NCBI RefSeq assembly: GCF_040054535.1
Contig: NC_090785.1
Coordinates: forward strand, 8,560,501-8,624,500
DNA: 64,000 nt
From: Antennarius striatus
Taxonomy: Eukaryota; Chordata; Actinopteri; Lophiiformes; Antennariidae
Reading direction: 5' to 3'
The notes under the pieces are model-generated. The model saw only the letters and a list, made by a program, of their open reading frames with translations. It did no database searches and had not been told where the DNA came from. Positions 1 to 64,000 of this stretch are shown in pieces. Position 1 is the first letter of the stretch; every line of letters begins with the position of its first letter. Position numbers and translations under genes: made by a program.

Positions 1-394
1 GACTACCCCGCTGGGTAGGTCGGACCACAACTTGGTACAGTAAGTGTCTTCGTATGAGCCTCTGGTTAGGAGACAACTTGCCATCCTAACAACATTCAGG
101 AGGTGGACGGAGGCGTATGAGGCAATCAATGACTGTTTTGAGTTCACTGACTTGCAGAAACTCGCATGGGGAGGACAGCGACAATCACAGAACGCATCAA
201 AGACTATATCAACTTGTGTTGAATGTTATTCAAATAACAAGACCTGGGAAACAAAGGGCATTAATAAATACATTTAAATGAAAAGAAAAGGGCTTTTAGA
301 GCTGGAACAAAGAGGTGAGAATTATCCAGTCACACCTCAAGACAAAGATCAGAGAGGCCAAGGAAGAGTACGGAAGAGTACCTCGAGATAAAAG
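1..394 (+). mobile_element. Degenerate LINE fragment (Rex1/L2-like), 5' piece
   Basis: Positions 44-277 translate to EPLVRRQLAILTTFRRWTEA followed by a weakly conserved stretch. This resembles the linker between endonuclease and reverse transcriptase in fish Rex1/L2-like non-LTR retrotransposons. The reading frame is broken. The piece lies inside the atg2a intron, antisense to that gene, and is interrupted by a TIR element at 371-824. Family assignment is from memory of the protein pattern and is tentative. Confidence 0.6.
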
Positions 395-824
395 ACTAAT
401 TTGTACTGTGACTGAGTCGGCAAGTCAAACAGTTAATAAGACAAATGAATTTTTTCTATTTGAAATACTTAAAATCATTATAATCTGTTACAACCTCGTA
501 AAAAATCCCCAAACCCCCTAAGTTTTGAAAAAACAACAACATATTTTTATCAACCAATAGACATGTATACTTTACCTGTACACAATTAATTATTTGTAAT
601 TTACGTAAACAATGATAAAGAATGAAAAGAAATGCAACAGTCACAAGAACACAAGCACTACTGTTTAATTCTTGAAAGAGAATGAAATCTGGTGTAGGCT
701 GACGTATACAATCCGGCTCGTAACTTGGATTTTTTTCATAAGTCGAAAAAATACATGGACAGAGGGACCCTTGTATATAAAGAAACTTATATGTTGAGCA
801 GCTCGTATCTCAAGGTACTAACTG
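371..824. mobile_element. Pogo/Tigger-like non-autonomous element (MITE) nested in the LINE
   Basis: The ends are inverted copies: near 379 the sequence reads gtacctcgagata, and near 806 it reads tatctcaaggtac. TA dinucleotides flank both sides (369-370 and 825-826), as expected for a Tc1/mariner/pogo target duplication. There is no transposase frame. The internal motif gtgactgagtc and the AT-rich block near 535-620 recur at 44450-44690, so this is a dispersed family. LINE sequence resumes after 826. Confidence 0.6.
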
Positions 825-826
825 TA

Positions 827-1110
827 CTGTTGATAGATGAGTTGAAGGCAGAGTGGACTGGGTCAACAAACTTCATCTATTCTTTAACAGGTTCGAAACA
901 ATAATGCCCTCACCCCCTGCTGATCCTGGCCCCCCAGTAATTAGTACTCCTCTTTGTGCCTCCAGCCCTCCTCTGCCTCCTCCAGACAACAATTCTACCC
1001 CTCCCTGCTGTGACAATTAAAATCAAAGCAGGTGAGGTGAGAATCCATTGTGGGAAGGCTGCAGGCCCAGATGGGGCGAGCCCCGGGGTGCTCAAAGCCT
1101 GTGCCTCTCA
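827..1110 (+). mobile_element. LINE reverse-transcriptase fragment (continuation)
   Basis: The frame at 1050-1108 reads KAAGPDGASPGVLKACASQ, the start of the reverse-transcriptase domain in Rex1/L2/CR1-group LINEs. Upstream text from about 840 matches the preceding linker, with stops. It is the continuation of the LINE at 1-394, split by the MITE, and is cut again at 1110 by a second TIR element. A short piece at 1718-1800 may be its remainder. Confidence 0.7.
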
Positions 1111-1717
1111 GGCCATGTCCACACGTATCCGGATCTCTTCAAAAATGCAACTTTTTTCACACCGAATAGAAAATTTTTTTGCATCCACACGACAGCGTTG
1201 TTGAAAAAATCTCTGTCCACATGTAACCGCATAAATCTGTTCATCAACAAGTTTGTAAGCAGAACAACTCCGAGAACAATGGGAAAGAGGACTGAGACGT
1301 GTGGAAATTCACGCCGTTCCGCCTGGAGGACGACCTCCGTCACAGAGTTCTCCCACCGGTCTGACCCAGAACTGGTGTTGGCGTCTTTGGCGAGGAACGT
1401 GAATGAATGAATGAATGAATAAATGAATTCATAAACTTAATGAGGTCTTCGACGTTGAGCTGTTTCACGTCAGAGAATAGCTCATTTTAACCCCATCCAT
1501 TCTGTGTGTACATGTACAGTAGACACGGGTCACACACACTGACGTTACAGCGGTTTTTGTTGCAGGAAGATGCCCCCCGGATAGAAAAAGTTTTGGATAC
1601 AGCGTCCACACAACAATGCAGACCTGTGGTTTTCAAAAAGTTGCATTTTTGTCCCGCATATCTGCCTAATCGCAACAAAAAAGTTTTCGAAAAGATCCGG
1701 CACCGTGTGGACGGGGC
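1111..1717. mobile_element. Unclassified DNA transposon relic with long terminal inverted repeats
   Basis: The left end starts ggccatgtccacacgtatcc and the right end is its imperfect inverse, with gtgtggacggggc at 1705-1717. Inner segments are also inverted copies: atgcaactttttt near 1145, and aaaaagttgcattttt near 1637. The element interrupts the LINE reverse-transcriptase frame. A short (AATG)n run lies inside at about 1402-1430. No transposase remains. Confidence 0.65.
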
Positions 1718-2012
1718 ATCAGCTATGTGGAGTACGACAGCATGTACTCCACCCTAAGAGCCCGAGTCTACAGAGGGTCCCTGCCTGTGGCCATGAAATT
1801 GTACAAGTCCTCATCCTGATGGTCGTATAGGGAGGAGGAGGAATGGAAGTGCTCAGTGAATACTGTACGTACCTGTATATACATTTACTGTATATTCTCT
1901 TATTTATTCCAGTGTCTTTTCTAACTAATAATTCTAAAAAAATTCTGTCTTTCTCCCTCGCGGATCAATACTCTGATTCTGATGTTGTTTTTCATTAAAG
2001 AAATCAACTCAC

Positions 2013-14088
<12,076 letters not shown>

Positions 14089-14149
14089 GGGGCCAGACAG
14101 AGAAGGGAGAGGGACGGAAGAGGTGGCGGAGGAGAACAAGTGCGAGTAC

Positions 14150-14560
14150 AGTTCTCTGGCAACTGCATAACAGACTAACACAAAGTCTGCATAAACAAGG
14201 AATGAGCCACAGCTAGCTAGAGGGGGCTAAGGAAGGGGTCGATCGCAACTCCAGTTTTCCCCTTGGCTTGACACAAAAACTCGAAAATCCTTTGTGTCAG
14301 GACCGACAAGAGTCCCACGGTACTTGACAAGGCGTTACTCAAACAATGTGTCGTTGTTTCGGTCCATATTCGTGGTACGTTTGGCTAAAATTCCAACGAC
14401 AAGTCCCGTTGGTGCGTATCTCTTGTTTCAGGGTTGTTTATTGTTATCATACGCCAACTGATGGTACGAGGAACGTGCTGACGTCACAGAATCGAAAAGC
14501 GAAACCCGGAAATAAGAAGTGTCCGCACGCAAGCGCCATCTTTGTAAGGGCATTCTTTAG
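14150..14560 (-). promoter_or_regulatory. Likely atg2a promoter/5' UTR
   Basis: A GC-richer block immediately upstream of the atg2a start. It holds a perfect palindromic CRE (TGACGTCA, 14479-14486), an ETS core CCGGAA (14506-14511) and a YY1-like block gccatctt (14535-14542) within 65 bp, a typical housekeeping promoter arrangement. The transcription start is inferred to lie between about 14200 and 14540. Confidence 0.55.
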
Positions 14561-15049
14561 TTCGCGATTTATCTTCCATGTGACGTAGAGGTCAAGTTTT
14601 CGTGTCTCTGAACAGAACAGGAGTATAACAAAAACATTTACTCGAAGACTTTCCATGACACGTGGCAGGGTTGATTTACCCTATAAAGCCTAGTACATCA
14701 TTGCCTTCCACCATTACGATACTTCCATATCATAAATTTGACATTTATTCCTGAAAAACATTATGTATGCAATCAGACACATGAGTCTACATTTTCCCCG
14801 CGAAAACGTTTCTGGATTTAACCATAATTATACAAACTAAAGCTCTTTTTGACAAAAAAAATTTAGACCTTTGTTAGACCTCATTCTCCAAAATTATGAT
14901 TTTTTTTTATGGTTGACGTTTTAAATGGTTAAATCCTTAATCCCACTCAGAAAATAATCTAAGATCCTGTTGAACAACCCAGTCAGAAACTCTGCCAACT
15001 ATCCTCGACACTTACCTACCTCGAGAGGTATATCATCAGGACTGAGTGT

Positions 15050-15385
15050 TCGACAGCAGTGGCTCAGCGGTAGAGCAGATGTCTTGAAGACAGATCATCT
15101 CCCAGCCACTGCCGAGGTGCCCTTGAGCAAGGCGCCATCCCCCCTACGAGCTGCTCTATTGGGGCGTACGCCAGGAAGCTGCTGCCCGTCACTCTGCCTC
15201 CCAATGTACAGCTTGAAGTTGTGTATTGTGTGTACTAACTGCAGGCTTACAGGCCCTCTTGTGTGCTGTGGTTCTTTCAGGGGCCTGTACATACTGTGAA
15301 AAACACAAAAATGTAACAAAATGTACACCTGAGTGACAAATGTAATTTCCCCGAGGGGATCAATAAATATCTTCTTCATTCTCTT
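15050..15385 (+). mobile_element. tRNA-derived SINE (V-SINE-like)
   Basis: The head ggctcagcggtagagcagat resembles a tRNA A-box region. The body contains gaggtgcccttgagcaagg, and the tail is ccgaggggatcaataaa, all typical of fish V-SINE-type repeats. A second, more diverged copy in the same orientation is at 27712-28075. Confidence 0.75.
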
Positions 15386-15394
15386 CAATGCCCT

Positions 15395-15625
15395 CCTCGC
15401 TTTACCTGCCTAATATTTGCTACTTCCTGACAGCCACCTCTTTTAGTTTTTGTTCTCTCGCCTTTTCTCCGTTCATCAAGTCTTCAAAGTACTCTTTTCA
15501 TCTTCCCATCACGCTACTGGCACCTGTCAATACACTTCCATCCCTACCCTTAATCACCCTAACCTGCTGCATGTCCTTCCCATCTGTCTTGCCAACCTGT
15601 ATAGATCATCATCTATGGAATTTCC
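15395..15625 (-). mobile_element. RTE-type LINE fragment, antisense
   Basis: The complement of the pyrimidine-rich text resembles the part of the fish RTE-type LINE upstream of the reverse transcriptase found at 32285-33587. Short, no open frame; family link tentative. Confidence 0.45.
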
Positions 15626-16056
15626 CATGGACACAAAAAAATGTGCAAGACTCATGTCAAAAATGTCAAAAAATGCAACTCGGTATTGTGGCTAATCTTC
15701 GTGCAAGTTTTGGTACAGCTAGTATTTGTAGTTTGTCACATGAGTACCAGAAAAATAAAAGATTAATGACAGATATCCAGATACTAATATACCCCATGCC
15801 ATTTCAGGATTACTCATGTTGCATTCATGGTTTCATCTTTTTCTTTTTTAGGAGCTTTCAAAAGGCAAATTCAGTCGTCTTTAGTGACTACAGTTTGTAC
15901 AGCAGTCATAGTACCATACACACTCTGACATGTTTGAAAGGTTTAGAAACACATTGAATGGATCTTCAGTGAAATGTCGTTCTAGGGTTAAGATGTGTGC
16001 TCAACATTTAACCTTACTTTAGCTGAAGGAAATGCATCTGTTTACAATAGAATATT

Positions 16057-16062
16057 TTTATT
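16057..16062 (-). terminator. Candidate nxf1 polyadenylation signal
   Basis: TTTATT on the plus strand is AATAAA on the transcript, about 285 nt after the nxf1 stop codon. Inferred from position only. Confidence 0.5.
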
Positions 16063-16346
16063 AAACATAGGACAACTCAAAGTCAACAAGATTTACTATT
16101 GGTCATTTGTCTATATTCCTATGCAAACGTAGTGACTTCTACACAAAGACCAAAAACTTTGGTTACACTCACAATCATAAATTGTATCATAACATTGGTC
16201 TTTAAAACTGTTGACATTGGGATAAAACAACATTAACTGTACACAAGTAAACTTCTACATCATTTTTGGGGAAAAAGTGAAGAAAAATACAAATACAAAA
16301 AAATAAAATTACTCCTTTTCATTTGACAGAGGCATGATTTCAGTTT

Positions 16347-19300
16347 TCACTTTATGAACGCAACATCTGGGATCTTGCCATCCGTCTGAAAATAGAGAAG
16401 ACATTTTATGACTTTGTTATTAAAGCATTATACATTTATAGTAAAACAATAAAAAATTTAGCTTCCTAAGTTACCTTCAACTGAGTGAAAATATCAGCTG
16501 CACGATTGAACACCCATTCATTGTCTTGCAGACACCTGAAGCAGAGAACAATTATTCCGATGTTTTAAATCAGTGACAAATAAGTCTTTCTTTACTACAG
16601 ACAACATGTACAAAAGCAAGTCTTACTTTTGGGACCATTCCAAGTTCATGCCAGACATTTGTGAAAAAGCTGCAAGCATCTCTTGCTGTGGTGCAGTGAG
16701 GGTGGGGACGGGGCTTGAAGATGGCGTCGGGGCAGGAGCGACGAAAGCTCGCCGGATCTCCTCCGTTGTAGCCATCCGAATGAAAAGCTGGTCGTTAACG
16801 ATGCCCAGACTGTGGACCAGAAGACAGAGAGTTCACATACAATTAAAGAAACCAAGGTACACTGTGAATAAAAGCCATTAAAAGGCAAATGAAAAAAGCT
16901 AACATAATCATAAAATGTTATGAATGACAGGGGTTCTGGAGCACAGAGCTTTAAATTCAAGTTATTTTAAAGTATTTAAGTCAGCAACAAAATGGATGTT
17001 TGTCATGACAAGGTTATTTTCTTGAACATTCACTCACATGCTAGACTAATCACTCGTCTTATTGACTATCTGGAAAGCTGGAGTCAAAAGTTTTTTTCTG
17101 ACAATAGTTCTTAAAATTACACGGAGATTGAGCTTGAGTGTTTTTACAGCGCACTAAAATGCACTTTCTGCGGGCAACAGTGCACAAATTACATCCACCA
17201 GAAGTGGCTCTTTTTTTACAACAGACAAGCCAAGATTGTCAACATAAGGGAGGTGACAGAAATAAAACTGGTTTTGTCTTTTTTAAAATTGCTGTATAAA
17301 CAAGTCTTTCTCAAGGAGAGCTTCATTTCAGGGGTAAACCAGATGACCTTGGGGAAATACAGTATTTTGAGTAGCACAATGTAGTAACTGCTGTGCTGAG
17401 TCAACATTGCTTTTGCACCACCTTTAATAAATATAAATTGCTAAGAAAGAAAACAATACATAGTTTTGCTAAAACTGATTAAATTTGACAGACATTTTGG
17501 AAGAGACAGCAGTTTGTTCTGAAACTTGAGTTTAGCCTTCTCTGGGCTAATTTTTCTAACACGACCATAAAAAACTCTCTTCTGTATCATAATATAGAGT
17601 GAAAATTAAACAATTTACCATTATTTTCAAAGCAACATACAAAGGACAAGAAGAAGATGTAAAGAAACAATTAGAACAACCTACCCATTATTTCCTACTG
17701 GGACTGTAATGAACACTCGAGAGAAGGCCATGGTGGACTCTCGAGATTTACCGTCTACAACAACTGAAAAACAGGCATGACACAAATCAATAACACAATC
17801 ATCACCAGTCATTTGCTGGGCTTGCAACAGTTCAAGCTTAACTATCTTTATTTCTATCCTACTTTATGCAGGTATAAATGTGAGATTCAACAATTGAAAA
17901 CTAGTTGACAAACTACAAATATCAAGCTGCTAGCTGTACCGGGTCACTTCGGCTAAATTCTGTTGGCATGCAGAAATAGTGCTCCGGCGGAAATACTGCC
18001 ACTCGCTAGCGAGCAGCACTATTTCCGCTAGCGAGCGGTGCTAGCGGAAATAGCGGCGCTAGCGAGCAGCACTAGCGAACGAAAAAGTATTAAGTTTTAG
18101 CCTTTTTTCTGTAAAAATAAGAACGCCACTGTGGCTACACAGTCTAAAAACCTTGTAGCCAATCTGGAATTTACTTCGCCTATGGCGAAGTGGCGAATGG
18201 CTAGCGCAAGCCCAGATTCACAACAAAATTTTAATTGGGATCACCCAAAAAAAATACTCACCTTCTTTAAAGATTCCACTGATGGTGAATGACAGCAGTG
18301 TGTTCTGTAAATTAACACAGTTAATCAAAATTAAACAGAATGAGTCTAAATAAGAGAAACACTGATTGAAAGGTGTGGACAGATCAAATTAACTCACTGT
18401 GCAAGTGTTTACATCAACGGTGAACGATGCAATGTCATGCTGAGTCTTGGGTAATTCATTGAGAAATGCCACCACATTCAGTCGTGTGTGTTTCAGAAGT
18501 CGGTATCGTATAGCTAAAGAAGGAAACATTTAAAGAGTGACATGAAATAAAATCCCAAATCAAATAAATAATACCATCGTCATAATTCAGATATAATCAT
18601 GAGCCAACAGCTCGATGATAAACTCACTGGAGTCTTTGATCCTTTTCAGGTTTCTGCTGTCTTTATGATACTCTCCCAGACTGCTCCTAAAACCAACAGG
18701 GGTACATGAGATCAGTGTGAACAGATGAATGAACGGGTGGGATGAATGGAGCAGCTGGTAATCTTAAATTAAGTATGAGTCTACCAGTGGAAACATTTAA
18801 TGACACATTCCAAAGCTTAATGTGTTGATCAGTGAGGTTACATTATTATTATTGGTTTACCTGATATTGATAGACACATTATAAATAAAACTATCCCATG
18901 TGAGCATTGTGGCGCTTTACTAGTTTCAATACTTCTAGACAAGTGTGCTAACATACCGTGATGGGTTCTGGGTAGAGTAAGGTGTTGTGAGGGATAACGA
19001 TGCTCCATCGTGGTAAGCATCCAGGAGTGGCTGTCTGTTCCCTGAGTCATATATGCTGTAATACCTGCAACACAACAGCTGAACTATTAGAGTTTGACAC
19101 ATGAAACTAAAGTTGATAAAAATCAAAGCAATGAAGTAAGAAGATTCTTCCTATTTAAAGCAAGAAAACTCACTGTTGCAAGAACCGAAGGATGAGAGCC
19201 TTGATTTCATCTGAGCCAAAACAGCTGCCCTGCATGGTTCATTGACAGAAACACTTGTAAGGGACGTAAAGGAGACAGTAGATGTCGAGACTTTCAAAAG

Positions 19301-22300
19301 GGAAAACAATGCAGCTTGAACCATATGCTTCTGACATGGACAACATCCTGCAGAGCCTGTATACAGGTGTCACATAAACCAGATGACAAAGATATACAAA
19401 AAACCCAGAAGTCTAGACCACAAACCTTGCAAGGTGGGATGGTAGTGGGTGTTTCAACATCAAATCCAATGGGTGGGGGCAGGTCATTGCCATCCTAAAC
19501 AGAGATCATAACGCTCATGTAACTGCATGCCGATACCAAAACATGAATGTAAATGTTTTTAAAGAACATGCTAGACGTAAATGACTTCATTTAAATACAG
19601 AGACATACTGATTAGATGTATTGACAATTGTGAAATTCCAGCCATATAGTTTGAAAAGGTTCCAAAAGTCATCATATTTTAACTTTCTCAATTTTGAGAC
19701 TTACGAGTTTCAGCAGCCGCGGGAACCTCTGGCGTACAGCACTGGTACAGAAACAAACAACTGTTACGGTCATAAACCACCACAACACAAGTCACACCCA
19801 TGACTGTATTGTGCCAGTCAAAACTGCTGACTCAGTTAATGCCACTTTCTGCCTGTCATGTGATGTAATCTCATAATGCTATACTGCCAGTATCACTGGG
19901 AAGGACACAATAAAGTACAGATACACAGACGCAAAGAATGTAAATTTAGTACAACCAGTGCCAATGTGTGTATGCGTGTGTGTCTGTGTTCTGGGGGGAG
20001 GGTCCCCTTTGCATACAATTATATCAACAAACTGACAAAGATACAGGTTTTTCAGTCTTGATAAGATAATAATCCTTTATTGTCCCACAGTGGGGACATT
20101 TGTGGATATACATACTCATATTGAGTTGTGCCTGTTGACAGTCCTCCCTCCCCATATTGTACTTACCAGCAGACATACTCACCCTCTCCCTCAAGACGCA
20201 GATACAGATTGATCTGACATGGAGAAGCAACCTAACTTGGAAACCAGTAAACACTTATCTACATACCCACCAATCCCTCTTCACTTTTTCCACTATCGAT
20301 GCCGCAAACATTCAGCAAAGAAAGACTGAGACCAGAGCAAAAGAAAAAGAAAAAAAGACAGGTGGCCTCAAAGTAAGCTGCACCCAGCAGTTCCCCCACT
20401 CATCTTACATCCTTCCCTTGCTGCACAACAAAGCAATCATTAAGTTTTGGGATTATTGATACTCAAAGGGTCTTCAGGACTGTGCAACATATGGACTTCT
20501 TGTAGACGTGATTTAATTTGGACCAAACCCTCAAGTTACAGAGAGAATGGAAAATCATTAAGTGTTCAACTTAAGCAACATTTCTCTGCTCTATATTTAA
20601 TGGTCAAGTTTAATCAAGTAATCACAGCCATCAGAAACTGGACGATGAAGTGTTTTGTTTTTTATTCCTCAACTCATGTGTCTCAGTTAAAACTGACGTT
20701 ACTTTTCCAGTTCCATAACCTTCCGTTAGAAGTTAGTTAAAGGGTTTTGGCCAAACTCTCCACATCTTTCACTGAATGGCAGAGGCCTGTTTTAGGCCAA
20801 AGAGTACCAACTTAGTGGGAGAGAAAGAACAATTTTCTCTTTGGCTCATCATAAAGAGTCCTTGAAAAATGCTCTTATGCCCCTCTGCCTCAGCCCAATG
20901 GCATTTCCTGAGAAGTCCCATCACAAGTTCTTGTCATATTCCCAGCAATTCAGCGTTCTCAGGGACTGAGGTCGAGTAATCGTGACTGTGCCTGCCTTAG
21001 GTTGTCCCGGGGTTTTGAGGTGGGATCTTACCCGTCATGGGCTATCCAGCCTTCCATACCCGCCTGATACAGGAGGCCTTGTGGGCAATGGTGCTACGAG
21101 GGGAAAGGAAATCCGTCTTTGACTTTTTCTTCCAGACATTTGTAATGCCAACTTGCAGTGTGTTCACATTCCATCTCCAATATATTGCTTTATAGTATTG
21201 CTCAAGAAATTATTAGATCTTTTTTTTTCTTCTCAAGTAGTTACGTTTGTTAAGCTATATTTCATCACCAGTGTGATAATATTTGACAGCAGCTTATGGG
21301 ACAAGCAATCAAGATATCAGTGGTGAAGTGCTGGGTACAGCGTCAATGATAACCACAAAAGAGAATTAAGCTTAAAAGGATGTCCTGAGGAGAAGCTGAA
21401 TAGCAGGAAGTAAGCAGGGAGAAAGGCCTCTTCAAAGTGTGGAGCATTAAAAACAAGTTGGTAGAAAGCAGCAGGAAACTCCATCAAAGGGTGGACGTCC
21501 TCGCAGAAATGTTCGGAGGCAAAAAATGTTTAGTTTCCAGTGTGCAAAGGAAAGTTACTCAAGTGAGAAAAATGTCTGCAACAAAACCCAACAAAAATTT
21601 TAAACAGGTGCAAATTAATCTGCACAATTTTCTCTCCTTCGCTCTTACACTCAAATGCACACACATATACACAAATACAGGACCTCAATGGTGAACGGAA
21701 GTCCCCCTGCGTAGCGATTATGTTTGTCAACGAACGCTGGAAAGTGGTTTTAGCTTTCATAACAGCATCATGCACACTTCTAGCACACTGCAGACAACTC
21801 CTAAACACCCCTACTTGCTCATAGCAAAGTCAGTGTGCATTGTTGGGTCATCTTGAATTTATCATAAACTTTGATCCCTCGTCCCCCCCAAAACACAGAC
21901 CAACCTGATGTATGAGGCCTGATCCTTGAACAGGTCACACAGAGGGTTCCTATTAAGCCACAGTTCCACCAGCTTTAAGCCTTTCAACTTGTCCAGCTCC
22001 CGGTCTGATTTCAGCTACACAACCACAAAACAAGACAAGTGGGTGTGAAATAGGATCTGAAAACAAATCAGGCTGATTAAATGATGGCTATTCCACAAAT
22101 GGAGTCAGTTTTACCTCATTGTGGGACAGATTGAGGGTATTCAGATGAGGAACCTTGGAAACTAAATCAGTCAGTTCATCCAGTTTGTGAATACGGTTGT
22201 TACTCAAGTTCAAGCAAGTCAGCTGACAGAAGAAAAAAAGACTGTAAGGACTTTTGGTTTGACCCGTACATATATAGAAAAAAGCAACACTTCAACAGAA

Positions 22301-25300
22301 AAACAAGTACCATATTTATTTTCCAAATCTACGCCATTTTAAATATTACCTCTGGAATGTTTTCTTCAATGACCTTGATGACGGCTTCCATGTTGGTTTT
22401 CCTGTTCAAGATGACTTCAATGTTCTGGGACACCAGGTCTGTAATATTAGTAATAATAATTACAAACTATTCAAGAAAAATTAAACCATTTTCAAGGATA
22501 TTATAAAATTAAGTTCTAATTGCCAAATTATCTCCATCATCCACCGAGTCATCATTGTAGAACAACATTGTCGTGAGTGTTGGTGTCAATTCTCAGTCAT
22601 CAGAAGTTCAGCTGCTTTGTGGTAACCGTTACCTTAGAGCTGAGACTGCATACTTATTTAGTACAAATAATTATAAAGCATCTTTCATAATTTAATATTT
22701 AAAGTAATGTATAAACAACCAGTTAACTGTATTCCTATGTGTACTGTGATAAACTCGATAAATCACTACAGTATGGAATAAAAAATGTTTTTTACCTGGG
22801 TCTGTTCGGATGTTGTTTAAATCCAATGCTTGCTGGGAGCCATCAAAACGCTTTGCCATACATTGCTGAAAATGGATGACATAATGATGAAAACTGATGA
22901 AAATGATCAGCACAGTTCTGTCTTTACAAAACGCTGGAAAATCTCCCAGGCCCACGTAAATACATAGGTGGACCAATTCTAGTAGGCAATGGTTTCCCCA
23001 CAAGCTTGATTTTCAAGGTTTGAAGTCGATTTATCACCTACAGTCATGCATGTACACATTACATCAATCCTGTCTATCCTATTAAGTCATTGGAACAATA
23101 AAAAAATAGGTCCCAAAACATTCCCAACATTTTTCTTGAGACTATTGTACCAAATGGAATTTCCAAAGTTATTTTCTGGTTCTGTTGTATTTAGTGCCGA
23201 GTTGAGGGCACACAAGTTCCTTGCATGTGCAGATATTTACCGATAGTCTGCATGGCAAAATTCCCTCCTCAAAAATTTTAAATATTAAAACGTATTTTTT
23301 TTAAATCAAGGTGTTTTCTACGAGAGTACTTCATGTTAAACCCCTGGTGCGAGCAATGCTGCAGACCTGAGCATAGATTACTATGATCAGTTCAAGAGGA
23401 AACTCTCAAAAGCGGCACAATCTGGATTATGGAATAATCACAGGCTGCACAATGTCTGTGATTGCTCTGGCAATTAAGGTGATCATTAAATCAGATAAGC
23501 CAGTCACCATCGACCAAATGCCAGGTTGCAGGTGGCTGGAAAGAGTTATCCAGTGGTCAAAGATAGGCATAAAGTCAGAAAAATCGAAGTCATTCAATCT
23601 GTAGAAAAATAACCTGCCAGGGACCGGACCACTGGAGGCCTGACTGGACCAGAGGACCAGTCAGGCCTCCCACGCTACTTCAAGGCACGGCATTTCCAGC
23701 ATGGGATATTGCCATGGCTACCCTGGCCACTGCTTGTTTTTAAAGTCCCCATCTCCACCATACAGATCCTGGAGAGGAAGGTCAGAGGCTTCTCAGGAGA
23801 CAGCTGAGGTTGCCCAGAAACCTCAGCAGCAGCCAGTTGTATGCAGAGCTGGACAGCTACAGTACAAGCATGCCCACAGAGATAGGCTGCAGAGTATTTG
23901 TGGTGTTGCTCACTTCACAAAACTTTGTATCATAAGAGCTGCATATAGCGGAGACAAAAAACAAGCTTTGGATCTGGAGTGGAGAACCATATGAACAAGC
24001 GAGTGCTGTCCGAACATGTCGTGGCCTGATCAAGTATGGCTGGGTCACATGATCAAAGTGGTGTGAGGCTGAAAGACTCGATCACCCAGTGACCCCAGGT
24101 TAACTCACTGATGAAGTGTTCAGAAGATGCATCTAAGAAGTTCAGCTGTACTTTTTCCTAATTAAATTTTAACCACAGTTTCAGCAATTCCACTAGTCTC
24201 AAAATGCCACTGTTTTCAGATTTTTATTTCTACATTAATCTCACCTTCAGATGCTCCAAATGTTCAGGCTTTAAGTCGGCGAGTAGGAAGGATGGTAGGC
24301 CGCTTGGGTTGACATGCACTTCCACCTTGAAGATACAACAAGTGCAGTGAAAGAGCTTAGTCTGACTTTTGGTTATTCATCACATGAAGTTTAGAGATAT
24401 CAAGGGGATCAATAAGAACAACAGTGTACTCTTTATCTGCAAGTCACAGGTAAATATGAAGAACAGTAAGATGATGAGTTTTTTATGTTACTGGGTAACT
24501 TCAAGCTAGCGACACTAAGTAGCGACACTAAATCAGTTTATAAGCAACTTGTAAAAAGTGAGGTTCTTCAAATTCAGAGGGCAAAATACTAGCTTGAAAA
24601 TCATATACTACACAGACCAAACAAAAAAATATACAACTCAAACAAATACAATTCTCAGACAATGTAGGCTTTTGTTAAGAGATGTTTAACTAAATTACCT
24701 TCTGGTGCATGGGGGTTATTTGATAAAATCAGAAAAACAGTGGTAAATGCATTTAAATTGCATTTTTCATTCTGCTACAATCAATTTTGGGTGCTGTAAA
24801 TGTCACATTTTACCATCTGTGACACACAGACAACTTAACTTAGTGCTATTTTGTCAGTGTAAATGCAGGGTGATCAAGCCAGTCAACTCAAAAATTACAT
24901 AACATTAAGCTTAAGACTGTTCAATTTTGCTCCTCCAGCCCATCCTGTTAGCCTTCGTATTGGAGTTAAAACTGCCCAATTCTTTATGTGAAATTGTCCA
25001 AACTTAGTGATGAGGAATGATATGATAAAACTCGCTTCATGTTGCCCTTGTTGTGTATAAAATGATCAACATGAATTATTTGACAGATTTGAAGATCCCC
25101 AGAAAGGTTACTGGTTGCACACTTACTTTTTGAAAGTTAAATAATGTTGTCTCTTGCATTTGGACTTCAGCACTACATGTGCTTAACTAAAGTCACATGA
25201 GGGTTCAGTAAATCAAATAATCAGGCTTTTGACGTCAAAACATGTAGCTGTAGTGCAAAATGTCCAGGAGGACACTTTCTGCAGGAAAAATAAGAACTGC

Positions 25301-27372
25301 ATGATTAGCCCAATGTACCTTATAACCATCAGTGTCTGTGATCTTGTGGGAACATTTGTGCAAGGCAGTTGAAGCAGAGGAATCATCCACATAGAAATGG
25401 ACCCTGTTATGGTCAACATGGTACTGGACAGATTTGAAGAAAGAATTAGTAAACAAGGACAAAAAAATTAACAATCAACCTCTTCAATCTAATGCCATAA
25501 GTACTTTTCTTCATTTTAGAAATTTACAATAAACAATCCTAAAAGCAGCTCAGAACCTAACCTGCACAGGTGTGAAGGGAATTGGGCAGATATTCTGAAG
25601 AGCCGTCAATAACCATTTCTTGTCGTATTTTCTTCCATGAGGTATCTTGCATACAAAAAAAGAATATGATCACTTAACAAGCTATGAGATGCAAGTAGAG
25701 ATGTAATACACAACAAATATAATACGCACCGTTACTTTGTACCAGCCAGACCGATTTCTCCCTCCTCCATTGCTGCCTCCACTTCTGTCTCCTCTAAAGT
25801 TTCCACCTCCTCCTCTACCACCTTTGCCTTGTCGTCTGTCTTTGTCAAACCGTCCATCTCCTCCTTTTCGAAAAGGTCTACCATATGGTTTGCTGATTAA
25901 AGATAAAATATATATACATTTCAGAGATGCACTTTAATCCATAGCTCTGTGAATTTATGAGCCTGAATTGTAGCCTTTTCAAGGCAGGAGCAGTAAACCT
26001 TTATTCCATCCCAACAATTGGTATAAATGCAATGAAGATGGAATGAGAATCACTTTTGTTCCACTTCTGTGATAGCCGAAGGGAGGTAATAGCACTCAAT
26101 TCCCTGTCCGTGTAAACAGAGGGTGGAAGTCTAGATAGGATTGATATTTTGATACCGTACTTGTCATGCGGTTCAAACCACCTAGAAAAGGCAACTCAAA
26201 AAGGAAAATAATCAACTATAATAATCTTCAAGCAGCGAGACAGCGCAAGGTTTTTACCTAATGACATAATGGATTCAACAGCCATGTAACAGGCAAGGTA
26301 AATCTTTTTTGGCATATGCATCTATTCCATACATTGCACTACTAATTGCATAATGCCAAATGCTACCCTCAACTTAAACACAGCTATTTTATGCATTGTG
26401 CCTCTTTTCCTCACTGACACACAGCATTTACAGTCATAGAACAGTTTTGCAGGATTCCAGCTAACGAGGGTCTCATAGTGGTGTCCAATAGTCCTAATTA
26501 GAGAAAGGAGGATGGTGGAACACAAAGATTACATTGCTACAAACTGCAATAGGTGGCATTACCCAAACTTACAATCTGTGCTGGGAGGTGTTGTCTTGAG
26601 AGTTGTCACTCATAGTTACATCTCCATCAGTATCCTCAAGCCGAGACCGTGGCCCAGGGCCTCCAAAGCCTCCAGACTGGTTGCCTCGTTGGCGGTCTCG
26701 ACGAGATCGGTCATATGCCCGGCCCTTGTAGAAGCCTCTGGTTTTACGGCCGCGAAATTGTGGTGCAGTTCTATCATCATGCTCTGAATGGAGGAAGATT
26801 ATTAAAAAATTATCCAGTTTAAATCAATACACTGATCACAGTTATACAAATAATATTTCTGTTCAAACTTGTGTAATACATTTCAACACCTAAAAAATTA
26901 CCAAAAAAAAAAAAGTACAGTGAACAATTGTCACAGCTCGGATGGATTACTAGGTGTCTGATATAGCATCTGGTGGTTTATTTTATGCTACTGCCTAAAG
27001 TTACAAAAATACAGCAGGAATGCTCTTGACTTAGCAGGTCTGTCTTTTACAACACATAAGTACTGAAACAAGGGAAGACAAAAAAACTTTGCCTCCTGCT
27101 ATCTTGAAACGACCTCAATATACATCCAATTTTCTGGCATTGTGATCACATACGATACATTACCATATCCTAATACTTTAATGCCCGCACCCACGTGAAC
27201 CTCCGGGGTGTATGAGACATAATTTACCTCCTTGGATCATGTAATCAGAGCTTCTGACCTCTCTTCTCACCATTAAGTCTCCGTGGTCTGAAGAAAAATG
27301 GTATATTTCATGAGGCGTTAATGCCAGGGAGAACATTTACTCACCGTTGTAGTAATGTCCGCCATCCGCCAT
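16347..27372 (-). CDS. nxf1: NXF1/TAP nuclear mRNA export receptor (22 coding exons)
   Basis: With NXT1, NXF1 carries mRNPs through nuclear pores. Exons: 27345-27372, 27228-27287, 26573-26783, 25730-25892, 25562-25645, 25319-25423, 24245-24325, 22796-22865, 22350-22438, 22115-22222, 21905-22014, 19705-19741, 19426-19494, 19174-19229, 18957-19064, 18628-18686, 18398-18513, 18262-18304, 17685-17754, 16627-16809, 16475-16535, 16347-16385. They sum to 1950 nt, 649 residues (human 619). In order: an Arg/Gly-rich RNA-binding N-terminus ([14 protein letters not shown]), a pseudo-RRM from about 147 ([16 protein letters not shown]), leucine-rich repeats (about 235-370), an NTF2-like domain ([20 protein letters not shown]) and a C-terminal UBA-like domain ending IPDVAFIK. 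Start at 27372 is in good context with a CpG-rich promoter upstream. Exon 2 is absent from human, and intron 11 holds a CTE. Confidence 0.97.
17940..18210. repeat. Palindromic GCTAGCG cluster
   Basis: The motif gctagcg and variants occur about five times between 18004 and 18075 in both orientations, interleaved with gaaatag/ctatttc inverted pairs. A separate perfect hairpin arm, cttcgcctatggcgaag, lies near 18175-18192. It sits in nxf1 intron 18. It could be a decayed MITE or a hairpin-prone tandem array; no known family recognised. Confidence 0.6.
19742..21904 (-). other. nxf1 intron 11 (retained-intron candidate)
   Basis: A 2.16-kb intron, one of the longest in nxf1. It holds the CTE and, near 20054-20110, an inverted LINE/SINE tail (tttattgtcccacagtgggg). 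Read through from exon 11, the frame adds 13 codons and stops at TGA 21862-21864. Nothing else recognised. Confidence 0.7.
20985..21055 (-). promoter_or_regulatory. Constitutive transport element (CTE) in nxf1 intron 11
   Basis: On the transcript strand ATGACGGGTAAGA (21026-21038) and AACCTAAGGCAGG (20991-21003) are the two halves of the NXF1-binding internal loop known from the type D retroviral CTE and from intron 10 of mammalian NXF1. The stem pairs just inside them (TCCC with GGGA) and just outside (GCC with GGC) are present. GGCTGGATAGCCC (21039-21051) also matches the CTE flank. The intron is the positional equivalent of mammalian intron 10. It lets intron-retaining nxf1 mRNA reach the cytoplasm. 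A second, weaker loop-like pair may exist (GGCGGGTATGG near 21050-21062; GGCCTAAAACAGGCC near 20785), but that is uncertain. Confidence 0.85.
23370..24060 (+). mobile_element. Decayed R2/Dong-like LINE fragment
   Basis: Frames with stops and at least one frameshift read [19 protein letters not shown] (near 23540-23600), then [18 protein letters not shown] and [17 protein letters not shown] (23695-23850). These resemble the end of the reverse transcriptase and the thumb region in R2/NeSL/Dong-group LINEs of fish. Located in nxf1 intron 7, antisense to the gene. Confidence 0.6.
24400..25250. other. nxf1 intron 6, no recognisable content
   Basis: AT-rich intronic sequence. I see no exon, RNA gene or named repeat in it. 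Confidence 0.5.
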
Positions 27373-27479
27373 ATTTCCAGAATAATATTAGATAAAAACA
27401 CAGCTTTTTGTGCAAAATAATCACAATTTACGATCACACTATTTTGTCTTAGACAAAACACAACTTTATGGAGCGACTT

Positions 27480-27620
27480 CACTAACAGAAGCCAGTCAAA
27501 AGACAATCAAAGGCCCCTACGACCTTATTGAAACGTTGCCGTCGGAATGGCTGCTAGCTTAGTACGCTTCTTCTATTGCGTGTTGACAAGCCGTTACCGG
27601 AAGTAGAACTTTTCATGTCC
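27480..27620 (-). promoter_or_regulatory. nxf1 proximal promoter
   Basis: A CpG-containing block just upstream of the nxf1 start codon with an ETS site CCGGAAGT at 27597-27604. Typical of ubiquitously expressed genes. Boundaries are inferred. Confidence 0.5.
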
Positions 27621-27711
27621 GGGGCACCTTTAATTCCGTGGCAAATAAAAACGGCACGAAATAATATTAATATATATTAATATTATTATATTTTTAATTA
27701 ATGATATTAAA

Positions 27712-28075
27712 ATGGTGTAAGACTGCTACTGAAAGCTCCAATTCGATTCCCGGTCCCGCCCAAAAACACCCGGAGTGTGAGCTGACAGTGAGAGGTGTCA
27801 ATTCACCTCCGAAGCACTGTCGAGGCGCCCTTGAGCAACCCCCCCCCCCTCACAAGCTGCTCATTTGGGGCGCTCCAACAAAGGAGCTGCCCGCCACTCT
27901 ACCTCCCTGTGTAATTCATGGCTACAGACCCCCTTTGTGTGTGGTTGTGTGCATTTCAGTGGCCTGTACACACTAATACACTGTATATGCATGCGTGAGA
28001 TTGATTAATATGCTAGTGTGCGTTCCTAATTTCCCTTCGGGGATCATAATCAGTATATAAAATAAAAATTTAAAT
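27712..28075 (+). mobile_element. V-SINE-like element, diverged copy
   Basis: Shares the block gaggcgcccttgagcaa, the gctgctcatttggggcg block and the tail ttcccttcggggatcataat with the copy at 15050-15385. The tRNA-like head is degraded. Lies between the two candidate nxf1 promoters. Confidence 0.7.
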
Positions 28076-28661
28076 TCGTTGGCTAAATAATGAGCCAATC
28101 ATGGAACACACAAAAATTAATATCTAAACGCTAAGACGCATAACAATAAAAAAACTGATTTTAAAAATAACACACACAATAATACACGCATTCTCATTTA
28201 ACACCTTTCATTTTTCTGTTAAAACTTAAAATCCTCTATTCCATTTCGGCAATGACAAAAAGCAACTTTTTAACATGCCGACCACACTGGACAGAGTAAC
28301 TGTCAATGTGTCAATTCTGAACTACATTATCTCAGGGGCAAAATGCCTTGCTAATTCCTTCCTGCTGATCAAAGAATTAGTAAGACCACACCTGAGGAAA
28401 TCCCTACGAGTCATCATTTATGTCTCCAGCTTCTTTCCTGGCCAGGTATTACTAATGATGCAAATTACAGACCCTGCATGAACTTACCCATGGAGCTACT
28501 TTAAAGTACAACAGTATCTGCTCAGTGATTCAAGTGGGTTTGTTGTTTTTTTTTACAGTCGAATGGAGACGTAAACTATCATATGATACACTAAACTAGT
28601 ATACAATCGACAACTGGCACGACTATAGTCAAAATATGTTTTAATGGCGGATCATACTTAC

Positions 28662-28731
28662 CACCGTCCGACAAATGTGCAACCACAGCTAGGTTGGAGT
28701 AGCGTCCTCGGTAAAAACTCAAGCGGTCCAT
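28662..28731 (-). CDS. nxf1: Candidate alternative first coding exon of nxf1
   Basis: A minus-strand ATG at 28731 opens MDRLSFYRGRYSNLAVVAHL then SDG and ends in phase 1 at a strong GTAAGT donor. The annotated nxf1 first exon also ends in phase 1, so this exon would splice in frame to exon 2 (27228-27287) or exon 3 (26573-26783). An acceptor (gttag, 14 nt upstream of the ATG) and a further donor at 28843 (cacaag|gtaag) suggest a non-coding exon before it. I do not recognise the peptide. It could also be the start of an unrelated transcript. Confidence 0.45.
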
Positions 28732-28839
28732 CAAGAAAAGTTCTAACAGATTTCGTAACGAGTTAAGTTGTTGTTTTAAATGTATATAACACAGAATACA
28801 AAATATGTAATAGTAAATTGTCAATTTTGTCTTCTTACC

Positions 28840-29080
28840 TTGTGCCAAGTAAAAATTAATGTCTTTTTAACGGGATGACATTAGTTAGCTTGCTAGCTAA
28901 CCCAGCTAGCGAGTGGCTATGAAGCTAACGAACCACTTAGGTCTCGGTTACAGAACGTAGTTCACCAATTAGCTACAGTCAATGTTTCTATTTCAAATCA
29001 AAAAATGCGGAGTTTTGATTGGCGTCACAAACGCGCGCGCGTCATTTTCTCGGACACGCTGGTCACGTGATGCCACCTGG
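28840..29080 (-). promoter_or_regulatory. Putative upstream promoter with E-box/CLEAR-like site
   Basis: Contains gctagctaac palindromes, an inverted CCAAT box (gattgg, near 29018), a CG run (cgcgcgcgc, 29032-29041) and GTCACGTGA (29062-29070), which matches the USF/TFEB E-box core. It lies just upstream of the candidate alternative nxf1 exon. Confidence 0.4.
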
Positions 29081-29099
29081 TGAGCAACTAGTGAACTGA

Positions 29100-30617
29100 C
29101 CTTAGAGGCAACTACGGAGCAAATAAGTCCTTTGAATGAACAGAATCAGCCTTATATGCCTTAAAAAAAATATCAAAGCACAATATCTGAAAACATGCTT
29201 TTTTCCCCCTGCACTAGTAAAACACTTTACATGTTTTTTTTTATTACACTTTGAAGTTTTTACCGTTATGTTATCTTCCTAGGTAACATAGTATGTATGT
29301 ATGTGTGTACAGGTATGTGTGTGTCTATACATACACACACCATATGGGAAGAAGCATGAAGCGAATAAGAAAATGAATGAATAATATAACATAATATAAT
29401 TATATATAATAACGCTTACTATCAAACATTTCTTGCTAGCAAAAAAAAAAAAAAAGAAGAATCAACCATTATTAATCTCCCATAGGGGAAATTAATGACA
29501 CACACACACACATAGCCCACACATGGCACATAGCAAGGTTGAAACAAAGGGGCTGAAGTCTGGTTCACCAGTGTGGTTCACCTAGGTCAGATGCTTCTGG
29601 AGCATCAGTAATGGATTTCTCTAGAGTCATTCAATGTCCATATTCACTGCCTCTGCTTCTTCATCACTACAAAACAAGCAAACGTCATCAGTAGGAATCT
29701 CTTCCTCCTCCTACATTGGAGCGCTACTGGATTGCAATATCCACAACTGCAACTACCACGAGAGAACCAGCCCTGGAGTCAGTATACCTGGTGTGAAAAA
29801 AAGTTGTGTGAAACAACATGTGACACAGTAAATTTTTATGTAAATAAAAATAATAAATCAGATTGTCTTTTGCATTAGGCAACTGACTACACTACACTTG
29901 TTACTAAACAGAATATAAGATTTGCCTGGATGATCTTCTTTTGGAGAATTCATTATCACTGATTATTTAGATTCATTATTTTTAATCACAAAACATGTTT
30001 GTGCTAACTCAAGTCTATTCTCAGAGTTTCCATGTCTGCAGTTCCTTTTCATCACACTTCCAACTTTGCATTCTTCCATCCGTCTGGATCGTCACACCTT
30101 ACCCCAAAGCAATCCATCCTCCTTGCCCTTCATTTTTCTTTCCATTTATTCCCTGCATATCTTAATGTTAAACTTATTCCCATCCTCCACACGATGACGA
30201 TGTGACAAACTGCTTTTGGCTTTCCACCAAGTTTATATTCCTCCCTCATTCTCCCTCCCGGTGTCATATTTTGCATGCAGTGACATTTACAAAGCTGAGT
30301 GGTAGGCCAGGATGGAATCTAGGCATGACAGAGATTACCGTGGAAACACAGGAAGTTGTGGCCAAAGCAAAATGTACACGTTTTTTAGTGTTGTTTTAGG
30401 GTATTTATTCTGACCACCCACATGATTTTAGAAATAGCCTGAACACTTTCTGACATTTTTTTAATGAACCACGTACAAGAAATGTGATTTACAGCAGGTA
30501 TGACATTATCACTTAGAAATCTATTAATTTTATACATATGCGTTTGTGTGTACACACATATGTGTGTGTACACACACACATACAGTGTGTGTGTATGCAC
30601 ACACACACACAAACACA

Positions 30618-30702
<85 letters not shown>

Positions 30703-31400
30703 TTGTGAGTGTGTAATACATTTATATACCTTTTAAAATACAAAGTAATAAAGTAATAAACAGGTTAATTACACCTTAAAGTAAAATTTCATGCAGCACT
30801 ATAAGAAACATGAACAGAATATTATTTTTCAAGATGAAACTCATACCAACAGAAAAAAAAAGAACCTGATCATTTCCAATAAATACATAAATTTTAGATC
30901 CACAAATTAAAACAAACAAGAGCGGGACAAATTCATTAAGGCCAAACAAAATAATGACAAATTTGGCTCCTGGTTGTTTTTTGTTGAGAAAGAGATGGCA
31001 TTATGAAAAATATAGCAAATAATTTGGAAAAAGTATGAAGAAAATATGACTAGACTGTACAGTATCATGTGTTATTAATTAAAATAATTGGGATGGAACG
31101 TTTCAATTATTTATTTTAATTATTATTTTTTAATGTCCTGTTACGAAGTAACAGTTATTAAATGAAAATGACAGATGTCTATAATCTGGAACTTTCAGAG
31201 TTTTTGGCCATTTCCCCTATAAATCATAGGGTCCTACTGTTAAAGCTAAAATAATTACAGCGGGGTAATTGAGGCCATTAACATGCATGTTTGACAGTAA
31301 TGTTTAGATACTTCCCGGGTCATTGTCAACCATAGATCTCTCATAAAGCTTTCCATCTTAAATCAAGACCATTCTACTCTGCCTGCCTTTCTTTTATACA
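29100..31400. other. Intergenic spacer between nxf1 and bscl2
   Basis: Short frames only, none credible. Contains small ATGT repeats at 29290, an inverted SINE/LINE tail (attaatctcccataggggaa, 29470-29490), the CA microsatellite at 30541-30702 and the bscl2 3' UTR near its right end (candidate AATAAA on the minus strand at 31110-31115). Confidence 0.6.
30541..30702. repeat. (CA)n microsatellite, compound
   Basis: A compound tract: TGTG/ACAC blocks in alternating orientation at 30541-30600 (hairpin-prone), then a perfect AC run to about 30702. Confidence 0.95.
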
Positions 31401-31405
31401 TGGTC

Positions 31406-34400
31406 TTACGCTGCCGCTGATTCATTTCTTTCACTTCGACGGTCTGTCTGCTTTGTCACCTCTGTGTTGTTGCTAAAGAGCAAATGAGGATTCTCCTGGT
31501 TTAGATTTGTTGGAACTATCTGAGACAGACCCAGCATTTCGTCAGTACCTGTCAAATAATATTTTTTCATAAATACTAGTAACTGGGTCAAAATCCTTGT
31601 ATATGGCTGACATACAGTGTTGGCTTTGCGTACCTGATGCAGCATCACTGCCATCTTCTTGGTGGTTGCTGTTCATGTTGCTCTCTCTATTTAATAATGG
31701 TCCATCTGTTCTCAGCTGTAAACAACAAGGAGGAAAACACAGCTTGTTGGGTCTGAACGACACCTGACAGAAACCTGCTGATCAGGGTCGGATCTCCTCT
31801 CACGTGATCAGGAGCTGAAGTCAATAGCAGTCTCACGTAGCTGAGGCCTAAGAGCAGACTGAGGAAGATGAAGTTGCTGAAGACACCCACCACTGCTGAG
31901 AGGAGAGGGAAGTGGAACAGAAAGTATCTAATGGGGGAGGAAAAAAATTATTATTGCTTCACGGTAATCAAACACTGGCTTTTACTTATAGTAGAGTGTT
32001 GGAAAAATGATCTGATCTCTCAGTTCGACTAAACTGTCACACATTGATTTCAATCTTCTAGTTCAGCAACCCACAGAAAATACAGTACGTGGATGTATTG
32101 TATTCACCCCACTGTGGGCTCTAAGTGTAAGTGAATCAAACCCAACATATATTTTGGTAACAGCAGTTCAAGAAATAATTACAACATAATAGGAATAAAA
32201 GTATTGCACTGAAAACAAAATGTTGATGGTATCAGACGTAAAAGGGTTTACTGTGTATACAATTAATCTTGTCAGTATTTCACTTCTTCTTCTTTCTTTT
32301 CCTTTTGGCTTTTCCCTTCAGGTGTCGTCACAGCGAATCAATTGCCTCCATCTAACCCTGTCTCCTGCATCTTCTTCTCTCACACCAACTACCTTCATGT
32401 CCTCTTTCACTGCATCCCCTAGGCCTCCTGCCTGGCAGTTCAAAACTCAGCATCCTTCTACCAATATATTCACTATCTCTCCTCTGGACATGTCCAAACC
32501 ATCTCAGTCTGGCCTCTCTGACTTTATCTCCAAAACCTCTAACATGTGCTGTCCCTCTGATGTACTCATTCCTGCTCTATCCTTCCTGGTCACTCCTAGA
32601 GAGAACCTCAGCAACTTCATCTCTTCTACCTCCAGCTCTGTCTCCTGTCTTTTTTACTCAGTGACACTGTCTCCAGACCAAACAACATCACTGGTCTCAC
32701 CACAGTTTTGTACACTTTTCCTTTCATTTTAGCTGAAACTCTTCTATCACACATCACACCTGACACTTTTCTCCACCCTTTCCATCCTGCCTGTACACGC
32801 TTCTTCACCTCTTTTCCACACTCTCCATTGCTCTGGACTGTTGACCCAAAGTACTTAAAATCCTCCACCTTCTTGATCTCTTCTCCCTGTAGCCTCACTC
32901 TTCCACTTGGGTCCCTCTCATTCACACACATGTACTCTGTCTTACTGCGGCTAACCTTCATTCCTCTCCTTTCCAGGACTAACCTCCACCTCTCTAGCTT
33001 CTCCTCCACCTGTTCCCTGCTCTCACTGCAGATCACAATGTCATCTGCAAACATCATAGTCCATGGAGATTCCTGTCTAACCTCGTCTGTCAGCCTGTCC
33101 ATCACCATGGCGAACAAGAAGGGGATCAGAGCTGATCCCTGATGCAGTCCCACCTCCACCTTGAACTTCTCTGTCACACCTACAGCACACCTCACCACTG
33201 TCTTACAGTCCTCATACATGTCCTGCACCGCTCTAACATACTTATCTGCCACTCCAGACTTCCTCATACAATACCACAGTTCCTCTCTGGGCACCCTGTT
33301 GTAAGCTTTCTCCAGATCTACAAAAACACAATGCAGCCCCCTCTGGCCTTCTCTGTACTTCTCTATCAACATCCTCAAAGCAAATACTGCATCTGTAGTA
33401 TGGACCGATACTGTTTCTCACAAATGTTCACTTCTGCCCTTAGTCTAGCTTCCACTACTCTCTCCCATAACTTCATTGTATGGCTCATCAGCTTTATTCC
33501 TCTGTAGTTGCCACAACTCTGCACGTCTCCCTTGTTCTTAAAAATGGGCACCAGCACACTTCTCCTCCATTCCTCCTTCCTCCATTCCTTGTCAGTATTT
33601 CACTATATTATATTAAGTTTTTGGATCTACATTACTGCCATATTAACATGTACTGCATGTTGTATTCTACTCCTACTGCTGTTGGATAGTAGGAGTAGAA
33701 TGTTTCTTTGTAGTGCTGCGGTTATGTGAGAACTATGTATTCATAAAAAGCTTACTATCCTTGAACTCAGATGAACAGCTACACACATTCTCTCAACATC
33801 TTATGAACACATAATTATTCACTTTATCAGAGATATCAAACTTAGACATACAGATATATACTAAATAAATATACTTTATGTCACTGATGACTCTTTTCGA
33901 CAGCCTCACACATCAGTTACATGCTACAGGCTTGTGCACGATACTGGTGCATCTTACCTTATACCAGTGAAAACAGCATGAATATGGAGCTGCGATGAGT
34001 AGATCTGCACCTTGTTGGACACAATCTCAATAAAGACAAAGGTTGCGGGGTCGTACTATACATAGACACAAACATTAACAGGTTACTTGTCATTCAAACA
34101 CACTTTCATGTGATGGCATTCACAGAGCAGTGCAGGACTCACAGGGCTGTTCATGTAGGATGAGAAGAGCTCCACCTCCAGCATTTGCGTCTGCTCAGCA
34201 ACACCTCCCAAAAAGGCCGGGAGCAACAGCAGCATTTCCAGGTACTTCAGCAGGTCTGAACGGTAGCGCAGCATCGCCTGAACACAGAGGGACAACAATG
34301 TCACAAGAAATCTCTTTTTCCTCATAAAAGTTGATGATGCTTTAGTCCTAAAAGAAGAGCCCTGCAGGAGGTCTCACACATTTGTGAACATTGAAATAAC

Positions 34401-35364
34401 CTTTGACAAAAGTTTGGCATTGAGTCTGTAATAAAGTCACTTGTAGTGGAGCTCTGCAGTAAGTCAGAATTTCTCTCATCGGGCTCTGGTAAGGCTGTAT
34501 TTTTTATTAAAAGATCATTGTGCATCAGTGCTGTACTCACAAAGCGGGAACTAGAGCCTGACACCAGTAGGCTTCCCTGGGAAATTCACAGCAGAACAAT
34601 AAAGAATCAGTAGCAGTTTCAGGAGCTAGAAGCAGTGATTATATATGCAGACATGGCCATGTAGAAGCTGAAAATTTTTTTTATTGAAAATTACAGTGTG
34701 AGAAGATGAGGAAACACTGCCTCCATCCACAGAGAAACAAGTCGACTTGATCATGAACATTCCCAGCTGCTGATTGGCTGGGGAGTCGGGCATCTCCAAA
34801 TGCAGAGAGATCTGATAGATCTGGCCAAATGTCAGCATCTGAATAAGCATTTTAAAAAAAACAGTACAAATTTATCATGCAGATACACGAAGCAGTAGAG
34901 TTAAATATTCAAAACTACTCATACTGTATGTACATGTAGGTTTTTCCTCATCAGGGAGATGTTGGCCACTGGATATGAGCACAAAAAAGAAGTTGGAGAT
35001 TCGCATCCTGTCCTGCAGACAGCGTTAATGACTTAGAGAGTAGAAAGCACGACAGATGGAATTCAAAACATCTAGTTTTACTGGTGCACCTGAACAGGAC
35101 TTCAAATACACACCTAAAGTAATAGTACACAGGAAAGGAAAATGCAGTCCTGGGCATATACGAGAAGTAAAAGCTCCAGTATAGAAAAGTTGCAATCCAG
35201 AAGACCAGGAAGAGAACAGAGACAATAACAAAGCTCTGTGTAACTCTCTGACGGATGCGTGAAATTCTTTCATATACAGCATCCTGGAGCCTCAGCAGTA
35301 CCTGACCTCTAAAGATGGATGGTTCTTCATCACCTCGTGGACACAAATTAATTTCTTGATCCAT
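31406..35364 (-). CDS. bscl2: Seipin, ER lipid-droplet assembly protein (9 exons incl. a 36-nt microexon)
   Basis: Seipin forms ER-membrane oligomers at lipid-droplet contact sites and directs droplet formation; human loss causes congenital lipodystrophy. Exons: 35114-35364, 34934-35012, 34695-34838, 34541-34576, 34143-34277, 33958-34055, 31804-31927, 31634-31715, 31406-31548. They total 1092 nt, 363 residues. A basic N-terminus precedes TM1 (about residues 42-63), followed by the seipin hallmark SFYFSYMP. The lumenal beta-sandwich includes PDSPANQQLGMFM, AMLRYRSDLLKYLEMLLLLP and AEQTQMLEVELF. TM2 is about 256-278 (VVGVFSNFIFLSLLLGLSYV), then a short polar cytosolic tail. The fourth exon (36 nt) is not needed to align with human seipin. 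A 5' UTR intron is suggested by an acceptor just before the ATG (tttgcag, near 35374) and a donor at 36123. Confidence 0.96.
32285..33587 (-). mobile_element. 5'-truncated RTE-type LINE with 17-bp target duplication
   Basis: The minus strand encodes a reverse transcriptase with DLEKAYNRVPREELWY, the catalytic MMFADDIVI motif, GLHQGSALIPFLFAMVMDRL and the thumb region, then frays into stops toward the 3' end. The direct repeat cttgtcagtatttcact flanks it at 32268-32284 and 33588-33604, and the 3' end carries a short (AAG)n-like tail. The insertion is in bscl2 intron 6, in the same orientation as the gene. A related 3' end lies at 47600-47840. Confidence 0.85.
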
Positions 35365-37053
35365 AATTAAGGAACAGCTGCAAAACCACAGAACCAAAAA
35401 GTGTCAAAACAACAAAATTTAAATGTGAAATAAAGTTAAAAAAAAATCATACTGACTCAGGTATAGAGTTTCAATAGATTCAAGTCCACAATTTTTGTGA
35501 CAAAAATGTCTTGAATGTCATCCAAAAAGTTCTTGGTTCTGGAGAAGAAACAAACAATATATCTGTTTGCAGCAGAAAATTGATTGTGGTTGATGACATC
35601 TTGATCATATGAAAGACAAAAGCACCACTTTAAGATCTCCAAAACCAAATCCAATCAAAGTCACAAGCAGAAGTCTTTCAAATCAGATGTTTTCAAACTA
35701 TTTTAAATATCAACATGACTGTGTTGCATGTATTGAGAAGCACAGACACTTGTAAGAGTTAGTTTGTTTTAACACAACATAATGAAAAATACAGTAATGC
35801 AAAAACTGTCATGAAGAGTCCATAAAGTTCATTTTGTTTAATTAAATCTCAGTTTCATCTTCTTCATGTTTAAAGGTATTTCATAATATATCAAAAGAAA
35901 AAAGAGTTTTCCTTTTTGGCACAACCCAAAAAGAAAGAGAGCTTTGTAATGACAGACCAAGAGTAACTTTTTCCTCTGGAAATTACAGAGAGGGGGATGA
36001 TAGACATTTTCAACCAAAATCCGAATAATTACTGAAAGAAGATACTCAAATTACAAAACATTATGACTGGTGTACCCACAACCATAGTCTTGCTGTAAAA
36101 CAACAACAACAACAACAACTCACCTCTAGCCAACCATGAGCAGCTACGACATCTCCTGTGCCTAAGATCTGTTGGTCCACAACTTGAAAATGTCTTGACA
36201 AAATCTTGTGATTAGAAATTCCCACAATGCTTTGCTTCTAAAATATTGTAACTGGATAGGATTTAGCCCATCCCACATCAAGAAAATGTTTTATCTGGAA
36301 CCGAATCTTACTATCACATTGATAAGAGGGACAAGTCATTGGATTTCTACTCATGCAACACCGTAATAATCCATAACTTTGCCATACTGATGTATGAGAT
36401 TAATTTTTCAAATATTTATAGTTTTGTTTTAGATCCATCATCACACATGTTGTCAAGAGAACAATAAACAGACATAAGCAAAAGAAATAGAGAGCAATTG
36501 CTCCTCACCAGTAGGGGGAGCATATCCTGCAGAACAGAAACCACTGAAGAAGAAGAAGTCGCTGTCGTCCAATCACAAGCAACGACTGGCGCCAACCGGA
36601 AATGGTTCAATTTTATATTGCATTGGATGAAATTTGGACAACTGAAAAGGTGAAATGTGAAATATTTTATCAAATAACATGTTTAAGTATGTTTAAAAGG
36701 GATCGAAAAAACACGTGGAAATCATGCTGTTTGTTTTCAGGGAGTTTGCAGTATTTTTTTTTTCGACAAGAATTTGTTAAACAATGGACAGTTTCTGGTA
36801 CTGTTAATCTATTATATAAACACTTGTCATTCTAAATACGACTCCTTATAAACAATGGGCAAACTACCTGCATGCTAATAACAATTAGTAATGTAATAAC
36901 CATAACAACATGTACTGTTCATGTTCTTGGGAAAATACGCTTTCGAAGCTATTTCAAACCTCGAAACTGAACCAAACCTCCCGAGTCTGTTTAAAAAAAA
37001 GGCTCGAATAAAAATTCTAATTGATTTGCGGTCATTCGTTTTGTTCCCCTAGG
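35365..37053. promoter_or_regulatory. Divergent bscl2 / rnaseh2c upstream region
   Basis: The two genes point away from each other. A CCAAT box (36569-36573) and an ETS core CCGGAA (36596-36601) lie together near 36570-36600 and may serve both genes. A minus-strand donor at 36123 (gag|gtgag) could end a non-coding first exon of bscl2. An acceptor ctag directly before the rnaseh2c ATG suggests a 5' UTR intron there too. The rest is AT-rich with no exon seen. Confidence 0.45.
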
Positions 37054-37863
37054 ATGTCCTGTAATACAAGTGTTACTCGTGTTCAAGTGGCATCAGTGAG
37101 GCAGGCAGATCGACCTTCAGTCCATCTTATGCCCTGTGAGATCGAACATGACGGTCCGGCACAGGTCTCACAATACTTTGATGCTACAACAAAAAACAGC
37201 AAACAAGGTACGTTTAGAACATATTTGATCTTGTATTATACCAAGTTTAAGGCTTCTATGTGTTCTCTACAGGAACAATTATGTAGTCAAATAATACAAC
37301 TACTGTAGATGTAGCTTTATTCTAGTTATTTGTAATAGGGGAAACCATCTCAATAATGCTCTATGTGCTTTTCCCATTACAGAGAAGACCGTGTCATTCA
37401 GAGGTCGTAGGCTAAAGGGACAGGAACTCAGCTGCCCACAGGGGTACACTGGCTTGGTAGTGAAAGAGATCAACAAACCCAGCTCAGACCAAGAGGTAAA
37501 CATCACATCACAAAAAATAGTTAATCTGATCAGTGACTGACTGGGTATAAATTGCCCTAAACTGTTTTTTTGTTTTGTTTTTGTGTCTAGGACAGGACTG
37601 TGAGGTTAACATCCGTGTTTGACAAGTTTACATACTGGAACCTGGAGACACCTCCGAACTCTGACGATACAGTTGTGATGGCGATGGATTGGCCAGATCT
37701 GGCTGAGGCGGTTAGTTAAAAATATCATTTTTTAAAAAATGGTTTATAAACGCTGCCATGTGTTGATTTACGTCTTTCACAGCATCCAATTATTTTTGAT
37801 AAAACGCTTGAAGATGAGTGATAGTTTGTGTCTTCACAGATACACAGACCAGTACAAGACTAA
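37054..37863 (+). CDS. rnaseh2c: Ribonuclease H2 subunit C (4 exons)
   Basis: Non-catalytic subunit of the RNase H2 trimer, which removes ribonucleotides from DNA and degrades RNA:DNA hybrids in the nucleus. Human mutations cause Aicardi-Goutieres syndrome. Exons 37054-37207, 37383-37495, 37591-37710 and 37840-37863 sum to 411 nt, 136 residues. Matches to the family: [58 protein letters not shown] and the C-terminal WPDLAEAIHRPVQD. It is shorter than human (164), mainly because the acidic linker after the GYTG-region strand is reduced. The start follows a possible acceptor; AATAAA is at 37978-37983. Confidence 0.93.
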
Positions 37864-37977
37864 AGAGATGAGCAAAACTAACTGCTGTGAGGTGGCAGAC
37901 TGGTGTCGCATCTGGATTTACAAAGTGTAGTTTTTGTTACAGTTTTTTGTATGTTTTTTTGTACCAACACATAGAAT

Positions 37978-37983
37978 AATAAA
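37978..37983 (+). terminator. rnaseh2c polyadenylation signal
   Basis: AATAAA 115 nt after the rnaseh2c stop codon. Confidence 0.7.
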
Positions 37984-37989
37984 AAAATT

Positions 37990-39891
37990 TAATGACCAAC
38001 TGTGTACCTACTGTGTATTTATATTACTGAAACAAAGTATTTACATGTTGTTCATCCAAACTGTTTATTCGATTCGACACAAGCTAAAATGAAATGTTTA
38101 CTAACTCAACAATGTCTTATGAGCATTCAGTGTAAAACTCTTTATAGAACAGTTTGCAATTTAATATCAATATGAATCCATTTTAATTATATACAAATTG
38201 TAAAACATTGTGAACAAATAAAAAAAATCAGTCATTAAGACACATTCAAAGATCAATTCAAATGTAACTGGAACGTAGAATTAATCCAAATTTCAAAGAG
38301 TGCCTATACTGAGAACAGGATTGACAATGCAGAATGAGAGGTCCCAAGTTGAGCAATCAGGCCCCTTTTCCATATACGTTTGAGAACATCACAAGAGGGC
38401 AAAAGAAATCCGACTAAACCCAGACCAGACGAAATGATTCTTGACAACCAATGGCTCTTAATTTAACAGAGAGCACTTTCATTCTGATTGAGGATTCACT
38501 CTGTATAGCTGCTACTCTGAGTTCTGTTTGACTTGCTGCATTTGGTAAAAAACCAGAGAGAAACAACAAAAGAATAGGAGCAACAAAGAAAAGAACTTTT
38601 GGGTTGGACTTGCCACTTCACAGCTGTTATTGATGGAGTGGCCTTCATCCAAACTGATATTAATCCCCACAGCCCTGACATTTTTTGCTGGTTATACAAT
38701 GGAATGGTTGATGTTCTTTCAAAGTGCTGCTGCTGGAATTATTTTCAAAAAGACATTTGTACATTTCAGATTTGATATAACCAACAGCAGATTTCCTTTG
38801 CTTGTGTTTTGAGCTCATATTGTAAATATGAGCTTATACAATACCACACAAGTGTTTTTAGAAAAATCTTGTACACTGAAAGATCCACTTACAACTGTGA
38901 TATATATTAATCAGCACATTTGGTAAATAAGGGCCAATATCTTGTACGCAGCTAATTTTTCAAACAATATTAATCAGCATGGATGAGTAGCGTATCCAGA
39001 TGGGCTGCACCTTTTATCCCACTGAAGAAAAATTAACAAATATACATTCAGTCTTCGTGTATCTCCTTCCATAGTAAACATTGTTGAGAGTACCGAGCAA
39101 ACCATAAATGTTAGCTTCACCAAACTTAAATCATTAACAATATGTTGCTGTGCCAATTGAGATTTAGAAATTTGAACAACTTTTCTGTTCTAACGGAAAA
39201 CTGATTTAAGGTAAGCTCTTAAAACACCAGACTCTACACATTTTGTATAACCATCTATTTCTATACACAGTAACCCCACCCATCAATTTAGTTCCATATC
39301 ATGCATTCAAAACAGTATTCGCTACTGTTTGTCAAAAAGAAATGGAGGATACAACATAAATTCAAATTCTGGACAATGTTGTTTTAGTTGTTGGTTTGAT
39401 GTGTTTTCTCCAGATGACTCTTGATTAAGGCAAAATGTGTCTATCACAAATGGAGCATCCTGGTGAAACATTGATGGCCTGTCCAGCAAATCGTACTCTT
39501 CTCAAATAAGGGTATTATTGATTGGCAAAAACAGCAGCAAAAAAATAAAAGCATTTTTTTAAAGTTCTAAAACTTATTGCCATGTTCTTTTTAGAAGCGG
39601 CCAACAGAAGACTTGTTAAGAGGGCTTTACATACAGTGCTTTGATTATCTGATTTTGTTTGGTAATTATTTAAAGTATATTGTCGGTCTAAACTCAACAT
39701 GCCCTTTGAAGAAGTCACCTTTGTATTTGGGAAAATGTGATAAACGTTCATTAGACTGAAGAAATTGATTACCTCAGGAAATAATTGCTTTTTGCAGCCC
39801 GAGTTGATTCACGTTGAAAGTAGAATTTAAGTCAAGATATTAAGATCATGTGTGTACAAGTACAAAAGTACAACAATGGCTTTACATAGTG
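37990..39891. other. Convergent spacer, probably including a long zbtb3 3' UTR
   Basis: AT-rich, non-coding. It separates the 3' ends of rnaseh2c (plus) and zbtb3 (minus). TTTATT on the plus strand near 38062 could be the zbtb3 polyadenylation signal, giving a 3' UTR of about 1.8 kb. Not tested. Confidence 0.4.
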
Positions 39892-42183
39892 TTAGCTAAG
39901 TGATGGTGGTGGTGGTGGCGGTAGGGAAGGCTCCATGTCAGGCTTGCTGCGTTTGGCCGGTAGTGTGTGGTCATGAGCCTTGCGTATGTGTCTGTACAAG
40001 TCACCTGATTGTGTGTAACTCCTATAGCAGTAGCGACACTCATAAGGACGTTCACGCGTGTGCACGATGGCATGGCGCCGTAGTGTGTATGTACACGAGA
40101 ATGTTTTCCCACAGACTCCACATGTGGGGATATCCTCTACAATATTCCCCATAGAGTCCTGAAAGTAGGAAGGAGGGTCTGAATGATGCTGAGCTATGGA
40201 CAGAGGAATGAGTGAGGTGGAAAAGGAGGAAGTGTCCTGTGAGGAAGGGCCACTACCAGAGGAGGAAGGAGAGAGAGAGAAGGAGAAGTCATTTAAATGA
40301 GCGTTGGTATGTAAGAGCCCCTGTGGATGGGAGGACAGGAACTGAGGGCTGTTCAGCTCCTCCTCTTGGACATCATCATCAAAGTCATCATTTCTACCCA
40401 TTATGGGTTCTCTTTCCCTGCTTTCATCTTTCTCTTCTTCTGTCTCTTCGTCAGATATGACAATGGCCTCCACTTTGACTTTCACATTTTTACCATCATT
40501 AATGTCAGTCCTCAGGCTGCTCGTCAGTCCCATATTCTCCTCATGCCTCTTAAGCGTTTGGGTCTGAGAAGAGTGGAAGTCCAAGCTTTGTCGCTGGAGT
40601 GATACAGTGCTCTGGATTCTAATCTGGGGAAGCACATCTTCGGGAGATGAGTGTGTTTTGTTCTTTTGTGGCATTAATGATGATGGCTGCGTTAAGGTGA
40701 CCATCTTTTGCCCTCCATCTGATATTTCTCTGTGATGAGTCTCTGGGGGCTTCCCAAGAGAGTTGTCTTGGACTAGTCTGGATACGTCCTGATGGGGGCT
40801 TGGGGAGAGGCTGGGCTCTGACTGGGAAAGAGCAATCACTGACTGACCACCAGCCTGGTTCACTGGAGCCAGTGAGGAAGAAGATGATGAGGGCTGCTGG
40901 TTACTGCCGTGGCTGGTGAACGATAGACAGAATAGAACATACTGTAAGCAATTTTATTAACTTCATGTGTTGAATATTTAACTCACTAGATAAATTAAGA
41001 ATACAATCATTGATCCAGTTATTTTATTTGATCTGTGATTGGGCATAGTTTGTCCATGTATATCATGATGTAAATGTCACATTTAAGTTTTGGAGTTTAG
41101 TAAACCAATCTAGGAAATTGTTGACATGTCCTGGGAATTTAGTTGAGTTTACTTTCCTTTATCCACAAGAACTGTAAGATTCATAGCAATCCAAAATTTA
41201 AATGGTGATTCTGATTGTGACTTTAATGTAAATTTGTTTTACGTTTAAATCAAATGACACCAAAAACCAGTTCAGTATTTAACCTGTTGGTCAGTTATTT
41301 ATGGATGGTTTGCAATAGTTACGAAATGAACAACAGACCTGTATGTCTCTGTGGTGCTGCAAGGGCTGCAGAGTGCAGACACCTCTCTCTGACCCCCAGT
41401 TGTCAACCTGGCATAACTTCCTAAGGCAGGAACACACGGGCCCGCGACAATGCCCTGTATTTGCTCTCCACCTTGGGGCAGAGGTGGTGCATCCATGCCA
41501 GGCTGTGTGGTATCAGCTAAGTCCGGGCTCAGAGGAGTCTGAACTCGTGGATCAGAACCATCTCCAGTCTTAGACTCAGATTTCACAGTATCTACTTGAC
41601 TCCTGTCTGTTGTTATGGATATTGTGCTGCTGTGCTGCTGTGAGAGTCGTGCTGCTGCAGGGACAGGATTGAAGTGACCTGCTGCCATGGCCACCACAGC
41701 TTCAATTCCACTGTGGCCTCCACTCTCCCTCTCTGTGTCCATTGTTTTCCTTGCACCAATGCTCTCTTCAGAGCGGGTGCTGTCTGCCTCAGCCAGAGGA
41801 CCTCGCCTCTGTAACCGTTTCTTGCATACCCTTACCACCTCGTTCATGTGCAGAAAACTTGCAGCTGCCAATATATCCTCCACTGGCGGAGCGTCGTCCA
41901 GATGCAGAACACCTTCATAAACAAAGTCCAAAAGGAGGCCAAAGGCAGCAGGTGTGACAATGTCACTGTCAAGTGTGACAGAACTGCTGGTGCCATTTCC
42001 ACCACTGACCACTGGTGAGTCTGAGTAGAACATGTGAAAAAACGGAGAGCAGGAGGCTAAAACAGCCCTGTGAGCAACGAAATGAGATGAGCCCACCAGG
42101 ACGGTGCAGTCACAGAGGAAGCCCCGCTGGCGCTGGGAGCGCAGAGCAGACAGTAGCTGCTGGGAATGCTGGGGAAACTCCAT
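39892..42183 (-). CDS. zbtb3: ZBTB3, BTB/POZ zinc-finger transcription regulator (2 coding exons)
   Basis: Exons 41339-42183 and 39892-40912 sum to 1866 nt, 621 residues (human about 570). The start is the ATG of [15 protein letters not shown] three codons upstream is in frame but not needed. The BTB domain (about 1-120: [40 protein letters not shown]) mediates dimerisation and cofactor binding. A long low-complexity Ser/Pro/Glu linker carries ADTTQPGM and [12 protein letters not shown]. Two C2H2 fingers near the C-terminus ([34 protein letters not shown]) and a Pro-rich tail follow. Exact matches in the linker and fingers separate ZBTB3 from other ZBTBs. A non-coding first exon probably lies near 43077-43170 (donor gtg|gtaagc at 43076). 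Confidence 0.95.
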
Positions 42184-42199
42184 CGCCGACACAGCAGAC

Positions 42200-43261
42200 T
42201 AAATTTAAAGAAAAAGGAGGTGACAGAGGACAAAATATTATTTTATCTTATAAATAGTTATCACAGATTGTAGTCTGTAATCTCTCTGTATTCTGTTGCA
42301 TAATTACACCAAAATACACTTTTTAATATTTCTCTTGTGATTTCTTAAAAAAACAATTGGTTCACTTTTATTCAACATCAGTAATGCAATCCTCACTAAA
42401 ACCTCAGAAATTTAAATATTCTCTCCAGGCCATGTCAACACAACATGCTGTTGAAATTGTTGACAAGGGGTTTTTGAAAAAAAAAAAAAAAAAGAAGAAA
42501 GAAAGAAAGAAATGGGCATGCTTGTGAGTATTCACAATACATGAGATCGATCACTGCATCACTTTAAATTTAATTCAAAACGTTTACAAATGCTCCCTTA
42601 AAAGCCTGTAAATAATTCTAACAGAATGACACAGATACTCTTGTACTTGTACTTAAAAAAATAAATAATTGCACAATACATGATGGAAATACTGTAGGTT
42701 AGCTCCATTACTGTGCGTTTCCATGGTGATATGCTTGTAATCAGATCCCAATTTTAAAAACTAAATCTACACATGAGACGATAAAACACATAGATGTGTG
42801 CAACAGACCGCGAACAGCGTGTTATTTATCACAGGAAATCCAGAATGATCCAAATAACAAGACTGTCTACCAAGAAAAATATGTTGTAGTTCAACTATGC
42901 TAACATCAGCTAGCCAAGTTAGCGAAGCCGAGGTGTGAAATTCAAACACCGGGACCTCCTTTAGACATAATTTTGTTGTTTGGACACACCAGTATGGGTT
43001 CTGGTGCTACGAAAGAGTGAGAATAAAAGTAAAAACTTAGTTTTTTCGAGGAAGCAAGAAATGAAGCCTTGCTTACCACTGCTGTGCACTGTTTTCTTCC
43101 TGAACACAATACAGCTCTTCCTCTGTGGTGCCGCGGTACCGCCACAGCGCCACACACAGGCGGAGGTGCCAAACAAACCGGAAGTCTGACCGCACGTTTG
43201 TTGACAGGTTTGGGTTTTTTTAGTGTGGATAAACGGGTTTGAAACAGGTGCCGTGCGTCTA
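42200..43261. promoter_or_regulatory. Divergent zbtb3 / trpt1 promoter region
   Basis: About 1 kb between two head-to-head start codons. A GC-rich block at 43110-43200 contains an ETS site CCGGAAGT (43178-43185), and the inferred zbtb3 non-coding exon starts there. The AT-rich part at 42200-42950 is zbtb3 intron with a poly-A/GAAA run near 42478-42510 and nothing else recognised. Confidence 0.5.
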
Positions 43262-45612
43262 ATGGCACAATACAGTGACAGAGGAGGAAGAGGAGGCAGA
43301 GAGGGGAGAGGAAAGAGAGGGAATCGTGGTGTTGAGGTGAGAGATTATACTTTAATAAATTAGGATTTTTAATAAAAACTCTTACACACAAATTAAATGA
43401 AATGGTCATGCCATGTGTTTTCTTGAACCGACCCTTAATATTTTCCGAAAACTACAAGTTAAAGGATTAATCCAGAATATAAATAAATCTGACTTGCTGT
43501 GTCTTCCTCGAATAGGACAGAGATGTACGGCTGTCCAAATCCATCTCTTATGCGCTCCGCCATGGAGCTGAACAGATGGGTCTTACAGTGAGTTCAGGTG
43601 AGCCTTATGGTCTAAGTAACTTCGCAATCCCTTTTAAAAACGTGATAATATATTAGTTATACATTAGACTGATTTCTTTATATTGACTCATGGTTGCTTG
43701 ATAAGCAGGTACAGTGTTTCTTTCACAATCATGCATAATTCACACATCTGTATTTCCTGCTCCACATGTGATTGCAGGCTCTGAATATATTTTATGACAG
43801 CATTCCAGATAAAGAGACAAATGTGAGACAGAAAGTTCTCTGCAGAAAATTGACCCCAGATTTTATTGTTCTAGATGGCTTTGTGTTTTTGGAGGAACTC
43901 CTGGCTCACTCACAGTTCCGCTCATACTCCCTAGAAGACGTTGAAAGAGTTGTGGCCACAAATGATAAAAAGCGCTTTAAGCTTCGTCCCCACCCTGAGG
44001 ATGGTCGCTTTCAGATTCGAGCCAATCAAGGCCATTCGATGCAGGTAAATATCAGAGGAAGTACAGTTGAAAAGGGACACAAGGAAACCTGCAGACAGAA
44101 CTGGAAAGGAAATACTTAATTTTTGTACAGAAACTAGCATGCCATGATGTTACGGGTAAATGTTCTGGTCCGTGAATTAAAAGATTTACACTAATATTGA
44201 TGGAATTATTTGCTGCTTCTGGCACAGCTATCATGGATAATCTCTGTGTGATATAGATAAATGAAAGTCATGTTTTACCTTCACTTTTCTGATTTATTGT
44301 AACATAACTCAAACAAGTGATTTAAATCAAACAGCAACATCTAGAATAAAAAGGCATTGTGGAAGTTGGATGTTTCTGTGTCTTCTACATGTGTGTTGGA
44401 CAGTGTGGGTGCAAGAAAAGATCTATTATAGAATTACATACACAGCAGTACTTTGAGATACGAGTTTAATATGATCTGTGACTGAGTCAATCTGATCTTA
44501 TCTAAAAAAGATTTTTCCCATTTAAAATAGCAAAAATAATTGTAATCCTTTCTAGGCTTGTGAAAAAACCCTAAACCCTTCTAAACGATAAAAAACATTT
44601 TTTTATCAACCACTAGATATTCACACTTCAACTGTGCTTGGTTAATTATATATACTGCAAGTTATGTAAACGATGATTAACTATGAAAAAAAGTTAGTTT
44701 TTGAGGTTAATCCAAAGCTGTTGAAATCAATCCTCTGGACTTTAAGAAAGTTTCTTGAAAACATTTCGCCTCTCATCCAAGGACTGGCGAAACCTCTTGG
44801 ATGTCCAATGGATTGATTTAAACAGTGAATGGATTTAAACAGCTTTGGATAACCATGACCTGGGTGACTGAGAACCTACACAGACATCACAATTTAATCA
44901 AAGTCCAAAAAAACACAAGCCTACCATATTAAAGTGTTCAATGTCGTTCTATTGCTGTGGTCAGGTAGTGGATTTGGAGTTGAAACCAGTCTTGGCTGGT
45001 TCTTCTGATTGTCCCACTGAAGCTGTCCATGGCTCTTACCTCCGCAACTGGAGCTCCATCCAACAACAGGGCCTGAGCCGCATGAACAGGACACACATCC
45101 ACCTGGCCCGAGGTCTGCCTGGGCAGGATGGCGTCGTCAGTGGTAAGGTCTGAATGTGTGCATGATAGAGAGCTGAATCACCTGAACACAAATAAAATCA
45201 AAATTGTGATTAACTTTCCTACCAGGCATGAGAAAAGACTGTGATCTAGCAGTGTATATTGATGTCCCCAAAGCTCTTGCTGGTGAGCTCTGTCGATTAA
45301 CAATGCAAGTCAATATACTCAAATAAATCTATTTAAAAGAGTGCTTTTCTTGCATGCTTTATGTGTGCAGATGGCATTGAATTCTTCTGGTCAGACAATG
45401 GAGTGCTGCTGACTGCAGGCAATGCAGAGGGTAAACTTCTCCCTAAATACTTCAGCAGAGCCATAAGACTGAGACCTACAAGTAAGAAAAAACACATTTT
45501 AAACTTTGGTAGAAAATTCTTTATTTTAAACATTGAAATATTTCTGTGATTAATTTATTCACTTAAATCACCTTTGTGTTGTGTTTCAGGGAGCATCTTG
45601 TCACTACAGTAG
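43262..45612 (+). CDS. trpt1: tRNA 2'-phosphotransferase 1 (7 exons)
   Basis: KptA/Tpt1-family enzyme: transfers a 2'-phosphate from RNA to NAD+, giving ADP-ribose 1'',2''-cyclic phosphate. In animals it may also act in ADP-ribosylation of nucleic-acid ends. Exons 43262-43336, 43516-43597, 43875-44044, 44965-45142, 45226-45282, 45371-45481 and 45590-45612 sum to 696 nt, 231 residues (human 253). An Arg/Gly-rich leader precedes LSKSISYALRHGAEQMGL, with the catalytic Arg-His pair; then DGFVFLEELL, FQIRANQGHSMQ, VHGSYLRNW, RTHIHLARGLPG and FFWSDNGVLLTAGN. The exon 3 acceptor is ctag at 43874, not the earlier AG at 43778, because only the former keeps the SSDGF frame. The C-terminus is short. Confidence 0.95.
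44445..44690. mobile_element. Pogo/Tigger-like MITE copy, partial
   Basis: Begins gtactttgagatacgagttt and shares gtgactgagtc, the caaccactagatat block and the gttatgtaaacgatgat block with the element at 371-824. Right end unclear. In trpt1 intron 3. Confidence 0.55.
44700..44890. repeat. Dispersed fish repeat (unclassified)
   Basis: Phrases such as catttcgcctctcatccaag and gacctgggtgactgagaacc recall a repeat that is common in teleost genomes. No coding content; family not identified. Confidence 0.4.
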
Positions 45613-47136
45613 CAGCAGGGCAAACTTGGTAATGGGGCATTACATGATTCACCTGACTGCTTGGGTTTGGCGCTTATCAGTTTCCTTGATAACTCTTGCT
45701 GTTAAGCAGGGGCATCTTTGGGAGTTTTAAAAATAGACTGCACTCAGATGCAATCTTAAAAGGGTAAACCTTTCATTTATTGGTTGTGTAGATCCAGATA
45801 GCTTGAATAACGAGGCAGACAGCGATAAAAGTGTTACAGATACTACAGCACAACGCATGAAGAATTGTTTTCCGAAGACAATAAAAAGCTCTTGTTTAAA
45901 TCTTCAACTTAATAAAAAAGTGACAAAAATTAACATATTCATAATAAACAATGGGGATGTTATGTCAAAGGAAAACGTTTGCCTTGGCTGGCAATCCTAA
46001 AAAAACAACAATTTAACACATTTTCCAACACTGCTGGTGGATCGCCAACTCCAGTAACAGAAACCGTGGTCAAAAAACACCAGATAAAATATGGTGTTTT
46101 AAAGGTGGCTGTCTGTGGCAAACTCCTTCCTCTGAGTTAACGGTTTCGTTTTTTGGTGATAAGGATTTGAGCTGTTTTTGAAATTTTTTGGGGAGTTCAG
46201 TAAATGGATTAAACAGTGACTTTAAAGTGTCTTCATACATTTGCAAAATGTCTTTGCGGTGCATTTGCCTCTGTCAGCCTCCGTACTTTTGGGAAAAATA
46301 ATTTATTGTTTTTATAAGTTGAAGTCAGGTGATGGTAAATACCACTTTATTTCGTCAAGTACTGAAAAATATATATGGTTGTTGTTACAAAAAAATTGGT
46401 TGCTGAAAGTAACCCAGGCATTTAGTTGCAGGAACCTTTGAGCAAACATCTTGTGGTTGACCGTGTGACAAAGGGGAAAGCAGAGGATGCAGTGGTTTTT
46501 GTTAATGGACTGCTGCAACGGTTCCTTGTGAGATACGGACACTGAATGTGGGGGGAGATAAATGCCTTCAAACTTCCTGTTAAACCAACTGAAATTATCA
46601 CTATATGCCATAACTCTTAAGGAATGAAGACAATACAAGAGAATGAAAAGTGAATATTTTTATTTATTTGAATTAACATTTTATTCCATTTGAGGGCATA
46701 CATTAGATATTTGTATTTTTCTCTCCATTGTTGAATTTTGACTGTGAAAATGTGTCTGCTTTCATTATCACAAGTTTCTACCTGAAGTCTCAGTGATAGC
46801 AGCAGGACTGCAGCTCCAGACAAAAGAAGGCTTTCTGTCATGAGTGACAGGAAGTGTGAATACTGTGAGGCAAGGAAAAACAGTTGCTGCTGGCTGGTGC
46901 AAATGTTGGTTTTATTTCCATGATCCTGAAACAGGTGACCAACAATTAGACTTAGCATCAGCCAGTCCTGAAGTACTAAGAAGGTATGATGTTAGAATAA
47001 TAAATGTTTTAAACTATGTTTGTGGTTTTGTGTTTCTCTTGTGTCTGTTTATGAAATCCTGTTCCACTTGTCTGCTGTCGAAGCACACAGGAAATCTCAT
47101 GTCCGTGTAAAATCCACCGTTTTTGTGTGTTTAGTC
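45613..47136. other. Convergent spacer between trpt1 and fermt3
   Basis: Contains the 3' UTRs of both genes. AATAAA on the plus strand at 45880-45885 may serve trpt1. TTTATT near 46657-46665 may serve fermt3. No exon or named repeat seen. Confidence 0.45.
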
Positions 47137-50100
47137 CTAGAGAGCCTCATGGCCACCTGTTAGCTTGTGGAAAAGCTCCTCATTTAGTGTGTCACTCTTG
47201 TCACGATTGCGTGTTGACATGAAAATGTAACCTCCAATGAACTCGTGAACTATTTTGCAGTCAGCAGTCACACAGCTAAAGGCGACATTGATATTGCCTT
47301 CAAACTCGATGGCTACCTGGAGGGGTCAAAACACACTGATGGTTATGCACTTTATACTGAATATGCTCTGTAATGAAAGTTTGAACTCTGTTCTCCCAAA
47401 TGAAAAGTGAGCTGAAGCATTTGTGTCACCTGTCGTATGTCCCAGTTAACATTCCACTGCTTCATGTTGTTGTAGCGCCAGCTCTTCACCACGTCACCCA
47501 CGCCCAGGTCGATGCGGATCAGACGGTTGGGGCCGATCCCCAGTACCTCATCTTTCCGACTACCCTTGAACCTGTCAGGGAAAAAAACACCGGCCAATTT
47601 ATTTTCTTCTTCTTCTTTTCCTTTCGGCTTTTCCCTTCAGGGGTCTCCACAGCGAATCAATTTCCTCCATCTAGCCCTGTCCTTTGAATCCTCTTCTCTC
47701 ACACCAACTACCTTCATGTCTTCCCTCATTACATCCATAAACCTCCTCTTTGGTCTTCCTCTAGGCCTCCTGCCTGGCAGTTCAAAACTCAGCATCCTTC
47801 TACCAATATGTTCACTATCTCTCCTCTAGACATGTCCAAATTTTTACTGGTTTACTTTCTTCACGGCCAACTGGATGGTGTTTCTTAACCCTGTCAGGAA
47901 TTTACAATGTAGAGGATCTGACTCCTGATTCATAAGCCTCATTCATTAAGACAATCAGCAATTCATAGGAAGAATGCTGTCGATGAGAGGAGATCTGGGG
48001 TTTGTGACATATACTGTAGTTACAGTTGTTGATAAAATTGCTATTTTATTACTTTAAACTCTTCATGTGTCAAGTTTAAGGATTTTAGATTCTAGGTAGC
48101 TTTGTTTTCAATGCACTTTTATAAAATGGTAATTAGAAACCAGTGGCATTCAATCAATTCTGAAAAACTTAATTTGAACTTAACCTGACAACAATGTATG
48201 AGAGCCCAAAGTCAGGCAGAGCTTGCCAGATCTGCAGAAAGCGCATCACTGCATCTGTCAGTGAGAGCTGAGCCACGTTCTGGTATGCGTCCAGGATACG
48301 AGGGGTCAGCTGGTGGGGCAGGCACAGGGTGAAAGATGTCAGATATAGTTAGAGTTTTGCTGCCTTGAGCAAAAATTGTAAATTTTTCAGTTAGCTCATT
48401 GCACAAGGTCACAGTGCTGCTGTCAAGAGAAATGATAGTTCGGTTAGTAATTTAGCCCATTGCTAAATGTCATACACAGTATGCATTATCAGAAAAGGAG
48501 AAAATGGCTGTACTCCAGGTTTCCTGTACTCTGCTGAAGCTGCCGCTGATTAAATTGACACATTTGGGCTGTTTTTCGTGTCCATGTTTAGATGTTCCCT
48601 ATTCTTTACCTGTTTGGTTTTGTATTTCTTATGGTACCGTGGTGATACCAGGCTGTGGGTGTTGATGCTTTCATCAGTGTTTGCTGCATTGCTATGGGAA
48701 CTGGAGCTGCTCTTCTGCATTGCCAGGAAGGACCGGATGCTTTGGATCTCGCTTTGGTAACTGCTGTCAGCCAGAGTCTTTCCTTTGGAGCCCAGTCGAC
48801 AGGCAGCCATCCACTGAGCATACTGCTGCTCCTATCGGGTCAGAGAATGAGGCACAATAGAAACAAAGGAAAATGAGATCAAACAACAAATGCAGTGTGT
48901 GTGTTTGTGTGTGTGTGTGTGTTTGTGTGTGTGTGTGGCCTCACGTTTTCACAGCGCAGATAGACCTCGTTCATGCCCTCAGGTGCTGGTATCAGGAGTC
49001 TGATAAGAAACCTCTGTGCTGCCATGTTCACGTCAGGAGCCACTTCACATCCTGTTTGCACAAGAAAGTAGATCCAGTTATATAATCTGACATTTATGGG
49101 TTACACATACAAAGGAAGGATGGGAGGAAAAACTGAATATGATGATTGCTGATAACATCTATGGTTTCTTGAATCACAGAGTTATTATATGTGTACTTAA
49201 CAGTGGCACGAATGGTTAAAGGTGTGATTTAGAAGAAATGGGTTTTAAACACCTGGTGGGAATGTTCAGGACCTACTATGGCCTGAGGATTGTATATCCT
49301 GAGCTATTAGCAAACATGTTTCCTAATGAGTCTGGTTAATAGAATAAACCTCTGGGAGAACCACAGAAGAAGAGCCCCCTTCCCAAGGATGGGTAAACGT
49401 GCAATATACACAAGTACAGAGCACAGTCAGACTGATGATGGGAGTTTTGTTAACTATGAATAAAACAATATGATGAATACCTTTTAGATTAATGTGTTGA
49501 ATAGGCTCTCTGGCGCTCTCCTCTTTGCTCTTGAAATAAGAGATGGAGGTATCCTGGAACTTGAACCAGTACTGCTTATAATCCCTCAGAGTAAGCCTCT
49601 TTGGCCTGGAACAAACATTTAAACACTCAGTTTTACCATATTAGTAAGATTAGAAACATGTTTGATTCTTCAATAACCTAAATCTTAGTGCCATTTAAAC
49701 TTATTGATTGTATAGAATACGCTAAAGACAAAAGATGAAAATAAATTTTACCTGAATATCTTCAGATAGTCAGTGAGTTCTGGTGCAGCCATGTTTTCCT
49801 TAATGAGAGAAGTGTGAGAAGATACAAAAAGTAGCATTGGTAGGATTTTCTTTTTGTAAGTTATCACTACCTGAATAAAAATTAGTAGAGCTGCAGTCCT
49901 AAACAGTTACAGTAGAAACTATATGTTCATCTCTCCCATTATTACATACAAGCATCTATTAATAGAACAATAGGATTTCAATAACGTTAAGGGTTTAGTA
50001 GTAACTTGTACTGATATGTGACAGACAGGTAGATTCTGCATGTCTGACCAGCATCTCAGATGCAGAGCTCCCCACTCCTTCCATCTTGACCTCTAGTGAC

Positions 50101-53017
50101 TGCAGGGCAAGATCCAGATCATCCATGGCGGCACTGGAGGTCAGCATTTGGGGTTCTGACTGAGACACCTTGCTGATGTGGTACTGCAGGAGTTTGAGAG
50201 GAAGAGAGTGACACTTTACCATCTACTGAATGGATAGATGTTCAACATGATAAGTCAGACAGTGGGCCACTGCAGGCTGTATCATATGGATATGTCCAAC
50301 ATTTCTAACAGCTGCAATTCTTTGTGAGCAAGTTGAACATTTTATATTCGAGCAAGTTTTATCTTTATATTGATTCAGACCTGCACTGTGTTGCAGATTA
50401 AAAGTGTTTCCAGTTTCATTTAGCAAATCGAGTAGTTTAAACTAAGTAACATTTATTAATAAAATTGAAGATGTTTGTTTTTCCTTCTTTTTCAATCTAA
50501 CACTATAAATATTATGTATCTTAATTGATATTAGCATGTAAACAACATTGTGGTATAAAAATGATCTGTCAGGGGAAATGTTCTCTCTCTTACAAATTCC
50601 ATTGACATACCTGCAGCGCTCCAAACAGCATCATCTCCTCCTCAGTACAGTCAATATCCTCCAGCAGGATGGCCCAGCGGGCCTGTTCATACAGCTGGGT
50701 CAGGCGCACGACATCATACTGCACAGCCGAGATAAAGAACCAATGTCAAGAGAGGACTGACTGAGTAATACAATTACATATTTACATATTTTGTCTCTAA
50801 GCACAACATGGTTTCACAAACACCTTTGGTTCTATATCAAAGAAGGCAAAATATTTGAAGCGAAGCCAAACTCTGTCATTTTCTTGGACGCCCTGCTGCA
50901 TGAGACAACGGGATGAGTCCAACCACCTGAAAGGAAAAGAGAGCATAGACGGACTGATCTATGGTTGGATGGACAGAGAGATGGATGTATTTATATTAAT
51001 AATACAGTAATCACATTTTCTTGAAGAATTTTTTTTTTTTTTGTAACTGAAATGACAATGCTTGACTGCAACTTAATGAGCCTGAACCTTACAAAATGCT
51101 CCAATTATGAGTCATCTGTGGGGTTGATTTAGGCAAAAATTATGCATTTAAGATTTCAGGTTAGTATTTGAGACCTTTCAGGAAGCAGCTGCTTCAAAAG
51201 CTGGACTAAATCTCAATGTATGTCTGCGCTGATAGACATACAGAAAAAAACAAGACAAAAACGAGAATATTTAATAGAAAGCAGTCTGTGATAGCCCAAG
51301 TTCAATATACAAGATTCTAGAAACTAAAAAACAAAGAATCATCCATCACTGGAGTTGGATGCAATAAATTGGAACTGGTTCATTGTTGAGACAGTCAGTA
51401 AATTGAAATATATATTTGGTGGGGGCCAATAAGTATTGGGTCATAGTGTAGCAACATTGAAAGGTAGATATTGTACGTTGCCCCCAACATATAGGACATA
51501 ATGCAGATTCAGGTCAGTAGTGTTGCTTAATTTTGCAGGAGGCCAAATTGTTCATTTCCGTGTCTGTTCTGAAACAAAACAGGGCTTACTGATATGACTG
51601 AAGACATACCTGCCGTTGATGTGAGCCTTGTCCACCACGCTGGCTGGGCGGTATTGCTTAGCTACGACCTCAGGAGCTGGAGGAGGCTGTGTGACAGACA
51701 GCATCTTGTAAACAGCCTCCATCTGAGGTGAGTCAGCAAAGTGAGCCGGCATGCCATTATAAAGACACGGCTGGGACACTGCAGAGAATTATCTGATGGT
51801 TACAGTCAAATCTTCTTTAGGAAGATTGCTTTGTAGATACGTAATAGGTTTTTTTCTACTGTATCTACTGTAAATTTTTACAATAAATTGGACAGCTACC
51901 CTTTGTCTATCCTTTGATCATCTACAGTTGGATCATCATGCAGACATTGAGTATTATTTCTTTGCAGAATACCACCATTTATAAGAAGTGTGCATGTCAA
52001 GCCTGCTGTGTGAGTAAAGTTTGATTTGTGTACCTGAGGTGAGAGGCACCTCAGTCAGGTCGTAGATTTCCTCAGCTGAGTTTTTATCTTTCCTTTTCTT
52101 TTTCTGCTCCACAGGCCTGAGGAGAGAGAGTTCCTCGGGGTGACGGATATCTGTGTGAGCCACAGAAAGAAAGTAGAAAAGGGAAGTTTATTTTGCGTTT
52201 GCTTTCACAGTGACCGAAATCTGTAAATAAAAAATTCAGTCTTCTCAAAATAGCAGCTGACAACATTCATTTGAAGTGTTTTGCAATAAATAAAGCCAGT
52301 GGAAAACCTTCCCCTAGATTCTATGCTATAATAGCAGCACATCACGTTGGAAAATAAAACATGGAGCTATTTCTGATGCCTTACTGATACTGTGTCTGAG
52401 AGTGAATGAAAGGCAGAAGGAAGGGTGTGACTTACTGAGCATTCTGCAGATGCCAATCACAGTCTGGAAGACAGGGTTGGAGAAGCAGGCTCGGAGCCTC
52501 AGGGTAATGCCGTTGGGCAGACACAGTTTCAGGGGCTTGTGCTGGACTGTGAATACCAGCCTGGCATCAGCATGGATGCCATATTTCTCCAGGGTCCAAG
52601 ATGTTCGCAGCAGCCACTGCTGCTTCTGCTCCCACCACAGTGCATGGTCTGACCAGTCATGCTTGATCTCTGCAAGACAGATAAAAGACAGGCATCATTG
52701 TGGACTGAAAAGAAAGATCCATTGGTTCCAACCCTGATGTATGGAGTCTGTATTTATCTGATTATAGTATAATATTTTCACTTTGGGAATTCAAAAATTG
52801 CCTTCTGATCCACTGGACACATTAACATAAATGATTCATTTGACTGTTCGCAAAGACAAAAACAAACACAAACAGTAACAGCCGTGGACCCACGTGTCTT
52901 TTCCACCAGCTTCAGGATGACCCCTCCCACATGGAGGTCAGAGGCAACGCTGACGATGACAGGAGGTGCATCAGACCCCAGGTCTTCCACGGTGACTGAC
53001 AGGTCCCACGCTGCCAT
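47137..53017 (-). CDS. fermt3: Kindlin-3 (FERMT3), haematopoietic integrin activator (14 coding exons)
   Basis: Kindlin-3 binds integrin beta tails with talin in platelets and leukocytes; human loss causes LAD-III. Exons: 52894-53017, 52436-52669, 52034-52150, 51610-51778, 50824-50926, 50611-50718, 50049-50183, 49752-49798, 49481-49605, 48945-49051, 48610-48831, 48185-48309, 47430-47571, 47137-47316. They sum to 1938 nt, 645 residues (human 667). F0 starts [21 protein letters not shown]1 has [20 protein letters not shown] and a Lys-rich loop ([10 protein letters not shown]); F2 is split by a PH domain ([20 protein letters not shown]). F3 has [11 protein letters not shown], the integrin-binding Gln-Trp site, and ends TGGHEAL. 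The exon 7 donor was placed at CTG|GTCAGA because only that restores phase. Kindlin-1/2 fit less well, and the location beside trpt1 supports FERMT3. Confidence 0.96.
47600..47842 (-). mobile_element. 3' end of RTE-type LINE
   Basis: Nearly the same sequence as the 3' end of the LINE at 32285-33587 (cggcttttcccttcaggggt, then ctcacaccaactaccttcat) with the same (AAG)n-like end. Severely 5'-truncated. In fermt3 intron 12, same orientation as the gene. Confidence 0.8.
48893..48938. repeat. (TG)n microsatellite beside fermt3 exon 10 donor
   Basis: GTGTGT tract broken by two TTTG units. On the transcript it is a CA repeat starting within 10 nt of the exon 10 donor at 48944. Confidence 0.9.
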
Positions 53018-53571
53018 ACTGGGAAAGAGAACGTGAGCAGGAGAGAAAGCAAGAGAAAAGAAGAAGAAGCATGACAACCATGGAGAGAGTGAACTGATAG
53101 AATGAGTCTTACAAACATTCTGAACAAGATAACAAATTGTTGGAAAAGGTGTTTGAGAAATCTTCTTCAAATGATGTGGTGGATTACAGTACTGACTTTT
53201 TTTGTGCAAAACTATGATAATGAACAGGACATAAATTAATAACTTCAGTAAGTTTTTTTTGTGGTTTTTTCACCACATTTTTTAAACTATGTCTTTTTTT
53301 TATGCCTGACATTAATAAACTGTAGATATGTCAAAATATACAAACCTATTTAAGCAATTAATGATTTATTAAACTACATATCTGAAAAGTGACAAAGCGG
53401 AAAAAAACCTCTAAACCTCTAAAACAAGACAATTTCATTTTTAACATTTCATTTTAACACAAACATTACAAGACAGTTAAAATTATTACATTTACTTTTA
53501 AGTGAACCAACATGTTCAATTAACATTTATTGAGTCTAAAAAGTGTCAGAAAAGGAATTTAACTCATCTTT
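53018..53571 (-). other. fermt3 5' UTR intron (predicted)
   Basis: The ATG exon starts one base before the ATG at a strong acceptor (tttcccag preceded by a long pyrimidine tract, 53019-53075), so an upstream non-coding exon must exist. The best donor is GTGAGA at 53575-53580. The interval itself is AT-rich with nothing else seen. Confidence 0.55.
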
Positions 53572-53580
53572 CTTTCTCAC

Positions 53581-53700
53581 ATGATATGGAGTGACACACA
53601 TACACACACACTGAATGATGAGCTTGCTGAGTTTGATGAATACTTCCTATTTCTGACTCTAGCTATCACCACGGACACACACTTCCGCTTTCTGACCTGC
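53581..53700 (-). promoter_or_regulatory. Predicted fermt3 first exon and promoter with two PU.1-like sites
   Basis: On the minus strand AAAGCGGAAGTG (53680-53691) and GAAATAGGAAGTA (53641-53653) both match the A-rich ETS site preferred by PU.1/SPI1. Immediately downstream lies a short candidate non-coding exon ending at a GTGAGA donor. A myeloid ETS-driven, TATA-less promoter fits the blood-restricted expression of kindlin-3. Motif reading only. Confidence 0.5.
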
Positions 53701-56040
53701 TGTAGCTGAGATGTTCATTCGGTGCCAACAAAGTGAACTCACTCAAGCCCTTCCTAAATGAAGTACATTTAAAGTTAAGATGTATGTGTTTTTCTCCAAG
53801 TATCTGCAATTTAAAACATTGATGTATTATTACACCTATGTACTAATGAACAGATGACATGCCAAACTTCTTTTAGGAGTCAACCGTCTTCTTTTTTCTG
53901 AATGCTTAGTATATAAGTTGCGATGATTTCATTTCATTGAGACCTAATTTCTGACCTCCTATTTGTTAATTAAGAATTACACAAATTTTTTTTCTATCAA
54001 GCTTTCTTCAAGTCACCAATGCTGTCTTATTTGCACTCACATTGTGAAGGACAGTACCGTAAGTCTCCTCGGTCCAACGTTTCAAGAAATGGAAATTGGG
54101 AACTTCTGTATCTCCTCTCAGAAGTCCAAAAAAGTAGTCTGGCCTTTTCTGTAAAAATGTGAACTGCTCCTCTTCAGGCTATGCAAGTTGTGGTCTGTGT
54201 GTAATTCTGCGCCTTTTGTGTCACATCTGTCAAGAAGGTCTTGTTCCTTTTTCTGTCAGTTTCCGACAGCCGGAAATGTGAAAATGGTTCAAGTTTTGAA
54301 TGATAAACAACGCACACATTGCTCCCCCTCTTGGCCTCTATAACTACATTGACACCGCTGGAAAAATTGGCACTATTTTTTCCCTTCATTACTTGGTTAT
54401 AGGGTTTTGACAATGTGAACACTTGAACTCACAGTTTTCTATTCTCTAACCATGCTCATGTTAAATCATTGTTCATCAACTGTCAGTGGTAGAAAAGGTT
54501 AATCATCGGAGGACGGATAACTGGGAGACAGGAAGTTCCATATTTGAGAAACAACAACACTTTGTTAGTAATTTTGAAAAAGGACTGATTGTGTTTTTTA
54601 GTAATAGGGTCTGTTCACTCTGATGTCTGATGTAGGTCATGTGTAAAGATGGAATATGAAGTCTCGGCAAAAAGATCAGATTTGAGAAAAACTAACTGGG
54701 TCACTTTTGAACACTCTTTGAACACAGCCTCCAGTTTCCCATGAGATTTTGCAAGACACACATATGATAAACTGATGAGGGATCATACTTTATGCACAGC
54801 AAGATCAGCAGTGAGTAGTTGGTTGTAGGTCTTGCATAAATTTGGGGTGCAGCTTTTCTTTAGGATCTAGTGCCATAACCTTTTACAATAAGACTTAACT
54901 GAATCAATACGTCTTTGGTTCTTTAGTATTTTAATTCTTTATCTCACAGTAATTAATTCCTAGAAATGTGAAAACACTCTGGATAACCAGATCTGAAATA
55001 TTACCTGCATCCAGATCAGATTTTGTGCGGTACATGTTACTGTGTTAATTATTGTGCAAGCATTAATTAACACAGTAACGTGTTAATTAATGCTTTTAAT
55101 AATCCACAAAGTTTGAGGAAGAGCCTTGTAATTGCCCATATCCTTTTCAAAAGTTCTGGATCTAAATGATCTTTGATTGCCATTGAAATCTAAAGGATAT
55201 TTATTTGGGCCTTCCATACTTCTCAAAATGCATTTAAAAAAGTATGAATAATGCTGCTATCAGACAGACACCCAAACAAACCAGAACCAACCACTGGACT
55301 AATTTAGGGAAACAGTTCTATCCTAATAATACATTATACTCATCAGGCAGTCGGGTATAAAATCTGTGGGGAGTGACACTCTTCTGTTTTCTATATGATA
55401 CAGTAATTTTGTCTTATTGGGATAGAGAGTGATGTGAAAGAAGTCATAACATTCATGAGAAAAGTATGACTACGGTGTACCAAGTACAGTATGTGGTCTA
55501 ATTCTTCTGAAAAAACCTTCAGAAAAGAGGAATGAGCTCTTATTACTACTCATGTTATTTAAGCAATACATCAAATATCTTAGTACTGTGTAAGTATGTC
55601 GTTTTTACAAGCACATTTCGTAATTGCCTTATTTCCGACCGTCATGAACGTCCCTTTGGATTCGGCTTTCCCATGCCATCCCAACCGGGGTACGCTCTTT
55701 GTTCAATTGTAAAATTATGCAGCCTTGATCAAATTTTAACACATCATTTTTTAACTTGTAAAAATACTCATAGCGTAACTCTGGAATTAACTCATACATT
55801 AATATCCTATGACACATTTTTAACTTTGTAATTAAGCTGATGCCCCCTCCACCCCTGGTAAATGGTACATTCCATACTGTGGCGTCCAAACAAATATGGC
55901 ACATGATAGTCAGCCTTGTTGTGGACTTGCGTTATAAAAACGTACAGGTTCATATCGAAACCGAAACAAAATCAATTGTTGACAAACATTGGTCGCTGAA
56001 GAGCTATACGAACCGTTATTGTGTGCATCGTTATTCCGCT
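53700..56040. other. Divergent spacer between fermt3 and macrod1
   Basis: AT-rich with no credible exon. It includes an imperfect inverted repeat at 55034-55080 (gttactgtgttaatt and its complement). The last ~200 bp before macrod1 probably hold its promoter and 5' UTR. Confidence 0.4.
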
Positions 56041-58253
56041 ATGGCGCAACAAGTATCCGCGTTACTGCCATATATCAGGGGTCCTCTGCCCACCGGCCCG
56101 CTGCGTCGCGCCAACTTTCAAGGAGCAGGTGTCAAGTTCAAACACACTCTAACTCCGGGACCCCCACAGCCTGCAGAGACGCTGGGAGCCAGTCCTCTGC
56201 GCGGCCATATTAACGTCGCACAAACGTCAGCTAGAAAGTTTGCAGCGGGCCTCTGGAGGTCCAGCCAGGGGAACCGATCTCCCGTAGCCACGCGAAGCAG
56301 AGGCCGTCTGAGTCGGGTCACACTCGGTGTCACTCTTGGAGTTGGGACGGTCGCCCTGGTCGGTTCCCTTCACACCGGAAGCCTTACTGCCATGGCTTTC
56401 AGAGTTAACCTGAACTCCGCAGAGGGAGACTGGAAGCAGACCAAGGGTGAGGAGGTTTGGGTTAAATATGACAGCAGTTTCCCTGCAGTGACATTAAATA
56501 ACAGAGAACCGTGTGCTCCGTCACTGGAAACAGAACACATGTCCACCTGTCAGTCTGTGGCCCCAGGGAACATGTAAACACAGTCCGAGTGAAGGAAGTT
56601 CTTTTGTCTGACCTGGTTTAAAAACGCAGAACACGAGTTGAGTTTATTCACAAATTTGCTTGTTTGACAAGTAAATTTATATTTCACTTATCAAGTTTTA
56701 CTAGTTGTTTTAACCTATTTTGCAAAAAGAACAAAGACAACAAAAACATCCAAAAGTCATTGTCAAAATAATTTTATGTGATCACATAACTGGAAGAGAC
56801 AACATCAGAGTTGATACCAGGAGTAATCCTCCTCCTTATGGACTGGTGCAACCCCCCCAGATATCATCCTGTGGGATGATGGCACATGATGAAAATTTTT
56901 CAGACACAAGAAACCACACAAAAATCAATCAGGCATTGACTAAACTTTGAATTTTGCAGTTTATCTCGGCATATGCCTACATTCAGATGCAACAACAGCA
57001 AAGGAGAAGAGTATTTTCCTCCAATTCAATCAAAACAGAGTCCAACATTTTTAAATGTCTTATATGTTTGGTACAGCTAATGAATCCTACATTAAAGAAC
57101 CCAGTCTGAGGTCACTTTCCAAGCATTTTCCTCTTTTTAAGTTAAATATTTACTTAAATAAATAAGCAGATGTGAAAGCTATATAAAGTTGTTTTATAGC
57201 TGTACAATTTCAGTGCTGTCGATGAATAAGAGTTGTGAATTTAACTGGTAGAGCAGCTAAAACGTGTCTAACAAATATTTTCCTGCTGATTCTCTTTCTC
57301 TGTTGTTTCTCACAGACTTCCTGCTTTCTCTGTCTGTGAAGGACAGACGCCAGCACTACAGAACCTCTGGTTCTGTGCCACTAGATGACATCCCAGTGTG
57401 GACTCCCACAGCAGGTCAGGCGCCCAGCATCGATCAAAGTCACTGTCAGATGCATCCAGGGTGGGGTTGTAGTGGGGGAGAGACTTACTGTCTTGAAGTA
57501 CAGAAAATGGTTGCTTCAGACATTTGTTCACCTCAGATCTAACAACAGAAATTTATGAGAAATGTGACGAATGTAGAAAAATTCTGTGTAGAATGTTATA
57601 ATATTCATTTCTAATTGTTGTATGTTCTTATTGATTAATAGCACGCACAAAGCTGAAGATAGAGAGGGATTTTTATCAGAATCACATTAGATGACTGTAT
57701 GATGCTGGAGGTACAATAAATAATAGTAGACACGTCAAGGTAGTGCAATTATTTTTTGATGTACCAACAAGACTTCCCTATTTCCACATATCAGAAGATT
57801 CAATCAATACTGCAATTCCTCTCCGACAAAGTGACAACAGCTTCATTCATCATCATTATGTTGTTTATACCTGTATGCAAAAGCTGTTCACTGTTGACAG
57901 AGAAAGGCAAACCATGATTACATTTGTGCTGGTTTACATTCATTAAAGGGCTCAAGTACAGGACCATCTTACTGCTGATGCGTTTTCTACTAAACGCTAC
58001 TGATCCATAAACTAAGAGCCATTGGAGCAATTATGTTGTTTAAATTGTGTGTACAGGAAATAACAACACATATCTTGTGCATATTGACTAGAAAGACACC
58101 TGAGTTTGATACTCAATATAGAAAATGTCTCTCTGCTGTTATCAGGCGGTTCCGAGAAATCTCACTACCAGAGGAATGGAAAATTGGACAGCAAGATTTC
58201 CCTCTATAGTGGTGACATCACCAAGCTGGAGATTGATGCCATTGTCAATGCAG
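56041..58253 (+). CDS. macrod1: MACROD1 mono-ADP-ribose hydrolase, first three coding exons (partial)
   Basis: MACROD1 removes mono-ADP-ribose from aspartate/glutamate and O-acetyl-ADP-ribose, mainly in mitochondria. Exons 56041-56446, 57316-57414 and 58146-58253 give 204 residues in consistent phase. The N-terminus is Arg/Ser-rich and low in acidic residues, as expected for a mitochondrial presequence. MAFRVNLNSAEGDWKQTKD then DFLLSLSVKDRRQHYRTSG and DIPVWTPTAG match the pre-macro segment of MACROD1. ISLYSGDITKLEIDAIVNA is the first strand and ADP-ribose-binding start of the macro domain. An ATG at 55840 is in frame but gives an unlikely 67-residue extension, so 56041 is preferred. The catalytic part lies beyond the right edge. 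MACROD2 lacks this leader. Confidence 0.9.
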
Positions 58254-61200
58254 GTATGTTGGTATGTAAATGTGTAGGTGGCTCAGTGTACAGGTTAGGC
58301 TTCCAACACAATCACCAATATCTATTTTTACACCTAACAAAATAAAATGGAACATTTAGGAAAGCATTTTTCATTTCATTGTAACATTCATTGTTATTAA
58401 CAAAAATAACCAGCATTTGAAAAAAGGAACACATGCACTAGAAAAGTACAAAGAACAGCAACAATCAGCAGTGAGTGTGAGAAAGGATTATGGATTAAAA
58501 AGCCTGGAGCTGAGCTGAGTGCAGCCTCCAGTCTGGCAGGGCATTGATGTGCCTACTGTACACAAACAGCACCAAACACCTGTGAGGGCTGTTTGTGCTG
58601 TAATTTTGGGTGAGATCTTTTCTCAGCATGTGGGAGGGACAGTTACAGGCTTCAAAATGGATGCATTGATGTTTGTACCATGGAGTTTTTCTTAAAATGT
58701 GTTCACATTGTACAGGTGAATATAGAGCAACCAGACGATTTAGAATGACAAGGACGGTAGAGACTTCAAAAGGAGGGAACACAACCCAGAAGCAGAGGGT
58801 GCATTTATTTGGAGTCTCAGTACAGATCAGATTATGGAGAGACTACTTTGAAGTGGAAATATGTTAAATAAGCAAAAAGCGAAAAGGAAAAAAATGGTTA
58901 TGTAGTGATCAGAAAGAAATGAAGCACAGGAATAATGTATACACAGTGTCTTCTCTCTAGTGGAGTCACTACTGCTTTTTGCTGCTCTTCATGGTTAACT
59001 TCATTAAACCAAATGAAACTGCTAAATATTACAAATGTGTCACATTTTATTGAGAATATTTTCAGAATGTTTAAAGAAAAAATGTCAGTTTCAGATTATT
59101 GAGGATGCTTTAATTTATTTTGATTCAAAATCTTCAGGATTTGAGTTTTAAATAAATCAAAAATACTCATTAACATTATCTATTTCACAAATTGTCCATG
59201 TAAATAAATAGATTTAAAAAATGCCATGTAATCTGTATCCGGCAGTGTAACCCAACTCACAACCAAACCTCTGATATGATGCTAACGCCTTGTGCTGAAT
59301 CATGATCATAATAATGATTATTTTTATTACCAGCTGACATGTAAATTATGTTTTATATTTCCTTAATTTGATATTTTATTGATTTATATAATTATTAGTG
59401 AAAATGCACATCGCAAATTCTTCAGATATTTTATTTTGTCAAACTGACACATTTAATATTTGATTTAAAATTACGTACTGCAAGTCACATTTGAAAAAAC
59501 TTGGAGTAGAGGATATTAATTATTTAGTTATTTCTTGGCAAAAAAACGATCAACACTGATGAGGAAAAAAAATTATTTGCTGAAACTGAAATGTAATTAT
59601 TTGGGCTTTCAGGCAAAGCAATCTAATATCAGTTATCTTAAAGTGTAGCCTTCATAAGTGAGCTGAATATTAATGAAACATCATGTCCAAATCTAGTAAA
59701 AGTTTAATTACAAGGGTTACGCTTCTCAATTTTTATTTATTAACATAAGCCTCAAAGGTAAAATGAGAAGCAGCTGCAGTCATTGTTTAAAGTTGAGAGA
59801 GATACACGATGCTGATATAACCTTCTGAATAAATTAAGTGACAGGTATGATCTTTTTTTAAAAAATGAAGAAGAGTGTAATATTTGCTCACACGTCCTCC
59901 CACTGGTTGCTTTCCACTTCATGAGTAGGATTAGGATTTTTGGAGTGACCATTAGATGGAGCCCAACGATAGTTATTTACTGAAGACCTTTTCCTACACT
60001 TCTGCTCGTGCTTTTGGGGTAAATTTAATCAGAGTGTTGGCACACATATAATGCAAGACTGAGGCAGGCCTGCATGCCAAAATGATGCTTGATGATGAGG
60101 CTTCAGCAGAAAATGGTAGATCCTCACTGGCAGCTGACTGTCAGCAGGTGTAAACTGTGCCAGGGTCCTGTGAATATGTTGATCATTCACATTAATTAAT
60201 TAATGGTGTTACTGTTCACCGTTTCTATTTGTTATGAACTCATGCATGCATCTGCCATTAAATATTTACGTTATTATATGTTTGTGTGTTTGCAACCAGC
60301 GATCACCATTTGTCTCTTTGCCTTGAAGAGGTGATTTTGTTGGGGTTCGTGTTTTACTAGAGACTTTACAGAGTCGCACAATGCAGAGAAGCGTGGAATT
60401 AACAAGAGGAAATAGCTAGTAAAGTGTCATTTAGAGAGGAGGACACGGCAAGGTGAGGGAGGGAGAGTGAAAAGCACAACAATGCCTGAGGAAGCGTGAC
60501 TGAGAGATGGGCGCGTGAGAGAAAGTCAGCTTGGTATCTGGAGCAGTGGAAAGAGGGCAAAAGAGAATAAGGTTAGGGACACTGGCTGGTATTAAAGTAT
60601 TAGATTTAGCCATGATCAGTTCCAGCGCGCCCTCACCAAGAGGTTCTGGCTGGTGTGAGTTTGATCACCCTATCTGAACTGACTGTTTGGATGGCCGTCT
60701 GACCGTCTCCGTGGCCATTTTGTCCACTAAGCGCCTGACCTTTTCTCTCGATGACTAAGTGATTGACTCAGAGGATCTCAGTGAGGTCATCCATGCTTAA
60801 AGTGATAAGACATTAAAATAAAAGAGCAGACTTTGATGGACAAGAAAAGAGTTACAAAATGGACATTTAGTTATGCCCATTTCGAAAATTGCTGGCTAAA
60901 TTATCCTCGTGTTGCAGATCTAGCAGCAAAGCATCAGCATTAGGAAGCAGCCAGACCACAGCCTGTGTTTTTTGACATGTGGATGGGAGTGTTGTGGGGT
61001 TTTTTTTGGCTGCCTTGATAGGCCTTGAAGAATCATTTAGTCTTTAACGCAGCCGACATTCATTTGAAGCCAGCTGTGGGCAATTATACGCTACACTGGC
61101 AGACTGGTAGGTAGGCTGGGATGGGGGCTTCCAGGCCTGGCTGATGTTAGCAATTGACTGCAGACACTCAAACACACACTTGTACTCAAGATTCACTCAA

Positions 61201-64000
61201 ACATCTGTGTGCATGTGTGTGGATATGTATAGACACAGATGCGAACAAACTTAATCCACAAGGGGAAATTATGTCTCTATATTTGACTCACCACTGATGA
61301 TCAATCGTTATGCTGCTGGGGAGCGGTTTGGGATTCAGTATCATCTTCAGGGGTACTTTGACATGTAGATGGTAGGCTCCAGAACAGAACCAACAACCCT
61401 GTGACAAGTGGACACAACCTACCTCTGACCTACAGCTTTCCTTCCTGCCTTCCTCCCTCCCTTCCTCCTTTCCTTCCTTTCTTCCTTCCGTCCTCCTTCC
61501 CTTCCTTCCTCCATTCCTTCATTCCTTCCTCCCTTCCTTTCTTTCCTCCCTCCTTCTTTCCTTCCCTCCTTGCTTGTCATTCAGCACTGATTGATCAGGT
61601 GAGCAGGGCGATGCGAGGAGGCCGGGCGCTTGCTGTTTGTTGTTTGTGTCAGTCTCCATAAAGATTGGATTTACAGTAACTCCCCACTCCTCCTCCTTCT
61701 CCTCCCCCTCGTCCGCCCTCCTTCCACACTTTAACAGCCCCTGGCTCCTGCCCACTCCTATAAAACACTACAAACATAAAAACCCACAAGCACTTAAGAG
61801 CCGTCTTGGTGAGGGGGTGGGTTGGGGGGTGTTATGGGGGTAGGAGACGGCGGACTGAAACATCCTTCTCTTTACACCCCTCAATCACTCCGTCCGGAGA
61901 AGCAGAGAGAGATGGAGGGGAGGATATATTGTCTCTGATGGGGTAGCTGATTAAGATGGATTGCACAATGAAATGTCGCTGGAGTGATGAGTTCTTGAAG
62001 TGTATGCATGCGAGCAAATGTGAGAGTGTGTGTGTGTGTGGGGATACAACATCTCAGCAACTAACTATGCATTAAAACTGTTTCTCAAATTGATTAAATG
62101 CAAATTTGCTTTGCTGCACTGAGCTGCATTTTCACCTCCAAAAGTTTTATTCCTCATTTCCATTCCAGGACTTCGTTTCAGCTGCTGAAGTGTTGATCTT
62201 GTTTGACATTAAATGACATTTGTTTTAGCCTACCTTCTTCCCTGCATAGAATTAAAATTTTTAATGAAAAAGTCTTAAAAATTGGACATAGAAGTTCTTT
62301 TTGTTTAATGTCCGCCATGCATGAGCAGTTATTTAATCTCTCTCAGGCTAGACTAAAAGAAAACTGTCACTAAATGAAGACGTGCAGTGTTGCGTGTTTA
62401 ACAAAATTTTGATCCTAATGGATTAATTCGAGCTGAACTTCTCATCAGTGTCACAGTTTCAGTTTGCTGAGAGTCTGAATATCTGCATCTCATGCTTGAA
62501 CACACTTTGATGTGTTGACGAGAGTACATGCATGCATGTGTCTACACAAGCACACCTGTATACATCTACACCTGCTTGTGCCAGAAATATAAACAGCACA
62601 CACATTCCTGCCTAGATGTGTGTGTGTGGGGCAATACGGTGCATGATTGGTGCATCTTTGTATGTGTTGTGTGTGCAGGTACTCTATCATGTGTGTATGT
62701 GTGTGTAGGGGATTGGGTCTCCCTGGCTGTCCTCTGCAGTTCAGAGATAAAATTGTTGGTTGGTGCTGGAAAACCAACTGGCTGTAGTAACAGGTGAGGC
62801 ATATAAATATGAGCCTGGGTGTTCATTTGACAGACAGGATGAGACAGAGAGGAGGTGTTTGTAGACTATACTGAAACTTTCTCACTGATTAGAAACCTAT
62901 AGGAAAAGTGCAGATGGTCAGATGAAGGGCTGGATAGGCAGGAAGGGAAACGGCTCAGAAAGTCATTAGTGAGGGTGAGGAGTACAGATGCCACTAAGTG
63001 CGTCTTGCCACTATCGATGTGACGTCGCTGTGATGTAGGTTTTTAAGCAGGCATGTGGTTGTTCTGATGGACTAGCGTTTCTTCAGATTGTCTGGATGAG
63101 CACAAACAAGCCTGCTTTGACTTATGAATAATGGCGGTCTTGAAAAGTTTTGCCTGAGGCTCAACTCACAAGGAATAATAATGTTTGGATGTAATCGATG
63201 CAAAGGGCAGAAGCAAATGTAACCAATGTCAAATTACTATCCAGTCATACAAATCAGTCATAGTGAGACTTTTCAGTCTCAAGCATAACAAGGCAAGCTC
63301 ATCTATCGCAAACCTCTGATTAAACTATTGGTTAAAGACACCTCGAATTAGAGACTGTTTGAAGGAATGGCGTTAGAGATAAAGAAGGTAGTCCTTTCAA
63401 GCAAAGCAGGATACCAACATGATAAAACCTTTTTGGGAAAAAATTTATTTCTCATTTAAGTAAACTAAAAGCAATGAGCAATGATGTTAAATTTAGCATT
63501 TTTTAAATTGTTAGGTAAAATATCGAAAGCATTTCTTCCATTTTTATTCCCGTTTTCACCACAGTCAAGCAGTTAGTGTTGCGACTAACATTTTATTTTC
63601 CTGACTGACTATCTTGAAGTACTCTGTGGCACAATATTTCTTCACTGCGTGACAGATGTTTGATGACTGCATCGTTGGTCACTCTTGTTACTGGAGTTGT
63701 CAAGTGAAGGTTGCCTCACTGCCTCGCTCCAGTTGTGTCAGTGATATAACTGCTGAAGAGAATTTGTAAAGATATTGTCCTTTAATCTGAGACGACTCCA
63801 TTAAAAAAATCCATTGTGCTTTTAAAAAAAAACAAATATATAAACAAACAAAAACATAAGGGCTCCAAGGACTTTAAAGATACTTAAAGGATCATTAATA
63901 GACATGTGGACCATACGGTTGAGTTCGGTGTCAAATTGATGAAGCTGATGGAGAAAACACTTAGAACAAAACTACTAAGTGCTGCTTTATGAATCAGAAT
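58254..64000 (+). other. macrod1 intron 3 (start of a long intron)
   Basis: Nothing with coding character over 5.7 kb. It includes a polypyrimidine CCTT tract (61437-61575), an inverted SINE-like tail (ccacaaggggaaattatg, near 61254) and a pyrimidine-rich TG/CA segment near 62500-62710. In mammals this intron is very long and hosts FLRT1; no FLRT1 exon is visible here. Confidence 0.6.
61437..61575 (+). repeat. (CCTT)n polypyrimidine tract
   Basis: Nearly uninterrupted C/T run of CCTT and CCCTT units, with potential for triplex (H-DNA) formation. Confidence 0.9.

Follow-up and report, generated by a model that had tools for sequence, protein, structure and literature searches.

Does the gene for the mRNA export receptor Nxf1 in the frogfish Antennarius striatus carry, inside one of its own introns, a copy of the RNA element by which that receptor recognises intron-containing messages? 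In the constitutive transport element (CTE), as described in excerpts of PMC4330393, each symmetrical unit takes one Tap-p15, with contacts made through the RRM and the LRR. Excerpts of other studies give the human NXF1 CTE as 96 nt with one loop and the MPMV CTE as having two loops (PMC6478720), record massive binding of NXF1 within its own intron 10 in the cell line studied (PMC4782049), and state that retention of Nxf1 intron 10 is regulated and yields a short isoform (PMC5963917), a short NXF1 product of intron-10 retention also being described in PMC5095910. A fish counterpart of this arrangement would be expected to show itself in three places, namely in the position of the element within nxf1, in its loop, and in the short proteins that the gene gives rise to, and we take these up in turn.

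The nxf1 gene and the putative hairpin of intron 11

The window, by which we mean the whole stretch of 64,000 nucleotides that was analysed, contains a complete nxf1 gene on its minus strand. In a PDB search the C-terminal part of the predicted product matches human NXF1 (6e5u) with an E value of 4.2e-150, a protein search with the product predicted for intron retention (see below) places Antennarius striatus NXF1 at the top of the ranking, and the RRM-LRR module is identical to that of human NXF1 in 3RW6 at 137 of 241 residues. A protein search of the frogfish's own genome for a second nxf1 gene found none, all 15 matches lying within the single C10 locus. The exons flanking intron 11, which the sequence-only reading had put at 85-90% identity with human, agree at 50 of 68 residues (74%) when compared at the protein level. 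The features needed for the argument are the following:

16347..27372, minus strand: nxf1 gene, 22 coding exons, GT..AG introns, 652 aa, complete (gene model)
21905..22014, minus strand: exon 11, end of the LRR domain, ...DQASYI (gene model and alignment with the human protein)
19742..21904, minus strand: intron 11, 2163 nt, the longest of 21 introns
20984..21051, minus strand: putative CTE core, 68 nt, starting 853 nt into intron 11
21051-21047 / 20988-20984, minus strand: further possible outer helix GGCUG/CAGUC, closing the core across a 4-nt/1-nt loop
21042-21040 / 20992-20990, minus strand: GCC/GGC stem
21026..21038, minus strand: Y block ATGACGGGTAAGA, exact, 5' strand of the NXF1-type internal loop
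20991..21003, minus strand: X block AACCTAAGGCAGG, exact, 3' strand of the NXF1-type internal loop
21025-21022 / 21008-21005, minus strand: TCCC/GGGA stem

The element thus lies just where an orthologue of the mammalian element is looked for, in the nxf1 intron next after the exons that encode the LRR domain. Provided that residue 619 is the last of chain 6e5u, the end of exon 11 presumably corresponds to about residue 339 of the human protein. Intron 11 begins with the 5' splice site CAG/GTTGGT (the slash marking the exon end), which ranks as the third weakest of 21 under a generic position matrix, not a fitted one, and such a weak site might give a slight hint of a tendency towards retention.

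Read 5' to 3', the core runs GGCUG-GAUA-GCC-CAUGAC-GGGU-AAGA-UCCC-(13-nt apical loop)-GGGA-CA-ACCU-AAGGCA-GGC-A-CAGUC. The observation from which this work started, that two blocks on the nxf1 strand face each other across TCCC/GGGA and are closed by GCC/GGC, is exact, and its parts could all be located at the coordinates above. Frogfish intron 11 holds both strands of an NXF1-type loop in an arrangement that would let them oppose one another within a hairpin. The GCC of the closing stem could alternatively pair with the other GGC in AAGGCAGGC. The loop hexamer reads AAGGCA; the described AAGACA is absent, one transition away, and it is by position and loop, not by hexamer, that we class the element as a candidate orthologue of the cellular CTE.

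A weaker second loop pair about 200 nt apart had also been suggested. The best such pair in intron 11 lies near 21120 and 20798 with a combined 7 mismatches, and it does not survive comparison with shuffled introns, of which 49 in 100 hold an equally good one, as expected by chance. Two loops in 2-fold symmetry, the mark of the whole type D element, are accordingly not found in intron 11, which has one loop.

The sequence-only reading had proposed the folding of minus-strand 20780-21070 as a check. Unguided folding of this 291-nt stretch around the element did not pick the CTE structure (z -0.76), nor did unguided folding of 81 nt around it (z +0.50). For the 68-nt core, the CTE-like fold at -14.4 kcal/mol comes within 0.3 kcal/mol of the minimum free energy (MFE) structure at -14.7. 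The mean pair probabilities of the CTE-like helices are 0.21-0.85 with 0, 2, 14 or 20 nt of flank per side, 0.08-0.28 with 5 nt, and below 0.04 with 10, 40, 100 or 200 nt. Because the outcome depends in this way on the flank chosen, thermodynamics alone neither proves nor excludes a CTE fold.

Comparison with the SRV-1 loop strands and rarity of the block pair

Our viral reference is the pair of primers for the SRV-1 half-CTE probe printed in an excerpt of PMC4330393, which give both strands of the NXF1-binding loop; it is a single reference, of viral origin, and the pairing of the two strands is our own reading, not one taken from that paper. Compared with these strands, the frogfish Y and X blocks keep 12 of 13 letters in one case and 11 of 14 in the second. 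Under our pairing the loop sizes of the two elements agree as well (4/1, 6/6 and 3/1, counting A.C as a stem mismatch), the ACCU/GGGU stem is identical in both, and the frogfish GCC/GGC stands where SRV-1 has CC/GG. The stem on the apical side, by comparison, has been rewritten, reading AGUGA/UCACU in SRV-1 and A-UCCC/GGGA-C in the frogfish, with all four standard pairs changed on both sides and the fifth an A.C mismatch, as judged against one viral sequence. With the two strands of the 6/6 loop taken in register, the A to G change in the hexamer comes to lie opposite base 3 of the facing strand, where A has changed to U, and an A.A opposition would have become U.G, which is a reading of two sequences and not a measured covariation. 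The order of the strands in the frogfish is the reverse of that in the SRV-1 half-CTE probe, as would be expected of the other half of an element with 2-fold symmetry.

How often such a pair might arise by chance was estimated from 300 dinucleotide shuffles of the window, read on both strands. When each block may differ from its SRV-1 strand by no more than one letter and the two may lie no more than 100 nt apart, the window yields a single pair, whereas shuffled windows average 0.0033. Relaxing the limit to three mismatches gives 7 pairs (6 on the minus strand and 1 on the plus strand) against a shuffled mean of 4.7, a count so near the background that only the close match stands out. A search of the frogfish's own genome (548 Mb) found 36 sites with the X core, and just one of them, the nxf1 site, is accompanied by an exact Y core no more than 120 nt away. 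The exact Y..X pattern gave 0 matches in the genome contig collection and 0 in the viral contig collection, figures that serve as a control for rarity only, neither collection having supplied retroviral or vertebrate DNA to compare. Helices with the geometry of the CTE core were found at 0.14% of 200,000 random positions in the window, under thresholds set after the element had been seen. An Rfam scan of the window gave 0 matches at the gathering threshold, and a scan of 501 bases around the element at E values up to 5 gave only one weak unrelated match.

Only one other X-core site of the 36 has a Y-like core at one mismatch, GAGGGGTAA, at G000:C19:3588680-3588991 (L045). There the Y-like core abuts the X core directly, and the site is probably not a CTE.

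Short Nxf1 proteins that read into the intron

If intron 11 is retained and exon 2 is included, the predicted short Nxf1 of the frogfish has 383 aa, the last of them coded by the intron:

21862..21904, minus strand: intron-coded tail of the predicted short Nxf1, which completes R and adds 13 residues before TGA

A search with this 383-residue product matched 653 proteins, and the best 120 of the 653 were inspected. At least four near-complete fish short Nxf1 proteins, 355-359 aa in length, are among the matches listed (P0023, P0024, P0055 and P0068), each with the whole RNA-binding half followed by the ending DQA(S/A)YI-RSV plus 5 residues; that is, all four read into the intron equivalent to intron 11 and then stop. 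Among the longer NXF1 proteins fetched, the closest to P0023 is that of Nile tilapia, to P0024 those of snailfish and lumpfish, to P0055 those of gobies, and to P0068 those of Poecilia species. The four sit on contigs of 1.8-4.6 kb in a collection, 'lgn', that we take to consist of assembled public reads. In the gene model of the frogfish, exons 1-11 cover 5.5 kb of genomic DNA, so a contig of 1.8 kb that carries them unbroken should be a spliced transcript, and from their unbroken reading frames we infer that the other three contigs are likewise spliced transcripts. None of the four proteins is from the frogfish, and they could also reflect intronic polyadenylation instead of full retention.

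A second search, restricted to short proteins, gave 47 matches. Four of these, P0126-P0129 (P0128 being from Saguinus oedipus), leave the frame at the same residue as the fish short forms and have in common the mammalian-type tail RSVV(A/D)S(V/I)SPPGD(L/I)(H/C)PLGG. From this common point of departure we judge frogfish intron 11 to be the same intron as mammalian intron 10. The junction is not universal, since the R is the last residue of P0125 and P0131, SAVSW stands there in P0130, and several entries have longer tails. In several annotated fish isoforms (P0014 and P0017, for example) the reading continues for some codons of the intron before returning to exons further on, a pattern that could stem from genuine alternative splicing or from an artefact of the gene models.

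A longer intron-coded tail is common to P0141, P0143, P0145 and P0147, reading RSV(K/M)DSEGWEEEVLRA(H/Q)N.. on to FEDF, perhaps an alternative ending that a single group of fish has conserved.

Probable orthology with the vertebrate CTE and its alternatives

Taken with its position, the matching of both SRV-1 loop strands, the uniqueness of the block pair across the genome and the protein junction shared by fish and mammals lead us to read the element as a CTE. The sequence-only reading had proposed that fish nxf1 has a CTE in the intron that corresponds to intron 10 of mammals, and the loop strands, the uniqueness and the common frame-exit residue all speak in favour of that proposal. We consider it highly probable that the element of frogfish intron 11 is an orthologue of the vertebrate NXF1 CTE, a hairpin with one loop that would let Nxf1 export its own intron-retaining mRNA for a short Nxf1. 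When intron 11 is kept in the mRNA, the hairpin would present its asymmetric internal loop, the RRM and LRR domains of Nxf1 would grip that loop directly, and Nxf1-Nxt would export the unspliced nxf1 message; translation in the cytoplasm would then yield a short Nxf1 made of the RNA-binding half and a short intron-coded tail, without the NTF2-like and UBA domains. The export receptor would in this manner license an alternative mRNA of its own gene. For the frogfish, we infer the folding in the cell, the binding by Nxf1, the export and the retention of intron 11 by analogy with the known systems.

Could two CTE-like words have met by chance in an ordinary intron? The unremarkable MFE folding, a loop hexamer one base off and an X core that is not rare in itself, with its 36 genomic sites, would all suit such a coincidence, but both blocks lie close together and on the right strand in the one gene and the one intron where they are expected, and the shuffled expectation of 0.0033 pairs per window, like the single partnered site among the 36, makes mere resemblance very unlikely. 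Insertion into intron 11 of an endogenous retrovirus bearing a type D CTE has in its favour that the only sequence compared is viral and matches closely. Against it, the 121-nt element and the surrounding 901 nt each match their own place only in the 548 Mb, in a copy search that skips very common words, and the finding of no other copy argues that this is not a dispersed retroelement; the position, moreover, fits the cellular CTE of mammals, and excerpts of PMC4829213 take the opposite direction, regarding the M-PMV CTE as co-opted from cellular regulation. We therefore hold a retroviral source to be very unlikely.

A decayed ancestral CTE, bound poorly by Nxf1 and leaving short transcripts that are by-products cleared by nonsense-mediated decay, would account for the change to AAGGCA and for the poor unguided folding with its competing folds. 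It sits badly with loop strands that are nearly unchanged beside a stem that differs with its pairing intact, with the hexamer change being met, if the loop is in register, by a change on the facing strand, and with the recurrence of short Nxf1 entries in four fish lineages; we regard such decay as unlikely.

The intron-10 CTE of mammalian NXF1/TAP is said to have been described by Li et al. 2006, and Wang, Rekosh and Hammarskjold 2015 (RNA 21:426) reportedly found CTEs in zebrafish and coelacanth nxf1, that of zebrafish reportedly being functional with zebrafish Nxf1 and Nxt. With the mammalian NXF1 CTE well known and fish NXF1 CTEs reportedly in print, the frogfish element is probably a further example, and less new than the sequence-only reading had supposed; our search of the open-access literature found no paper on fish NXF1 CTEs among the matches listed. 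The frogfish element resembles the mammalian one, which is known here by description, in lying in the same gene, in having one loop and in going with a short protein, here a predicted one, that has an intron-coded tail, and differs in that the intron is numbered 11, perhaps through an extra 5' exon, in that the tail diverges after its first residues, and in its hexamer, AAGGCA in place of AAGACA. Like the elements reported from zebrafish and coelacanth, it would be a CTE of fish nxf1, but from another lineage (Lophiiformes, Percomorphaceae). With the SRV-1/MPMV CTE it has in common both NXF1-binding loop strands and, by our own pairing, equal loop sizes, whereas the virus has two loops in 2-fold symmetry against one here, CC/GG for GCC/GGC, a different apical-side stem and the reverse strand order. 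The gamma-CTE of gammaretroviruses, according to excerpts of PMC4174252, resembles the putative frogfish hairpin in being a stem-loop; its loop carries AAGACA and gives a response to NXF1, and a multi-base replacement of AAGACA weakened the NXF1-linked function; unlike the frogfish element it is located in viral pol, and its effect was obvious only with four tandem copies.

What is new here is a percomorph element with a variant hexamer, its uniqueness in a whole fish genome, and the short Nxf1 proteins of four further fish lineages. With the frogfish, spiny-rayed fishes gain a representative among the vertebrates that seem to have a CTE in an nxf1 intron, alongside the signs of a short Nxf1 in four more lineages of fish. 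Since the two strands of its loop have been preserved while the stem next to them has changed, the element lends itself well to testing how RNA is recognised by Nxf1, and also whether feedback on the export receptor through intron retention is ancient and widespread.

Other parts of the gene also vary. Exon 2 (27287-27228, minus strand) encodes 20 residues in 60 nt, keeps the frame and has the look of a cassette exon; tilapia P0002 has its counterpart, whereas P0001, the annotated isoform of Antennarius, lacks it, as do the four short Nxf1 proteins P0023, P0024, P0055 and P0068. At 17770-17750 (minus strand) two possible acceptors stand 9 bases apart ahead of exon 19, CAG/TTGTTGTAG/ACGG, of which the first is used in fish P0001 and P0002 (KEVVVDGK), human having a single V. 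In intron 18 (18090-17960, minus strand) short repeats resembling GCTAGCG follow one another and may mark the end of a transposon.
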